Below are positions 1-64,000 of a stretch of DNA of 64,000 bases, in pieces (the first letter of the stretch is position 1; every line of letters begins with the position of its first letter). The stretch lies in the NCBI GenBank assembly GCA_002898375.1, contig BEIN01000009.1, positions 33,461 through 97,460 on the forward strand. The letters run 5' to 3'. The translations under genes were made by a program, and so were the position numbers. Under the pieces are notes generated by a model. It was not told the origin of the DNA and made no database searches. It was given only the letters and a program-made list of their open reading frames with translations. The stretch is from a bacterium HR37. GTDB taxonomy: Bacteria > Desulfobacterota_D > UBA1144 > Nemesobacterales > CSP1-2.

Positions 1-651
1 TTCTGCAAAAGATGCAACCATAAATACTAGGAACCCCAGAGCCTGAGGTATTGCAAACCAGACCCTTGATTGTGCCTCTACTATGTCATTTAATCTGAAG
101 GAACCGGCCAGAGCTATTACCCCAAGGATTGAAAGCCCTAAGGACAGTTCATAACTTATCATCTGTGCAGCCGAGCGAAGCCCCCCTAAAAAGGAATATT
201 TGCTATTTGAAGACCAGCCTCCAATTACCACCCCATATACGCTTAGGGAACCTACAGCAAGCACGTAAAGAACACCTGCGTTTATGTCTGCTATCTGTAG
301 CCTGATGTAAACGGGTTCCTTTAGCAAACCAAGGAAAGTAGTGCTGAATCCGTAACCAATTGGAATTACGGCAAGGGCTATTAGCGCTGTAACAAGAGAA
401 ATAGCGGGAGCAACTATGTAGAGGGGCTTGTTTACCATCTCTGGAATTATGTCTTCTTTAAATATAAACTTCAGTCCATCTGCAAGTGGCTGTAGGAGCC
501 CAAAAGGACCTACACGGTTTGGTCCAAGTCTATCTTGAATAAATGCACTTATCCTTCTTTCAGCATAGGTAAGGTATGCAACTAGAGTAAGGACTACAAA
601 AAAAACAAATGCTATCTTTAAGGTTGATATAGCTATATCTGTCCAGAGCAT
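1..651 (-). CDS. nuoH: NADH-quinone oxidoreductase subunit H (partial, runs off the window start)
   Basis: Manual reverse translation gives MLWTDIAISTLKIAFVFFVVLTLVAYLTYAERRISAFIQDRLGPNRVGPFGLLQPLADGLKFIFKEDIIPEMVNKPLY, a NuoH signature; ATG at 651; lies downstream of nuoG. Confidence 0.93.
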   Translation of the reverse strand, partial: MLWTDIAISTLKIAFVFFVVLTLVAYLTYAERRISAFIQDRLGPNRVGPFGLLQPLADGLKFIFKEDIIPEMVNKPLYIVAPAISLVTALIALAVIPIGYGFSTTFLGLLKEPVYIRLQIADINAGVLYVLAVGSLSVYGVVIGGWSSNSKYSFLGGLRSAAQMISYELSLGLSILGVIALAGSFRLNDIVEAQSRVWFAIPQALGFLVFMVASFAE

Positions 652-677
652 CTTCTTAGTCTTCTAAATAAGAAAGT

Positions 678-2270
678 TCATTGCAGTTTCTTTATTCCCA
701 GTATGCCAATCTTATCGTAATTGATTCCCTTGTAAGCCGGAAATCTATCCGAAATCTCAAGCATTATTTGAGAGGGATGTGTGTAGTTAAAGCTACGCTG
801 ATCAAATCTCTGTCCTATAAGGGCAAGTATCTCCCAATCTGGTCTTGCATTTCCAGGCGGAGGCATGGCTGCTTTTACTCTCTGTATTCTTCCCTGGTCG
901 TTTGTGAAGGTCCCATCCTTTTCGTATGGACTTGCACCGGGTAGTACTATATGGGCAAGTTTTACCGTTTCTGTAAACTTAAAGTCCTGAACTGTTAAAA
1001 GAGTGAGACGGGATAAGGCCTTGCTTAGCTTCTCCCTTTCCTCATCCCTAACGAGTTTAAAAAGGTCTTCACCTATTACATAAAGTGCTTTAAGTTTGTC
1101 TTCAAGAATAAGCTCTATTATATGCTTGATGCCCGAATCTGTAGCCAGTCCCATATCTCTAACACCAGAGCTGTTTGGAAACGGATCAGGGCTTATAAGC
1201 CCAAACTTCTTCTCCCCACTCCATTCTATCGCGTTTGAGAACACATGGCTAATGTCAAGAAAATCAGCAAGTTTCTTTACAAGGTATAGTTCTTCGTTGG
1301 TAAGAACAGGGGATGCTATAAAGGCGATCTGCTGAGAAGAATCATTCCTTAGCTTATTTGCTTTTGAAACGAAAGCATCAATTGCTTCATCCAGTGTAGC
1401 AACCCTTAATGTTTCATCTTCCCTTATAAAGGGTTCTCTAATACGGTTTTCGTTTTGAATCTCTCTAAAACCGTATCTACCTCTGTCACATATCCAGTAC
1501 TGATTTACATCTGGATTAATTTTAGGTCTTATACGTGCAATACGTCCTTTTCTAGGATCTACCCCTACCGTTATATTGCATCCGTTACTGCAGAGTGGAC
1601 ATACTGTATCTGTGAATTTCCAGTACCAGACCCTTTCTTCATGTAGTGTGTATTTATCTAAGAGAGCCCCTACAGGGCAGAGGTCAATTACATTGCCAGC
1701 AAGCTCGTTATTTAGGGGTTTTCCTGGAAAGATTACGATCCTCTTTCTGAATCCGCGATTGTCGTACCCAAGTTCCCCCGTTTTGGTAACTTCGTGCGTA
1801 AACCTTACACACCTTGTACACATTATACAGCGGTTAGGGTCATATATTATTTTATCGCTTAGGTAGTATTTCCTTCTTACCTTTTTTTCCTCGGGGCCAT
1901 CAAATCTGCTGTAGCCGGGTCCGTGTTTAAAGGTGGTAAGTTGAAGGGGACACTCTCCGCCTTTATCGCAGATGGGGCAATCAAGTGGATGGTTTATCAG
2001 TGTAAACTCAACGGTTGCCCTTCTTGCTTTTATAGCTCTTTCTGAATTGGTTTTAACAACCAGGCCCTCACGTACAAACGTGTTGCATGCAGGCATTACT
2101 TTTGGGACTCCTTCAACCTCTACAAGACACTGTCTGCACTGAGCTACAATACTTAAAGCAGGATGATAGCAGAAGTGTGGTATTTCAATGCCCACCTTAG
2201 CTGCAGCCTGAATAAGATTTAAGCCTTCCTCTACTTCTATTTCTATTCCGTCTATGGTAAGTCTAGGCAT
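678..2270 (-). CDS. nuoG: NADH-quinone oxidoreductase subunit G (short form)
   Basis: 2Fe-2S and 4Fe-4S N-terminal motifs (CYHPALSIVAQCRQC, CPICDKGGECPLQ, CIMCTRCVRF, CPLCSNGCN). Likely start is the internal ATG (MPRLTIDG) at 2270. Confidence 0.9.
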   Translation of the reverse strand: MPRLTIDGIEIEVEEGLNLIQAAAKVGIEIPHFCYHPALSIVAQCRQCLVEVEGVPKVMPACNTFVREGLVVKTNSERAIKARRATVEFTLINHPLDCPICDKGGECPLQLTTFKHGPGYSRFDGPEEKKVRRKYYLSDKIIYDPNRCIMCTRCVRFTHEVTKTGELGYDNRGFRKRIVIFPGKPLNNELAGNVIDLCPVGALLDKYTLHEERVWYWKFTDTVCPLCSNGCNITVGVDPRKGRIARIRPKINPDVNQYWICDRGRYGFREIQNENRIREPFIREDETLRVATLDEAIDAFVSKANKLRNDSSQQIAFIASPVLTNEELYLVKKLADFLDISHVFSNAIEWSGEKKFGLISPDPFPNSSGVRDMGLATDSGIKHIIELILEDKLKALYVIGEDLFKLVRDEEREKLSKALSRLTLLTVQDFKFTETVKLAHIVLPGASPYEKDGTFTNDQGRIQRVKAAMPPPGNARPDWEILALIGQRFDQRSFNYTHPSQIMLEISDRFPAYKGINYDKIGILGIKKLQ

Positions 2271-2352
2271 AATTGGTCTTATATACAGAAACTTGAAAAA
2301 TTCTATCTGAACTAAAACATATTGCAAGATTTAGGGACTTAAGATCAGCTGT

Positions 2353-2634
2353 TTAGGCTTTTGTATCCGTGTTATCCGATGTGCTATCCACCCCTTTTGT
2401 ATCCTTATTTGTATTTGTTTCTGTTTCTTTGTTTTCTAGAGCTTTAGGGGTTGTTTCTTCTTCTTCATCCTCTATTTCCGTATATATTGTTTGTCTTAAC
2501 TCTTCCTTTGCTCTTTGTAACTCTCGCATACCACGCCCAAGAGTCCTTGCAATCTTTGGAATCTCCTTTGGTCCAAAGACAAGAAGTGCAATTAAAAGTA
2601 TTATCAGTAGCTCGCTTGTTCCTATACCAAACAT
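2353..2634 (-). CDS. tatA: Sec-independent translocase TatA/TatB family
   Basis: MFGIGTSELLIILLIALLVFGPKEIPKIARTLGRGMRE; likely start at the internal ATG 2634. Confidence 0.9.
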   Translation of the reverse strand: MFGIGTSELLIILLIALLVFGPKEIPKIARTLGRGMRELQRAKEELRQTIYTEIEDEEEETTPKALENKETETNTNKDTKGVDSTSDNTDTKA

Positions 2635-2759
2635 GTTTTGTGCTTTTATAAATGCTATCACAACAAAAAGGGTTGTTCAACTTGCTCTTTACCACTTAAA
2701 TTCTTTTTCCCTTTCCTATATAATAGGAGCATCTAAGATACTAAAGCAGGAGGTAGTTA

Positions 2760-3794
2760 ATGAAGGCCGTAGTTTACCACGAGTTTGGAGGGGTAGATGT
2801 CCTAAAATACGAAGATGTACCGGACCCGGAGATTGGAGATGAGGAGGTTTTGGTTCGTGTAAGGGCAACTTCTATCAATCATCTGGATTTACGTCTCAGG
2901 GCAGGGAAATCCCCAAGGCCCGTTAAGCTTCCACACATAGGAGGGGTGGATATAGCAGGGGATGTTGTAAAGGTAGGAAGCAGAGTTACCCAGGTAAAGG
3001 AAGGTACACGGGTTGTTGTTGATCCCGTAATAAGATGTGGTAAGTGCAGATTCTGTCAAATAGGGGAACAGAATATGTGTGCTGCTCCCAAGATAGTGGG
3101 GGTTAATCTCCATGGGGGTTTTGCAGATTATGTTAAGGTTCCAGCAGTAAATGTGGTTCCCATACCTAATGGGCTTTCTTATAACGATGCTTCTACCCTA
3201 CCTATATGTTTTGTAACAGCCTGGTATGCCCTGATTGAAAGGGGTAACATAAAGCCGGGTGAGACAGTTCTTGTGCATGCAGCTGGAAGTGGAACTGGAA
3301 GTGCTGCGGTACAGATAGCCAAGCTTGCAGGGGCACGTGTAATTGCAACTGCGGGAAGTGATGAAAAACTTGCTCGTGTAAAAGAACTGGGGGCAGATGA
3401 GACGATTAACTACAATAGCCTGGATTTTGCAGCTGAGATTAAGAAACTAACTGGTGAAAATGGGGTGGATTTGATATTTGATCAGATTGGAGCATCTGTG
3501 TGGGATAAGAACATACAATCTCTTTCGGCAAAGGGAAGGATGTTACTTATAGGGGTTGTTGGAGGGGGAAATGTCTCTGCAAACATTGGCCCCTTGATAA
3601 TGAGAGACTTATCTGTGCTAGGTGTAACCGTATTTCAGGCTCCGAGAAGGAATCTGGTAACCATTGTTAATCTGGCAGCCGAGGGAAAGATTCGTCCGGT
3701 AATAGATAAGATATTCCCGCTTAAAGAAGCTCAGGCGGCCCAGAGGGTTCTTGAAGATAGGAATCAGTTTGGGAAGGTCGTTTTAAATCCTTAG
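2760..3794 (+). CDS. Zinc-dependent alcohol dehydrogenase / quinone oxidoreductase family (MDR)
   Basis: GHES-like N-terminus, structural Zn cysteines (CGKCRFCQIGEQNMC), Rossmann VLVHAAGSGTGSAAVQIAK. Confidence 0.9.
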   Translation: MKAVVYHEFGGVDVLKYEDVPDPEIGDEEVLVRVRATSINHLDLRLRAGKSPRPVKLPHIGGVDIAGDVVKVGSRVTQVKEGTRVVVDPVIRCGKCRFCQIGEQNMCAAPKIVGVNLHGGFADYVKVPAVNVVPIPNGLSYNDASTLPICFVTAWYALIERGNIKPGETVLVHAAGSGTGSAAVQIAKLAGARVIATAGSDEKLARVKELGADETINYNSLDFAAEIKKLTGENGVDLIFDQIGASVWDKNIQSLSAKGRMLLIGVVGGGNVSANIGPLIMRDLSVLGVTVFQAPRRNLVTIVNLAAEGKIRPVIDKIFPLKEAQAAQRVLEDRNQFGKVVLNP

Positions 3795-3796
3795 CT

Positions 3797-4636
3797 CTAC
3801 TGGGTTGCAAGTATCTCTACGATTCTAGGAAATATGTACTCAGCTACGTCTCTACGCGAGCCCCCACCCGTTATTATAAGGTATCGCCCATAACAGGCTT
3901 CCTCTGCGCATCTCTTTAGCTCCCTTACAAGCTCTATGAAGAAATCGGGTGTGAGACCTATGTCGCCGTAATCTCCCTGACATGTATCGTGTCCGAGAAA
4001 GTGAAATATCATCTCGGGCCTAAACTTTTTTACCCTTGGTATAAATTCAAGCCTTATCAGGTTGAGATAATCTCTGTCCGTTAGATTCCAACCAGTTCTA
4101 ATACAAACTTTGGTTTGTGTGTGGTCTTCGTACTCTGAGTTGCAAAAGCAAACATGAAGGAGTTCAGGATCATCTTTAAACATTTCTCTATCACCGTCTC
4201 CATGATGGCAGTCTGTATCAAGCAAACTAAATCGTCTTGCTTTTGTTGTTGTTCTAAGTGTATACACTGCAGGTGCAACACAGTTTATATATGTTCCTCC
4301 CCAGGCATAGCTTGGTCCAGCATGGTGGCCGGATGCACTGTTAAAGATTAAGGCGTTTTTTAGTTCTCCACTGTACACCATCTTGCTTGCCAATATGCAT
4401 GCGCCAACGGAGTAAAACGCATTTTTGCCATACGGCCTGGTTTTTAAGCTATCAATCATCTCCTTGGTATGAAACCTTAACATCAGCTCTTCTTGTACCG
4501 GTTCATTCTCTATCAGTTTTACGTTGGGTAGCTTAAGAACGTTTTCTAAGACATCTGGAAAGTTTGCAAACTTGGCTCCTATTATTGGCCCCGGGTTTGT
4601 CTTCAGAATGCGGTTAAAAAAAACCCCTGTTAACAT
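3797..4636 (-). CDS. Histone deacetylase / AcuC-like family protein, atypical active site
   Basis: SGHHAGPSYAWGG, DTDCHHGDGD and GHDTCQGDYGDIGLT align with HDAC metal-site motifs. Confidence 0.8.
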   Translation of the reverse strand: MLTGVFFNRILKTNPGPIIGAKFANFPDVLENVLKLPNVKLIENEPVQEELMLRFHTKEMIDSLKTRPYGKNAFYSVGACILASKMVYSGELKNALIFNSASGHHAGPSYAWGGTYINCVAPAVYTLRTTTKARRFSLLDTDCHHGDGDREMFKDDPELLHVCFCNSEYEDHTQTKVCIRTGWNLTDRDYLNLIRLEFIPRVKKFRPEMIFHFLGHDTCQGDYGDIGLTPDFFIELVRELKRCAEEACYGRYLIITGGGSRRDVAEYIFPRIVEILATQ

Positions 4637-4645
4637 CTCCTGCTC

Positions 4646-5899
4646 CTACTCTGGGTTGTATTGTGCGTTTTTATCAAGTATTTCTAAAGTTACCCTGTGA
4701 ATCTTTCCTCGTCTAATCTGTTGTACTATAAATTTTATGTTTTTATGGGTAAAAGATACGCCTGGATATATTGTTCCTTTAATTTTTGATTGAAGCCATC
4801 TTGCAACCGTTTGCATGTGGGTTGCATCATCAAGCTCTATCCCCACTATACGAGAAAGTGTTTGCAACTGGACATCTCCACCAACCCTCCATATATTTGG
4901 GCTTATCTGGACTATATCTTGGGAGGTATAGTCAAACTCATCTTCTATGTCTCCAACTATTTCTTCAAGTACATCTTCAAGTGTTACCATACCAACTACC
5001 TTTCCGCCACTGTCTTTTACTATTGCAAGGTGGTGTCGTTTTGCAATAAAGAGTTTTAACATAGTATTAAGGTTTATGTCAGGTGTTACAAACAGTACGG
5101 GTCGAATAAACTGGTCTATTGTAAAGCGACCAAGGTGGGATGCAAGTGCTGCAATCTCTTTGTAGTTTACATATCCTATGATATCATCAACCGAATCACT
5201 TTTGCTTACGGGGTAGCGTGTATGAAAGTTATTTTTTGCGATTTCAAAGTTCTCCTCGAGTGAGAGGTTGCTTTTAAGATAGATTATCCATTCTCTGGGT
5301 ATCATAACTGAAGAGACTTTTGTTTCCCGGAGTTTTGTGGCGTTTATTATGATGTTTTCCTGTTCAGGCTCTATTATCTCCTTTACTTTTGCAATGCGTG
5401 CCAGGGTTTTTATATCAGCTATGCTTAGGCCCTGCTCTCTTTTCTTATTCCAGAAAATACGGGATAGTGCTTCTGTTAGGAAAATAACGGGTTTGAGAAC
5501 CGATATGCTTACTCTCAAAGGTGAAACCAGCCAAGGTGCAAGGCTTTCGTTGTAGCGTACACCAAGCACCTTCGGTATGATTTCTGTGCCAAAGAGTATA
5601 ACAAGTGTAAATACTATGGAGAAAAGCCACAGCCAGTTGTCCCCGTAGAGCTCGTTAAAAGCACCTCCTGCGATAATAGCGCCTCCAGTGTGGGCTATGG
5701 TGTTTAGTATTAAAATGGCTGCAATGGGTCTATCTATGTTTTCTTTCATCTCCAGTAAAACGGATGCGTAGGTTTTTCCCTCCTGTTTCAGTGTCTCCAG
5801 TCTGAGGGGATTTAGGCTTAATAGAACTGCTTCTGTAAGGGAACATATAAATGAAACCGATATGGCGGTTAATATGCTTACAGTAAATACAAAAAGCAT
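4646..5899 (-). CDS. CNNM/CorC (HlyC/CorC) transporter-associated protein with CBS pair
   Basis: N-terminal DUF21-like TM region, CBS domains (VSSVMIPREWI...VVGMVTLEDVLEEIVGDIEDE), CorC_HlyC C-terminus; likely start at 5899. Confidence 0.9.
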   Translation of the reverse strand: MLFVFTVSILTAISVSFICSLTEAVLLSLNPLRLETLKQEGKTYASVLLEMKENIDRPIAAILILNTIAHTGGAIIAGGAFNELYGDNWLWLFSIVFTLVILFGTEIIPKVLGVRYNESLAPWLVSPLRVSISVLKPVIFLTEALSRIFWNKKREQGLSIADIKTLARIAKVKEIIEPEQENIIINATKLRETKVSSVMIPREWIIYLKSNLSLEENFEIAKNNFHTRYPVSKSDSVDDIIGYVNYKEIAALASHLGRFTIDQFIRPVLFVTPDINLNTMLKLFIAKRHHLAIVKDSGGKVVGMVTLEDVLEEIVGDIEDEFDYTSQDIVQISPNIWRVGGDVQLQTLSRIVGIELDDATHMQTVARWLQSKIKGTIYPGVSFTHKNIKFIVQQIRRGKIHRVTLEILDKNAQYNPE

Positions 5900-5951
5900 G
5901 TTACCTCCGTAATATGTATTTTGTATCCGTGTAATAAAGAGGGGTAAGAGT

Positions 5952-6806
5952 TTAAATTTGCCTTCTTGCCATGTTCTCAAGTCTTGCTATTCTCTCTTCA
6001 ATAGGGGGATGGGTACTAAAGAGGGTTTCAAAACCCTTTCCAGTTAGTGGATTTACTATAAACATGTGTGCTGTGGCCTCTGCTGTTTGCTCGTTGACCC
6101 TAAGGGGTATCCTTCCGGATACCTGTCCAAGTTTTCTAAGTGCGCTTGCAAGATAGAGGGGATTTCCACAGATTCTTGCTCCTACTTCATCTGCCATATA
6201 CTCTCTTGCACGTGATATAGCCATTCGTATTAAGAGTGCTGCCAGAGGAGCAACTATAACCATAACAAGAAGTGTTAAGATGTTTCCCCTGTCCCTTCCT
6301 CGTCCACCAAATATTGCAACCCATTGGGCCATGTAAGCCAGATAGCTTATTGCCCCAGCTATTGTGGCAGCTATGGTTCCAATTAAGATGTCTCTGTTTT
6401 TAATGTGTGCAAGCTCATGAGCAATAACTCCCTTTAGCTCTTCACGGTTAAGCAACCTCAGGATGCCACGTGTTACTGCAACAGCTGCGTGGTTTGGGCT
6501 TCTTCCCGTTGCAAACGCATTTGGTGTATCTTCGGGGATCAAATACAGTTTTGGCATTGGAATTCCTGCTTTACCGGCAAGTTCTCTTACATCCTCATAG
6601 AGTTGCGGGTAATCTTCCGGTCCTATTTCTCTTCCCCTGTACATGGCAATCACTATCTTGTCACTCCACCAGAAGCTTATAAGGTTCATTACCCCTGCGA
6701 TTATAAGCGCAACAAGGGCTCCATTCTTTCCCCCTATTGCTCCACCAGCCCAGATTAGGATAGCTGATAGAAGGGCTAGGAAAAGAAGGGTTTTTATTGT
6801 GTTCAT
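5952..6806 (-). CDS. htpX: Zinc metalloprotease HtpX
   Basis: [41 protein letters not shown]-terminal [14 protein letters not shown]. Confidence 0.96.
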
Positions 6807-6906
6807 TCAGCCAACCCTCCATTGTAGTTTAATTGTTTATTATTATACCTGTCCCTTTTACCAATTTTTGTTATAATGATACTAGCTCACATAAATTATA
6901 AAGCTA

Positions 6907-8613
6907 ATGCAGATAGCAAATGAAAAGTATAATAGAATTATCCTAGAAGAGAAAGCTCTTTTAGAGGCGCTTCTATCCGAGCTAAGGTCTCTTTCGGACA
7001 GGGAACTTGAGGATAAGCTTCTTACGATAATAGAAGGCCTAGAGAATTTTTTCTCCGTCGTTTTTATAGGGGAGTTTAGTACGGGAAAGTCATCAATAAT
7101 AAATGCTCTTTTGGGAAAAAAACTCCTTCCAGAGGGTATAACTCCAACTACAGATAAGGTAACCGTTATCAGGTACGGTGAGGAAGCAAAGGAATGCGAA
7201 GAGGAAGGAAAGCATGTTATTTCAGTTCAAGACGACAGATTAAAGGGTTTTCTTATAGTAGATACTCCAGGAACAAACGTGACACTTGAAGAGCATGAAA
7301 AGATTGTTAGAGAATTTATTCCAAGGGCCGATATAGTTTTTTTTGTAATAGGAGCGGAGAGAGCGGTAACCGAAAGTGAGGCAAGGCTTATAAGGTTTAT
7401 AAGGGAAGAGTGGTTAAAGAACACGGTTTTTATACTAAATAAGATAGACATAGTTGAAGATAGGGATGAGCTTGAGAGGCTAATTGAGTACTCTAAAAGG
7501 GAGATTGAGCGTATATTTAAGATAAAACCTTTTCTCATTCCGGTTTCTGCCAGGCTTGCTATTCAGGCAAAGCTAACCGGTGATCATGAACTTTACCTTA
7601 GAAGTGGTATGGCAAAACTTGAGGAGTACATATTCAGTGCTCTAAATGAGGAAGAGCGTATAAGGGTAAAGATCAAAAGCTACTCCGAGCTTGCTTTAAA
7701 CCTTTGTGTGGAGATAAAGAGGACTTTGGAATCCAGCTTAAATCAGATAATTGAGGATACAAAGCAACTCGATGAGTTTGAGAATAAACTCGAAGGTATA
7801 AAGGAAGAGATTCTAGAGAATTCAAAGCAGTTTACCGAGAGGATAAGAAGCAGGCTTTTAGAGTTTAAAACAAGAGGTATAGAGTTTATAGATGAGCTTA
7901 TAAGATTTGAGAACACCTTCAAGTTAATAAGGAAAGAAAAGATTGCAAAGGAATTTGAATCCAAGGTATCTATTCAAACGATTAAGGAACTGGAAAAAGA
8001 CCTAGAAGCCTTAATTAACTGGGCTGAGCGTTCAGAGCGGGCTTTAATGGAGAGTGCAATCGATTTTTATAACAGCTGCGTCCGCTCTACTCAGCTTAAA
8101 AGTGCTACAGGGTTCTCCTACAACAGGAGCCGTTTGATGGATACTGTAAGGCTAGAGCTTGAAGAGAAGAAAAAGCAGATTGATCCTCGTGTGCTTGGGG
8201 AGAAAATGGTTGACTCTGCAAGAGGGGCTATAGCGTCTGTATTGGGTTTGCAGGTTGGCTCCCTTGCGTTGGGGGCAGCAGTTGTATCTGCTTTTTCATC
8301 TGTTATAGTTGATATAACCGGCATTTTGACCACAATTGCTGTTATAGCTACGGCTTTTTCACTGTTACCAAGAAAAAGAAGGAATGCTATAAAGGAGTTT
8401 AGTACAAAGGTTGATGGGTTAATAGAAGAGCTTATCTCAAGTGTGCGCTCTCAGCTTGAGAGGGATTTAGATGGAATAAAGCTGGCAGTTTTAGATTCTC
8501 TGATACCTCTTAAGAATTTTTATAAGACCGAACAGAAAAAAATTATCGCGTCTAAGGAGAAGGTAAATAGGATATACGGTGAGATATTGGCACTAAAGGA
8601 AAGTGTGCTTTAG
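6907..8613 (+). CDS. Bacterial dynamin-like GTPase
   Basis: G1 GEFSTGKSSIINALLG, G2 T TPTTD, G3 DTPG, G4 NKID; long helical region and C-terminal hydrophobic hairpin. Confidence 0.9.
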   Translation: MQIANEKYNRIILEEKALLEALLSELRSLSDRELEDKLLTIIEGLENFFSVVFIGEFSTGKSSIINALLGKKLLPEGITPTTDKVTVIRYGEEAKECEEEGKHVISVQDDRLKGFLIVDTPGTNVTLEEHEKIVREFIPRADIVFFVIGAERAVTESEARLIRFIREEWLKNTVFILNKIDIVEDRDELERLIEYSKREIERIFKIKPFLIPVSARLAIQAKLTGDHELYLRSGMAKLEEYIFSALNEEERIRVKIKSYSELALNLCVEIKRTLESSLNQIIEDTKQLDEFENKLEGIKEEILENSKQFTERIRSRLLEFKTRGIEFIDELIRFENTFKLIRKEKIAKEFESKVSIQTIKELEKDLEALINWAERSERALMESAIDFYNSCVRSTQLKSATGFSYNRSRLMDTVRLELEEKKKQIDPRVLGEKMVDSARGAIASVLGLQVGSLALGAAVVSAFSSVIVDITGILTTIAVIATAFSLLPRKRRNAIKEFSTKVDGLIEELISSVRSQLERDLDGIKLAVLDSLIPLKNFYKTEQKKIIASKEKVNRIYGEILALKESVL

Positions 8614-10089
8614 CTAGCGAAAGAACTCCTGAAGAAATGCAAGAAAGGGTTCGGTCTGTATATCACCAGAGCCTATCATACTGCTTAGGTCTTTGGATGA
8701 TAGCCTGCTTCCTTCCTGCCATATCTGCTTGATAAAGTCTCCTGCTTTTTTCTCTCTCCACCATTCCTCATCGAATCTCTCCCTTAGAAACGTTTTTAGC
8801 TGAGCCTCCATTATATAGGCTTTTAGTTCTGTAGCTGTACGGAAAAAAGGATCTGTATCGTTTAGGTACTCATCCTCACTATACTCGCAAAGCATGGTTT
8901 CTTTAAGTATCTGTTTATATAGATCAGGTTTGTCATTGTAAAAGCCATTATCCCTGTGAAGTAAGAGTTCATAGAGAAGCTTTCCCGAAAGGTACCGTAT
9001 ATCTGATATCAGCTTTAGGCATAGAAACTGCAGAAAATCGGTTCCCGATTTTAGTTGTAGATACCTCTTTAGCCACTTGGGTTGAAAGAGGAGGTTTCTA
9101 AACAGATAGCCAAACACCTTTGCCGATGCTGAGTCTCCAAGCCTTCTAAATTCAAATGGATCCTCCGGTTCTTTGTATCGGTAGTAAAGAGCAATTCCAA
9201 GCGAGTGGAGAAAAGATTCATAGTCATAAACCCCTCCTATAGGATAACCCACAATAACTATCTTATTTGGTATCTCAACCGGTATGCAGAGAGCGTTGAC
9301 TGTTTTGCTATTTCGTTTCTCAAGGTCTAGTAAAATACCCTTTCCGATCTCAAGCCCCATTTCTTTAAGAAATGCCTCTGCTAAGGGTTTTAGCTCTATT
9401 TGGGGGAAGTTCTCCCTTAACTCAAATGAGTTTAGAAGGTAGTGTAGATCATACGCCTTTAGCTCTGTAAGCTTTAGTGCCATCTTCTTTCTGAGAAACC
9501 ACCTTAGCAGATCTCTATACACGTATTCGGTATCGTTAAGCAGTGTCCTTGCTTGTTTCTCCAGTTCATATAGGTTTAGCTCCTCGATCTCGGCACAGAG
9601 TTGGAGATAATCCGGGAATCCAAGTTCTCTTGAGGTTTCGTGTGCTGTTTCAAAAATCTGAATGAGAATCGGTGTTAGCTTGGTAAGAATGCTATTTCTT
9701 TTTGCATACATCTCTTCTCTTTTTGCTCTTATTGGCTCTTTCTTTATCTCCGCTGTTATTGCCCTGTAAGGGATATGTTTTTTGTCCAGTGTTATCTCCT
9801 CATCTGCTTCTATTCTTAAAATTTGATCCTTAAAACATGCAAACCTGCTTTCAACAGTAAAGCGAGCTAGAAAATCTCTTATAAGCTTAAATCCTCTTTC
9901 TTTTTCGTTTGAGAGTTTTACCATCTCAAAAAAAAGGTCATAATCACCAAGTTCTCTATATGAGTTATAGATTTCTTTGAGTTTGCTCTCTTTTTTTAAC
10001 CCACAGAGATGGTCTAAAAGCTCACCGTTTAAGGCCCTTAAAAAGGCCTCTCCTTTCTGGCGAATCTCATTTAGTGTGCCACTATCCAT
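8614..10089 (-). CDS. Peptidase M3-like (oligopeptidase F-like) fold protein lacking the HEXXH motif
   Basis: Region DYESFLHSLGIALYYRY...ASAKVFGYLFRNLLFQPKWLKRY resembles the M3 HExGHa...E.xS.vfE.Ll..p.wl layout, but HEXXH is replaced by HSLGI. Confidence 0.55.
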   Translation of the reverse strand: MDSGTLNEIRQKGEAFLRALNGELLDHLCGLKKESKLKEIYNSYRELGDYDLFFEMVKLSNEKERGFKLIRDFLARFTVESRFACFKDQILRIEADEEITLDKKHIPYRAITAEIKKEPIRAKREEMYAKRNSILTKLTPILIQIFETAHETSRELGFPDYLQLCAEIEELNLYELEKQARTLLNDTEYVYRDLLRWFLRKKMALKLTELKAYDLHYLLNSFELRENFPQIELKPLAEAFLKEMGLEIGKGILLDLEKRNSKTVNALCIPVEIPNKIVIVGYPIGGVYDYESFLHSLGIALYYRYKEPEDPFEFRRLGDSASAKVFGYLFRNLLFQPKWLKRYLQLKSGTDFLQFLCLKLISDIRYLSGKLLYELLLHRDNGFYNDKPDLYKQILKETMLCEYSEDEYLNDTDPFFRTATELKAYIMEAQLKTFLRERFDEEWWREKKAGDFIKQIWQEGSRLSSKDLSSMIGSGDIQTEPFLAFLQEFFR

Positions 10090-10138
10090 GGTAAATAATA
10101 TACTTAAAACCTCTTAATCCTTTGAAGTGCTTTGGGTT

Positions 10139-11398
10139 CTAACCGGTCCCCGTTATGGAGAGATCTTTTAGTCCTTTTTTCTCCGGTGGTTTTATAAAGA
10201 AAGAAAGAAAAGCTGATACGTAGCAGAAGAATGCTGCAAGAAGAAACGGATAAAAGTATGCCCCGGTTAGGTCGTGTACGAATCCTGCAATAAATGGTCC
10301 TGCAATTGCTGCTATCGAATAGGATGTACCGAAAAATCCATATATTGTGCCAAGTGATCCAAGCCCAAAGAACCTTCCAAGGAGAGCCGGGAAGATGGGA
10401 ACGGAACCGCTATAGAAAAAGCCAAATAGTATCCCGAATAGATAAAACGCCCATGTTTCATTTGTGGCAAGCAGCAGAAAAATTGAGCTTCCTTGAAATA
10501 GAAAACAGATAAAAAGAACCCTTTTGGGTTCTACAATCTCTGTAAGCAGTGCGGAAAGGGTTATCCTCCCAAATATGCTTCCAAGACCGATTGCAGCAGG
10601 AGCTCCGGAAGCTATTATAGGGGGAATCCCCAGGTCTATTGCAAAGTTAAAGAGGTGAATTACAACTATCAAGAAGGTCATGAAACCAAAGAAGTACATG
10701 GAGTACATTAGCCAGAAGGTAGGGGTTGCAATTGCTTCCATGGCTTTCCAGTCTTTGTCTTCTGTCGTTGTGTTATGGAGAGGGTTATTTTTTTCGTTAT
10801 CTAACCCGTAAGGCTTTAGGTTTTTATCCTCAGGGGAGGCTCTTAGAACGAGAGCAGATAACGTGGATACCAGTATGATCCCTGCCAGTATGAATAGGGC
10901 TTTTCTTACCCCGAAAGAAGATATAAGCCAGGCTGAAAGTGGATTCGTAATAAGACCACTTAGTGGGATACCAGTTGTTATGATACCTATTACAAGTGTT
11001 CTTTTCTTTACAAACCATCTGCTTACCAGAGCAACACACGTTATATATAGAACACCGTCTCCAAGTCCAACAAGTAAGCCATAAGATATGTAGAGGTGCC
11101 ATATATCTTTGGCAAGACCGGACAGAAAAACTCCAACCGAGACTATAACTCCTCCGGAGAAAACCACTACCCGCGGATCATATCTGTCTACAAGACGACC
11201 TCCCAGTGTCAGGGAAAAGGCAAGCACCAGGGATCTGAGTGAGAAGATTGAGGAACCTATAGCTCTTGATACCTCAAACTCCTTATTTAGGAAGGGAAGA
11301 AAGACTCCAAAAGAGTAAAGAAGAAGTCCATCAACAATAATCAGAATTAAAGAGGCTGCTACTATGTACCATCCGTAAAAGATCTTTTTTTTAAACAT
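10139..11398 (-). CDS. MFS transporter (oxalate/formate antiporter-like/monocarboxylate type)
   Basis: 12 TM pattern, FYGWYIVAASLILIIVDGLLLYSFGVFLPFL. Confidence 0.88.
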   Translation of the reverse strand: MFKKKIFYGWYIVAASLILIIVDGLLLYSFGVFLPFLNKEFEVSRAIGSSIFSLRSLVLAFSLTLGGRLVDRYDPRVVVFSGGVIVSVGVFLSGLAKDIWHLYISYGLLVGLGDGVLYITCVALVSRWFVKKRTLVIGIITTGIPLSGLITNPLSAWLISSFGVRKALFILAGIILVSTLSALVLRASPEDKNLKPYGLDNEKNNPLHNTTTEDKDWKAMEAIATPTFWLMYSMYFFGFMTFLIVVIHLFNFAIDLGIPPIIASGAPAAIGLGSIFGRITLSALLTEIVEPKRVLFICFLFQGSSIFLLLATNETWAFYLFGILFGFFYSGSVPIFPALLGRFFGLGSLGTIYGFFGTSYSIAAIAGPFIAGFVHDLTGAYFYPFLLAAFFCYVSAFLSFFIKPPEKKGLKDLSITGTG

Positions 11399-11452
11399 CT
11401 TAGGTGTTCTTTTTGAAGGGCTGTTATTCTCTGCTCTGGTGGAGATAGAAGC

Positions 11453-12001
11453 TTAACTCTCCTTCTCTATCTCTTTGAGTTTTTCCCTTGCTATTTTTGC
11501 CTCCTCTGATTCAGGGAACTTTTCCATTAAGGTTCTAAAAAAGAAAACAGCATCTTTATTTCTTCCGAGTTTTATAAGTGATAACCCCTGTTTTAGATAC
11601 GACTCGGGTACCCTTTTGTCATCTGGATACATATCTATAAACCTTTGAAAAGCTAAAATAGCTTTGCGAAACTCTCCATTGATGTAGTAAGCCTTTGCTT
11701 GAGAGTATAGCTCATCCGGGGATCTGGAATACCCTTTTTGTGAGTTTATGCTCTTTTCAAGTTCGTATAGCTTTTCCTTGATCTCTTTTAGATTCTGGTT
11801 AATCTGTTCCAGGTTTTGGTTTATCCGTGTAATGTCTTCTTGTGTTTCCTGATCCAGTTTTTGAATTTTTGAGTCTATCCTGTTTATCTCTGTCCTTAGT
11901 CTAGCCTGATCAGTATAGAGCTCCCTTATTTGCTGGTTGTAGTTACAACCTGTATATAGGGGTAGTAAGAGGAGTAGGGTTAATGCTATGGGTTGTTTCA
12001 T
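11453..12001 (-). CDS. Tol-Pal system protein CpoB/YbgF-like lipoprotein
   Basis: Lipobox LLLPLYTGC, coiled coil then TPR (YSQAKAYYINGEFRKAILAFQRFIDMYPDD). Confidence 0.8.
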   Translation of the reverse strand: MKQPIALTLLLLLPLYTGCNYNQQIRELYTDQARLRTEINRIDSKIQKLDQETQEDITRINQNLEQINQNLKEIKEKLYELEKSINSQKGYSRSPDELYSQAKAYYINGEFRKAILAFQRFIDMYPDDKRVPESYLKQGLSLIKLGRNKDAVFFFRTLMEKFPESEEAKIAREKLKEIEKES

Positions 12002-12013
12002 GCTATTTCAGCT

Positions 12014-12358
12014 TTATTGTGAGTTTCTCTTCTCTTGAGCTTCCTTAGGCTGTTTTATTACCGTCCATTTCTGAAAGGGCTCAGGTTCAGCTTTCATCGG
12101 CATACCAAGTATCTTTAGTGAGGACACTTTTCCATCTGTTATGTTTACCTCCACTCTATATCCTGTCATTACACTTGCAAGTTTATCCGGTGAAGCCTGC
12201 AGTTCGTACTCCATTTGTGTTCTATCCTCTTTTATCTTTACCACCCTGTCTCCAACCAGGGTAACTTCACCTATTATGGTTTGGTTTGCACTGGCTTCTA
12301 CTATGCTAATGAAAAGGAGAGCATATACAGTTATTGCGAGCGTAACATATCTTCTCAT
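12014..12358 (-). CDS. Hypothetical secreted protein
   Basis: Signal peptide; conserved-looking beta-rich domain; tandem with the cpoB-like gene. Confidence 0.6.
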   Translation of the reverse strand: MRRYVTLAITVYALLFISIVEASANQTIIGEVTLVGDRVVKIKEDRTQMEYELQASPDKLASVMTGYRVEVNITDGKVSSLKILGMPMKAEPEPFQKWTVIKQPKEAQEKRNSQ

Positions 12359-12430
12359 GTTTGCACCTCCCTTCTTGATGTTTTATGCAATATACATACC
12401 AGCTTATTTTTTAAATGTAAAAACAATGTC

Positions 12431-12444
12431 TGTGTAAAAACACA
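12431..12444. promoter_or_regulatory. Inverted repeat TGTGT-AAAA-ACACA, candidate upstream activator site
   Basis: Perfect 5-4-5 palindrome about 112 bp upstream of the candidate -24/-12 element; the half-site TGTGTAAAA recurs at 12455. Confidence 0.35.
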
Positions 12445-12555
12445 CTGTGGAAACTGTGTAAAATTATAAAAGAGATTAAAACCGCATTCATTAATTTAAT
12501 TAAAAAAAAGGCAAAGTAAAGAAGGAGGTTGGAGTTTTTTACTGTTTCCTTAAGG

Positions 12556-12571
12556 TGGCATGGAGATTGCA
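12556..12571 (+). promoter_or_regulatory. Candidate sigma54 (-24/-12) promoter TGGCAT-GGAGA-TTGCA
   Basis: Matches TGGCAC-N5-TTGCA with one mismatch, about 40 bp upstream of the histidine kinase start. Confidence 0.7.
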
Positions 12572-12609
12572 ATTAACAGGGAAAACACTTATTTGGCCTC
12601 ATCCTTTAT

Positions 12610-13980
12610 ATGTTTGATTGTAAAAAAACTGGTAAAATTTTAAAGGATTTAAATGGTTATTTTGCGGAGGTTTTTCGCAAATTGAGATTGAGCAGACAGA
12701 TCACTCTTGGCTATGTAATTATGTTTTTTCTGATGGTATGTATAAGTGGTTTTTCAATATACAGCATTTACAAACTCGATAAGGCAGCTTCCAATATAGA
12801 AGGACGCTACAATACCCTCTCAAGTCTCATTTCAAAAAGGGATAGCAACGCTCAGGAGTACTTCAGTAACGAGATGCTTACAGATGCAATAAGGATTGCA
12901 AAGGAGCAGGTAAAGTACTCTTATGTTAGTGTTATTACTGTGGTATTTGCCGTTCTTATGTTCGGTGGGATAATTACCCTTACAGTTCCGAGGTTGATAA
13001 GCAGGCCAATACTTCACCTTGTAGATGTTTCAAAAAGGGTTGCTGCTGGTGATTTCTCACGCAGGGTGGAGAGCATAAAGGGAAGCAGCGAAATAACGGA
13101 GCTTGTTAGAGCCTTCAATAATATGCTTGAAAGCATTGAGTATCACGAAAAGGAGCTTGAGAGAAAAAACAGGGAGAATCTTAGACTTCTTGAGGAGACA
13201 AGAAGATTCAATGAGGTACTTGAAGCAAGGATTGAAGAGGCAACTAGAGAGATAAAGGAGAAGCAGGAGGAACTTATAAAATCTGCAAGGCTTGCTACTA
13301 TAGGGGAGCTTGCAACAGGGATTGCACATGAGATTAGAAACCCATTGGCTGGTATAGCCATAGCACTTGAGCTAATGAGAAATGAGATTGACAGTGAGGA
13401 GCACAAACAGACCATAGCTGATATCCTAAAGGAGATAGGAAGGCTTGAGAGGATCGTTAAGGAGCTCTTACAGTTAGGTCAACCAAGAAGTCTTAATCTG
13501 ATAGAGTGCAGTCCTAATGAGATAGTGGAGAGAGCCTTAAGCCTTGTAAGTATGAAGGCAAAGGAAAAGGGTATAGTTATTGAAAAGGAGTTGCTCTCAG
13601 ACGGGCTCTTCTACGTGGACCCTGAGCAGATAGAACAGGTCCTTATAAATCTTTTGATAAATGGGATCGAGGCTATAAATGGTTTTCCCGGAAAGATTAC
13701 CGTCAGAACGGAAGACTCTGGGGAGTTTATATGTATAAGCGTTATAGACAATGGGTGTGGTTTTTCTGAAGAGGAGAGAGATAAGATATTCCAGCCATTT
13801 TATTCAACCAAGGAAGGTGGTACAGGACTTGGTCTCTCTATATCGAATCGCATTGTTGAGTTGCATGGGGGAAGAATAGAGGTCTCAGGTAGTAAGGGGA
13901 AGGGTTCGGTGTTTAGGGTTTTTTTGCCAAAAAACCTTGCAGCTGAAGAAGATAGAGTGAAAGAAGCCAGGGTCCTGTGA
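12610..13980 (+). CDS. Sensor histidine kinase (2 TM, HAMP, HisKA, HATPase)
   Basis: HAMP ISRPILHLVDVSKRVAAGDFSRRV; H-box ATGIAHEIRNPLAGI; N box LINLLINGIEAI; G boxes DNGCGF, GGTGLGLSI. Confidence 0.95.
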   Translation: MFDCKKTGKILKDLNGYFAEVFRKLRLSRQITLGYVIMFFLMVCISGFSIYSIYKLDKAASNIEGRYNTLSSLISKRDSNAQEYFSNEMLTDAIRIAKEQVKYSYVSVITVVFAVLMFGGIITLTVPRLISRPILHLVDVSKRVAAGDFSRRVESIKGSSEITELVRAFNNMLESIEYHEKELERKNRENLRLLEETRRFNEVLEARIEEATREIKEKQEELIKSARLATIGELATGIAHEIRNPLAGIAIALELMRNEIDSEEHKQTIADILKEIGRLERIVKELLQLGQPRSLNLIECSPNEIVERALSLVSMKAKEKGIVIEKELLSDGLFYVDPEQIEQVLINLLINGIEAINGFPGKITVRTEDSGEFICISVIDNGCGFSEEERDKIFQPFYSTKEGGTGLGLSISNRIVELHGGRIEVSGSKGKGSVFRVFLPKNLAAEEDRVKEARVL

Positions 13981-15362
13981 TGATGGGTGTTCTTATACTT
14001 GTGATCGATGATGAAAGGCTACTTTGCAGGCAATTGGAAAAGGCTCTAAGTCAGGAGGGGTATAATGTGGTCTCTGCATTTTCCGCACAGGAGGGAATTG
14101 AGGTTGCTATCAAGGAGAATCCTGCTGTTGTTCTGCTTGACTTGAGACTGCCAGATGGTGATGGACTTGATGTTCTTCAAAGCCTTAACACGGTGCTTGA
14201 ACCACGTCCTGCTATAATCATTATGACAGCTCACGGTAGCATAGAAACTGCGGTATCTGCTATAAAGATGGGAGCTTATGATTTTATCGAAAAGCCTTTT
14301 CACTTGGATAAGCTAAAGGTGGTCATAAGAAATGCGCTAAGTGCTATGGAGCTTCAAAAGGACCTAAATACTGTAACCAGAAGAGAGCAGCAGAAGTATG
14401 GGTTTGATGCACTTATCGGTGAAAGTAAGGCAATGAGGGAGATTATAGAGTTGTTTAAGAAGCTTGTAGAGGCTGATCCAAAGACCATTCTTATTACGGG
14501 AGAGAGTGGAACTGGAAAGGGGCTTGCTGCAAAGATCCTGCATTTTAACGGTGTAAGGGCGGGAAAGCCGTTTATAGAGATTAACTGTGCAGCCATACCC
14601 GAGACACTTCTTGAAAGTGAGCTTTTTGGCTATGAGGCGGGTGCTTTTACCGATGCAAAGAAGATGAAAAAGGGTTTATTTGAGCTTGCAAATGGTGGAA
14701 CTCTCTTTCTAGATGAGATTGGGGATATGAGTCTTTCTCTTCAGGCAAAGCTTGTAAAGGTAATAGAGGAGAGAACATTTAGAAGGATAGGGGGAACAAG
14801 GGATATAAGTGTTGATGTAAGGGTGATTGCTGCAACCAACCGTGATATAAAGGAGCTTGTTAACAAGAAGCTTTTCCGGGTGGATCTCTATCACAGGTTA
14901 AATGTAATTAGCTTTGAGATGCCTCCTCTTAGGGAAAGGAAAGAAGATATACCTTTGCTTACCGAGTATTTTGTCAATCATTTTAACAACGAGCTTCACA
15001 GGAGGATAACGGTTATTCCGGATGAGGTAAAAGAGGCGTTTCTTAACTATCACTGGCCTGGGAATGTACGTGAGCTCAGAAGCACGATTGAGAGAGCAGT
15101 GCTTCTGAGTGAGGGTGAGAGACTAAATCCCAAGTATATTCGTCTGGAAGAATCTGACAGGGAAATAAGACTTGAGAGGTCTGAATCTGACCTGATTTTA
15201 AAAATCCCTCTTGGAGAGGTTTCGCTTAACGAAATAGAAGAGAGGGTTATAAAGGAGGCTCTCAACCTAAACAACTGGAACCAAACAAGAACAGCAGAGA
15301 TGCTCGGGGTAACAAGGGAGGTTCTAAGATACAGAATGAAAAAGATGGGCTTGCTGGATTAA
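13977..15362 (+). CDS. Sigma54-dependent response regulator (NtrC family)
   Basis: Receiver VVLLDLRLPDGDG; AAA+ GESGTGKG, GAFTDA loop, C-terminal Fis-type HTH. Confidence 0.96.
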   Translation: MMMGVLILVIDDERLLCRQLEKALSQEGYNVVSAFSAQEGIEVAIKENPAVVLLDLRLPDGDGLDVLQSLNTVLEPRPAIIIMTAHGSIETAVSAIKMGAYDFIEKPFHLDKLKVVIRNALSAMELQKDLNTVTRREQQKYGFDALIGESKAMREIIELFKKLVEADPKTILITGESGTGKGLAAKILHFNGVRAGKPFIEINCAAIPETLLESELFGYEAGAFTDAKKMKKGLFELANGGTLFLDEIGDMSLSLQAKLVKVIEERTFRRIGGTRDISVDVRVIAATNRDIKELVNKKLFRVDLYHRLNVISFEMPPLRERKEDIPLLTEYFVNHFNNELHRRITVIPDEVKEAFLNYHWPGNVRELRSTIERAVLLSEGERLNPKYIRLEESDREIRLERSESDLILKIPLGEVSLNEIEERVIKEALNLNNWNQTRTAEMLGVTREVLRYRMKKMGLLD

Positions 15363-15386
15363 TGGAACAGGTCTTTAGCCTTGGTC

Positions 15387-15992
15387 TTACAATTGCTTTC
15401 TGTCTTTTATCGCCTTTCCAAGGGTTACCTCATCCATGTACTCAATATCGCCGCCTACCGGTATACCGTGAGCTATACGGGTTACTTTTACACCCAGTGG
15501 CTTTATAATCTTTGCCAGATAAAGTGCTGTGGCTTCACCTTCTACAGAAGGATTTGTTGCTATTATGACCTCTTTAACGTTTTCTGTTTTGAGCCTATGG
15601 ATAAGTTCTTTTATCTTAAGTTCCTCTGGACCTATTCCTTCTATAGGAGAGATAACCCCGTGAAGTACATGATAGGTTCCCCTAAACTCTCCACTCCTTT
15701 CTATTGCTATTAGGTCAAGAGGTTCCTCTACAACACATATGATGGTTTTGTCCCTTCCTGTATCTTTACAAATTTCACACAGGTTTTCCGATGCAAAACT
15801 GTAACAGGTCTGGCAGAAAGTAACCCTTTTTTTTGTGTCAACGATGGCTTTTGAAAGAGACTCTGAAAAACCAGCTGGTGCTCTCAGTATATAAAAGGCA
15901 AGTCTGGTTGCATTTTTCTCTCCTATCCCCGGAAGCTTTGAAAGGGTCTCAATTAGCCGTGATATTGGCTCAGGTAAACCAGTTTGTCTCAT
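15387..15992 (-). CDS. recR: Recombination protein RecR
   Basis: SKLPGIGEKNATRLAFYIL, CQTCYSFASENLCEICKD, Toprim. Confidence 0.96.
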   Translation of the reverse strand: MRQTGLPEPISRLIETLSKLPGIGEKNATRLAFYILRAPAGFSESLSKAIVDTKKRVTFCQTCYSFASENLCEICKDTGRDKTIICVVEEPLDLIAIERSGEFRGTYHVLHGVISPIEGIGPEELKIKELIHRLKTENVKEVIIATNPSVEGEATALYLAKIIKPLGVKVTRIAHGIPVGGDIEYMDEVTLGKAIKDRKQL

Positions 15993-16001
15993 CTTTCCAT
16001 A

Positions 16002-16325
16002 CTATATGAGTCCAGGGGGAAGGCCAAAACCTGAAGCTACCTTGGCTATCTCCTCCTTCATGACCTCTCTTCCCCTGTTTAGAGCTTCATTTACCGCAGC
16101 TGTGATTAAATCCTGAAGCATCTCTATATCGCCCTCTTTTATTATTTCCGGTTCTATCTTAATGGATACTATCTCGCCTTTGGCTTTTGCAACCGCAACT
16201 ACCATTCCTCCTCCTGCTGAGGCTTCAACGATCTTCTCTCCTGCTTCAGCCTGTAGTTTCTCAAGTTGTTCTTTTACCTTCTCGGCCTGCTTTAACATAT
16301 TTTGAATGTTTCCACCAAACTTCAT
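16002..16325 (-). CDS. ybaB: Nucleoid-associated protein YbaB/EbfC
   Basis: MLKQAEKVKEQLEKLQAE; dnaX-ybaB-recR synteny. Confidence 0.95.
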   Translation of the reverse strand: MKFGGNIQNMLKQAEKVKEQLEKLQAEAGEKIVEASAGGGMVVAVAKAKGEIVSIKIEPEIIKEGDIEMLQDLITAAVNEALNRGREVMKEEIAKVASGFGLPPGLI

Positions 16326-16328
16326 TCC

Positions 16329-17924
16329 CTACTCCTTTTCTTTTGTTTTTATCTTAATTATTTTACCTCCAAATATCTCAATGGCATCCTTTACCGCGGG
16401 TTCCTTGCGTATATTTTCCTTCTTTGCCAAGTACGAGGGCTCTTTAACACCAGGGTCAGGTGACTTTATATCTATCTTAACTCTTAAGTCCTTGGAGAAA
16501 AACTCTCTTGAAATCCTTTTTAGGCTCTCCTGTGCGTCTTGACGCATCAGGTGGTCGGAGTGAATTGAGGGTGTATCGAATTCTATAAGCAAGGTGCTGT
16601 TGTCAAGCTGGATTTTGCTTGCATGCTCTAGATGTCTACCCGTTATCGGCTTTTTAGATTTTACAAACCTTATAAAATCACCTATGTGGTTGTTTTCTTC
16701 CGTGGTGAGCTTCGTTTCTTCAGCGTATGTATCTGCTCCGTGTTTGACTCCGTCTGTTTCTTTATCTTCTTTTCTGTATTCCTTTCCTGCCTTCTGTAAT
16801 CTGTCTATTTTCTCTATGATGTCCCCAATTTTGACCACATCCTGAATTAGACAGAGCTTTACCAGAGTCGATTCAAGGGCAAGTATTGGATAAAGGGATC
16901 TCTGTATCTCTTCTGTGCTTCGTAGCATTAGGTCAAACATCATCTCAAGTTCCTCAATTGATCTGTTGCTAGAGATTTTCTCTAGATCCTTTATTTCTTC
17001 AGTGGATATGTCCGGGAGGTTTTCTCCTTCACATACCTTAAGTACGAGTACATCCCTTATAGTTTTTAGTAGTTCTTCTGCAAACCGCTTGGGATTTATA
17101 CCCTTTTCCAGTGCGCTGTGAAGGGCTTCTATGCTTTTTTTCGGATCTTTACTGAAAACGGCTTCAAGCGTTACCTTTACAAGGGATCTGTCAAAAAGCC
17201 CAAGTACCTCTGTTGCCTCTTGAGGTTTTATTGTGGTTCCAAAAGTTGCAACCAGCTGATCCAGCATACTTAGAGCATCTCTTAGACTACCATCTGCCTC
17301 TTTGGATATTAGGTAAAGTATTTCCCCCGGGACTTCTATTTCCTCAATTGAGGTAATCTCTTCGAGCCTCTTTCTTATTTTCTCTGCAGATACCCTTTTA
17401 AAATCGTATCTTTGACACCTTGAGAGTATGGTTGCCGGGATCTTATGTATTTCGGTTGTTGCAAGTATAAAAAGCACATGTGGAGGTGGTTCTTCAAGCG
17501 TCTTTAGCAGGGCGTTAAAGGCAGATTGTGAAAGCATATGAGCTTCATCGATTATGTAGATCTTTGTTTTGCCGGATGAGGGTAGGTACTTTACGTTATC
17601 TATGATCTCTCTTATATCATTTACACTGGTATGAGAGGCTGCATCTATCTCTATTACATCAAGAGACCTTCCCTCTGATATCTCCCTGCAAAAAACACAC
17701 TCAGAACAGGGTTCCGGTGTGGGCCCCTTTTCGCAATTAAGGGCCTTTGCCACTATTCGTGCTGTTGAGGTTTTCCCCACACCACGTGGACCTGAAAAGA
17801 TAAGGGCATGTGCTATCTTCCTTCTGGATATGGCATTCTTTAAGGTTCTTGTTATGTACTCCTGCCCTATAACCTCATCAAAGGTCTTGGGCCTCCACTT
17901 CCTGGCAAGAACGAGGTATGACAT
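16329..17924 (-). CDS. dnaX: DNA polymerase III subunit gamma/tau
   Basis: YLVLARKWRPKTFDEVIGQE, GPRGVGKTSTARI, zinc cysteines, DEAHMLS. Confidence 0.97.
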   Translation of the reverse strand: MSYLVLARKWRPKTFDEVIGQEYITRTLKNAISRRKIAHALIFSGPRGVGKTSTARIVAKALNCEKGPTPEPCSECVFCREISEGRSLDVIEIDAASHTSVNDIREIIDNVKYLPSSGKTKIYIIDEAHMLSQSAFNALLKTLEEPPPHVLFILATTEIHKIPATILSRCQRYDFKRVSAEKIRKRLEEITSIEEIEVPGEILYLISKEADGSLRDALSMLDQLVATFGTTIKPQEATEVLGLFDRSLVKVTLEAVFSKDPKKSIEALHSALEKGINPKRFAEELLKTIRDVLVLKVCEGENLPDISTEEIKDLEKISSNRSIEELEMMFDLMLRSTEEIQRSLYPILALESTLVKLCLIQDVVKIGDIIEKIDRLQKAGKEYRKEDKETDGVKHGADTYAEETKLTTEENNHIGDFIRFVKSKKPITGRHLEHASKIQLDNSTLLIEFDTPSIHSDHLMRQDAQESLKRISREFFSKDLRVKIDIKSPDPGVKEPSYLAKKENIRKEPAVKDAIEIFGGKIIKIKTKEKE

Positions 17925-17937
17925 CTTTTTACCTTAA

Positions 17938-18043
<106 letters not shown>

Positions 18044-18068
18044 AACTTATACTAAAAATGCTCTATAC

Positions 18069-18157
18069 GGAGAGGGTGGGATTCGAACCCACGAGGGAGC
18101 TTTTAACCCCCTACACGCTTTCCAGGCGTGCACCTTCGTCCACTCGGTCACCTCTCC
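18069..18157 (-). tRNA. tRNA-Ser(GGA)
   Basis: GGAGAGG...CCTCTCC acceptor, anticodon loop CTGGAAA in stem CACGC/GCGTG, long variable arm, GGTTCGAATCC. Confidence 0.96.
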
Positions 18158-18219
18158 ATTGTAACATATCTAAAAAGATTCTAACACCAAGGAGTACAAT
18201 CTTCAAAGAAGGCCTTATA

Positions 18220-18843
18220 TTAATTGCCCTTGTACTCACACTTGCAAAGCTCTTTTCTTATAAAAGCAATTACGTTGTTTATGTCCCCATCCGAGAGTGT
18301 ATTGCCCCAGGCTGGCATAAGGGGAGACTTCCCTACCGCTGCCCCTCCTTCTTTAATTACCTTAAAAAGGTGTTCATCACTCAGTGTGGATACATATGAG
18401 GCATCGGATAGATCCCTTGGCTTGGGCTCAAGGGCTGCTGCTGCTGGACCGTCTCCTTTCCCTTCTGGACCATGGCATGATGCACAGATCTGCTCAAACT
18501 TTTCTTTTCCCTTGGATGGATCCCCTGCTGTGTTTGTAGCAACTACCATGCTTTTTACTTCTTCTTTCAATCCTGAGTATCTTTCCATGGTTTCCTCTTT
18601 TATCGCACCTGCAGCCTCTTCCATCTTACCCTTTGCTTCTTTTCCCATTTGCCCGATGTCTTCTGCTACCTCCTCTGCCTCTTCTTTTATGTCTGTAGCT
18701 TTTTCTTTTAAGCTCTCTACCGAGCTTGTAACCTCACCGGGAGCCTCTTTTTTCTCCTCTTCCTTCTTGGAACAGGCAACCGCAAGTGAAAGTGATAAAC
18801 CACATAACAGGGTTATAAAAACGGTAATTATTCCCTTTTTCAT
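18220..18843 (-). CDS. Class I cytochrome c lipoprotein with helical Glu/Lys/Ala-rich linker
   Basis: Lipobox LAVACS; CASCH heme motif; distal PLMPAWGNTLSDGDINNVIAFI. Confidence 0.88.
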   Translation of the reverse strand: MKKGIITVFITLLCGLSLSLAVACSKKEEEKKEAPGEVTSSVESLKEKATDIKEEAEEVAEDIGQMGKEAKGKMEEAAGAIKEETMERYSGLKEEVKSMVVATNTAGDPSKGKEKFEQICASCHGPEGKGDGPAAAALEPKPRDLSDASYVSTLSDEHLFKVIKEGGAAVGKSPLMPAWGNTLSDGDINNVIAFIRKELCKCEYKGN

Positions 18844-19020
18844 TTTTTCCTCCTGTTGGTAAATAAGGGTTGTAGGTTTTATTTTATACTGTTTTTGGGT
18901 TTTGTTAAGAGGTGAGTGTCTTTTTTTGAGGTTGCTACAGTAAGAAATGCGGAACTTGAGTAAATATGGAGTCCTGTTTATACTCGATTAACTAACTGTG
19001 ATTAACAACAGGAGGTAAAA

Positions 19021-19776
19021 ATGGGTTTTGTTGAGTTTGTAAAGGACACCGAGGGCATTGCAAGCGTTAAGATAAATCGGCCCAAGGTGAACGCGTTAAA
19101 CGAGTCTTTGGTGGATGAGCTTACAGAGAGTTTTCAAAGCATTTCAGATGATTCCAACATAAGGTCTGTGATTCTTACTGGGGAGGGGAGTTTCTTTTCA
19201 TTCGGATTGGATGTTCCTGAGTTTCTGGGTTATTCAAAAGAGTCTTTTACCAAGTTCCTCTTTAAGTTTACCGATCTTATAAAGTACGTTTTTCTTTTTC
19301 CAAAACCGGTTGTAGCTGCACTGAACGGGCATACAATAGCTGCGGGTTGTATGCTTGCCATGGCCTGTGACTACAGGGTTATGGTCTCTAATAAGGCAAA
19401 GATATCCTTAAATGAGATAACCTTTGGATCAACGGTCTTTGCAAGCTGTGTGGAAATACTTAAATTTGTAGTTGGGGGAAAGAATGCTGAAAGGGTACTT
19501 TATTCAGGCACCATGTATACGGCCAAGGAGGCCAAGGAGCTAGGACTTATTGATGAGGTGGTTTCTAAAGAGGAGCTAAAAAAGACTGCTATTGAGGTTG
19601 CCAAAGAATTTGCAAAGAAAGATACTCATGCCTTTAGAAGTATAAAGTCGCTCTTAAGGGAACAGGTTGCTGAAGAGATAGGTAAAAGAGAGAAGGATTC
19701 TATATTTGAGTTTGTGGATATATGGTATTCTGAAAGCACTCGCAGGAATCTTAAAGATATAAAGATACACAGTTAG
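19021..19776 (+). CDS. Enoyl-CoA hydratase/isomerase family
   Basis: VNALNESLVDELTESF..., LNGHTIAAGCMLAMACDYRVM. Confidence 0.92.
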   Translation: MGFVEFVKDTEGIASVKINRPKVNALNESLVDELTESFQSISDDSNIRSVILTGEGSFFSFGLDVPEFLGYSKESFTKFLFKFTDLIKYVFLFPKPVVAALNGHTIAAGCMLAMACDYRVMVSNKAKISLNEITFGSTVFASCVEILKFVVGGKNAERVLYSGTMYTAKEAKELGLIDEVVSKEELKKTAIEVAKEFAKKDTHAFRSIKSLLREQVAEEIGKREKDSIFEFVDIWYSESTRRNLKDIKIHS

Positions 19777-19837
19777 TGTTTGTTTTAACGAGCTTTTAAA
19801 AATCGGGTAAACTGAGAGTGAGCAACAATTTCTTAAG

Positions 19838-20290
19838 GTGAGGTGGGTTATGAGTATAAGTATGAGTCCTCAAGAGATCAAGGTATTTCTTGCGGAAAAC
19901 AAGGTCTGTCGAATGGCTACCGTTGATAAAAACGGTATGCCTCATGTCATTCCAATGTGGTATGTAATCTTAGATGGTGATATATACATAGAGACAACTG
20001 GAACAACAAAAAAAGTTAAGAACATTAAGGCAAATGGGAAGGTTTCTTTGGTTGTGGATGCTGGTGAGTTTCTCTATGATTACAGAGGGGTTATGATGCA
20101 GGGAAGAATGGAGATTGTAGAGGACAGTGCCCTTTTTAAGAGGTTTCGGGAGGCTTTTGCTCAAAGGTACTTTGGTTCCGATGAACATCCCGGCTATAAA
20201 GTCCTTACAAGCATACCTAACCGTGTTCTTCTTAAGTTTGTTCCTGAAAAGGTGGTGTCCTGGGACTATAGGAAATGGAAGTTTGAATAG
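19838..20290 (+). CDS. Pyridoxamine 5'-phosphate oxidase-like FMN-binding protein
   Basis: VCRMATVDKNGMPHVIPMWYVILDGDIYIETTGTTKKVKNI. Confidence 0.85.
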   Translation: MRWVMSISMSPQEIKVFLAENKVCRMATVDKNGMPHVIPMWYVILDGDIYIETTGTTKKVKNIKANGKVSLVVDAGEFLYDYRGVMMQGRMEIVEDSALFKRFREAFAQRYFGSDEHPGYKVLTSIPNRVLLKFVPEKVVSWDYRKWKFE

Positions 20291-20307
20291 GTGGGTTCTG
20301 GTTTCTT

Positions 20308-20871
20308 ATGGTTAAAAGTTGGAGCGTGGTTAATTCCATTAAGTTAAATTCATACAGGGTATTTTCTACCCGAAAGGATGTGGCTGTTTCTCCGGTTACC
20401 GGAAGAGAGCATGAGTTTTTTGTAATTGAAGCTCCTGACTGGATAAACGTAATTGCAACCACTCCGGATGAGCATGTGGTTCTTATAGAGCAGTACCGCC
20501 ATGGAATCGGATCAGTAACCCTTGAGATACCGGGTGGTATGATTGACCCGGGAGAATCTCCTCTTGATGCTGCCAGAAGGGAGTTAGTTGAAGAAACGGG
20601 GTTTTCTTCTGAGGAGTGGATCTGTCTTGGGAGAGTTCATCCAAACCCAGCTATACAGCAAAACGTCTGTTACACCTTTCTTGCAAGGAATGCGAGGAAG
20701 AGTAAAGAACCAAGCCTAGAAGGTACTGAGGATATAGCTTCGCTTTTGGTTCCTATAAGTGATATACGTAGCCTGATTGCGAAAGGAAAGATTACACATT
20801 CCCTGGTTATCGCAGCGTTTTATTGGTATGATCTCTACAGAGAAACGGGTAGGGTTTTTGGTGTTACTTAG
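20308..20871 (+). CDS. NUDIX hydrolase (ADP-ribose pyrophosphatase-like)
   Basis: Nudix box GGMIDPGESPLDAARRELVEETGF. Confidence 0.93.
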   Translation: MVKSWSVVNSIKLNSYRVFSTRKDVAVSPVTGREHEFFVIEAPDWINVIATTPDEHVVLIEQYRHGIGSVTLEIPGGMIDPGESPLDAARRELVEETGFSSEEWICLGRVHPNPAIQQNVCYTFLARNARKSKEPSLEGTEDIASLLVPISDIRSLIAKGKITHSLVIAAFYWYDLYRETGRVFGVT

Positions 20872-20918
20872 TCAGCTTGTTGATTCTTACTCGGTTGCTG
20901 ATAATATAATAGGTTTTA

Positions 20919-21003
20919 GGGCAGGTGGCGGAACAGGCAGACGCGGCGGCCTCAAAAGCCGCTGGGCATTGCGCCCGTAAGGGTTCGACTCCCTTCCTGC
21001 CCA
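20919..21003 (+). tRNA. tRNA-Leu(CAA)
   Basis: GGGCAGG...CCTGCCCA, anticodon loop CTCAAAA in stem GCGGC/GCCGC, long variable arm, GGTTCGACTCC. Confidence 0.96.
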
Positions 21004-21012
21004 TTTTTATTA

Positions 21013-22413
21013 CTAGCTTAAAAGACCACTTGCTATTGATTCAGCGGCCAATTCACCTGAGTGGATACAATCAGGCATACCAACGCCTTCGTAAGCACTA
21101 CCTGCAAGTGCTAATCCTCTGTGTGTTTTTACCCTCTCTTTTATCCGGTTTATAAGTTCTGTATGTCCAACACCGTATAGAGGCATTGAGTCTATATGAC
21201 GGTACACGCACATAATCAGCGGCTTATTCTTTATGTGAAGAAGCTCACTTAACTCCCTGTGTGTTGTCTCTATTATTTTTGAATCATCCCATTCACAGGC
21301 TTTGGGTTGCATGCTTCCTCCTAAAAAACAACGAAGCAGTATATTTTCTTTCGGGGCACGTCCTTGGAATTTAATGCTACTAAAGGAACAGGCAACTATG
21401 TTTCTTTTCTCTGTTGCGGGAACCACAAAACCAAAGCCATTTAGCGGATGAGATATGTCTTCTCTTCTGTATGCAAGGTTAACCACAACGGACGAGTTGT
21501 AAGGGATTTCTGATAGGTCCTTTGAAAGATCCGGGTCCAGTCCTTTAAGTAAGGATGCGGTAACATAGGCTGGGGTTGTAACTATCAGGCCATCTGCAAA
21601 GAACCTGTTTCCCTGATGTGTGGTTATAATCCATAATCCATTTTCCCTGGTTATGCTCTCTACAGAATGGTTTAGCTTTATTGTGTCTTTGGGTAAAAGC
21701 GATGCCAGTCTTTCAGGGAGGGTTTGCATGCCATTTAGAAGAGCAACAAAAAGGCTGTATCTTGCACCGCTTTGGTTCTGTTTGCCTCTGCCTTGCTCTT
21801 TCCTCATTGCCTTTATAAGGCTTCTGTGTTTTCTTTCCATTTCAAGAAGGTGAGGGAGGGTTGCACGCAGACTTATGTTTTCTGGATCAGCCATGTATAT
21901 ACTGCCTACCAGGGGCTGAACTACCCTTTCAAGTGCTTCACGCCCAAATCTGCGTATGGTAAAAGAGGCAAGGGTTTCATCTTCTTTAGGCTTACCCGGT
22001 ATGAAAAGCTCCATAAGAATACGAAGCTTTCCTTTCCAGGAAAAAAGGGGGGATTTAAGAAACGGTATGAACCTAGTAGGTGCAAGTACAAAAAACCCCT
22101 CAGGAATGGGCTGTAGTTTGCCCTGGAGGACAACAAAGGTGTTTCTGTTACGTGTGTTGGTCTGTATAAGCTCTGATTCAAGCCCTATGCGCCTGCACAG
22201 GTTAAGTGCCCATGGCTTTGTCGTTATAAAAGAGTCTGGACCATTTTCAATAAGAAACCCATCTATGTGTTCTGTTCTTATTGTTCCTCCAATTCGGTTT
22301 TGTTTTTCAAGTAAGATGATTTCTATCTTGTGGTTCTGTATGGAGCTTAATTCAAAGAGTCGGTAGGCTGCACTTAATCCTGTAATCCCTCCACCTATTA
22401 CTATAACTCGCAT
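21013..22413 (-). CDS. hemG: Protoporphyrinogen oxidase (oxygen-dependent HemY/HemG type)
   Basis: FAD motif VIVIGGGITGLSAAYRL; PNRIGGTIRTEHIDGFLIENGPDSF; C-terminal YEGVGMPDCIHSGELAA. Confidence 0.93.
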   Translation of the reverse strand: MRVIVIGGGITGLSAAYRLFELSSIQNHKIEIILLEKQNRIGGTIRTEHIDGFLIENGPDSFITTKPWALNLCRRIGLESELIQTNTRNRNTFVVLQGKLQPIPEGFFVLAPTRFIPFLKSPLFSWKGKLRILMELFIPGKPKEDETLASFTIRRFGREALERVVQPLVGSIYMADPENISLRATLPHLLEMERKHRSLIKAMRKEQGRGKQNQSGARYSLFVALLNGMQTLPERLASLLPKDTIKLNHSVESITRENGLWIITTHQGNRFFADGLIVTTPAYVTASLLKGLDPDLSKDLSEIPYNSSVVVNLAYRREDISHPLNGFGFVVPATEKRNIVACSFSSIKFQGRAPKENILLRCFLGGSMQPKACEWDDSKIIETTHRELSELLHIKNKPLIMCVYRHIDSMPLYGVGHTELINRIKERVKTHRGLALAGSAYEGVGMPDCIHSGELAAESIASGLLS

Positions 22414-23348
22414 TTACCTCGTGGCTCTTTAATATAGCTGTGAACGGATTCAGCCAGTGCATGGATAAACTTTGGGTCGTCATTAACTGTGTTTGCCCTA
22501 AGTAATCTTACTCCGTTCTCTTCTGCTATCTTTTTTGCTTCAATCCCGATATCGTAGAGCACCTCAACGTGGTCACATAAAAAGCCTATTGGCTGAACAA
22601 CTGTGTATCTTACACCCTGTTTTGCAAGCTCTCTAATTGCATCGCATATATCTGGTTCAAGCCAGGGATCCATGGGGTTTCCGCTTCGGCTCTGATAAGC
22701 TATCATCCAATTTTGGTGTTTAAGTTTTCTTGCTATGGAGAGTGCCAAGGTTTTAAACTGCTCGGTGTAGGGAGATTCCTCTGCCATTCTAATGGGTATG
22801 CTGTGGGCGGTAAACACTAGCAGGGTATTTGCAAGCTCCTCTGGAGGAAGCTCAAGAAAACGCTCATATACCTTTTCCGCGCATGATTCCACAAACAGGG
22901 GATGATCAAAAACAGGAGGCAGGTACTCAACATCAATGTTAATATTTCCTTTCTCCAGGGCTTCTTTAACACTACGCTGATATTGGTTCCAGCTTGCATC
23001 ACATTGAAAGGGTGACATTATGATACCAAGTGCCCGTTTTATACCTCTTTTTGACATCTCGGTTATCGTTTCTGATATAAAAGGGTGCCAGTTACGCATA
23101 CCTATGTATACGGGAAGTTCGTATCCGTAGTCTTTTAATCTTAGCTCTAGGGCCTTTGCCTGCCTCAGCGTTATCTCGTTTATGGGTGACTTGCCCCCTA
23201 TGGCCATGTAGTGATGTGCAACCTCTTCTATCCTCTCGGTAGGAATGCGGCGTCCTTGTGTAACAATCCTGAGAAAAGGGTATATGTCTTCTGGGCTGTA
23301 TGGGCCTCCAAAGGCAAGCATAAGCACTGCATCAAAGGCTTTGGTCAT
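22401..23348 (-). CDS. hemH: Ferrochelatase
   Basis: LMLAFGGPYSPEDIYPFLR, VFTAHSIPIRM, YQSRSGNPMDPWLEPD, PIGFLCDHVEVLYDID-like motif. Confidence 0.95.
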   Translation of the reverse strand: MTKAFDAVLMLAFGGPYSPEDIYPFLRIVTQGRRIPTERIEEVAHHYMAIGGKSPINEITLRQAKALELRLKDYGYELPVYIGMRNWHPFISETITEMSKRGIKRALGIIMSPFQCDASWNQYQRSVKEALEKGNINIDVEYLPPVFDHPLFVESCAEKVYERFLELPPEELANTLLVFTAHSIPIRMAEESPYTEQFKTLALSIARKLKHQNWMIAYQSRSGNPMDPWLEPDICDAIRELAKQGVRYTVVQPIGFLCDHVEVLYDIGIEAKKIAEENGVRLLRANTVNDDPKFIHALAESVHSYIKEPRGKCEL

Positions 23349-25296
23349 TGGTTTTTTTCCTCATGCTGGAATACTCATGCACTGTATCCACCAGAGTAAG
23401 TACGTTGTCAACTGGGGTGCCTGGAAGCACACCGTGGCCAAGATTAAATATGTGACCTTCTCGTCCAGCAGCTTTGTCCAGAATCCTTATTGCTCTTCTC
23501 TTAATTTCCGAAGGGGGGGCAAGGAGTACAGCAGGGTCTAGGTTTCCCTGAATTGCAACGTCGTATCCAAGTCTCTTCCAGGCCTTATCGAGCTCTATTC
23601 TCCAGTCAAGTCCTATGACACTGCTACCTGCTTCCTTCATTAGATCAAGTAGCGATGCGGTACCCGTTCCAAAGTGTATTACCGGTACCCCCGGCCTTAT
23701 CCCTTGAATAAGCTTTTTCATATAGGGAAGAACAAAGTCACGATAGTCCTCAGGTGAAAGGCATCCTACCCAGCTGTCAAAGATCTGAACTGCATCTGCT
23801 CCCGAGTCGATTTGACGGTTTAGGTAGAGTAGGGTTGCATGTGTAAGCTTATCCATAAGCACATGCCATGCTTCGGGGTCTCTATACATTAATCCCTTTG
23901 TGTTTTCATAGTTCCTGGAGCTACCTCCCTCGATAAGATAAGAGGCAACTGTAAATGGAGCACCTGCAAAGCCAATAAGTGCTATTTCAGGGGCAAGTGC
24001 ACGTCTTGATATCTCAACGGCCTTGTAGACAAAATCCAGTTCATCGGGATTAAATTCCCTCAAAGTGTCAAGGGCTTTTGTGCTTCTTAGCGGCTTTTTT
24101 ATCCTGGGGCCTTCACCCTTTGAGAACTCAAGCTCTACACCAAGTGGCTCCAGGATTAAGAGGATGTCTGCAAAAATGATAGCTGCATCAACCCCCAGTC
24201 TGTCCACTGCCATAAGCGTTACCTCTGCTGCAAGTTCAGGAGTTTTGCATAACTCTAGAAAAGAAACCCTAGCACGTAGTTCTCTATACTCTCGCAGAAA
24301 GCGACCTGCCTGTCGCATAAGCCATATCGGGGTGTAGTCAGTGGGTTCGCGGTTGCACGCTTTTATAAACACAGAGTTGTTTACTTTTTTCTCGGGTGCA
24401 TCCTTATACCATATCATATCAATTCTCTTCCATTGGCCTGTATCTACGCCATTGGAGTAGGCTATCTGCTTTCTGGTTAAAAGGTAGTGAGCTCGCCTTG
24501 CTATTTCTCTTACGAAGTTGCCCATCTTAGGGCTGTTAGGCTCATAGTCTACTGTGAATCCAAAGTTTTTTAGCGTTTCTGTTGTGGTTGGTCCTATGGA
24601 ACCGATAACAACACGTTTTAGCCCTTCCCGAAGGGGTTTTTCAAGTTCTTTTTGCCTTGCAACCTCTATTAGGTGATAAACCTGTTGGGAGCTTGTAAAC
24701 AGGGCAACCTCTACTTTACCAGAGGATATGGAATGAATTGCATCAACAAGTGGCTTTATATCTTCAGGCAATGCCCAGCGGTAAACCGCAACCGGCTTTA
24801 CCGTTGCCCCACGTTCCCTTAGCCCGTCTAGGAGTTGTGTGTTTGAGACGCCGTACTCCTGAACAACAACGGTCTTGTTATTTAGTGGTAGTGTAGAATC
24901 CAGTGACGATAGAATCTCTCGCCAGGTGTTTGGCTCTGGCACTATTATATCAGGTTTTAATCCCAGTTCCCGTAAAGCTGAAACAGGTTTGGGACCTCTG
25001 GCAACTATAGTTGTGTTTTTGAGGGACTCTATAAACTTATCACGACTGTACTTTGTTGTAACAATCTCTATGAGTGTACGGGTTCCAACACCTGTAAGAA
25101 GTATTACTACGTCTATTTTCCCGTTAAAGAGTTCTTCTGCAAATTCAAAAGCCTGGGTTGTTTCTGATAGGGGAACCTCACGCATAGAGGGTGCAACCTG
25201 GGGAATTCCGCCATAGTAGGCAATTAACCTCTCTATTTCCTTTGCACGGCGGCTTTCAAAAGCAACAACCCTCATCCCATCAAAACTAGCTTTCAT
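23332..25296 (-). CDS. hemDE: Uroporphyrinogen-III synthase / uroporphyrinogen decarboxylase fusion
   Basis: N-terminal HemD-like half (FTSSQQVYHLIEVA, SIGPTTTETLKNFGF); C-terminal HemE (TPIWLMRQAGRFLREYRELR, FAGAPFTVASYLIEGGSS). Confidence 0.92.
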   Translation of the reverse strand: MKASFDGMRVVAFESRRAKEIERLIAYYGGIPQVAPSMREVPLSETTQAFEFAEELFNGKIDVVILLTGVGTRTLIEIVTTKYSRDKFIESLKNTTIVARGPKPVSALRELGLKPDIIVPEPNTWREILSSLDSTLPLNNKTVVVQEYGVSNTQLLDGLRERGATVKPVAVYRWALPEDIKPLVDAIHSISSGKVEVALFTSSQQVYHLIEVARQKELEKPLREGLKRVVIGSIGPTTTETLKNFGFTVDYEPNSPKMGNFVREIARRAHYLLTRKQIAYSNGVDTGQWKRIDMIWYKDAPEKKVNNSVFIKACNREPTDYTPIWLMRQAGRFLREYRELRARVSFLELCKTPELAAEVTLMAVDRLGVDAAIIFADILLILEPLGVELEFSKGEGPRIKKPLRSTKALDTLREFNPDELDFVYKAVEISRRALAPEIALIGFAGAPFTVASYLIEGGSSRNYENTKGLMYRDPEAWHVLMDKLTHATLLYLNRQIDSGADAVQIFDSWVGCLSPEDYRDFVLPYMKKLIQGIRPGVPVIHFGTGTASLLDLMKEAGSSVIGLDWRIELDKAWKRLGYDVAIQGNLDPAVLLAPPSEIKRRAIRILDKAAGREGHIFNLGHGVLPGTPVDNVLTLVDTVHEYSSMRKKTNDQSL

Positions 25297-25389
25297 GTAT
25301 CTTGTGTTCCCGTGGTTGGTTTTAGTTGTTTTAAAGAAAGCCTTGACATATATAGAACCCTGATAAGGTTAGCACATGGGTATATAGGG

Positions 25390-25404
25390 GTCAAGTTGCT
25401 TGAC
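25390..25404. promoter_or_regulatory. Palindrome GTCAAG-TTG-CTTGAC, candidate operator
   Basis: Perfect 6-3-6 inverted repeat in the divergent intergenic region, followed by AAGCC-A-GGCTT at 25408-25418. Confidence 0.35.
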
Positions 25405-25462
25405 TTAAAGCCAGGCTTGATATTGTAGTTTCCGTTTTTTATAATCCCTAGGGGAGGTTTAA

Positions 25463-26053
25463 ATGAAAAAAGTAGAATTCTACTATGATATAGCAAGCCC
25501 TTACAGTTACCTGGCTTCTACCCAGGTAGAAAAGGTCTGTCAGAGGTGTGGTGCTGAGCTTGATTGGAGGCCTTTTCTGATCGGGGGAGTATATAAAGAA
25601 ACAGGGAATCGGGCTCCACTAGAGGTTCCCAATAAAAAGGCCTATATGATAGTTGACCTTAAGGATTGGGCACGCTATTACGGAGTGGAGCTAAACTTTC
25701 CTGAGTTGTTTCCACTAAACAGTTTAAAGGTTATGAGGGGTGCAATAGTTGCAAAGGAGATTGGCAGGATAAGAGACTATACCCATAAGATGTTTAGACT
25801 CTACTGGGTAGAAGGGGAGGACTTGAGTAAAGATGAGATACTGAGGAAGGGTGTTGAAGCCATTGGCATGGATGCCAATTGGTTTATGAAGCGCATAGGG
25901 GATCAAGATGTAAAAGACAAGTTAAGGGAAGAAACTTCTAAAGCGGTAAGCAGGGGGGCTTTTGGTGCTCCTACGTTTTTTATAGGTGAAAGGATGTTCT
26001 GGGGAAATGATAGGTTGATGTTAGTTGAGGAGTACCTTAAAGGAAGGCTCTAA
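25463..26053 (+). CDS. DsbA-family 2-hydroxychromene-2-carboxylate isomerase-like protein
   Basis: VEFYYDIASPYSYLASTQVEKVCQRCGAELDWRPFLIGG; GAFGAPTFFIGERMFWGNDRL. Confidence 0.9.
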   Translation: MKKVEFYYDIASPYSYLASTQVEKVCQRCGAELDWRPFLIGGVYKETGNRAPLEVPNKKAYMIVDLKDWARYYGVELNFPELFPLNSLKVMRGAIVAKEIGRIRDYTHKMFRLYWVEGEDLSKDEILRKGVEAIGMDANWFMKRIGDQDVKDKLREETSKAVSRGAFGAPTFFIGERMFWGNDRLMLVEEYLKGRL

Positions 26054-26150
26054 GTTGGTAGGGTTGTTGATTGATTTTGGCTTTTTTGTAAGTAAATTAA
26101 TCTAAGTTTTAGCTTCCAGCTGATGGTAGATGGCTAAATAAAGGAGACAA

Positions 26151-27419
26151 ATGCACATGTATTACGGATTTAATTACAAAAAAGGGGAGTTTTATGCCGA
26201 GGGTGTTCCTGTTAGGGAAATTGCAAATGCAGTTGGAACCCCTTGCTATATCTATAGTTATTCTGCTTTAAAACATGGCTTTGAAAAACTCCACAGTGCG
26301 TTCTCAGATATAGAAGCGTTGATTTGTTTTTCCGTAAAGGCAAACTCTAACCTGGCGGTTCTAAGGGCCTTTGCTAACTTTGGCTCTGGTTTTGATATAG
26401 TATCTGGAGGGGAACTCTTCCGAGTTCTAAATGCAGGTGGAGACCCTTCAAAGGTGGTTTTCTCTGGAGTTGGAAAAACGGAAGAAGAGATGAGGTTTGG
26501 AATAGACTCCGGTATCTTGTTTTTTAATGTTGAGTCCCTGGAAGAACTTTACGTTTTAGATGGGGTGGCAAGAAAGGAGGGGAAAAAGGCCAGAATTGCT
26601 ATCAGGATCAATCCAGACATTGATCCGAAAACACATCCTTACATATCCACGGGGCTTAAGAAAAGCAAGTTCGGTATAGAGATTGAGAGGGCTTTGGATG
26701 TATACAGGGAAGCGGTAAACCTCAAGGGGATAGAGGTTGTTGGAATAGATGCGCATATAGGTTCTCAGATATTTGATGTATCTCCTTTTGTAGAGTCTAT
26801 AAGGAAGCTGGTTCAACTTGCAGATACCCTAGCAAAAGAAGGAGTGGACATTGAATATATAGACATTGGAGGTGGAATAGGTATCCAGTACAGGGAGGAT
26901 GAAAAACCGCCACCACCTGATCTGTTTGCACAAGCAGTAAAAAGAGAGATTGCAAATACCCCGTATAAGCTGGTTTTGGAGCCGGGAAGGGTACTGGTTG
27001 GAAACGCGGGCATTCTTCTTACAAAGGTTCTCTACACAAAGGTGGGGGCGCTTAAGAAGTTTATTGTGGTCGATGCCGCAATGAACGATCTTATACGTCC
27101 TGCGTTTTACGATTCCTACCATGAGATCCTTACCGCTTATGAAAGTGATGCAAAAAGGGAGAAGGTAGATATCGTTGGACCTGTGTGTGAATCCGGGGAC
27201 TTTTTGGCAAGGGATAGGATGTTTCCTGTGGTAAAAAGGGGAGACCTTCTTGTGGTTCAAAGTGCAGGAGCTTACGGTTTTGTGATGTCATCCAACTACA
27301 ATTCACGTCCACGTGCTCCTGAGGTTATGGTAAAGGGGGAGGAGTTTTTTGTGGTAAGAAGGAGAGAAACGTATGAGGATCTGATACGGGGTGAGGAGAT
27401 CCCGGGCTTTTTAAGGTAA
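26151..27419 (+). CDS. lysA: Diaminopimelate decarboxylase
   Basis: ICFSVKANSNLAVLRAF; GSGFDIVSGGEL; HIGSQI; GGGIGIQYR; CESGDFLARDR. Confidence 0.96.
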   Translation: MHMYYGFNYKKGEFYAEGVPVREIANAVGTPCYIYSYSALKHGFEKLHSAFSDIEALICFSVKANSNLAVLRAFANFGSGFDIVSGGELFRVLNAGGDPSKVVFSGVGKTEEEMRFGIDSGILFFNVESLEELYVLDGVARKEGKKARIAIRINPDIDPKTHPYISTGLKKSKFGIEIERALDVYREAVNLKGIEVVGIDAHIGSQIFDVSPFVESIRKLVQLADTLAKEGVDIEYIDIGGGIGIQYREDEKPPPPDLFAQAVKREIANTPYKLVLEPGRVLVGNAGILLTKVLYTKVGALKKFIVVDAAMNDLIRPAFYDSYHEILTAYESDAKREKVDIVGPVCESGDFLARDRMFPVVKRGDLLVVQSAGAYGFVMSSNYNSRPRAPEVMVKGEEFFVVRRRETYEDLIRGEEIPGFLR

Positions 27420-27420
27420 G

Positions 27421-28497
27421 ATGCATTCTTTGATGCTAACGAGCTCCAAGGTGTCCAAGGAGTGGCTTTCTGTTGTGGAGGATCTCCGTGTTGGAGATGT
27501 GGTTTTTGTCCTTGGTGCAAGTGATACTGGAAAAACCACCCTTATAAAGTTTGTAATCAACGAGTGCATAAAAAAAGGTAAAAGAATTGCCTTTGTAGAT
27601 AGCGATGTTGGTCAGACCTCTATTGGCCTTCCCACAACTATAAGCTCTTCTGTTTTTTCCTCAATTGAGGATTTAAAATCTCCAAAAATAAACTCTCTCT
27701 TCTTTATAGGCTCTACTTCCCCCCATGGTAACCTCCTACAAATGGCTGTGGGGGTGAAAAAGACCACAGAGTCTGTGCTCAGGCAAAGACCTGACGTTGT
27801 TGTAATAGATACAACCGGTTTTGTACATGGACCAGCTGCCACTGAGCTGAAGTATCAGAAGATATCGCTGGTTCAACCCAGCTGTGTGATTGCAATCCAG
27901 AGAGAAGCAGAGCTGGAACCGCTCCTTAGGCTTTTGTCAAACTCTTTTGAGGGTTTAAGGATCATTAGATTGAATCCGTCACCGGATGTAAGGGCTAGGT
28001 CATTTGAAGAGAGGCTTGCAAACAGGGAGAGAAGATTTGCAAGGTACTTCTCCAGGTCATCTATTCTAAAAATAGACCTGGGAAACGTTTCTCTAAGAAG
28101 GGGTTACTTTGGAGGTGGTCTTCCTATCTCAAGCTCTCGACTTTACGAGATATCAAAGATTTTTGGAGCTGATTTTCTCTATGGGGAAGAGGGGAAGGAT
28201 GAGGCTCTTTTTATAGTGCGTTCTGCAGGATACATTCCTGCTCTTGTTAGCAAGGTTCAGGGTTTTATCCAAAAGAGCTCTATAAGAATTGTTCCTTTAG
28301 GTGATCTTGAGGGTGTTATAGTTGGTCTGGGAAACAAAGGGGGATTTGTTCTGGGCTTGGGTATTTTTTCCAGCATGGAGGGAGGAACTATAAGTATATT
28401 AACCCCGCTAAAGGATGTTTCACGTGTTAAGACGATAACGTTTGGTACCTTGAAACTTGAGCCTTCGGGGAAGGAAGTGGGAAAGTTAAGTTATTGA
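27421..28497 (+). CDS. Clp1/Grc3/Nol9-like polynucleotide 5'-kinase family protein
   Basis: Walker A GASDTGKTT; FVDSDVGQTSIGLPTTIS, the Grc3/Nol9/Clp1-type D.D.GQ motif; VVIDTTGFVHG. Confidence 0.8.
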   Translation: MHSLMLTSSKVSKEWLSVVEDLRVGDVVFVLGASDTGKTTLIKFVINECIKKGKRIAFVDSDVGQTSIGLPTTISSSVFSSIEDLKSPKINSLFFIGSTSPHGNLLQMAVGVKKTTESVLRQRPDVVVIDTTGFVHGPAATELKYQKISLVQPSCVIAIQREAELEPLLRLLSNSFEGLRIIRLNPSPDVRARSFEERLANRERRFARYFSRSSILKIDLGNVSLRRGYFGGGLPISSSRLYEISKIFGADFLYGEEGKDEALFIVRSAGYIPALVSKVQGFIQKSSIRIVPLGDLEGVIVGLGNKGGFVLGLGIFSSMEGGTISILTPLKDVSRVKTITFGTLKLEPSGKEVGKLSY

Positions 28498-28561
28498 CCG
28501 GATTAACTGCATAGGATATTTTTAATTCTTAAACTAAAACTTGATAATAAGGGTTCTCTTT

Positions 28562-29218
28562 ATGATTTGGGATAGCAGCGTTTTTGAGTTTATAAGAAAG
28601 GGTGGGATCTTTATGTATCCCATTCTCCTTTGTTCCATTGTGGGACTATCAATATTTCTTCAGAAGATGTGGGTTCTTAGGGTAAAAAAGATACTTCCCG
28701 AGGAGTTCTTAAAGCAGTTTTATGAGTTTCTTTCTCAGGGAAGGATTGGGGAAGCCCTTGTGCTTTCACGCTCAAATGACTCCTCCATTGCAAGAATTGC
28801 AACCGTTGCGCTTGAGAATGCTTGTAAAACAAAAGAGGAGTTAAGGGAGGATATCGAATCTGCAGGTAGAAGGGAGGTTCAGGAACTTGAACGTTATATA
28901 GAGGGACTTGGGGCAATTAGCAATGTGAGCACACTTCTTGGGCTGCTTGGTACCATATCTGGTATGATAAAGATATTCAGGGTAATCTCTGAGCAACCTA
29001 TAGTTGATCCCCCAAGCCTTGCAGGTGGTATATCTGAAGCACTCTACACCACTGCCTTTGGCCTTCTTGTGGCTATACCAACATTTATAGCATACAAATA
29101 CACCATGGGTAAGGCAGAATCTCTTGTGGTCGGTCTGGAAGAAGAGGGAAGAAGGATAATGGAGGAGGTAATCAATGCCAATGAGAAGGCTGTTAAGTCA
29201 AGGGAGGTTTTAAGGTAG
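28562..29218 (+). CDS. MotA/TolQ/ExbB proton channel family
   Basis: GLGAISNVSTLLGLLGTISGMIKIF...ISEALYTTAFGLLVAIPTFIAYKY; likely start ATG 28562. Confidence 0.93.
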   Translation: MIWDSSVFEFIRKGGIFMYPILLCSIVGLSIFLQKMWVLRVKKILPEEFLKQFYEFLSQGRIGEALVLSRSNDSSIARIATVALENACKTKEELREDIESAGRREVQELERYIEGLGAISNVSTLLGLLGTISGMIKIFRVISEQPIVDPPSLAGGISEALYTTAFGLLVAIPTFIAYKYTMGKAESLVVGLEEEGRRIMEEVINANEKAVKSREVLR

Positions 29219-29219
29219 T

Positions 29220-29642
29220 ATGCGATTTAGGGAACAGACAATAAAGAAAAGCGGTTTTGGCTCAACAGTTGACCTCACTCCTATAGTGGATACGGTTTTT
29301 AACCTTCTTATATTTTTTGCGCTTTCCCTGAACTTTGCTGCTACCTCTGGAGGTATAAATGTAAAGCTTCCAAAGGCTCAAACGGTTGAGCCTGTAAAGG
29401 TTGAACAGCTTACAGTTAATCTGACCAAAGACGGAAAACTTTATCTTAACGATAAGCTTATAACCTTAGATAAGCTCAACGATACCTTAAGGCAAAATCA
29501 AAAAAAGGATTCCCTGATAGTGATTAGAGCTGATAGTTCTGTGGAACATGGAAGGGTAGTTGAGGTTATGGATATCGCAAGAACTAACGGGTTTTCAAGA
29601 CTTGCTATAGCGGTTGAAAGGGCCTCTGGTAACAACAGATAG
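29220..29642 (+). CDS. ExbD/TolR family
   Basis: VDLTPIVDTVFNLLIFFALSLNF; RADSSVEHGRVVEVMDIAR. Confidence 0.92.
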   Translation: MRFREQTIKKSGFGSTVDLTPIVDTVFNLLIFFALSLNFAATSGGINVKLPKAQTVEPVKVEQLTVNLTKDGKLYLNDKLITLDKLNDTLRQNQKKDSLIVIRADSSVEHGRVVEVMDIARTNGFSRLAIAVERASGNNR

Positions 29643-29711
29643 TTTTTTATTGACACCCAATTGAATTCTATGTAACTTTTCGTTTTCAAAAAAACTTTAT
29701 TTAAAGCTCTG

Positions 29712-30662
29712 TTGGCTACTCTTTTACGCCTTTTAAACCGTTTGTTTACCGTTTACTTTGGATTTCTGATAGTGGGGGTCTCTTTTCTTTCCTATATGTA
29801 TCCGGGGTATCTAAAAAACCTAACCTATCTTATTACCCCTTCTCTTGGGGTGATAATGTTTGGTATGGGAATGACACTTACCAGAGCTGATTTTAAAAGG
29901 GTCTTTTTAAGACCCCATGAGGTTGCTCTTGGTGTTTTTGCTCAGTATGGGATAATGCCTTTTGTTGGGTTTGTTATTGCAAGGTTTCTAAGGCTTGAGT
30001 CTTTGATTGCAGTAGGGGTTGTGGTGGTTGGTTCGTGCCCTGGGGGGACAGCTTCTAATGTGATTACCTACTTTGCAAGGGGAGATGTTGCCCTTTCTGT
30101 TACTATGACCTCTGTCTCTACTCTGCTTTCACCCCTTTTTACCCCTGCGCTGGTGTACCTTCTTGCCGGAAAGTGGGTTGAGGTTCCTGTAATGCGGCTT
30201 TTTTTGTTCACACTGCAAATAGTTCTTTTTCCAGTTGCCCTGGGGGTTTTTGCCAGGGGCTTATTGGGATCAAGGGTAAATAGGGTTCTTGGTGCTTTAC
30301 CCGTTATTTCCTCAATCACAATCATTTTTATTGTTGGGGTTATAATCGGGGCAAGTGCGGATTCTCTGCGTGAGGTTGGTCTTAGAACCATTGCTGCAGT
30401 GGTTATTCATAATACAGTAGGGCTTTTTCTAGGTTTTTTATTGGCTAGATTTCTTGGAATGGGACCCTCTAAAGCAAGGGCAGTGGCCATTGAGATTGGT
30501 ATGCAGAACTCAGGCCTTGGAGTTGCCATTGCAAAATCGCATTTTGGGGTTATAGCAGCACTTCCCTCTGCAATTTTTAGTGCATGGCACAATATCTCCG
30601 GTTCTGTGCTTGCATGGTGGTGGAGAAGATGTGACAATGATTTAGAAACTCCTCGTATTTAG
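29712..30662 (+). CDS. Bile acid:sodium symporter (BASS) family transporter
   Basis: GMGMTLTRADFKRV; GSCPGGTASNVITYFARGDVALSVTMT; EIGMQNSGLGVAIAKSHF; TTG start. Confidence 0.92.
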   Translation: MATLLRLLNRLFTVYFGFLIVGVSFLSYMYPGYLKNLTYLITPSLGVIMFGMGMTLTRADFKRVFLRPHEVALGVFAQYGIMPFVGFVIARFLRLESLIAVGVVVVGSCPGGTASNVITYFARGDVALSVTMTSVSTLLSPLFTPALVYLLAGKWVEVPVMRLFLFTLQIVLFPVALGVFARGLLGSRVNRVLGALPVISSITIIFIVGVIIGASADSLREVGLRTIAAVVIHNTVGLFLGFLLARFLGMGPSKARAVAIEIGMQNSGLGVAIAKSHFGVIAALPSAIFSAWHNISGSVLAWWWRRCDNDLETPRI

Positions 30663-30679
30663 CTGGTATAGGTGAGAAA

Positions 30680-31615
30680 ATGGGTTTTAGAACCTACTTA
30701 AATGCTCAGAGCGTAAAGACGGAGATAAAGGAAAGCAGGTATCCAATAAAGGGGTATCTCTTTTTGGTAAGCACCGCTTTTTTTACTGCTCTTTCTTATG
30801 TGTTTGGAAAGGCTGTTAATAAGGATCTTAATCCAGAAACTGTTACTTTCTTTTGGTTCTTTAGCGCTTTTTTCTTCTCTCTCTTTGTAGTTATTTTGCT
30901 TCCTTCGCAGAGAATGGAGATTAAAAACATAGGAAGATACCTACCTATATTCTTTTGGAGCTCTGTGGTTACTGCAATTGGGGCTGCACTCTGGATTCTG
31001 TCTTTAAGAACAATAGGGCCTCCTCTTACCTCTTTTCTTATGAAATCTCAGACCCTTTTTTCCCTGCTTTTGGGAATACTTTTTCTGGGGGAGAGGCTAA
31101 ATAAGTGGGAGATGTTTGGCATAATAGTTACAATAACGGGAGGAGTAGTGGTTGCGTATCAGAAAGAGGGTTACCTTATACTTGGAACCTTTATGGCTCT
31201 TTTGTCTGCTTTCTGCTACTCCCTTTTGTCTTTTCTCGTAAAAAAGATTGCGCAAAACCTTAATATGCTAACGGTTGCCAACTTAAGAGCTTTAGGCGTT
31301 TCAATTGTGGTTTTTGCATACCTTGTTGCAACAGGTAGATTCCAGGTTCCAGAACTTAGGGATCTGTTATTTATGGCCTTTGGTGGGCTTACAGGAGCTT
31401 ATATTGCAAAGGCAAGCCAATTCCAATCTATTAAGCTTTTAGATGTTTCCCGCTCAACTGCTGTAATGCCTATGGAATCTCTTTTCGTCGTGGTTTTCTC
31501 CTATGTTTTCTTTCACGACCTACCATCGGTAACCAAGCTTCTCGGGGGAGCTGGTATAGTGGTTGGTGTTGTATTTCTGGTGGTATTTCGCGGAACAAAG
31601 GTGGAAACGCTATAG
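30680..31615 (+). CDS. EamA/DMT family transporter
   Basis: 10 TM pattern with two EamA repeats (LFLGERLNKWEMFGIIVTITGGVV). Confidence 0.9.
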   Translation: MGFRTYLNAQSVKTEIKESRYPIKGYLFLVSTAFFTALSYVFGKAVNKDLNPETVTFFWFFSAFFFSLFVVILLPSQRMEIKNIGRYLPIFFWSSVVTAIGAALWILSLRTIGPPLTSFLMKSQTLFSLLLGILFLGERLNKWEMFGIIVTITGGVVVAYQKEGYLILGTFMALLSAFCYSLLSFLVKKIAQNLNMLTVANLRALGVSIVVFAYLVATGRFQVPELRDLLFMAFGGLTGAYIAKASQFQSIKLLDVSRSTAVMPMESLFVVVFSYVFFHDLPSVTKLLGGAGIVVGVVFLVVFRGTKVETL

Positions 31616-32731
31616 GTGATTATTCATTTTGCCAGCTAGATCTGTATTCAATCTTGATCTTGTTCTGTATCTCTCTAGAGCAAGCTCTATCAGCTTTGAG
31701 ATAAGTTCGGTAAAGGTAATACCGCTTACTTCCCAGAGCTTTGGATACATGCTTACAGGTGTAAAACCGGGTATTGTATTGATTTCACTAACAAAGATTT
31801 TATCTGTGTCCCTCTGTATTAAGAAATCCACCCTGCCCATACCCGAACAGTCTATTGCTTTAAAGGCTCTTATAGCGTAGGTTTTAAGCTTCTCTAAAAG
31901 CCCTTGATCCAGATTTGCTGGTATGATAAGTGTGGTCTTATCTTCTATGTACTTGGCTCTATAGTCATAGAACTCCCTGTGTGGAACTATCTCACCTGGT
32001 AGCGATACAATGGGGTTTTCATTCCCTAGGACGCTGATTTCTATCTCCCTTGGGTTCTCTATTGCTTCTTCGACTATCAATCTGTGAGAAAATGAACCTG
32101 CTATTTCCATGGCTTCATCAAGCTGTTTTTCGGTTTTAACCTTTGTTATGCCTATGCTTGAGCCAAGATTGGCAGATTTCACAAAGCAGGGTATTCCTAT
32201 TTCTTGTACTATGGTTTTTTTTATCTCTTCCCTATTTGTTTTCCACTCGTGAAAATAAAGGCCAAAGAATCTAACAACGGGTAGCCCGGTTTCCTTAAAT
32301 ACTGTTTTCATTATAATCTTATCCATCCCCACTGAGGAGCCAAGAACTGAGGCCCCAACAAATGGAATCCCCATAAGCTCAAGTAGCCCCTGAACTGTAC
32401 CATCTTCACCGTATGTTCCATGAAGTATGGGAAATATAACATCCAGTTTGTGTTCTCTCTCTATCCTGTTTCCACGTATTTCGTAGAATACCGGATTTTT
32501 TGGGTTTAATGAGGGAGAGAGAAAAGACTCTTTATCCGCTTCCAGTGTTCCGTTATCCAGCCAGTTTCCAAGCAAGGCTTTTCTCCAGGTTCCAGTTTTT
32601 TCAATAAATATGGGAAATACGTCGTATTTATCGGTATCTATGTTTTTTAAAACTGATCTTGCCGAAAGGAGTGAGATTTCGTGTTCAACTGATCTGCCTC
32701 CAAATACTATTCCTACTTTTACCCTGCCCAA
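31610..32731 (-). CDS. ddl: D-alanine--D-alanine ligase
   Basis: GIVFGGRSVEHEISLLSARSV; HGTYGEDGTVQGLLELMGIPFVGASVLGSSVGMDK; EINTIPGFTPVSMYPKL. Confidence 0.97.
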   Translation of the reverse strand: MGRVKVGIVFGGRSVEHEISLLSARSVLKNIDTDKYDVFPIFIEKTGTWRKALLGNWLDNGTLEADKESFLSPSLNPKNPVFYEIRGNRIEREHKLDVIFPILHGTYGEDGTVQGLLELMGIPFVGASVLGSSVGMDKIIMKTVFKETGLPVVRFFGLYFHEWKTNREEIKKTIVQEIGIPCFVKSANLGSSIGITKVKTEKQLDEAMEIAGSFSHRLIVEEAIENPREIEISVLGNENPIVSLPGEIVPHREFYDYRAKYIEDKTTLIIPANLDQGLLEKLKTYAIRAFKAIDCSGMGRVDFLIQRDTDKIFVSEINTIPGFTPVSMYPKLWEVSGITFTELISKLIELALERYRTRSRLNTDLAGKMNNHL

Positions 32732-32808
32732 TTTACTCTCCAGAAGTGGGATTTAACCAATTTGGGTACACAATTGTCGGGTTATTGTCAAGTTGGTGTG
32801 CTTTTGCA

Positions 32809-32822
32809 AATAAGTGCTTATT
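32809..32822. promoter_or_regulatory. Palindrome AATAAG-TG-CTTATT upstream of the thiolase gene
   Basis: Perfect 14-bp inverted repeat about 56 bp upstream of the thiolase start codon. Confidence 0.3.
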
Positions 32823-32877
32823 AAGGTAGACTCCCTAACATAAATATAAAGAATTAACGGAAGAGAGGAGGATAGCT

Positions 32878-34068
32878 ATGCAGAAGGTAGTAATTTGTGA
32901 ACCGTTAAGAACGGCTATAGGAACTTTTGGTGGGTCTTTAAAGGATTTTCCAGCTCCAACTTTAGGTGCTATAGTTGTTAAAGAGATTCTAAACCGTACA
33001 GGTATAGATCCAAAGTTGGTCGATGACTGTATAATGGGAAACATTCTCTCAGCAGGTCAGGGAATGAATCCCTCAAGACAGGTTGCTTTAAATGCTGGTT
33101 TAAGCATAGAAACCCCTGCCTATACGATAAACAGGGTATGTGGTTCAGGTCTTCAGTCTATAGCGCTGGCAGCTCAGGCTATAAAGGCTGGGGATGCTGA
33201 GTTGATAATTGCAGGTGGGATAGAAAATATGAGTGCTGCTCCTTTCTACCTGCCAAAGGCACGTTATGGTTACAGGATGGCAATGCCAAAGGATGAGATA
33301 GTTGATGGAATGGTGTATGATGGATTATGGGATATCTTCAATAACTATCATATGGGGGTAACCGCTGAGAATCTTGCGGAGATCTATAACATCTCCAGAG
33401 AGGAGCAAGATGAGTTTGCTTATAAGAGCCAGATGAAGGCAAAGGCTGCAATAGAGGCTGGAAAATTTAAGGATGAGATTGTTCCGGTTATGGTACCTCA
33501 GAGGAAAGGTGATCCAATTCCATTTGAAACCGATGAGCATCCACGACCCGATACAACTCTAGAGAGCCTTGCTAAGCTTCGCCCTGTATTTAAAGCGGGT
33601 GGAACTGTAACTGCGGGTAATGCCTCAGGTATTAACGATGGCGCTGCTGCTATGATTGTTACTACTGAGGAAAAAGCAAAGGCACTTGGTTTAAAACCGC
33701 TGGGGGCAGTAGTTACCTATGCTGTTGCAGGAGTTGACCCCTCCATTATGGGTATAGGTCCGGTACCAGCCATTCAGAAGGCCCTTTACAAGGCAAAGCT
33801 ATCGCTTGACGATATTGATCTCGTTGAGTTAAATGAGGCTTTTGCTGTTCAGTCTCTTGCTGTGCTTAGGGATCTACCGATTCCTGAGGAGAAGTTAAAT
33901 GTAAACGGAGGAGCAATAGCACTTGGCCATCCTATAGGGGCTTCTGGAGCTATCCTCACCGTGAAGTTGCTTCATGAAATGAAGAGAAGGGATAATGCCA
34001 GATTGGGTCTTGTCTCCCTTTGTATAGGAGGTGGTATGGGAATAGCTATGATCCTTGAAAAGGTTTAG
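32878..34068 (+). CDS. Acetyl-CoA acetyltransferase (thiolase)
   Basis: [46 protein letters not shown]. Confidence 0.96.
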
Positions 34069-34090
34069 TTAAAAACTGGTTACTTAATCT

Positions 34091-34117
34091 GGGGCTGGAT
34101 GTGTATCATCTGGCCCC
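34091..34117. terminator. Hairpin GGGGC-TG-GATG-TGTAT-CATC-TG-GCCCC between convergent genes
   Basis: Long near-perfect stem between convergent stop codons; candidate bidirectional terminator without a clear U-tract. Confidence 0.55.
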
Positions 34118-34120
34118 GCA

Positions 34121-34573
34121 TTACACGATAGTGATTTTGTATTCGTCTTTACTTGCAAAAAGTGATTTAAATTTCTCAGGAACATTTACAACCTTCTTCG
34201 TTGCATAATCAAAGAACACTATGCCAGTTTTTACCCTGGCAATCTCCCTTTGGGTTTCTTTGTCTGTGATCCTGTAAACGAGATCGCAACCGTATTTGTT
34301 AAAGTCACAAACTGCTATATCAATCTTAACCGTTTCACCGTAGAATGCCTCTGACCTGTAGACCACTACGAGATCCGAAACTATAAGGGCCGAGCCCTCT
34401 ATATTGAGCTCCGAGTAGCCGTATTCTCTAAGGAAACGTACACGTGCTTCATGAGTCAGGGATACTACGGAATCGTGTCCCAGATGACCACCGTAGTTTA
34501 TATCGCTTATACGTAAGGGAATCTCCGTAGAGAAATCAAACTCTTGTGGCAGTTCAATTTTGATCCTGGCCAT
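34121..34573 (-). CDS. Acyl-CoA thioesterase (hotdog fold)
   Basis: LRISDINYGGHLGHDSVVSLTHEARVRFLREYGY. Confidence 0.88.
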   Translation of the reverse strand: MARIKIELPQEFDFSTEIPLRISDINYGGHLGHDSVVSLTHEARVRFLREYGYSELNIEGSALIVSDLVVVYRSEAFYGETVKIDIAVCDFNKYGCDLVYRITDKETQREIARVKTGIVFFDYATKKVVNVPEKFKSLFASKDEYKITIV

Positions 34574-34700
34574 TTTTGTAAGAACAATTATATATACTAG
34601 TTGTTATTAAACAAGTACCTGATAGTAAGTTTCTGGATTGACTTTTAAACAAGGTTTTTCTAAATTTAGTAATATATAAAGGAAGCTAAAAGAGGAGAAT

Positions 34701-35258
34701 GTGGCTATGAGGATAGAGAGAATGGATCTTGCTTCCATAAAAACGTTTTTCAGTAAGTTAATCAGGATGAGTTTCTTTGATCTTGGAAGAGAATGGGATA
34801 ATCAGGTGGTTTCCTATCTTGCAAATATGCTTACAGATTTTGTAAGAACCGAAAGGCTATACAGGTTTACCGATGCTGAGGGAAGAAGGATACAGACAGT
34901 TGTTGAGATGCTTATTGAAAGTCAAAATGGCCCTTATGAGAACTCTGAGTGGGAAAGGGAGCTTAGAAAGTATATAGGCGATTTTACCTTGTTTATGACA
35001 GGTATTTTCAGAGATTATATAGCAAGAGGGTCATATCTTCGTTACTATATAAATGAAGGGACAAAGTCTTATTTCTTTGTTTCAAGATACGATTTGGAAA
35101 CCGGTAAAGGGGATCCGGTTACCTTTATTAAGCTTTCCCAGGATTTTGAGTTCTACTCAGGTGCCCTTGATTATATGAGAAAGGTATACTTCCAACCTGG
35201 TAAATCGGGTGATCCTTTCTCTAGTTTCGTTGCCAGATTATCTAAAGTACAGCACTAG
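34701..35258 (+). CDS. Conserved hypothetical protein
   Basis: Coherent 185-aa ORF with RBS and a TTGACT-N17-TAAATT promoter-like sequence upstream. Confidence 0.75.
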   Translation: MAMRIERMDLASIKTFFSKLIRMSFFDLGREWDNQVVSYLANMLTDFVRTERLYRFTDAEGRRIQTVVEMLIESQNGPYENSEWERELRKYIGDFTLFMTGIFRDYIARGSYLRYYINEGTKSYFFVSRYDLETGKGDPVTFIKLSQDFEFYSGALDYMRKVYFQPGKSGDPFSSFVARLSKVQH

Positions 35259-35696
35259 TTAGTTATTTACCGGAAGAACCAGAACCCGCATTTCCTCTCT
35301 TTTCTCGAATTTGTTGGCAAATTCTTTGGCTTCTTTCTCAGACTTCCAAAGCCCTATTCTAACCAGATAAAGGTTGTTGTTAAAATCAGTTCCCGTCTGA
35401 ATGTATGCGAAATACCCTTTTGTATTCAGGGTATCAAGAAGACCAAGGGCACTTTCTATATCTTCAAATGCAGCAAGCTGCACCACATATGCTTTCTCTG
35501 CGCTCTTTTTTGTTGTTGGGCTTTTTGTTTCCCTTAAACCAGACTCTAAAAAACCTCTGTCCTTGATAAAGCCGATTATATAAGGGCTTATGTATATTCC
35601 TACCATGATCCCTATTAGAAAGGATAGCAGTAGAGGTTTTATTGAGCTCTTTTTATGTCCCCTTTTCATACTGAGACTCCTTTTATTATTTACCAC
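35259..35696 (-). CDS. SPOR-domain membrane protein
   Basis: Single TM then AYVVQLAAFEDIESALGLLDTLNTKGYFAYIQ...YLVRIGLWKSEKEAKEFA. Confidence 0.85.
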   Translation of the reverse strand: MVNNKRSLSMKRGHKKSSIKPLLLSFLIGIMVGIYISPYIIGFIKDRGFLESGLRETKSPTTKKSAEKAYVVQLAAFEDIESALGLLDTLNTKGYFAYIQTGTDFNNNLYLVRIGLWKSEKEAKEFANKFEKREEMRVLVLPVNN

Positions 35697-36726
35697 TTCT
35701 GAAATAAGGCATTATCTCTTTGGAGAGGCTCTGGAGTGAGCTTCTACGATCAGGGCTAAAGTCCCTGAATATAAAGTGGTTAACCCCTGCTTTTATGTAG
35801 TTCTCAACCTTCTTTATAACATCTTTTGTTGAACCTGCGATAACAAAATCAAGCACAATATCTCTTGTATAGTATTTTGCCCCCATTTCCCTAAATTTCC
35901 TTAACATCTCGGTATCATTTGGCATTATCCTTGTATACTGTAGTCCCCTGTACTCTTCAGCGATCTCTATACTGTATCCAGCTTCCTCCAGGAGTTCAGG
36001 CCATATAAGTGCGTGCTTGATGGGCTCAAGAGTCTTGTAGGCTTCGTCCTGGTTCTTGGCAATAGAGGTAAAAATGTATATGCATTTCTCTACAGAACCC
36101 CTGCTGTTTGCACGTGCTTCTTCCTCAACTGTGCTTGCTTTTTTTGCAAAGAGACTAGGTGGCATTGCAATTGTAACCCATCCATCACCGTATTTGCCGG
36201 CTATCTTAAGGGCTTTGGGGGCGGTGGCAGCTATGTATATGGGGATTCCTTCCCCTCTTATGGGGGTTATCCTGATCTCTGCCTGTGATAACCTGTAGAA
36301 CTCCCCGTTAAAATCCACTGGATTTCCCTTCCACAGTGCTCTCATAATCTCTATTGCCTCTACAGTTCGTTTAAGAGGTTTATCCCAGTTTATACCATAG
36401 GGGTCTAGATTCATTTTTTCCCCATATCCTATGCATATAAATATCCTTCCATTTGATATGTGATCAACTGTGGCAAGTCTCTGAGCAAGGATTGCTGGAT
36501 GAATTCTATGAGCATCTCCTATTGCTCCCATCTCTATCTTTTTGGTTTGTGCAGATGCTGCTGTGATAATGGACCACACCTCAGGAGTTATGGCTTTTGC
36601 TATAAAAACCATGTGATCCGGGAACCAGACCGTATCAAATCCCCTTTTCTCGCAGTTCTTAACATACTTAATAAGATTCCCTACAGATTCACCTGGTACG
36701 GGAGCTGATATTCCGAATTTAACCAT
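35686..36726 (-). CDS. LLM class flavin/F420-dependent oxidoreductase (paralog 1)
   Basis: FDTVWFPDHM; HPAILAQRLATVDHISNGRIFICIGYGE; YIAATAPKALKIAGKYGDGW. Confidence 0.88.
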   Translation of the reverse strand: MVKFGISAPVPGESVGNLIKYVKNCEKRGFDTVWFPDHMVFIAKAITPEVWSIITAASAQTKKIEMGAIGDAHRIHPAILAQRLATVDHISNGRIFICIGYGEKMNLDPYGINWDKPLKRTVEAIEIMRALWKGNPVDFNGEFYRLSQAEIRITPIRGEGIPIYIAATAPKALKIAGKYGDGWVTIAMPPSLFAKKASTVEEEARANSRGSVEKCIYIFTSIAKNQDEAYKTLEPIKHALIWPELLEEAGYSIEIAEEYRGLQYTRIMPNDTEMLRKFREMGAKYYTRDIVLDFVIAGSTKDVIKKVENYIKAGVNHFIFRDFSPDRRSSLQSLSKEIMPYFRSGK

Positions 36727-36870
36727 TTCTTCTCCTCCTGTCTTTTAGGTTTTAAAAATTATATCATTTATATGAACACAGCATCTTGATTTTTTTTCAG
36801 TGTGTGGTTATTATTCTCCCCGATTCAAGAATAAATCCCCAAGGAGAGGGACAGAGGTGGAGGTAGAGAA

Positions 36871-37098
36871 ATGGAGAAGATAGAGAAAGAGCATATGAGT
36901 AAGCATGTAGACATTGAGTCTAAGAGGTTTTTCTTTGACGTTAAGGAAAACCATAAGGGAAAGTACCTGAGAATAACGGAGTTAAGTGGTGGGAGATCCT
37001 GCATAGTGATTCCACTTGGAGGGGTTAAACTCTTTAGGGAGAGATTGGGTGAGATTATAGAAGAAGCCCAAAAGCTAATCGAGGAAGAGGAAATTTAG
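36871..37098 (+). CDS. PUR-alpha-like single-repeat nucleic-acid binding protein
   Basis: KRFFFDVKENHKGKYLRITELSGGRSCIVIPLGGVKLFRERLGEII, a PUR repeat-like pattern. Confidence 0.65.
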   Translation: MEKIEKEHMSKHVDIESKRFFFDVKENHKGKYLRITELSGGRSCIVIPLGGVKLFRERLGEIIEEAQKLIEEEEI

Positions 37099-37151
37099 TG
37101 GGGCCAGGGGATTTGTAAAGGTTCCCATAAATACTTATTATTATTTTTAAA

Positions 37152-37226
37152 GGGCGGTTAACTCAGAGGTAGAGTGCCATCCTCACACGGTGGAAGTCAC
37201 TGGTTCGAATCCAGTACCGCCCACCA
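37152..37226 (+). tRNA. tRNA-Val(CAC), CCA encoded
   Basis: GGGCGGT...ACCGCCC-A-CCA, anticodon loop CTCACAC, GGTTCGAATCC. Confidence 0.95.
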
Positions 37227-37540
37227 GCCCAATGTTTCTTCCCTGCACTTGTTTGCAATGGTAACAGGGGCATCAACGACTTTGGCATAATATGCCGTTC
37301 CCCTCCTTTGCGGTATCTCGGATACTGCTTCTTCAAGGGATAAGGCTTTGCGGTAGTTTTTAACCACGGAAGCAAAGACTTTTGCGACACTTACAGGTAA
37401 ATATTAGCAGTTCCTTCTCCCAGGTATCTGAGTGCCCCTTTGTATCCCTTCTTTAAAGCATGTTTAAAGAAGTCTTTAAGAAGGTTAGGTGTTTTCCCTA
37501 TTACAAGGTAGCTTGTTTTTGGTTTAAAGTCGTTTTGCAT
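37197..37540 (-). pseudogene. Frameshifted small gene abutting tRNA-Val, possibly Alba-like
   Basis: ATG at 37540 encodes MQNDFKPKTSYLVIGKTPNLLKDFFKHALKKGYKGALRYLGEGTANIYL*; the -1 frame continues VSVAKVFASVVKNYRKALSLEEAVSEIPQRRGTAYYAKVVDAPVTIANKCREETLGWW and reaches a stop inside the tRNA antisense. Confidence 0.5.
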
Positions 37541-38903
37541 TCAGCACCCTTATTTCAACCTCTTCTGGAATGAAGTTTAGGAATCCAATGCTTATGTTCT
37601 TAAAAATCTTTTCGCTGTTTGGAGGAAGAACATCGTTAATCTTAATCTTACTTGAGCCCAGGGGTCTTTTATCGGTTCTTGAGTAGAAATCAACGCTGAG
37701 TTCTATGTTTGTATAGGGTATCGTGCTTTTGTTCTCAAGTATTATCTCCTGAAATACCCCCATGGTTCCTGCAATCCCACTCTGTAGCTTAAATCCTTTA
37801 ACCACGATATCTGCTTTTGGGAAGGCTTCTTCATCTGTTTTTTTAAATGTTGTCTCTAATATATTTGATACTCCCTTTTCTTCAGTATCTTGCTTTTGGT
37901 ATTCCGTGATTTCAGGCCCTTTCTCAAGGGCCAGCTCTTTCTCTGAGTGCTCACCTGACCTCTGGGGTAGGGTTTTTCCCTCAGATACCTTCTCTTTTCT
38001 GTTCTGGGTTTTTGTACTTTGTTCCAGCTTCTCTCTATATCTTTCGGCAAGTGATGGCTTCTTACGGCTTTCATCCGGGGTCTCTACCTTTTGAGACAGC
38101 CTGGATTGTGGTTCCCCGCCAGCTCCCTTGTTTTTTCCCTCTGCCATCTTCTCAGCTATCCTGTACCTTAGCTCTTTTGTCGTTATCTCTTTTGCATCGG
38201 CTACAGTAATTATGGCTCTACTTGCATTTGGGTGTCTAAAGCCAACATTTATGTCGTAGAAGGTCCTTGTGCTTCTTGCTGGAAGGACATCATGGATGAC
38301 AACCATTGTCGGTCCAAGTTTTGGTATGCTTCTGCCAAGGTACTCAATTTGAAGCTTAATGTCCTTATAGTGGTTTTCGCTTTTGTTCTCCAGTGTTATC
38401 TCCTTTAAAATGCCTTCGGTAGCATACTGACCACCTGTCCAACTCCATTCTCTTACCACAATTGAGTTTCTTGCGATGCCTGAGGGTGTCTTTTCCGGAG
38501 CGGTTGGTTCTGCATCTACAACTCTTACTGTGGCCTTTTGAAGATCAGAATGCATTATCCCGAAGTTAACTCTGTGGAAGGTTTTCTCGCTTCCTGCTGG
38601 AAGTGTGTCGTGTATTGTGGCTCTTAGGGAGCCAAGGGGGATGTCATTTACGGTATAAAAGTCTGCTTCCAGTTCTATGTTTTTGTAGTCCAGGTTACCC
38701 TTGTTCTGAAGGGTTATCTCCTCAAGTATGCCTTCTCTCCCAATCCCACCGGATTGCCACCTGTATTCCTTAACCAGTATTACTTTTCTTGGAGATTCAA
38801 CCTCTTTTGCTTCTGTATAGATATGGTGGATAAAAAAGGCAGTAAGTAAGATAAGAACGGCAGAAACGCTTAGTTTGTATAACTCTTTAGTTTTATAATT
38901 CAT
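37524..38903 (-). CDS. Membrane-anchored protein with three repeated FxLYD-like beta domains
   Basis: N-terminal TM; three related blocks with ...GILxEITLxNKS...YKxIxLxxxFY...LGS...IHDxLPAxSxxTFxxIxxGF... Confidence 0.8.
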   Translation of the reverse strand: MNYKTKELYKLSVSAVLILLTAFFIHHIYTEAKEVESPRKVILVKEYRWQSGGIGREGILEEITLQNKGNLDYKNIELEADFYTVNDIPLGSLRATIHDTLPAGSEKTFHRVNFGIMHSDLQKATVRVVDAEPTAPEKTPSGIARNSIVVREWSWTGGQYATEGILKEITLENKSENHYKDIKLQIEYLGRSIPKLGPTMVVIHDVLPARSTRTFYDINVGFRHPNASRAIITVADAKEITTKELRYRIAEKMAEGKNKGAGGEPQSRLSQKVETPDESRKKPSLAERYREKLEQSTKTQNRKEKVSEGKTLPQRSGEHSEKELALEKGPEITEYQKQDTEEKGVSNILETTFKKTDEEAFPKADIVVKGFKLQSGIAGTMGVFQEIILENKSTIPYTNIELSVDFYSRTDKRPLGSSKIKINDVLPPNSEKIFKNISIGFLNFIPEEVEIRVLNAKRL

Positions 38904-39096
38904 AGCTCTACCTCTGGATTTTTTACGGAATAAGATTATACAATATTACACCCAAAATAATAATACCCTCGTGTGCTCTTGATTGTTATTGGAGTTAAAA
39001 TAGCTTCTGCGAGCACAAAAATACTTGATTAGTGTTAAGGAAAAATGGTATAAGAATATTGCGTGATCTTGATTAAAAACCAAGGAGGGGCTTTAA

Positions 39097-39462
39097 ATGC
39101 CTACCTATATATTGCTTAGCAAGCTTACACCAAAGGGTAGGGAGACTATAAAGGAGAGACCGGATAGAATCAAAGAGGTGGATATGGAGCTGGAGAACAT
39201 GGGGGTTAAAGTGGTTGAGCAGTATGCTACCTTGGGACCTTATGATTTTGTAAACGTTGTTGAAGCTCCCGATAATGAAACCATAAGCAAGGTATCTGTT
39301 GAGCTATCTTCACGAGGTACGGTTGAGATAATGACCTTACCGGCTGTTCCTGTAGAGTCTTTTATATCCTCTGTATCCTCACTTAAAAAGATGCTAAAGA
39401 AGACCGCGGCGAAGAAAAAGGCTACCAAGGCAAAGGGTAAGTCCAGAGCAAGGAAAAAGTAG
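39097..39462 (+). CDS. GYD domain protein with Lys/Ala-rich C-terminal tail
   Basis: PTYILLSKLTPKGRETIKERPDRIKEVDMELENMGVKVVEQYATLGPYDFVNVVEAPDN; tail KKMLKKTAAKKKATKAKGKSRARKK. Confidence 0.88.
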   Translation: MPTYILLSKLTPKGRETIKERPDRIKEVDMELENMGVKVVEQYATLGPYDFVNVVEAPDNETISKVSVELSSRGTVEIMTLPAVPVESFISSVSSLKKMLKKTAAKKKATKAKGKSRARKK

Positions 39463-39541
39463 GGTTTGGTAGTTTGCTGCCTTATAGAGAGATGTGTTTT
39501 TGACTACTTTTTCCGTTTTATGTAAACTGGCTTTTTAAGAG

Positions 39542-41278
39542 ATGGGAAAGATTAAGGTCCTTCCCGACGAGGTTGCATGCAGGATCGCAGCCGGGGAGAT
39601 AGTAGAAAGACCGGCTTCTGTTGTTAAAGAACTCGTAGAAAACTCTATAGATGCCTTAAGTGACCATATAAGAATAGAGCTTAGAGGAGGGGGGAGAAGG
39701 CTTATAGCCGTTACTGACGATGGGGAAGGAATGAAAAGAGACGATGCTCTCCTTGCCTTAGAACGTCATGCAACGAGTAAGATACAAAGTGTGGAAGATC
39801 TTTTCTCCATAGAAACACTTGGGTTTCGTGGGGAGGCTTTACCTAGCATAGCTGCTGTTTCCAGGCTGAGGCTTATAACAAAGGCAAAAGATGAGATTCT
39901 GGGTGTTAGGATATCTGTTGATGGGGGAATATTAAAGGGTGTTGAGGAAATAGGCTGTCCACAGGGAACCCGAATCGAGGTAAGGGATCTTTTCTATAAT
40001 ACCCCTGCCAGGCTAAAGTTTATGAAATCAAAAAACACAGAGCTTTCAAACATAATTGATACCGTTCAGAGGGAAGCTCTCTGTTATCCGGATATAGGAT
40101 TTGACTTAATTCATGAGGGAAAGGTGCTTCTTCACTTTAGAGGTGGTGTAGCACTGGAGGAGAGGCTGGCCGAGGTATTTCCAGGGGTAGAGTTGTTCCC
40201 TGTAGTTGGTGAGTACGATGGGGTAAAAATACATGGTTTTATGGGAAAGCCAGACTACACTGCGACTACAACCCATAAGCTGTATATCTATGTAAACAGA
40301 CGTCCTGTACGGGACAGGTTCCTTTTGCGTGCGGTGGTTGATTCCTACGGAAGAGTGATTGATAAGGGAAAGTTTCCCCAGGGGGTTCTTTTCTTAGAGG
40401 TTCCTCCGGAGGAGGTGGATGTAAATGTTCACCCAACAAAAACTGAGGTAAGATTCAGACATGCCGAATTGGTAAGAAGCTCGGTTTTAGACTCAATAAC
40501 ACAGATGCTTGGGTGTGTTCCCTGGATAACTGCTAAGCCTGCTTATGAGGGTAAGGTGGAAGTGCTTTCTTTCGGTAACGAGTTTAAACCCGATAAGTGC
40601 TTAAATAAAACCCCTTTTTACCAAAAATCATACAGGGTATGTGATAATAAAGATTTCTCTTTTCCCTCGGGAAAAACCCTTTTTAAAAGGGATGGCTTTT
40701 TCTCCAGTTTGGAGATTGTGGGACAGCTGGGAGGTCTCTATATAGTTACAGCTTCTGAGAGAGGAATGGTAATAATAGACCAGCATGCTGCCCATGAAAG
40801 GGTAAACTTTGAGAAGATAAAAAAGTCCTACGTGCAGGGGAAGTTAGAAACCCAGGAGTTACTGATACCCCAATTGGTTGAGTTTTCCCCCGGGGAGGCT
40901 CAGTTATTCATTGAAAATAAAGAGTATATAGAGTCTTTGGGGATAGCATTTGAAGAGTTTGAAAATGGTTCCTTTCTCATAAGAAGGATTCCAGCGGTTT
41001 TACCTCCAGAGGAGGTTGGAAAACTTATAAAAGATATGCTTTATGAAGTCGAGTTACTTGGAAGGGGAAACGGTTTTGAAGAGACTATGGATCGTTTGTT
41101 TTCAACCCTTGCATGTCATGCATCTGTGCGTAAGGGGGATGAGCTTGGTAGGGAAGAGATAAAAGCCATTCTTAAAGAACTTGATCTGACAGATTTCCCA
41201 CATTCATGTCCCCATGGAAGGCCTGTATCAATAAGGATTTCATTTGAAGAGCTTAGCAGGATGTTTAAGAGAACCTAA
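39542..41278 (+). CDS. mutL: DNA mismatch repair protein MutL
   Basis: IAAGEIVERPASVVKELVENSIDA; DDGEGM; TLGFRGEALPSIAAVSRL; C-terminal dimerisation domain. Confidence 0.97.
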   Translation: MGKIKVLPDEVACRIAAGEIVERPASVVKELVENSIDALSDHIRIELRGGGRRLIAVTDDGEGMKRDDALLALERHATSKIQSVEDLFSIETLGFRGEALPSIAAVSRLRLITKAKDEILGVRISVDGGILKGVEEIGCPQGTRIEVRDLFYNTPARLKFMKSKNTELSNIIDTVQREALCYPDIGFDLIHEGKVLLHFRGGVALEERLAEVFPGVELFPVVGEYDGVKIHGFMGKPDYTATTTHKLYIYVNRRPVRDRFLLRAVVDSYGRVIDKGKFPQGVLFLEVPPEEVDVNVHPTKTEVRFRHAELVRSSVLDSITQMLGCVPWITAKPAYEGKVEVLSFGNEFKPDKCLNKTPFYQKSYRVCDNKDFSFPSGKTLFKRDGFFSSLEIVGQLGGLYIVTASERGMVIIDQHAAHERVNFEKIKKSYVQGKLETQELLIPQLVEFSPGEAQLFIENKEYIESLGIAFEEFENGSFLIRRIPAVLPPEEVGKLIKDMLYEVELLGRGNGFEETMDRLFSTLACHASVRKGDELGREEIKAILKELDLTDFPHSCPHGRPVSIRISFEELSRMFKRT

Positions 41279-41279
41279 T

Positions 41280-41867
41280 ATGAAAGAGCAGATAATCCTT
41301 AAGTTAAGGGAAAGTGCAGAGCTTAAGCTTAAGCTGGCAAAGGAGTCTATAAGGGAAATAGAAGAGGCTGCGGACATGGTATATAAAACGCTTAAGGCGG
41401 GTGGGAAGATTCTTATCTTTGGCAACGGAGGAAGTGCAGCAGATGCCCAGCATATAGCTGCGGAGTTTGTCAACAGATATCAGAAAGACCGAAGGGCTTT
41501 ACCTGCTATAGCTCTTACTACCGATTCCTCAGTTATTACCTCTATAGCCAACGACTCTTCCTTTGACAATGTGTTTTCAAGACAGATTGAGGCCCTTGGG
41601 CGAAAGGGAGACATTGCTTGGGGGATATCAACAAGTGGAAGATCCGCGAACGTGGTAAAGGCACTTGAGCTTGCAAAGTCGCTTGGATTAAAAACTCTGG
41701 GTTTTACAGGAGGAGATGGGGGTAAGGTTAAGAAGGTTGCAGACCTTTGCCTGGTAATTCCAACAGCATCTACACCCAGAATCCAGGAATTACACATAAC
41801 GGTAGCCCATATTATATGTGAGCTGGTTGAGGATCTGTTTCTCAATAAAAAAGAGCCTTCTAAGTGA
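41280..41867 (+). CDS. gmhA: Phosphoheptose isomerase (SIS domain)
   Basis: ILIFGNGGSAADAQHIAAEFVNRY; GISTSGRSANVVKAL; start ATG 41280. Confidence 0.94.
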   Translation: MKEQIILKLRESAELKLKLAKESIREIEEAADMVYKTLKAGGKILIFGNGGSAADAQHIAAEFVNRYQKDRRALPAIALTTDSSVITSIANDSSFDNVFSRQIEALGRKGDIAWGISTSGRSANVVKALELAKSLGLKTLGFTGGDGGKVKKVADLCLVIPTASTPRIQELHITVAHIICELVEDLFLNKKEPSK

Positions 41868-42532
41868 TGAGGTACTATCCTGTTGGCCTGGATATTAGGG
41901 GAAAGAGGTGTGTAGTTATTGGGGGAGGTGGTGTAGCTGAGAGAAGGGTAAAGAGGTTACTTGAATGCAAAGCAAGGGTTTTGGTAATAAGCCCTTGTGT
42001 TACTCCCTACTTAAAAAGGTTAATTGATAGAGGCAGGATAGAGTATATACCGAGAAAATACAGGGAAGGAGACCTTATGGGTGCTTATATTGTCATTGCC
42101 TCTACAGATGACCCTGAAGTTAACAGCAGGGTTGCTAAAGAAGCAAGGGGATTGGGGATCTTAACCAATACCACAACATCTAGAGAACTCTGTGATTTTA
42201 TAGTTCCATCTGTGGTAAGGAGAGGAAAGATTGTGGTTACGGTCTCCACTGAGGGAAGGAGCCCGGCCCTTTCTCAGAAACTGAGGACTAGGTTGGAGAA
42301 AACTCTGGGGAAGGAGTATGAGGTTTTTTCCCGAATTCTTGAGGCCTTAAGGAGGGAGCTTCGTTCCATGCCCTATCCCCTAAGAACACGGTTGTTTAGG
42401 GAGCTTGTTGTCTCCGATATACCCGAGTTGCTAAGAAAAAAGAGGCTTAAGGAGGCAGAAAACAGGTTCAGACAGATTACCGGACTGGATTTTAAGAAAA
42501 TTGGGGTGGATGTTAACTTGATTTATTCCTAG
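41864..42532 (+). CDS. Precorrin-2 dehydrogenase / sirohydrochlorin ferrochelatase-type siroheme synthase
   Basis: [73 protein letters not shown]. Confidence 0.94.
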
Positions 42533-42555
42533 GTGTTGAACATAATTCAAGATAT

Positions 42556-42741
42556 ATGAAGGTAAGGTGCCCCAGGTGTAATAGAATAGTTGAGTGGGAA
42601 GGAAATGAGTGGAGGCCTTTTTGTTCCGAAAGGTGCAAGCTTATAGACCTTGGAGCTTGGGTTTCGGAGGAGTATCGTATCTCCGGTGAGCGTGTTTCCT
42701 ATAGCGATGATATATCACAACCAGAGGAGGATGGGGAATAG
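42556..42741 (+). CDS. yacG: YacG-family zinc-binding protein (DNA gyrase inhibitor)
   Basis: [12 protein letters not shown]...[23 protein letters not shown]. Confidence 0.92.
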
Positions 42742-42782
42742 CCTTGAGTTATATCATTAAACTCATATACATATCTGAAAGG

Positions 42783-43130
42783 ATGACAATAGGTTTTTTT
42801 GAATCTGCTCTTGAATCAAACCTGCCTGCTGAGAGAGAGGAAGAGGTGGAGGGGGTTCTAAGGGAAAAGGGTAAACATACCATGATGGCAGTTAAGAGGC
42901 TTGGGGAACTGGGGATTGAGACTCCCAAGAGGGAAGGAGATATAGCAGAGAGGTTTGGTGAGAGCATTGGAAGGGTTTTTAGTGTGTTTGGCTGGAGGGG
43001 AGCTTATTTTTTGGTGTGGTTGGGTAACGGTATAGAGGGTCTTATTCTTAAAATTGCTTCTAGGGTGTGTGGTAACAGCGGTGACCGTAAGATACTTGAG
43101 GCTATGATGCTGGATAAAAAAACACAATAG
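42783..43130 (+). CDS. Conserved hypothetical protein
   Basis: Coherent ORF between yacG and efp; start probably the internal ATG (MTIGFFES). Confidence 0.6.
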   Translation: MTIGFFESALESNLPAEREEEVEGVLREKGKHTMMAVKRLGELGIETPKREGDIAERFGESIGRVFSVFGWRGAYFLVWLGNGIEGLILKIASRVCGNSGDRKILEAMMLDKKTQ

Positions 43131-43171
43131 AGAGTGTAGGGGCAAACCACTTTAATGGGAGGCATCAGCTA

Positions 43172-43744
43172 ATGGCAGTAGTTGACACAAGTGGTTTTTA
43201 TAAAGGACTAAAGATAGAATATGAGGGGTCTGTTTGGGAGATAATAGAGTTTCAGCACTCAAAAATTGCCCAGCGCAGCCCCGTTGTTAAAACAAAACTC
43301 AGAAACCTTATTACCGGGGCTGTTCAAGAGAAAAACTTTAGATCAGGTGATACATTTAACCTGCCAGATATTGAAAGGATAACCATGCAGTTCCTGTACA
43401 AAGACCATCTTGGATACCACTTTATGGACTCTACAACCTACGAGCAATACAGCTTTAGTGAGGAGCAGTTAGGGGAGGCTATAAAGTTTCTTAAGGAACA
43501 GCAAGAAATAGTTGTTCTTTTCTACAAGGGAAATCCAATAGGGGTTGAGCTTCCCACAACCGTTGAACTTGAGGTCATTGAAACTGAACCCGGTGTAAAG
43601 GGTGATACCGTATCCAGTACAACAAAGCCAGCAACGCTTGAGACGGGAGCAGTGATTTCTGTTCCCCTTTTCGTGGATGTTGGTGATATAGTAAAGGTGG
43701 ATACAAGAACTGGGGAATACATAGAGAGGGTTAAAAAGAAGTAG
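43172..43744 (+). CDS. efp: Elongation factor P
   Basis: KGLKIEYEGSVWEIIEFQHSKIAQRSPVVKTKLRNLITGAV...; KVDTRTGEYIERV. Confidence 0.96.
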   Translation: MAVVDTSGFYKGLKIEYEGSVWEIIEFQHSKIAQRSPVVKTKLRNLITGAVQEKNFRSGDTFNLPDIERITMQFLYKDHLGYHFMDSTTYEQYSFSEEQLGEAIKFLKEQQEIVVLFYKGNPIGVELPTTVELEVIETEPGVKGDTVSSTTKPATLETGAVISVPLFVDVGDIVKVDTRTGEYIERVKKK

Positions 43745-43745
43745 T

Positions 43746-44453
43746 TTATTCCCAGTATTTTTCTTCCCTGAGTTTGTATCCTCTATTCCCCAATCTTTCT
43801 CTTACGTCTCTGATCATTTCAGGGTGACCGCATGCGTACACAACTGTGTTTGCCGGTTCCAGCAGAAACCTCTCTATGCACTTCTCAACGATTAGATTAA
43901 CCCTGCCAAACTCCCCCTGCCATCCTTTGTTCTTTTCATCTTGAGGCCTGCTTACCGTAGGAATGTAAACTATGTTTGTGTATTTCTTTGAAAGCCTTTC
44001 AATCTCATCTTTGTAGCCAAACTCGTTGTGGTAGCTGGCTCCATGTAGTATATAGAACCTGTGAGAACCTGCTCCGGTGTGTATGTATGACCTTAGCATG
44101 CTGATAAATGGAGCTATCCCGGTTACGGTTGCAATCATAAGCTGGTTAGGATAGGCTGAATCGAAAAGGAATGACCCTTGTGCGTTTGGCTTTAACTCCA
44201 CTGTATCTCCTATCTTTTTATCCCAAAGCTGAGGGGTTGCTTTGCCTTCTGGAACCTTTTCTATGAAGAACTCTAAGAGTCCCTCATGTGGTGCTGAGGC
44301 AATTGAGTAATCTCTTTCCATACCCCCAATTACAAAGGTACAGTACTGACCTGGAACGAAACTGAATTCCTTCTGGGTTCTTAACTTAATTATAAGTAGC
44401 CTGTCGGTAAGCTCAATGCGTTCTACTACAGTTGCTCTTATCAGATCCGTCAT
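43746..44453 (-). CDS. Ferredoxin/flavodoxin-NADP reductase family
   Basis: FVPGQYCTFVIGG...RDYSIASAP; VTGIAPFISMLRSY; VYACGHPEMIRDVRE. Confidence 0.92.
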   Translation of the reverse strand: MTDLIRATVVERIELTDRLLIIKLRTQKEFSFVPGQYCTFVIGGMERDYSIASAPHEGLLEFFIEKVPEGKATPQLWDKKIGDTVELKPNAQGSFLFDSAYPNQLMIATVTGIAPFISMLRSYIHTGAGSHRFYILHGASYHNEFGYKDEIERLSKKYTNIVYIPTVSRPQDEKNKGWQGEFGRVNLIVEKCIERFLLEPANTVVYACGHPEMIRDVRERLGNRGYKLREEKYWE

Positions 44454-44523
44454 TGAAAACTATCCATAACGAATTTGCGTTGGTATAAACGTTTCTAATC
44501 TAACAACAGAACAATGATACCAT

Positions 44524-45135
44524 TTATTTTATTTGTTTGTTGTTAAGGCGAAGACTCCATTTTACATCTATAGGTCTTTGTAGTGTGTCAAGAACAGGAC
44601 AGTGGGCATTAACAGTGTCTGCAAGCTCTTTTATCCTGGCTGGCTCAGCTGGGCTCTTTATATCAACCTCGTATTCGATTTCGCTAAACCCCGAAGGAAC
44701 AGGTGCTATGCCAAAAAGCCCTCGTGCATCCAGGTGCCCCTTTACCGTTATCTTTACGGAGTCTAACGGTATCCCCAGTACGGCTGCGTAGGCAGCGTAT
44801 ACTATCTCCTGACAGGTTCCTAAAGCCGCAAGAACGAGCTCTACGGGATTGGGTCCCTTATCAGTTCCTCCCAGCTGGGGTGGTTCATCTATGTCCAGAG
44901 TAAACTGCCTTATCTGTGCCTTTGTTAAAAAACCTTCAACAAGCTCTGTATGTGCACCAAATTCAACATTGGCCGGGGTGTCAGGGGATTTCTTAAGCTT
45001 ATCTATTATTTGAAGCAGTTTATCTGCAAGGCTTTTACTGTCTGAGACAATCTCAACAGTCTGTGTTTGCATGGTAACCTCCTTAAACTCCCTGAACGGG
45101 TTTTGGTATTGGATTTGGAAACATGTATCTTGCAA
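44524..45135 (-). CDS. OsmC family protein
   Basis: GGTDKGPNPVELVLAALGTCQEIVYAAYAAVLGIPLDSVKITVKGHLD; AHCPVLDTL. Confidence 0.93.
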   Translation of the reverse strand: MQDTCFQIQYQNPFREFKEVTMQTQTVEIVSDSKSLADKLLQIIDKLKKSPDTPANVEFGAHTELVEGFLTKAQIRQFTLDIDEPPQLGGTDKGPNPVELVLAALGTCQEIVYAAYAAVLGIPLDSVKITVKGHLDARGLFGIAPVPSGFSEIEYEVDIKSPAEPARIKELADTVNAHCPVLDTLQRPIDVKWSLRLNNKQIK

Positions 45136-45278
45136 ATTATATGCCAGTTTTAAAAACGTTTGTTTACACTGGTTTATCTGCTCTCAAACCCTCTATACGG
45201 TGTTTATTTTGTAGCCAAACTGTGTATTTGTTAGCAGGTGGGGGCAGTATGCTTCTTACCACCCCGTCACCAAGGCGT

Positions 45279-46355
45279 TTAGTTTCTTGAGTTGAACTTA
45301 AATGTATCGGTTTTGGCTGGGGGGAGTATCGGGATTTCCAGTGCCTCTTTAGGGATCTCTCCCGTTAGTGAATCCAGAAAAGCTACGATTTTATCTACTT
45401 CATCTTCTGAAAGGGTAATACCAAGCTGCACCTCTCCCATTATCCTTACCGCCTCTTTTATGTTCCATACCTTCCCATCATGAAAGTAGGGATATGTTCT
45501 TGTTACGTTTCTTAATGAGGGAACTTTAAAAACGTATCTGTCCTCCTCTTTCTTGGTTATTTCATATCTTCCAAGGTCTTTCTGGTATGGATAGGGCTTT
45601 ACTATGCCAAATTTCTGATACATTCCCCCACCGACTCCGATACCGTTGTGGCAACTTACACATCCTTTTGAGATAAAGAGCTTTAGGCCCTCCTTTTCTT
45701 TTTCCGTTAAAGCCGATGTATCACCGTTTAAAAAGCTATCAAACCTTGAGGGTGTTACCAGCGTTCTTTCAAAGGCGGCTATGGCCTTTGCGATGTTATC
45801 ATAGGTTATGGGCTCTTGGCTTCCACCAAATGCCTTTTTAAATTCATCTATGTATCCCGGTATGCTTTTTATCCTCTCTACAACACTTTGTTCATCTGGC
45901 ATTGCCATCTCCACCGGATTCAGGATAGGACCCTTTGCCTGTTCTTCTAGGTCTTTTGCTCTTCCGTCCCAAAACTGTGCTATGTGAAGACCCACATTCA
46001 ATACGGTGGGTGCGTTTCTGCTTCCCTTCTGAAATCCATGGCCAATTGATGTTTCTAGATTGTCAACTCCGTAGGTGGATATATTGTGGCATGTGTTGCA
46101 GCTTATAACACCGCTTAGTGAAAGCCTTGGGTCAAAAAAAAGCTTTTTCCCGAGCTGAACCTTTTGAGGGGTTGTTGGGTTGTCTGAAGGAGCAGGTATC
46201 TCTTTGGGCAAAGGTTTAAAAAGGAGTTGTGCCTGTTTTAAAAGCTCGCTATCTTGTGCTGATGCTCCTGTTAGGGTGGATAAGGTCAATACAAGGATAA
46301 AAAACCCTATAAGGGTCCTGTTAAACTTCCTCATCTTTTGTAACCTCCGCTTCAA
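45279..46355 (-). CDS. Diheme cytochrome c peroxidase (CcpA/MauG family)
   Basis: Two CxxCH motifs (CNTCHN, CVSCHN); FFDPRLSLSGVISCNTCH; AFERTLVTPSRFDSFLNGD. Confidence 0.95.
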   Translation of the reverse strand: MKRRLQKMRKFNRTLIGFFILVLTLSTLTGASAQDSELLKQAQLLFKPLPKEIPAPSDNPTTPQKVQLGKKLFFDPRLSLSGVISCNTCHNISTYGVDNLETSIGHGFQKGSRNAPTVLNVGLHIAQFWDGRAKDLEEQAKGPILNPVEMAMPDEQSVVERIKSIPGYIDEFKKAFGGSQEPITYDNIAKAIAAFERTLVTPSRFDSFLNGDTSALTEKEKEGLKLFISKGCVSCHNGIGVGGGMYQKFGIVKPYPYQKDLGRYEITKKEEDRYVFKVPSLRNVTRTYPYFHDGKVWNIKEAVRIMGEVQLGITLSEDEVDKIVAFLDSLTGEIPKEALEIPILPPAKTDTFKFNSRN

Positions 46356-46455
46356 TTTTTATGCTGATTTAAAGAGCACTTTTAGCTTGGGGTTTTAATG
46401 GTACTCTTGGAAGAGCGTTATTATACCCGAGAAAGTAACTTGGACAAGATTTTTT

Positions 46456-46776
46456 TTATTCCAGCTGGAATATGTGTTTTACTAAGGAGTTAAATAGATT
46501 TTTAAACTCCATGTCCTCTATACTGTGAAGCTTCCCTCTAGGGTCAATGTAGAGTTTCCCGATCTCTACAAGCCTTAATATCTTGCGGTAATCAACTTCG
46601 ATTTCTTTTTCAAATTTTCCTTTTGCTTTTTCGTACTTCCGTAACCAGCTTTCTTTTGGACTGAAAAGATACGTATCTAGGAGGTGGTTGTATGTAATTA
46701 CACATATTCCCGGAACGTATATGACATCTTGCTCTCCTCCACTTTTTGTTAATAGGCGTTTGTATACAACCTTCAT
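46456..46776 (-). CDS. Hypothetical protein, translationally coupled to the nitroreductase-like gene
   Basis: 106-aa ORF overlapping the upstream stop. Confidence 0.65.
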   Translation of the reverse strand: MKVVYKRLLTKSGGEQDVIYVPGICVITYNHLLDTYLFSPKESWLRKYEKAKGKFEKEIEVDYRKILRLVEIGKLYIDPRGKLHSIEDMEFKNLFNSLVKHIFQLE

Positions 46777-48086
46777 TTCTTTTCTTCAAAGAGGTGAGCT
46801 AGCTCTGGATGCCAGAGTTTAAAATGGTTTTTATGGGTGTCTGCATACGTTCCGTGCATATAGTGTTTATCGTAGAATTCTAAATCCAGGTGGTGGGCTT
46901 GGAAGACAAGCCTTACAAACATGGGGTCAAGAAAGGCTGGAAATCTCCCGTAGTTTTCGTAAACGTAGGTGCAGAAGTCTTTTACAATCTGAATCCTTTC
47001 CTCTGAGGGATGATACTCGTCCTTTAGTATCTCACCTGGATTTCTGTACGGATATGGGTTTCCCTCTCTCCAGAACTCTCCCCTTATCCTTAGGAACTTA
47101 TCAACTGCTTCATTCATATCTTTAACGTAAGGTGGGCAGAGGGCTTCAAACACACCGTCTCTACCTACTGGAACGGGGTTTTTTAGGCTCCTTAGGGTTT
47201 TCTCAGGCGTTATGAACCTGAATCCAAGACCTCTGTATGAAGGGTTCACTCCAAGGGCGTAGTGTGGAAGGAGACCTGTAAACGCCCATCCTCCAAGGCC
47301 AAGTGCCTGAAGTGCAAGGTTCATGTTTTGACATATAAAGGCCTGTTCAACGTTTAAGGTCGTAAGAACTCTCAGTTCAAGGTCAAAAAGAGACATCTGT
47401 ACGTCTTTCTTTATATAGCCCTTTGCAATCCACTTATCAAGGCCACACGACCTTCCTCCGTTTAGCTCATCTATTATGTTAAAGCCGTATTTGGAGCCAA
47501 AGTATATAAAGAGAAGAACCATGTATTCTACAGTTGTGTTTGTAACGGGTATAAAAAGGGTTGTACCAGGTTTGTTGGTATTCCATGCATTAAAATCAAA
47601 CAAACCCGGCTCTCCCTTGGGTAGATCAGCTCTTGTGTCCTCAAGCTTTATCTGGCTTTTTCTAAATAACTGAAGAATCCTTTCCAGTCTTTCCTCATCA
47701 GATTTGTTCTGAAATATTGCAACCTCTCCCGGCTCAGGCATAAGGTCAAAGAGCTTTACCATATAAAGACCCCTGTCGTTTGTATAGAAAAGCTCTGTTG
47801 AGTGGGAATTACAGGAACACGGCCAGGATCTCCCAGTCCACTGGAATAGCCAAGAGATTCCACTTCTTGGAAGGTCCCCAAGGGATAAGCCCGTTACTCC
47901 GGTTCCAGCCCATATGAGGAATGCTTCTTCCAGTTCGGAGAGGGGAATTGGATCAAAGCGGGATCTGTATCTCAGTGTTCCCTCCGTTATTTCCATTCCA
48001 AGTCCAAATCTTCTTGAGCGTCTTGAAAATATTGCTTCAAGGAGGCTAAAGTTTAGGGCAACGTTTAATCCCTCAGGTATTCTCAT
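46773..48086 (-). CDS. Nitroreductase-like family protein (large, 437 aa)
   Basis: AIFSRRSRRFGLGMEI...IPLSELEEAFLIWAGTG; NMNLALQALGLGGWAF, nitroreductase-like FMN fold motifs. Confidence 0.6.
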   Translation of the reverse strand: MRIPEGLNVALNFSLLEAIFSRRSRRFGLGMEITEGTLRYRSRFDPIPLSELEEAFLIWAGTGVTGLSLGDLPRSGISWLFQWTGRSWPCSCNSHSTELFYTNDRGLYMVKLFDLMPEPGEVAIFQNKSDEERLERILQLFRKSQIKLEDTRADLPKGEPGLFDFNAWNTNKPGTTLFIPVTNTTVEYMVLLFIYFGSKYGFNIIDELNGGRSCGLDKWIAKGYIKKDVQMSLFDLELRVLTTLNVEQAFICQNMNLALQALGLGGWAFTGLLPHYALGVNPSYRGLGFRFITPEKTLRSLKNPVPVGRDGVFEALCPPYVKDMNEAVDKFLRIRGEFWREGNPYPYRNPGEILKDEYHPSEERIQIVKDFCTYVYENYGRFPAFLDPMFVRLVFQAHHLDLEFYDKHYMHGTYADTHKNHFKLWHPELAHLFEEKK

Positions 48087-48167
48087 GTATTCCTCCTTTC
48101 CTGGGCTTTTCTTTTAATAATATCACGGTAGCTTCTTGGTTTGGAGTCAGTGTTAAGAGGGTTTGAA

Positions 48168-49205
48168 TCACCTGAAATAAGGAATTATCTTCTCCGTTAA
48201 GGTTCTGTATCCGGAATCGTAGTCTGCGCTGAAATTGTGTATTATAAAGTGGTTTACCCCAGCTTCTATGTAATCTTCTATCCTCTTTATACAGTCATTT
48301 GCTGAACCGCACAGGGTAAAGTCAAATACCGCCTCCTTGGGAAAAAGTTTTCCCACCTCTTTTAGTTTTCGGTTTTGAAATTCATCCGTTATCACTGCTT
48401 TCATGTAGCTATAGTTTCTGTACTCTTCAGGTATTTTTATACCATATGCCTCTTCAAAAAGCTCTGACCAGATTATTATGTGCCTTAGATTCTCAATGGC
48501 CTCAAATGCCTTGTCTTTGTTGTCTGCAATGGAGGCAAATATGTAAAGACATCTATCAAAGGTTTGTATATCACCCCCTGATTTTCTCCTCCATTCCTCT
48601 ACCTCTTTTCTCTTTTTCTCAAACAAAGAAGGGGGTTGGGGAAGAGTTATCCAACCATCTCCTAGCTCTGCTGCTACACGCAGGCTCCTTGGTCTATGTG
48701 CTGCAATGTATATGGGGACTTTCCCCTTTAACGGTCTTGCATCCAGAAGTGCCTTCCTAAACTGAAAAAAATCTCCGTTGAAGTCAAATGGCTCTTTGCT
48801 TTCCCACAGTCTTCTTATTAGCTTTATTACCTCAACCATTCGTGAAAGTGGTCTGTCCCATTTTATCCCGTATGGATCAAGGTTCATTGCCTCTCCAAGT
48901 CCTAGTCCGAGTATGAACCTTGCATCCGTTAGATGGTCAATTGTTGCAAGACGCTGTGCAAATACGGCAGGGTGGTGCCTGTGGGGATCAGAGATGGAGC
49001 CCATAAGTATCTTTCTGGTTGTGGTTCCTGCTGCCGCAATTGTTGAAAGGACGTCAAAAGCTTGGGGTCTTGAGGTAAAGACCAGATGGTCTCCTGCCCA
49101 CAGGCTGTCGAAACCGGAGGCCTCTGCACGGTGTATAAAACTGAGAAGTTTTTTTGGTTCTTCCCCTGCAGGGGCTACGATTCCAAATTTTAAATCGGGC
49201 ATCAA
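48168..49205 (-). CDS. LLM class flavin/F420-dependent oxidoreductase (paralog 2)
   Basis: FDSLWAGDHLVF; HPAVFAQRLATIDHLTDARFILGLGLGEAMNLDPYGIKWDRPL. Confidence 0.88.
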   Translation of the reverse strand: MMPDLKFGIVAPAGEEPKKLLSFIHRAEASGFDSLWAGDHLVFTSRPQAFDVLSTIAAAGTTTRKILMGSISDPHRHHPAVFAQRLATIDHLTDARFILGLGLGEAMNLDPYGIKWDRPLSRMVEVIKLIRRLWESKEPFDFNGDFFQFRKALLDARPLKGKVPIYIAAHRPRSLRVAAELGDGWITLPQPPSLFEKKRKEVEEWRRKSGGDIQTFDRCLYIFASIADNKDKAFEAIENLRHIIIWSELFEEAYGIKIPEEYRNYSYMKAVITDEFQNRKLKEVGKLFPKEAVFDFTLCGSANDCIKRIEDYIEAGVNHFIIHNFSADYDSGYRTLTEKIIPYFR

Positions 49206-49288
49206 GAGCTTCCTTTCTGTGGATTCTAAAGAGGAATTGTAAACCGAAGTTTTTTTAAAAGCAACAAAAGGAAGCTCTTTTACCTGAT

Positions 49289-49777
49289 TTACTCTCCAAG
49301 TAACCTGAGCAGTTTATCTTCGTCTTCTACTTCATCTGCAAGTATTTCCTGAACCATAAGTGCTGTAACAGGGTCTGTATGCTGGGTTTTTTTGTAAAGG
49401 TTGTTGTAGAATTCAATTGCTGCTCTTTCATCCTCAATGCTATCTCTTATCATCTTTTCGAGATCTGAGGGGTCTTTAGGGGGTTCTTTGTATGTGGAGT
49501 AAGAGTATTTAGGCCAGTCTGATGTATTTGTTATCGGGGTTCCCTCCAGTTGTAGGATCCTCTCCATAAAGGAGGAGACGTGTTTCCACTCATGATCTGA
49601 CATCTCCTCAAATATTTTTGCTATTGGCTCTGAGTTTATACCTGATGCCATTTTCGATAGCAGTTTGTACCGGTAGGCTGCAAGTGCTTCAGCAGCCAGT
49701 GCACTGTTTAGGTCTCTTATGAGCTCATCAATTTTTATATCAACTATCTGTGCTCCCTTTCTTTTCATGTTCTTCAC
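49289..49777 (-). CDS. Ferritin-like/bacterioferritin-like protein
   Basis: LNSALAAEALAAYRYKLLSKMASG...EMSDHEWKHVSSFMERI...ESIEDERAAIEFYNNLYKKT-type di-iron EXXH pattern. Confidence 0.85.
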   Translation of the reverse strand: MKNMKRKGAQIVDIKIDELIRDLNSALAAEALAAYRYKLLSKMASGINSEPIAKIFEEMSDHEWKHVSSFMERILQLEGTPITNTSDWPKYSYSTYKEPPKDPSDLEKMIRDSIEDERAAIEFYNNLYKKTQHTDPVTALMVQEILADEVEDEDKLLRLLGE

Positions 49778-49786
49778 CTCCTATAG

Positions 49787-49803
49787 ATGGTAATTATTAC
49801 CAT
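49787..49803. promoter_or_regulatory. Fur/PerR-type operator candidate ATGGTAAT-T-ATTACCAT
   Basis: Perfect 8-1-8 palindrome immediately upstream of the ferritin-like gene. Confidence 0.7.
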
Positions 49804-49892
49804 ATAATAATTTATTTCATTTGTCAAGTAAAAAAATACCGAACCCACACCTGAAGCGTTTGTAGCCATTCTTTAAAGAGGAAACACAAGGC

Positions 49893-50342
49893 TCAGGATT
49901 TACTCTGACAGTCCTTACATATACCGTTTAGTTGAACTGTGTAACCCAGCACTTTGTACCTTGAGAGGGTCTTTTGAGAAAAGTCCAGTTTGCTTAGGGA
50001 TTCATCGTAGAAGTCCTCTACTTTTTTGCACTCAACGCAGACCATGTGGTGGTGAGGTTCCAGGTTGGCATCGTAGCGTGCGGCGTTGTAGAGTATGTTT
50101 ACCACAGAGACAAGCCCAAGCTTCTCAAAGGTTTCAAGGGTTCTGTATATTGTTGTAAGGGATATGTTTGGATAGTAGTTCTTGATTTTCTTGTATATTG
50201 CCTCAGCGCTTGGGTGCTCATCAGTGTTTGCAAGTTCCCGGTATATTGCAACACGTTGAGGGGTTATCTTTATACCAAGCTCCTTTGAGCGTTTGATGAA
50301 ATCATTAACCCGTTTTTCCACAATAGCGTTATCTACCCTCAT
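49893..50342 (-). CDS. Fur family transcriptional regulator (PerR/Fur)
   Basis: ITPQRVAIYRELANTDEHPSAEAIYKKIKNYYPNISLTTIYRTLETFEKLGLV; HHHMVCVECKKV; CKDC; start ATG 50342 after AGGTGGAG. Confidence 0.95.
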   Translation of the reverse strand: MRVDNAIVEKRVNDFIKRSKELGIKITPQRVAIYRELANTDEHPSAEAIYKKIKNYYPNISLTTIYRTLETFEKLGLVSVVNILYNAARYDANLEPHHHMVCVECKKVEDFYDESLSKLDFSQKTLSRYKVLGYTVQLNGICKDCQSKS

Positions 50343-50358
50343 TGTAATTAACTCCACC

Positions 50359-50373
50359 TAATATATTATATTA
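50359..50373. promoter_or_regulatory. Fur/PerR-type operator candidate TAATATA-T-TATATTA
   Basis: Perfect 7-1-7 palindrome just upstream of the fur-family gene. Confidence 0.65.
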
Positions 50374-50443
50374 TTTTGGTTTAAATTTCTAGATACTGTC
50401 TCTAATTATGGGGATCAGGAGGTTATTGTAAGGATAGCCTAAT

Positions 50444-51073
50444 ATGGGATTGGTTGAGGATTTAAAAAAGCAAAGGATTGTGGCCATAGTTAGAGCTACA
50501 GACTATAGTACGGCTTTAAAGATTGCAGAAGCCTTTGTTGAAGGAGGGCTTAGACTTATAGAAGTTGCTTTTTCATTCCATGGGGCAGAAAAGCTTGTCT
50601 GTGAGTTAAGAAGGAGGGATAACTTGATTGTTGGGGCAGGAACAGTTCTTGACATCGGTATGGCAGAAACTGCTATAAGTTCAGGAGCACATTTTATCGT
50701 ATCCCCTCATACTGATCCCCAGATACTCTCTTATGCAAAATCAAGAGGCATACCTGCTATACCTGGAGCTCTTACCTCTACTGAGATAATAAGTGCATGG
50801 CGTCTTGGAGGGGACTTTGTAAAGGTGTTTCCTGTAAGGTCAGTTGGTGGGACATCTTATATAAGATACATAAAAGAGGTCTTTCCTTTTGTTGAGATTA
50901 TGACAACTGGTGGTGTAACCATAGATAACTTTGTAGAGTTTTTAAGTGCCGGTGCTTCCCTGGTTGGACTATCGACGACACTAATAGGAGATTCCCGGGC
51001 TTTTGATTTTAACCAGGTCGTTAAGAGGGTGAATACAGTTGTAGAGAAGATAAGCGGTTTTGATATAAAATAG
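50444..51073 (+). CDS. eda: 2-keto-3-deoxy-6-phosphogluconate aldolase family
   Basis: RIVAIVRATDYSTALKIAEAFVEGGLRLIEVAFS; VGAGTVLD; FVKVFPVRSVGG; TTGGVT. Confidence 0.93.
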   Translation: MGLVEDLKKQRIVAIVRATDYSTALKIAEAFVEGGLRLIEVAFSFHGAEKLVCELRRRDNLIVGAGTVLDIGMAETAISSGAHFIVSPHTDPQILSYAKSRGIPAIPGALTSTEIISAWRLGGDFVKVFPVRSVGGTSYIRYIKEVFPFVEIMTTGGVTIDNFVEFLSAGASLVGLSTTLIGDSRAFDFNQVVKRVNTVVEKISGFDIK

Positions 51074-51119
51074 GCTATCTTTAGCGCTGTGCTACAACAA
51101 TTTAGGAGGGATACCAGAT

Positions 51120-52598
51120 ATGAGGATACTTTTTGTATCTCCCGAGATGGAGCCACTTGCCAAGGTTGGGGGGCTTGCCGATGTGGTTGGCGCTTTACCC
51201 AAAGAGCTTCAAAAGCTTGGTTGCACTGTTAAGGTGGTCATTCCCCTCTACAGGCAGGTAAGAGACTATACAAAAAAGGCCGGTCTTAAGTTAAGGGATC
51301 TAAAAAGAGAGGTGACCGTCTGCATTGATTTCCTTCCTTATAGGGGAAAGATAAAAGAAGTGGTTCTTGGGGATGTTTCCGTATGTTTGCTTGAAAACGA
51401 TAGTTTTTTTAATCGTGAGCATATATACTCCACCCCTCAGGGCGATTATGAGGACAATGACCTGCGTTTTGGTTTCCTCTCGATAGGAGCGCTTGAGGTA
51501 GCAAAGGTGCTCGGTTTTAAGCCAGACATAATACACTGTCACGATTGGCAAACAGCCCTTGTTCCTGTCTCACTTAGGTGGAGAAAGCACCTGAGGGATG
51601 ATCCATTTTTTAAAGAGTCAAAGACAGTTTTTACCATCCATAATATTTCGTATCAGGGCCTTTTCGGTAAAGAGCTTCTTGAGAAATTTGGCTTGCCTTG
51701 GTACATATTTACCCCTCAGGGTATAGAGTTTTACGGAAAGGTTAATCTGCTAAAAGGGGGTATAATCTACTCAGACCTAGTTACAACTGTAAGCCCAACC
51801 TATGCAAAGGAAATAAAAACCCCGGAGTATGGCTTTGGTCTGGAAGGGGTTCTCCGATGGATCTCACAGGATCCAGGTAGGCTTGTTGGTGTCCTAAACG
51901 GCATCGATTATGAGGTGTGGAATCCAAAAACAGATGAGGCGCTTTATGCCAACTACGATTCCGATAACCCGGAGGGTAAGCTAAAGAACAAGATTAGGCT
52001 AAAGGAGGAAACCGGTCTCTCCAGAAACGGGAACAAACCGCTTATCGGTATAGTATCAAGACTTGCCGAGCAAAAGGGTATAGACCTTATTGTCGAGGCG
52101 TTTCCTCAGATATTTGATCTGGGGTTTCAGATGGTTGTTCTGGGTTCGGGAGATGAGAAGTATGAGCGTATGCTTGAGAATGCAATGAACACTTATAAGG
52201 GGAATCTCTCTGTAAACATTGGATTCAATGATCAGCTGGCCAGACGAATCTACGCGGGGAGTGATATGTTTCTTATGCCTTCTAGGTTTGAGCCCTGTGG
52301 TCTTGGACAGATGATTGCTCTGCGTTACGGGAGTATCCCAGTTGTTAGGGGAACAGGGGGGTTACTGGATACGGTTATTGACTATACAGTGGACAAGAAA
52401 AGAGGTAATGGCTTTGTTTTTCACGAGTTCTCAAAGGTTAGTTTGCTTGATGCTCTTGTAAGGGCTGTTTCTGTATACGAGAATCAGGTTGAGTGGAGGG
52501 AACTGGTAAGAAGGGCTATGAATGAGGATTTCTCTTGGGGTAGCTCCAGTCGAAAGTACCTTGAGTTATACCGTAGTTTGAAGAAGAAAACACCTTAG
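51120..52598 (+). CDS. glgA: Glycogen synthase
   Basis: MRILFVSPEMEPLAKVGGLADVVGALPKEL; HCHDWQTALVP; PSRFEPCGLGQMIALRYGSIPVVRGTGGL. Confidence 0.97.
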   Translation: MRILFVSPEMEPLAKVGGLADVVGALPKELQKLGCTVKVVIPLYRQVRDYTKKAGLKLRDLKREVTVCIDFLPYRGKIKEVVLGDVSVCLLENDSFFNREHIYSTPQGDYEDNDLRFGFLSIGALEVAKVLGFKPDIIHCHDWQTALVPVSLRWRKHLRDDPFFKESKTVFTIHNISYQGLFGKELLEKFGLPWYIFTPQGIEFYGKVNLLKGGIIYSDLVTTVSPTYAKEIKTPEYGFGLEGVLRWISQDPGRLVGVLNGIDYEVWNPKTDEALYANYDSDNPEGKLKNKIRLKEETGLSRNGNKPLIGIVSRLAEQKGIDLIVEAFPQIFDLGFQMVVLGSGDEKYERMLENAMNTYKGNLSVNIGFNDQLARRIYAGSDMFLMPSRFEPCGLGQMIALRYGSIPVVRGTGGLLDTVIDYTVDKKRGNGFVFHEFSKVSLLDALVRAVSVYENQVEWRELVRRAMNEDFSWGSSSRKYLELYRSLKKKTP

Positions 52599-52702
52599 TT
52601 ATTGGGGTAATTCGGTTTCTCTGGTTTGCTAAATTCGTTGAAACCTCTAGACACACCTCTGGGTTTAAAAGAGTAAAGACCTTTTGAAAAAGGGGTTTTT
52701 AG

Positions 52703-53737
52703 ATGAGAAAAGGCTTTTTGATACTTTCGCTTTTATCTATGCTTGTATTTGGTTTTAATGTTGAGAAAAAAGCAGAAGCTCATACAACCGTTAGTTTAGG
52801 TCTTTTCTTTGATGCTCTTTCTCCTTACGGAAATTGGGTGTATGTTCCAAGTTATGGGGATGTGTGGTTTCCTGTTGGGGTTGATCCAGCCTGGATGCCT
52901 TACAAAAATGGTCGATGGGAGTGGTCAGACTATGGCTGGTTGTGGGTCTCTTATGAACCGTGGGGATGGATCACGTATCATTACGGAAGATGGGTTTTCC
53001 TTAGACCGTACGGTTGGGTATGGGTTCCGGGAACGGTATGGGCACCGGCGTGGGTTACATGGTTTATAACCCCGGGCTATATTGGTTGGGCTCCTCTTCC
53101 TCCTGATGAGGTTATTCATCACCATCACCACCACTATAGTCCTCCTTTTAATCACTGTATCTTTGTTCCCTCTGGGAGCTTTTTGCACCATAACGTAAGC
53201 TACGTCAGCGTTTCCCCTCACAAAAACCTTACTATCATCAAGAACGTAAAAAGTGTTACAAATGTAAAGGTGGTTAATAACAGGGTAATAAACTATGGTC
53301 CAGAACCTCGGTTCGTTGAAAAGGTAACACGAAGAAGGGTTAAGAAGGTAGACAGGGGAGATACTGAGTTTTCTCTTCCCCTAAAATCTAACCCTGCAAA
53401 TTATAATCCACTGCCTAGGAAAAGCCATTTAGATAACGAGAAAAGAAGGCATTTTTCAACCCGGGATAGGGTTAGGAGTGAGAACCTTGTAAACAGGACA
53501 GGAGGAAACTGGGTGACTATTAAGGACCGTCAGAATATGCACTCTGGTGTATCTTACCGGGGAAAAGGATATGCAGAGAACGAGAGAAAAGGTTATAAAA
53601 AGGAGTTTACTAAAGACTTTAAGGTTTATGGACGAAAAAGGGATTTCTCCTTAAGAAAGGATATCCCTTCTGGTAAAAGGACTTTAGATGCCAGAGTTTA
53701 TGGAAAGCACAGAAAAAGATACACTCCTAGGGATTAA
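52703..53737 (+). CDS. DUF6600-like secreted Trp/Tyr-rich protein with basic C-terminal region
   Basis: Signal peptide; repeated W/Y/G blocks (SPYGNWVYVPSYGDVWFPVGVDPAWMPYKNGRWEWSDYGWLWVSYEPWGWITYHYGRW). Confidence 0.8.
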   Translation: MRKGFLILSLLSMLVFGFNVEKKAEAHTTVSLGLFFDALSPYGNWVYVPSYGDVWFPVGVDPAWMPYKNGRWEWSDYGWLWVSYEPWGWITYHYGRWVFLRPYGWVWVPGTVWAPAWVTWFITPGYIGWAPLPPDEVIHHHHHHYSPPFNHCIFVPSGSFLHHNVSYVSVSPHKNLTIIKNVKSVTNVKVVNNRVINYGPEPRFVEKVTRRRVKKVDRGDTEFSLPLKSNPANYNPLPRKSHLDNEKRRHFSTRDRVRSENLVNRTGGNWVTIKDRQNMHSGVSYRGKGYAENERKGYKKEFTKDFKVYGRKRDFSLRKDIPSGKRTLDARVYGKHRKRYTPRD

Positions 53738-53781
53738 AAGAGCTTTGATTTAGGTATCGCTATCCAATAAACTCTTCTTTT

Positions 53782-55299
53782 ATGTTTTCACTAAGAAGGT
53801 CTGATCTTACTATCCTGTCCGTATTTGTGCTGGTTGGGGCTTTCTTGCGCGTTTACCGTATAGGGGAAAACAGCCTCTGGCTCGATGAGGCTATGAGTGT
53901 GTGGTTTGCCAGACACCCTATTATAAACATTGTTTCTGTTCAACCTGCATCCGATGTGCATCCACCACTTTACTACTTACTGCTTGGCCTTTGGATAAGG
54001 GTATTTGGTGATGGTGAGTCTGAAGTAAGGCTCCTCTCTGCGTTATTTGGTATCTTTAGTATCCCTTTGCTTTTTGTTATTGCAAATGACCTTTTTGGAA
54101 AAAAAGTTGCCTTAATTTCAGCCCTTGTTTTGTCGGTATCTCCCTTTCATATCTACTACTCTCAAGAGGCAAGGATGTATACTATGGTAACATTCTTTGT
54201 CCTGCTCTCTGTTTTCTTCATGGAGAGGATCTTGTTTTTCAGAAAAAACACTAGAAAGATGGTTTCTTTATATGCTTTTGGATACGTTACCTCAACTGCT
54301 ATTGCCATATACTCTCATAACATAGCCCTACTTTTACCGCTGGCTCAGGTCCTTTTTCTTATCTTGTTCTTTCAGAGGTATAAAACCTTGGTCTGGATCT
54401 TGATAACCTCCTGCCTTTTCGTTTTTGTCTTGTGGCTTCCCTGGTTGTCTTCTTTTCTAAAACAAGGGTTTTCAGTGATAAAGAGCTTCTATGCTCCTCC
54501 ACTAACCCTTGAAAGTGTAGTGTCTCTTTTTGCTACGTTTAACAACGGACCTCATTTCTGGTTATTTAACTGGATGGATATTAGTTTCTTAAACTTTTTT
54601 CAAGGAAAGTTGGTTACGGTGGCTCTTTTATTCTTTTCCCTTCTTTTTGTTAAAGGGAGCCTTCACCTGGTTTCACGTATACGTCCTTTTGTTTTTGTGT
54701 TTCTTATCTTCCTGATTCCACTTGGGGTTGAGATACTGGTAAGTCTGAGATATCCAATACTTGCCCCTCATACCCTTATATGGGCATCTGTACCTTACTA
54801 TGTGTTTGTTTCCTCTGGTGTGGCATCTATGTTACCCAGACACAGGGTTTTATTTGCTATCTCACTTATTTTCTTAGTGTTTTTTAGCCTCTCTTCAGCA
54901 TACACCTATTACAGTGGTTTTGACAAAGAACGCTGGGATCTTGCCGCCGGTTTTGTCGCTGATAATTCAAGGGGAGATGAGCTTGTTATTTTTAATTCAA
55001 GCATAGGTCAGTTCCCATTTGATTACTATCTTAAACACCATAGTGTTTCTCTTAAAGAAATGGGATTTCCGGAAAACTACAGGGAGAAGAGAACGCGTGT
55101 TAGAGACCTTCACGTTTTAGAAGAGATTGCACATTCTTATGATAGAATATGGCTTATATACAGCCATGAATGGTTTACAGATCCGAAGACACTTACAAAG
55201 ACTGCTCTTGAAAAAAGCCACTGTGTTGTAAAGGAAAAAGTATTTAAGAGCAAGCAAAGTGATATAAAATGTTATCTCTTTGAAAGGTGCTTTAGATGA
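53782..55299 (+). CDS. GT-C/ArnT-like membrane glycosyltransferase
   Basis: GENSLWLDEAMSVWFAR; QPASDVHPPLYYLLLGLWIRVFGDGESEVRLLSALFG; many TMs. Confidence 0.88.
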   Translation: MFSLRRSDLTILSVFVLVGAFLRVYRIGENSLWLDEAMSVWFARHPIINIVSVQPASDVHPPLYYLLLGLWIRVFGDGESEVRLLSALFGIFSIPLLFVIANDLFGKKVALISALVLSVSPFHIYYSQEARMYTMVTFFVLLSVFFMERILFFRKNTRKMVSLYAFGYVTSTAIAIYSHNIALLLPLAQVLFLILFFQRYKTLVWILITSCLFVFVLWLPWLSSFLKQGFSVIKSFYAPPLTLESVVSLFATFNNGPHFWLFNWMDISFLNFFQGKLVTVALLFFSLLFVKGSLHLVSRIRPFVFVFLIFLIPLGVEILVSLRYPILAPHTLIWASVPYYVFVSSGVASMLPRHRVLFAISLIFLVFFSLSSAYTYYSGFDKERWDLAAGFVADNSRGDELVIFNSSIGQFPFDYYLKHHSVSLKEMGFPENYREKRTRVRDLHVLEEIAHSYDRIWLIYSHEWFTDPKTLTKTALEKSHCVVKEKVFKSKQSDIKCYLFERCFR

Positions 55300-55688
55300 G
55301 TACGGAGTTTAAAGAACACAGGGAAAACAGGAGAGTGTATCTGGGTGATCTGGATGAGTTTCTTGCAGCTTTGCTTTTAGAAGAAAATGGAAGGGCGGTA
55401 AAGATTTCGGTAGGTAACGAAGCCCAGGGCTTTGTAGATGTATGTGTTATTGGGTCTACAAATAGACTCGAAGACAGTGAAGGGGTTGACTTTGAGCTCT
55501 CTCCATGTGAGTGTCTTGACCTGGAGGTTATTGATGTATCCAGCCTGTTTGGTAAAAACGTATTTACAAGCTCGGCTTATGAGTTGTTTGATTTCCTGCT
55601 AAGCTTCTTTGACCGCATTGAGTGTATTGTGGACTTCAGTGGAAACGCCTGGAAGATAAAGATTACAAGGCTTGAATCTCCAGAGTAG
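55296..55688 (+). CDS. Hypothetical protein
   Basis: ORF overlapping the stop of the upstream glycosyltransferase gene. Confidence 0.6.
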   Translation: MSTEFKEHRENRRVYLGDLDEFLAALLLEENGRAVKISVGNEAQGFVDVCVIGSTNRLEDSEGVDFELSPCECLDLEVIDVSSLFGKNVFTSSAYELFDFLLSFFDRIECIVDFSGNAWKIKITRLESPE

Positions 55689-55699
55689 AAAATACTGGG

Positions 55700-56218
55700 T
55701 CAGTATCCTGGTCGCAGAGTATAGTTGTGTTTTATGTACTCAACAATTTCATCAACCAGACGATAGTATGCAAAAGGAACACCCCCGCTTAAAGCCCCTG
55801 CCTTGGATACCCCTTCAAAAGTTGCCTCTGCAATTACCCTGTTTTCGGCCTTATCTACAAAACGAACATGGGCTGTAACCCTTACGGTTCTTATTGCCTG
55901 TTCATACCATTCTTTTGGCTCAACGTTTACTATGTTACCCTCCATTACAAGAACTCGCTCTCTTATGCTTACAGGTGAGCGGCTTACACCTATAAAGATT
56001 TTCTCCCTCTCCAGTCGTTCTGCAATCTCATTTGGTATTCTCCATGTTGCATCTGGAGGTATTGAGCTTACAGAGGTTTTGAAATCAGGTATCTCTATTA
56101 TAAGATACTCTGCGAATCCTCCAACAGGTGGATTTGTCTGAAAGGTTCGTTGACCTCCACATGATGATAAAACAACTAGTACCATTATAGCGGATAGTAT
56201 GGCATACACTTTCTTCAT
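55700..56218 (-). CDS. DUF4410-like lipoprotein
   Basis: Lipobox VLSSCGG; IIEIPDFKTSV...NEIAERLEREKIFIGV. Confidence 0.65.
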   Translation of the reverse strand: MKKVYAILSAIMVLVVLSSCGGQRTFQTNPPVGGFAEYLIIEIPDFKTSVSSIPPDATWRIPNEIAERLEREKIFIGVSRSPVSIRERVLVMEGNIVNVEPKEWYEQAIRTVRVTAHVRFVDKAENRVIAEATFEGVSKAGALSGGVPFAYYRLVDEIVEYIKHNYTLRPGY

Positions 56219-56297
56219 CTTTACCGGTAAAACCTCCTTATAGTATCTCTAGAAAGATATTCTCACCTAATCACTATAAAGTCAAGGAACGGAAAGC

Positions 56298-57374
56298 TTA
56301 GAAGTACTTTATAATTCTGTAAAAGGTATCTCTCTGAGCCGGTTTAAATCCTGCACTTCTTATTATGTAAACAAGCTCATCAACCGTTGCCCTTAACCTG
56401 TTCTCTGCACAGCCAAGGACGTTCTCGTCGTAGAGTGTTCCACCGAGGTCGTTTGCTCCGAAATGAAGCGATATTGAACCCATTTTTTTTCCCTGGGTAA
56501 ACCAGGATCCTTGAATGTGGATAAAGTTATCCAGGTATATCCTGGAGAGTGCAAGTACCCGTAAGTACCTGTCTCCTCCCACCTCCTGGGGTACTTTCCT
56601 CTCAAGGAAGGTATTTCGTGGTTTAAATGTCCAGGGAATAAAGGCAAGAAAGCCCTGTGTTTCATCTTGAAGGTTCCTTATCCTTTCGAGGTGTTCGATT
56701 ATGTCTTCGTCTTCCTCCAGATGCCCAAACATCATGGTGGCTGTGGTTTTAAAACCAACCTGATGGGCTTCCCTCATTACCCTGATCCAGGTGTCTGCAT
56801 CTATCTTAAGAGGGCTGATCTTTTTCCTTACCCTGTTACTGAGAATCTCGGCCCCACCACCGGGAATCGTTCTTAATCCAGCTTCCCATAGTTTCTCAAG
56901 AACCTCTCTTGTGCTGAGCCCTGAGTACTTTGCTATTGCGCTGATCTCAGGGGCAGAGAAGGCATGAAGATGAAGCCCGGGAATTTCTTCTCTAACCCTT
57001 CTTACAAGCTCCAGATAGTATTCAAGCTTTATAGCTGGATTGTGGCCTCCTTGAAGGAGAACGGTGGTTGCTCCATTATGAAAAGCTGTTTTCATAATCC
57101 TTATGAGCTCATCTATTGAGAGAGTGTAGGCATCTGGTGCCCCTTCAGGTCTCCAGAAAGCACAGAAAAGGCATTCTGTATCACAGACGTTTGTATAGTT
57201 AGGGTTGGTGTCCGTAACAAAGGTAACAATGCCTTCGGGATGGAATCTCCTTCTAACAAGGTCTGCTAGTGCTCCCATCTCTAGGGTATCTGCTTCACGA
57301 AGCAGTAAAAGTCCTTCCTTGGGACCCAGTCTCTCTCCGTTTATAACCTTGTTTATAACGTTTTTAACATGCAT
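56298..57374 (-). CDS. mqnC: Cyclic dehypoxanthinyl futalosine synthase-like radical SAM protein
   Basis: NYTNVCDTECLFCAFWRPEG; LQGGHNPAIKLEYYLELVRRV; IPGGGAEILSNRVRKKISPLK; start 57374. Confidence 0.88.
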   Translation of the reverse strand: MHVKNVINKVINGERLGPKEGLLLLREADTLEMGALADLVRRRFHPEGIVTFVTDTNPNYTNVCDTECLFCAFWRPEGAPDAYTLSIDELIRIMKTAFHNGATTVLLQGGHNPAIKLEYYLELVRRVREEIPGLHLHAFSAPEISAIAKYSGLSTREVLEKLWEAGLRTIPGGGAEILSNRVRKKISPLKIDADTWIRVMREAHQVGFKTTATMMFGHLEEDEDIIEHLERIRNLQDETQGFLAFIPWTFKPRNTFLERKVPQEVGGDRYLRVLALSRIYLDNFIHIQGSWFTQGKKMGSISLHFGANDLGGTLYDENVLGCAENRLRATVDELVYIIRSAGFKPAQRDTFYRIIKYF

Positions 57375-57481
57375 TGTGTATTTATGCTTGTAAGGGCTAC
57401 GCAATATATTATATCGACTTTTTTGATATTCCAAGTACTTGAGAGAAGTGTTAAATAAATGTAGATTATTTATGGATTGTT

Positions 57482-58885
57482 ATGTTATCTATTTTGATTC
57501 TATCTCTTCTATTATTCAGCAATCTCCCCGTATCCGGTCTTAATTTCCCTGTTGAAGAAGAGTGGCTCGGAATATATTCCGGAAACACCAGGGTTGGCTA
57601 TTCTCACATCTTGGTTAAAGACGGTGAGGTTTACGAGGAAACAAGGCTTAAGATGACCGTTCTTGGGACTACTCAGGATGTGGTTTTAAAAACAAGCTAT
57701 ACTCTAAGCGGGTATGCTATAGAGAAGTTTAATTTTTCTATGACTGCTGGCTCGGTTGACCTTGGAGCCGTGGGGAAAAGAGAAAACGGTCAGCTTAACA
57801 TAGAGGTGGTATCTTTATCTGGAAAGCAGAAGCTTCTCTTTCCTTTAGATGAGGGGGTTTTAGCTTCCCCCCTTATTTTTAGATGGATTGTAGCGCAGCA
57901 ACCCGCTGTTGGCCGAAGTTATGAGGTTATAATATTTGATCCAACTTCTGTCTTAACAGGGGTTTCTCCGGAAGATTTAAAAGCAAAGATTGCCATAGAG
58001 GCAAGGGAGAACGTAAAAATACCACTTGGAAGTTTTAGCACCTACAGGGTAAGGGTTTCTTTTATGGGCTCTAGTATCTTATCCTGGATAACAGATAAGG
58101 GTGAGGTTATAAGGGAAGAGGTTTCTCCACCAGGTTTTGTGTATGTAAAGGAAACTGCAGATAGTATTCGGGAGCAGGCTTTAAGTGGGGTAGATATAAT
58201 AGAGAAAACCGCGATATCTTCGAATGTTTCGCTTGGTGATCCAAAGAGGCTAAAATCTTTGATCGTAAGTGTTGATGGCCTGGATTCTACAGAGGGTCTT
58301 GACCTCCAGGATGGCAGAAGGCAGTTCTTTAAAGGGGATCTTATTGAGGTAAGGGTTGAGGATCTCTCCTCTGTAAAGCCTTATTACTTGCCCTACAGTG
58401 GTATGGAATACAGATCCTATATAGAGCCCGAGCCGTTTATTCAGAGTGATAGCCCTGAAATCAGGGAGGTTGTAAGGGGTATTTTGCAGGAAGAGAAAAA
58501 CCCTATTGTAGCTGTCGGGAAGATAAGCAAGTGGGTTTACGAACATGTGGATAAGGTTCCAACAGTAAGTCTTCCCAATGCACTTGATGTTCTTAAAACA
58601 AAAAGAGGGGATTGCAACGAACACGCTATACTTTTTGCTGCCCTTTCTCGGGCTGCGGGTATACCAACAAAGGTTGTACAGGGTGTGGTGTTGCTAAATG
58701 ATAGGTTCTACTACCATGCATGGAATGAGGTGTTTGTTGGGGAGTGGGTTGCTGTTGATTCTACCTTGGGACAGTTTCCAGCAGATGCCTCACATATAAA
58801 GTTTGTAGAAGGTGGTTTAAAAAAGAGTGCAAATCTTATGAAGTTAATTGGTAGGATTAAACTCGAGGTAAGGGGTGCTTCTTAG
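57482..58885 (+). CDS. Transglutaminase-like domain protein (secreted)
   Basis: Signal peptide; KRGDCNEHAILFAALSRAAGIPTKVVQGVV...YHAWNEVFVGEWVAVDSTLGQ. Confidence 0.93.
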   Translation: MLSILILSLLLFSNLPVSGLNFPVEEEWLGIYSGNTRVGYSHILVKDGEVYEETRLKMTVLGTTQDVVLKTSYTLSGYAIEKFNFSMTAGSVDLGAVGKRENGQLNIEVVSLSGKQKLLFPLDEGVLASPLIFRWIVAQQPAVGRSYEVIIFDPTSVLTGVSPEDLKAKIAIEARENVKIPLGSFSTYRVRVSFMGSSILSWITDKGEVIREEVSPPGFVYVKETADSIREQALSGVDIIEKTAISSNVSLGDPKRLKSLIVSVDGLDSTEGLDLQDGRRQFFKGDLIEVRVEDLSSVKPYYLPYSGMEYRSYIEPEPFIQSDSPEIREVVRGILQEEKNPIVAVGKISKWVYEHVDKVPTVSLPNALDVLKTKRGDCNEHAILFAALSRAAGIPTKVVQGVVLLNDRFYYHAWNEVFVGEWVAVDSTLGQFPADASHIKFVEGGLKKSANLMKLIGRIKLEVRGAS

Positions 58886-58888
58886 CTC

Positions 58889-60658
58889 ATGAAAGGGATT
58901 AAAATTAAACTGGTTGGTCTTTCTATTTTATTAAACTTGGTTCTCCATGGGGCCTGTGCTTTTAGCAACGGAGCGGAAACCAGGCTCTATAAGGAAAGTT
59001 CAGGTGTGGTCTCTGCTACGTATAGCGATAAGCACAAGGCCTATTATCATTTTATGCTCTCAAGGCTTTATTCCCTTAGAGGAAATCTTGAAAAGGCACT
59101 AAGTGAGATTGAGATTGCTGAGAAATACGACCCGGATTCAGCGTTTTTAAAGTACAATCAGGCAATTCTTTATGTAAATCAAAACAGTTTTGAAAAGGCT
59201 TTGAAAAAACTTGAGGAAGCTGTTGAGCTGGATCCTGAGTTTGCTCCTGCACATGCTTTGCTTGGAAGAATGCTAGCTTTTTCTCAAAGCAAAGAGGATA
59301 GGGAAAGAGGTATAAAGGAGCTTAAAAAGGCTATCGAGCTTAATCCAGAGGATGCGGACTCTTACCTTTTTCTTGGTATCGTGCTCTCGGAGAAGAAGAG
59401 ATACGATGAGGCCCAAAGGAGTTTTGAGAGGTTAATAGAACTGCTACCGGAAGATGAGCGTGGATACTATTTTATGGGAAGACTCTTTTTTGAAAAAGGT
59501 GATCTGAAAAAGTCAGAAGAGTACTACAAGAGATCCCTTGAAATAAATCCAGAGTATCCTTCAGCCCTTATAGACCTTGCTCTGGTTTATGAAAAAGCTG
59601 GCAAACTGGAGAAATCCGAAAGCATTTACAAAACCCTCTCATCGCTTTTTCCTCTCAGCCCTGAGGTTTATATACGTTATGGAAACTTCCTGTTCAGGAT
59701 AAACCGTTTAAATGATGCTGTGGAGGAATTTAAGAAAGCGGAGCGAATTGACTATGGAAACCCGGATTTAAAACTTAGGCTGGGTCTTCTTTACCTTCAA
59801 AAGGGAGACTATAAAAAGGCTAAGGAAGAGTTCGGATTTATTCTTCTGGGCAATCCCAGAGACGAGCGGGCCAGATACTATCTTGCACTCTGCCATATAG
59901 AGCTTGGTGAATACAAAGAGGCTTTGGATTTGCTTGACTCAATCCCCCCTGATTCTACCTTATACGAAGATGTTCTGATTCAAAAGGCCTACCTGTTAGA
60001 GAAGAAGGACGACCTGGATGGGGCTTTAAAAGTTATGGAAGATGCATTTGGTCGTAACCCTCAGAGTGAGAGTATAGTTAACTACCTTGGGATACTCTAC
60101 AGAAAGGCTGGCAGGGATAAGGAGGCAGTTAAATTATATGAGGATTTTGTAAAGAGAAACCCGGCAAGTGAGGTCATATACTACTCTCTTGGGGTAACCT
60201 ACTATTTCCTTAAGGAGGAGGATAAGGCCTTATCAACGATGAGAAGGGTTATTGAAATTAACCCCAACAATGCAGAGGCCTTAAATTTTATAGGTTATAC
60301 CTATGCAGAAAGGGGAGAAAACCTTGATGAGGCTGAAAGGCTTGTAAGAAAAGCACTGGAGTTGTCCCCTAACAAGGGGCACATTATAGACAGCCTGGGG
60401 TGGATTTATTACAAGAAAGGGGATCTGGATAAAGCAGTTGAGCTATTGGAGGAGGCAATACGTTTTGCTCCTGACGATCCCAATATAATGGAGCATCTGG
60501 GAGATGTTTATCGTGATAAGGGGAATGTGGTAAAAGCACTGGAATATTATGAAAAAAGCCTCAAACTGAATGTGGAAGGGGATAGTGAGCTTAAAGAAAG
60601 GGTGGAAAGAAAGATTCATCTGTTAAGAGAGAAGCTAAATGTCAAGGCTGGGAAATGA
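58889..60658 (+). CDS. TPR repeat lipoprotein
   Basis: Many TPR motifs; lipobox VLHGACA. Confidence 0.92.
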   Translation: MKGIKIKLVGLSILLNLVLHGACAFSNGAETRLYKESSGVVSATYSDKHKAYYHFMLSRLYSLRGNLEKALSEIEIAEKYDPDSAFLKYNQAILYVNQNSFEKALKKLEEAVELDPEFAPAHALLGRMLAFSQSKEDRERGIKELKKAIELNPEDADSYLFLGIVLSEKKRYDEAQRSFERLIELLPEDERGYYFMGRLFFEKGDLKKSEEYYKRSLEINPEYPSALIDLALVYEKAGKLEKSESIYKTLSSLFPLSPEVYIRYGNFLFRINRLNDAVEEFKKAERIDYGNPDLKLRLGLLYLQKGDYKKAKEEFGFILLGNPRDERARYYLALCHIELGEYKEALDLLDSIPPDSTLYEDVLIQKAYLLEKKDDLDGALKVMEDAFGRNPQSESIVNYLGILYRKAGRDKEAVKLYEDFVKRNPASEVIYYSLGVTYYFLKEEDKALSTMRRVIEINPNNAEALNFIGYTYAERGENLDEAERLVRKALELSPNKGHIIDSLGWIYYKKGDLDKAVELLEEAIRFAPDDPNIMEHLGDVYRDKGNVVKALEYYEKSLKLNVEGDSELKERVERKIHLLREKLNVKAGK

Positions 60659-61446
60659 AAAAAAGGAAATTCTTGTTTTGCGTCTTTTTTCTTATGGTGT
60701 TTCTTTCCCTATCCTGTGCCAGAAAGCCTCTGGAAATTGACCTTAGCAAAGTCGATGTTAATGAGCTATTGCAAAGGGTTGCTGAAGCCCAGGGAAAGGT
60801 TAAATCCCTAAAGGGTCTTGCTTACGTAAATATAAAAACCTATGACAGAAGCATTTCTTTTAATCAGGTTACCGTTGTGCAGGAGCCTGATCTGTTACGC
60901 ATTGAAGCACTTGCTCCATTTGGAAGAACAGCCGGTGTGGTTATTTCAAATGGAGAGGAAGTTTACGTTATCTTTCCACAGGAATACACTGTATTTAGTA
61001 GCCTTGATGAATTTGATCTCTCTTTAGTGTATCCAGAGCTTCCTCTAACCGTAAGGATAGATGATCTTGTTAACCTGTTCTTGGGGCGTGTTCCGCAGAG
61101 GATTTACCTTGACAAGGGTATAAAAACCAGGCTGAGTGCAGACTCGGGATACCTGGTTTTAACCCTATCTAAAAATGGCAGAAGCGATGTTATCTGGGTA
61201 AACCCTCTGACGTATAGAATCGAAAAGGCCAAGTTAAACCTTAACGGAGGTGTTTTAGGGGTTTTAAGATTTAAAAGGTTTAAGGAGTTTGGCAAAGGGG
61301 TTCTATCGCCGCAGGAGCTTGAGCTAAAAACGGAGGGCTTTCGTATTCACGTTATATATGAAGATACCTTTGAGGTTAATGGTAAGGTGGATATGGAACT
61401 ATTTAATCCAGAACCCTACTTGGTAAGATTTGAAAAAAGGAACTGA
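60655..61446 (+). CDS. LolB/DUF4292-like outer-membrane lipoprotein
   Basis: Lipobox LSLSCAR; LolA/LolB-like beta pattern (VVQEPDLLRIEALAPFGRTAGVVISNGEEVYVIFPQE). Confidence 0.75.
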   Translation: MKKRKFLFCVFFLMVFLSLSCARKPLEIDLSKVDVNELLQRVAEAQGKVKSLKGLAYVNIKTYDRSISFNQVTVVQEPDLLRIEALAPFGRTAGVVISNGEEVYVIFPQEYTVFSSLDEFDLSLVYPELPLTVRIDDLVNLFLGRVPQRIYLDKGIKTRLSADSGYLVLTLSKNGRSDVIWVNPLTYRIEKAKLNLNGGVLGVLRFKRFKEFGKGVLSPQELELKTEGFRIHVIYEDTFEVNGKVDMELFNPEPYLVRFEKRN

Positions 61447-61542
61447 AATTTTTATAATTAGGTTGGGATGTTAAACTGCTTATTAATTTTTTTAATCCGA
61501 ATTCTTAGAATTTCTATCTGATATCTTGGAGAGTTTTTTATA

Positions 61543-61836
61543 GTGAGTAAAACAACGCTAAGTGGTGTGTTTACTATAAAGAACAAACTGGGTCTTCATG
61601 CCCGTGCAGCTGCAACTTTTGTGCGGCTTTCAAACAGGTTTTCTTCTGATATTAAGCTCATAAAGGATGGCTATGAGGTGGATGGAAAGAGTATACTGGG
61701 TGTTCTTTCCCTTGCTGCGGTTAAAGGTAGCCAGGTAGAGATAGTGATTTCAGGAGAAGATGCCCAGAAAGCCTTTGAAGAGATAAAGAACCTTATTGAA
61801 AACGGTTTTGGAGAGGGAGTACAGGATGAGGATTGA
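61543..61836 (+). CDS. ptsH: Phosphocarrier protein HPr
   Basis: NKLGLHARAAATFVRLSNRF; VDGKSILGVLSLAAVKGS; GTG start. Confidence 0.95.
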   Translation: MSKTTLSGVFTIKNKLGLHARAAATFVRLSNRFSSDIKLIKDGYEVDGKSILGVLSLAAVKGSQVEIVISGEDAQKAFEEIKNLIENGFGEGVQDED

Positions 61837-63583
61837 GCTAAAAGGTATTGCTATTTCTCCCGGGGTTGCACTTGGTAAGGTTGTTCTGCTCAACAGGGCA
61901 AAGATGATTGTCGAGAGGAAAAGAATAGATCCTTCTTTGATCGACTCTGAGAAGGAAAGGTTTCTGGCTGCGGTTAATAAATCAAAGGAACAGTTGCTCT
62001 CAATTAAAGAGGGACTTGATCTAAAGGATGGGGAAGACCACCTTCAAATACTTAACTTTAACCTTATGATGCTTGAAGATGAGCTGTTTTCTGAGGAGGT
62101 TCTTAGAACCATAGAAAAAGAGGGAGTAAATGCTGAATGGGCTATAACTTCTGTTTTATCCAGAAAAAGTGAGGCTTTTAAATACGTAGATGATATATAT
62201 ATGAAGGAGAGGCTGGCAGATATTTACCATATAGGACAGAGAATTCTTAGAAACCTTCACGGTGTTCATGATGAGATTGTGGATCTGGAGGAAGATTCGG
62301 TCATAGTGGCTCATGATGTGTCTCCTATAGATGTGGTTGGATTTGCAAAACACCGTGCTGTTGGTCTTGTTACCGATATAGGGGGTTCGACTTCACACAG
62401 CGCCATAGTGGCAAAATCTCTTGGTATTCCCACGGTTATGGGGCTTGAGGACATAACTCTTAGGGTATCTCCGGGGGATCTGATATTTGTTGATGGATTT
62501 AAGGGTGTTGTTGTGGTTAATCCGCTTGAAAGTGAGCTGGAAGAGTTCAGAAGGAGAAAGAGTGAGTTTCAAGCGGTTGAAAGGAGGTTGAGGAGTTATG
62601 TTAACCTTCCGGGTAAAACTCTTGATGGAAGAAGGATAAGGGTAAGTGCAAATATAGAGATAGCAGATGAAGTTGATATGGCTATATGTTACGGAGCTGA
62701 AGGCATTGGTATGTATAGGACCGAATTCCTCTTTACCGGCTCGGTTTACTTTCCCACAGAGGATGAACAGTTTGAAGATTACAAAAGGGTGGTAACGACT
62801 TTTAACTCCCCCTATGTAACCATAAGAACTCTTGATATAGGGGGAGATAAATTTCCAGCCGGTATGGAGCCTTCAAAAGAGCTAAATCCTGCTTTAGGAC
62901 TTAGGGGTATAAGGTTTTCACTTAAGGATGAGAAGGTGTTTCGCACCCAGATAAGAGCGATCCTTAGGGCAAGTGAGTTTGGACGTATAAGAATACTGAT
63001 TCCAATGGTTTCAACCCTTATTGAAATACAAAGGGTAAAGGAGATAATTGATGAGGTGTCCGGTAGCTTAAGCTTTAATCCTTCCTGGGAGATTGGGGTT
63101 ATGATTGAAACGCCCTCTGCTGCTATTATGGCTTATGAAATTGCTGAGGAGGTTGATTTTATAAGCATAGGAACAAACGATTTAATCCAGTACACCCTGG
63201 CTGTTGATAGGGTAAATGAGCACGTCTCTTACCTCTTTAGCCCATTTCATCCTGCGGTTTTGCGCCTTTTAAATCAGGTGGTAGAAGGTGCTTCCGTAAA
63301 AGGGATTCCAGTAGGGGTATGTGGAGAGATGGCAGGGCAACTGGCTTGTGTTCCGCTTCTTGTCGGAATGGGGGTAGATGAGCTTAGTATGAATGTTCAC
63401 GCCATCCCTAAAGTGAAGAAGCTACTTAACTGTATTACTTTTAAGGATTCGAAAGAGATTGTAAAAAATGTGTTAAAATTAAAAACTGCACAGGATGTAA
63501 GAGAGTTTGTTGTAAGTTCGATAATGGAAAAGTGGGGGGAGTCCCTCCCGGATGAATGTATCAGTGAAATACTTTATGACTGA
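61826..63583 (+). CDS. ptsI: Phosphoenolpyruvate-protein phosphotransferase (enzyme I)
   Basis: GIAISPGVALGKV; GGSTSHSAIVAKSLGIPTVMG; YRTEFLF; GTNDLIQYTLAVDR; start ATG 61826. Confidence 0.96.
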   Translation: MRIELKGIAISPGVALGKVVLLNRAKMIVERKRIDPSLIDSEKERFLAAVNKSKEQLLSIKEGLDLKDGEDHLQILNFNLMMLEDELFSEEVLRTIEKEGVNAEWAITSVLSRKSEAFKYVDDIYMKERLADIYHIGQRILRNLHGVHDEIVDLEEDSVIVAHDVSPIDVVGFAKHRAVGLVTDIGGSTSHSAIVAKSLGIPTVMGLEDITLRVSPGDLIFVDGFKGVVVVNPLESELEEFRRRKSEFQAVERRLRSYVNLPGKTLDGRRIRVSANIEIADEVDMAICYGAEGIGMYRTEFLFTGSVYFPTEDEQFEDYKRVVTTFNSPYVTIRTLDIGGDKFPAGMEPSKELNPALGLRGIRFSLKDEKVFRTQIRAILRASEFGRIRILIPMVSTLIEIQRVKEIIDEVSGSLSFNPSWEIGVMIETPSAAIMAYEIAEEVDFISIGTNDLIQYTLAVDRVNEHVSYLFSPFHPAVLRLLNQVVEGASVKGIPVGVCGEMAGQLACVPLLVGMGVDELSMNVHAIPKVKKLLNCITFKDSKEIVKNVLKLKTAQDVREFVVSSIMEKWGESLPDECISEILYD

Positions 63584-63600
63584 GAGTTTCTAAATTGTGT

Positions 63601-63678
63601 GCCCCCATAGCTCAGCCCGGATAGAGCGTCGGACTTCGAATCCGCAGGTCGGGGGTTCAAATCCCTCTGGGGGCGCCA
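63601..63678 (+). tRNA. tRNA-Arg(TCG), CCA encoded
   Basis: GCCCCCA...TGGGGGC-G-CCA; anticodon loop CTTCGAA; GGTTCAAATCC. Confidence 0.94.
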
Positions 63679-63714
63679 ATGATTTCAAGGAGTTATGTAA
63701 TATTCTTGGCTCTC

Positions 63715-64000
63715 TTATTTTTCATTGCTACGGAAATTGCTACGGGTCTCGGAAAATTTTGAAAGCATCTCTACTGCTTCCCTAACGGAGTCATCAGGAT
63801 GGGAGTATCTCATAGTTGTAGCCAAACTTAAATGTCCGAGTACCTTAGACACTGCAACAATAGATGCACCTGATTCTATCACTCTAGTTGCAGCAGTGTG
63901 GCGAAGGTCATGAAATCTAAGTCCTTGAATCCCTGCTCGCCTACAAGCTCCACCAAAACACCGCTTCAGCGAATCACCCCTTCTATAGGGTTGCCCCTGT
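63715..64000 (-). CDS. Tyrosine recombinase/phage integrase C-terminus (partial, runs off the window end)
   Basis: Manual translation GQPYRRGDSLKRCFGGACRRAGIQGLRFHDLRHTAATRVIESGASIVAVSKVLGHLSLATTMRYSHPDDSVREAVEMLSKFSETRSNFRSNEK*: HDLRHTAAT, LGH and catalytic Tyr. Confidence 0.93.
   Translation of the reverse strand, partial: QGQPYRRGDSLKRCFGGACRRAGIQGLRFHDLRHTAATRVIESGASIVAVSKVLGHLSLATTMRYSHPDDSVREAVEMLSKFSETRSNFRSNEK

Follow-up and report, generated by a model that had tools for sequence, protein, structure and literature searches.

An M3/M2-derived pseudopeptidase family of Candidatus Dadabacteria that has lost its zinc site and probably acts by binding

The window analyzed here, a stretch of 64,000 nucleotides from a host genome of 2.42 Mb, encodes a protein that is best explained, with a probability of about 0.86, as an M3/M2-derived pseudopeptidase that lost its zinc site, has been kept by selection and most likely acts by binding. 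The assignment of this protein and its orthologs to a new pseudoenzyme family, in the uncultured Candidatus Dadabacteria, is well supported, and the loss of catalytic residues, the membership in a single clade and the action of selection are established for these proteins. Judged by its residues, the window protein should be unable to hold a catalytic zinc in the ancestral way. A sequence-only reading had already drawn attention to this 491-residue open reading frame, which indeed lies on the minus strand at the position then given (Table 1), and the two segments that it quoted, DYESFLHSLGIALYY (from residue 289) and ASAKVFGYLFRNLLFQPKWL, are both present. The plus strand across the gene is full of stops and offers no competing frame, and hydropathy analysis reports neither a signal peptide nor a membrane segment in the protein.

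Table 1. Coordinates of the pseudopeptidase gene, its diagnostic segments and neighboring genes in the window
Feature	Coordinates	Strand	Remarks
M3-like pseudopeptidase gene	8614..10089	minus	491 aa, probably cytosolic
RTATE, residues 417-421	8827..8841	minus	mostly YxxxY in catalytic homologs
Lys324, third zinc-ligand column	9118..9120	minus	Glu in 27/28 and Asp in 1/28 catalytic homologs
Degenerate zinc motif HSLGI, residues 295-299	9193..9207	minus	HExxH in catalytic homologs at the same place
DYES, residues 289-292	9214..9225	minus	just ahead of the lost motif; D289 and E291 invariant in Dadabacteria
MFS transporter	10139..11398	minus	same strand as the pseudopeptidase, 49 bp upstream
HDAC-fold deacetylase	3797-4636	minus	Hist_deacetyl E 1.8e-32
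Dynamin-like GTPase	6907-8613	plus	Dynamin_N E 2.6e-26; PADLOC LeoA model E 1.6e-28

The Pfam M3 model (PF01432) matches the window protein over residues 116-222 only (16.3 bits, E 0.0064), below the curated cut-off of 27 bits, and Pfam M2 (PF01401) does not match it even at E 10; among the distant relatives scanned, a single one (L030) returns an M2 match. NCBIfam, PHROGs and PADLOC hold no family for the protein, phmmer reports only a chance match in the PDB, and the profile A2, built from pseudopeptidases only, does not retrieve any PDB chain by sequence. As the pseudopeptidase-only profile is devoid of a PDB match and the Pfam M3 score stays under its cut-off, it is the catalytic intermediates and the fold that tie the protein to the family. 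The search for relatives returned full-length, single-copy orthologs within the order, and HExxH-bearing distant homologs from other lineages. Of the catalytic-motif homologs found, the closest is L104, which belongs to a genome outside the class and aligns with the window protein over its full length in a direct BLASTP comparison (34% identity, 481 columns, E 7e-90), with HELGH opposite HSLGI and a Glu opposite Lys324. Another homolog, L056, is 51% identical to the window protein, and its HELGT aligns to the HELGH of L104. L104 itself hits the NCBIfam model M3_not_pepF (E 3e-10), under the cut-off of that model. The AlphaFold2 model (16 orthologs; pLDDT 89.8, pTM 0.91) is predicted to adopt the alpha-helical clamshell fold of the M2/M3 enzymes ACE and neurolysin, and not an unrelated fold: Foldseek reports ACE, ACE2 and neurolysin as the best PDB matches (E ~1e-9 to 1e-8; ~1e-9 for ACE and 5.5e-9 for neurolysin), with TM-scores of 0.65-0.78 by query length. 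At the level of sequence, the link of the window protein is to M3. The M3 assignment, first made by eye, is therefore borne out by the full-length match to catalytic M3-like homologs and by the ACE/neurolysin fold.

Several further HExxH proteins came to light in these searches. L104, L105, L106 and L107, which come from several lineages, are M3-like with an intact HExxH and do not reach the M3 cut-offs of Pfam and NCBIfam; they apparently form a catalytic M3-like subfamily that is missing from the family libraries. Two genomes (G092 and G085) each encode two HExxH homologs of the window-protein family (L063-L066), one of which, in each genome, starts with a lipoprotein-like or hydrophobic stretch, and this N-terminus suggests an exported paralog. 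An ordinary M3 peptidase with HELGH is also encoded in the same genome as the window protein.

The loss of the zinc site was followed in a profile alignment of 48 homologs, comprising 20 Dadabacteria orthologs and 28 proteins from outside the order. HExxH and a Glu/Asp third ligand are kept in all 28 outside homologs, and the second zinc His is found in none of the 20 Dadabacteria proteins, its position being occupied by eight different residues (E, S, K, R, T, A, Q, I). The first His and the catalytic Glu are each present in 3/20, and the third Glu in 6/20. The window protein retains the first His, one of three ligands, and its catalytic Glu is gone; L053 keeps more of the site (HETGA together with the third Glu), and L056 keeps HELGT. 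This alignment agrees with that to L104 in setting HSLGI opposite HELGH and Lys324 in the third-ligand column, and the sequence-only reading was thus right in calling the HELGHA position degenerate and the third-ligand Glu gone. E291, close to the lost motif, is not invariant in catalytic homologs. The YxxxY tyrosines presumably correspond to the substrate/transition-state tyrosines of M2/M3 enzymes: the two positions hold Tyr in 24/28 and 27/28 catalytic homologs versus 3/20 and 4/20 Dadabacteria proteins, and both are replaced in the window protein. Column entropy is zero or near zero at the first His, the catalytic Glu, the second His and the third Glu in catalytic homologs; in Dadabacteria it exceeds that of 86%, 59%, 93% and 88% of columns, respectively. 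A zinc site relocated within the fold was also considered and is rejected, since the 20 Dadabacteria proteins contain neither HExxH nor HxxEH anywhere and do not share any conserved His or Cys column. The variable ligand columns and the missing conserved His/Cys column therefore indicate that the site was lost and not moved, and the zinc site is absent from 20/20 orthologs without having been rebuilt elsewhere. The second His is the sole ligand that all members have lost, and it would most simply have been the first to go.

The order comprises four families (f1-f4) in which the ortholog is present, as a single copy, in 23 out of 25 genomes, and three others (f5-f7) in which it is present in 0/19. 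The two f1-f4 genomes devoid of it are 59% and 80% complete. The 20 Dadabacteria proteins form one clade (SH-aLRT support 100) nested among catalytic-motif proteins. The carriers group together in the RpoB tree (support 82/89), a pattern compatible with a single acquisition and subsequent vertical inheritance; with the root of this tree being unsure, a loss in f5-f7 could also account for the distribution.

In the scenario that best accounts for these observations, a clan MA zinc oligopeptidase (M3/M2 superfamily) lost its second zinc His on the Dadabacteria-lineage stem, the other catalytic residues probably drifting afterwards, while the two-lobed alpha-helical shell stayed under purifying selection. 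The protein most likely now binds a protein or a peptide via the old cleft or its surface, acting as a scaffold, a sensor or a partner subunit. The role of peptide binder or scaffold is inferred, and the loss in the window protein extends to the two Tyr positions. The gene directly upstream codes for an SfMCT-like MFS transporter, which would be the first candidate partner.

Among solved proteins, this MFS is closest to the SfMCT L-lactate transporter (E 6e-53). The MFS gene is located directly upstream of the pseudopeptidase and on the same strand in 16/16 loci read, with gaps of 26 to 290 bp. In the 49-bp gap of the window no terminator is predicted, and a weak promoter-like match is found, such matches occurring at chance level in the region. 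The idea that the MFS is the binding partner stems from the constant adjacency and from the precedent of ACE2 and B0AT1, in which a protein of ACE fold can be the ancillary partner of a transporter (PMC10491607); the comparison of that pairing with the pseudopeptidase and the MFS is an analogy only. The partner model is nevertheless rather unlikely, a lead to follow, because the MFS exists without the pseudopeptidase in f5-f7 and the block is old. Indeed, an SfMCT-like MFS is present in all 19 genomes of the order that are devoid of the pseudopeptidase, and a need of the MFS for the pseudopeptidase is thus rejected. The residues specific to the MFS of carriers are scattered and do not outline any obvious docking patch. 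That the adjacency is plain inherited synteny, with the two genes functionally unconnected, stands at about even odds; this alternative concerns the partner model and leaves the pseudopeptidase itself untouched. In its favor, the gene order is stable, and the same MFS adjoins TatA, NuoG and NuoH where the pseudopeptidase is absent: TatA follows the MFS, mostly with NuoG and NuoH as well, in f6, in f7 and in one f5 genome of the two read. However, in family f3 the MFS and the pseudopeptidase have remained paired although the nuo genes are gone from the block, and the gaps are of 26-110 bp in most genomes. Across f5-f7 (L124-L131 and L133), the MFS adjoins TatA/NuoG/NuoH or HisS-like genes, and the place of the pseudopeptidase is an empty site. 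A broader possibility, which seems unlikely, is that the oligopeptidase fold was recruited to serve an MFS transporter of monocarboxylate type, as its subunit or regulator in the cytosol, or that its cleft became a new site for binding or catalysis, to which the Dadabacteria-specific residues Y189, W197, N220, S221 and E291 would point; the loss of the second His would then mark the start of such a recruitment.

Regarding the other neighbors, a quinone-oxidoreductase-like gene is often convergent with the pseudopeptidase. In two f1 relatives (L049 and L057), an ortholog of the HDAC-like protein follows the pseudopeptidase gene on the same strand, at distances of 14 and 69 bp. The other f1 genomes read retain the order MFS, pseudopeptidase, HDAC-like, which in the window genome is broken by the dynamin-like GTPase and by HtpX-like and CBS-type proteins. 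The stop codon of the convergent dynamin-like GTPase directly abuts that of the pseudopeptidase; this GTPase, found beside no ortholog read, is rejected as a partner.

Among the readings that dispute the pseudopeptidase itself, the least improbable, though still unlikely, holds that the cleft was rebuilt as a non-zinc active site and that the protein is an enzyme with new chemistry. Y189, W197, N220-S221 and E291 show little or no variation in Dadabacteria (19-20/20), unlike in catalytic homologs, and these lineage-specific residues stand beside the shared D289, E313 and R365. However, none of the columns conserved in 18 or more of the 20 proteins is a His, Cys or Lys, and the former active-site columns vary freely. 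A metallopeptidase that is still active through substitute ligands or an altered metal geometry is very improbable: remnants of the site persist, with HE and the third-ligand Glu in L053 and that Glu in six of the 20 proteins, but the second-His position accepts eight residues, the window protein holds one of three ligands and no catalytic Glu, and the family does not share any His or Cys that could stand in for the lost ligands. Lastly, a decaying pseudogene, a bad assembly or a misread frame, which the lost catalytic residues and a divergence faster than that of the neighboring MFS (mean column identity of 53% vs 73%) might evoke, is refuted by intact orthologs, since the 23 genomes with a match show no internal stops, all complete copies are of ~490 residues, position and fold are conserved, and dN/dS is ~0.1-0.3 (eight pairs, some with synonymous distances near saturation), the intact frames and this ratio together pointing to a functional pseudopeptidase.

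The pseudopeptidases share their fold and length class with the M3 enzymes (oligoendopeptidase F, thimet oligopeptidase and neurolysin; PF01432), to which catalytic intermediates relate them over the full length, and D289, E313, L317 and R365 mark columns conserved both among the pseudopeptidases and in the majority of catalytic M3-like homologs. Unlike M3 enzymes, the window protein is devoid of HEXXH, carries a Lys for the third-ligand Glu, has both tyrosines replaced and scores below the Pfam cut-off. The M2 proteins ACE and ACE2 provide the best Foldseek matches, and M2 likewise includes proteins with no functional zinc site: in mouse, rat, dog and cow, the ACE3 motif is HQMGH and the protein is believed to be devoid of protease activity, and the same paper cites ACN-1 as having no metallopeptidase active site (PMC1925091). 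In contrast to the animal M2 proteins, which are secreted or membrane-bound, the pseudopeptidase is bacterial, cytosolic as judged by hydropathy, and has no membrane anchor. A search of the open-access literature did not turn up any description of a pseudopeptidase of the M3 family in bacteria, or any paper containing both "oligoendopeptidase" and "pseudoenzyme", and a 2024 review of metallopeptidase pseudoenzymes mentions neither oligopeptidases nor angiotensin-converting enzyme (PMC11266112). The family assignment gives a testable description to a protein that is fixed in half of an uncultured order and was missed by general family libraries. With its catalytic-motif outgroup, its single origin and members that keep part of the site (HELGT; HETGA plus Glu), the family opens the steps of metal-site loss to study. 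Metal ligands or catalytic residues have likewise been lost, with the fold kept, in the M12 ADAMs, in M14, and in M1 Tma108, M24 Ebp1, M13 Goe, M16 MPP alpha and M41 FtsHi, for which a binding role is known or presumed. Described metallopeptidase pseudoenzymes are mostly eukaryotic, and the Dadabacteria family, of the M3 type, adds a clean bacterial example.
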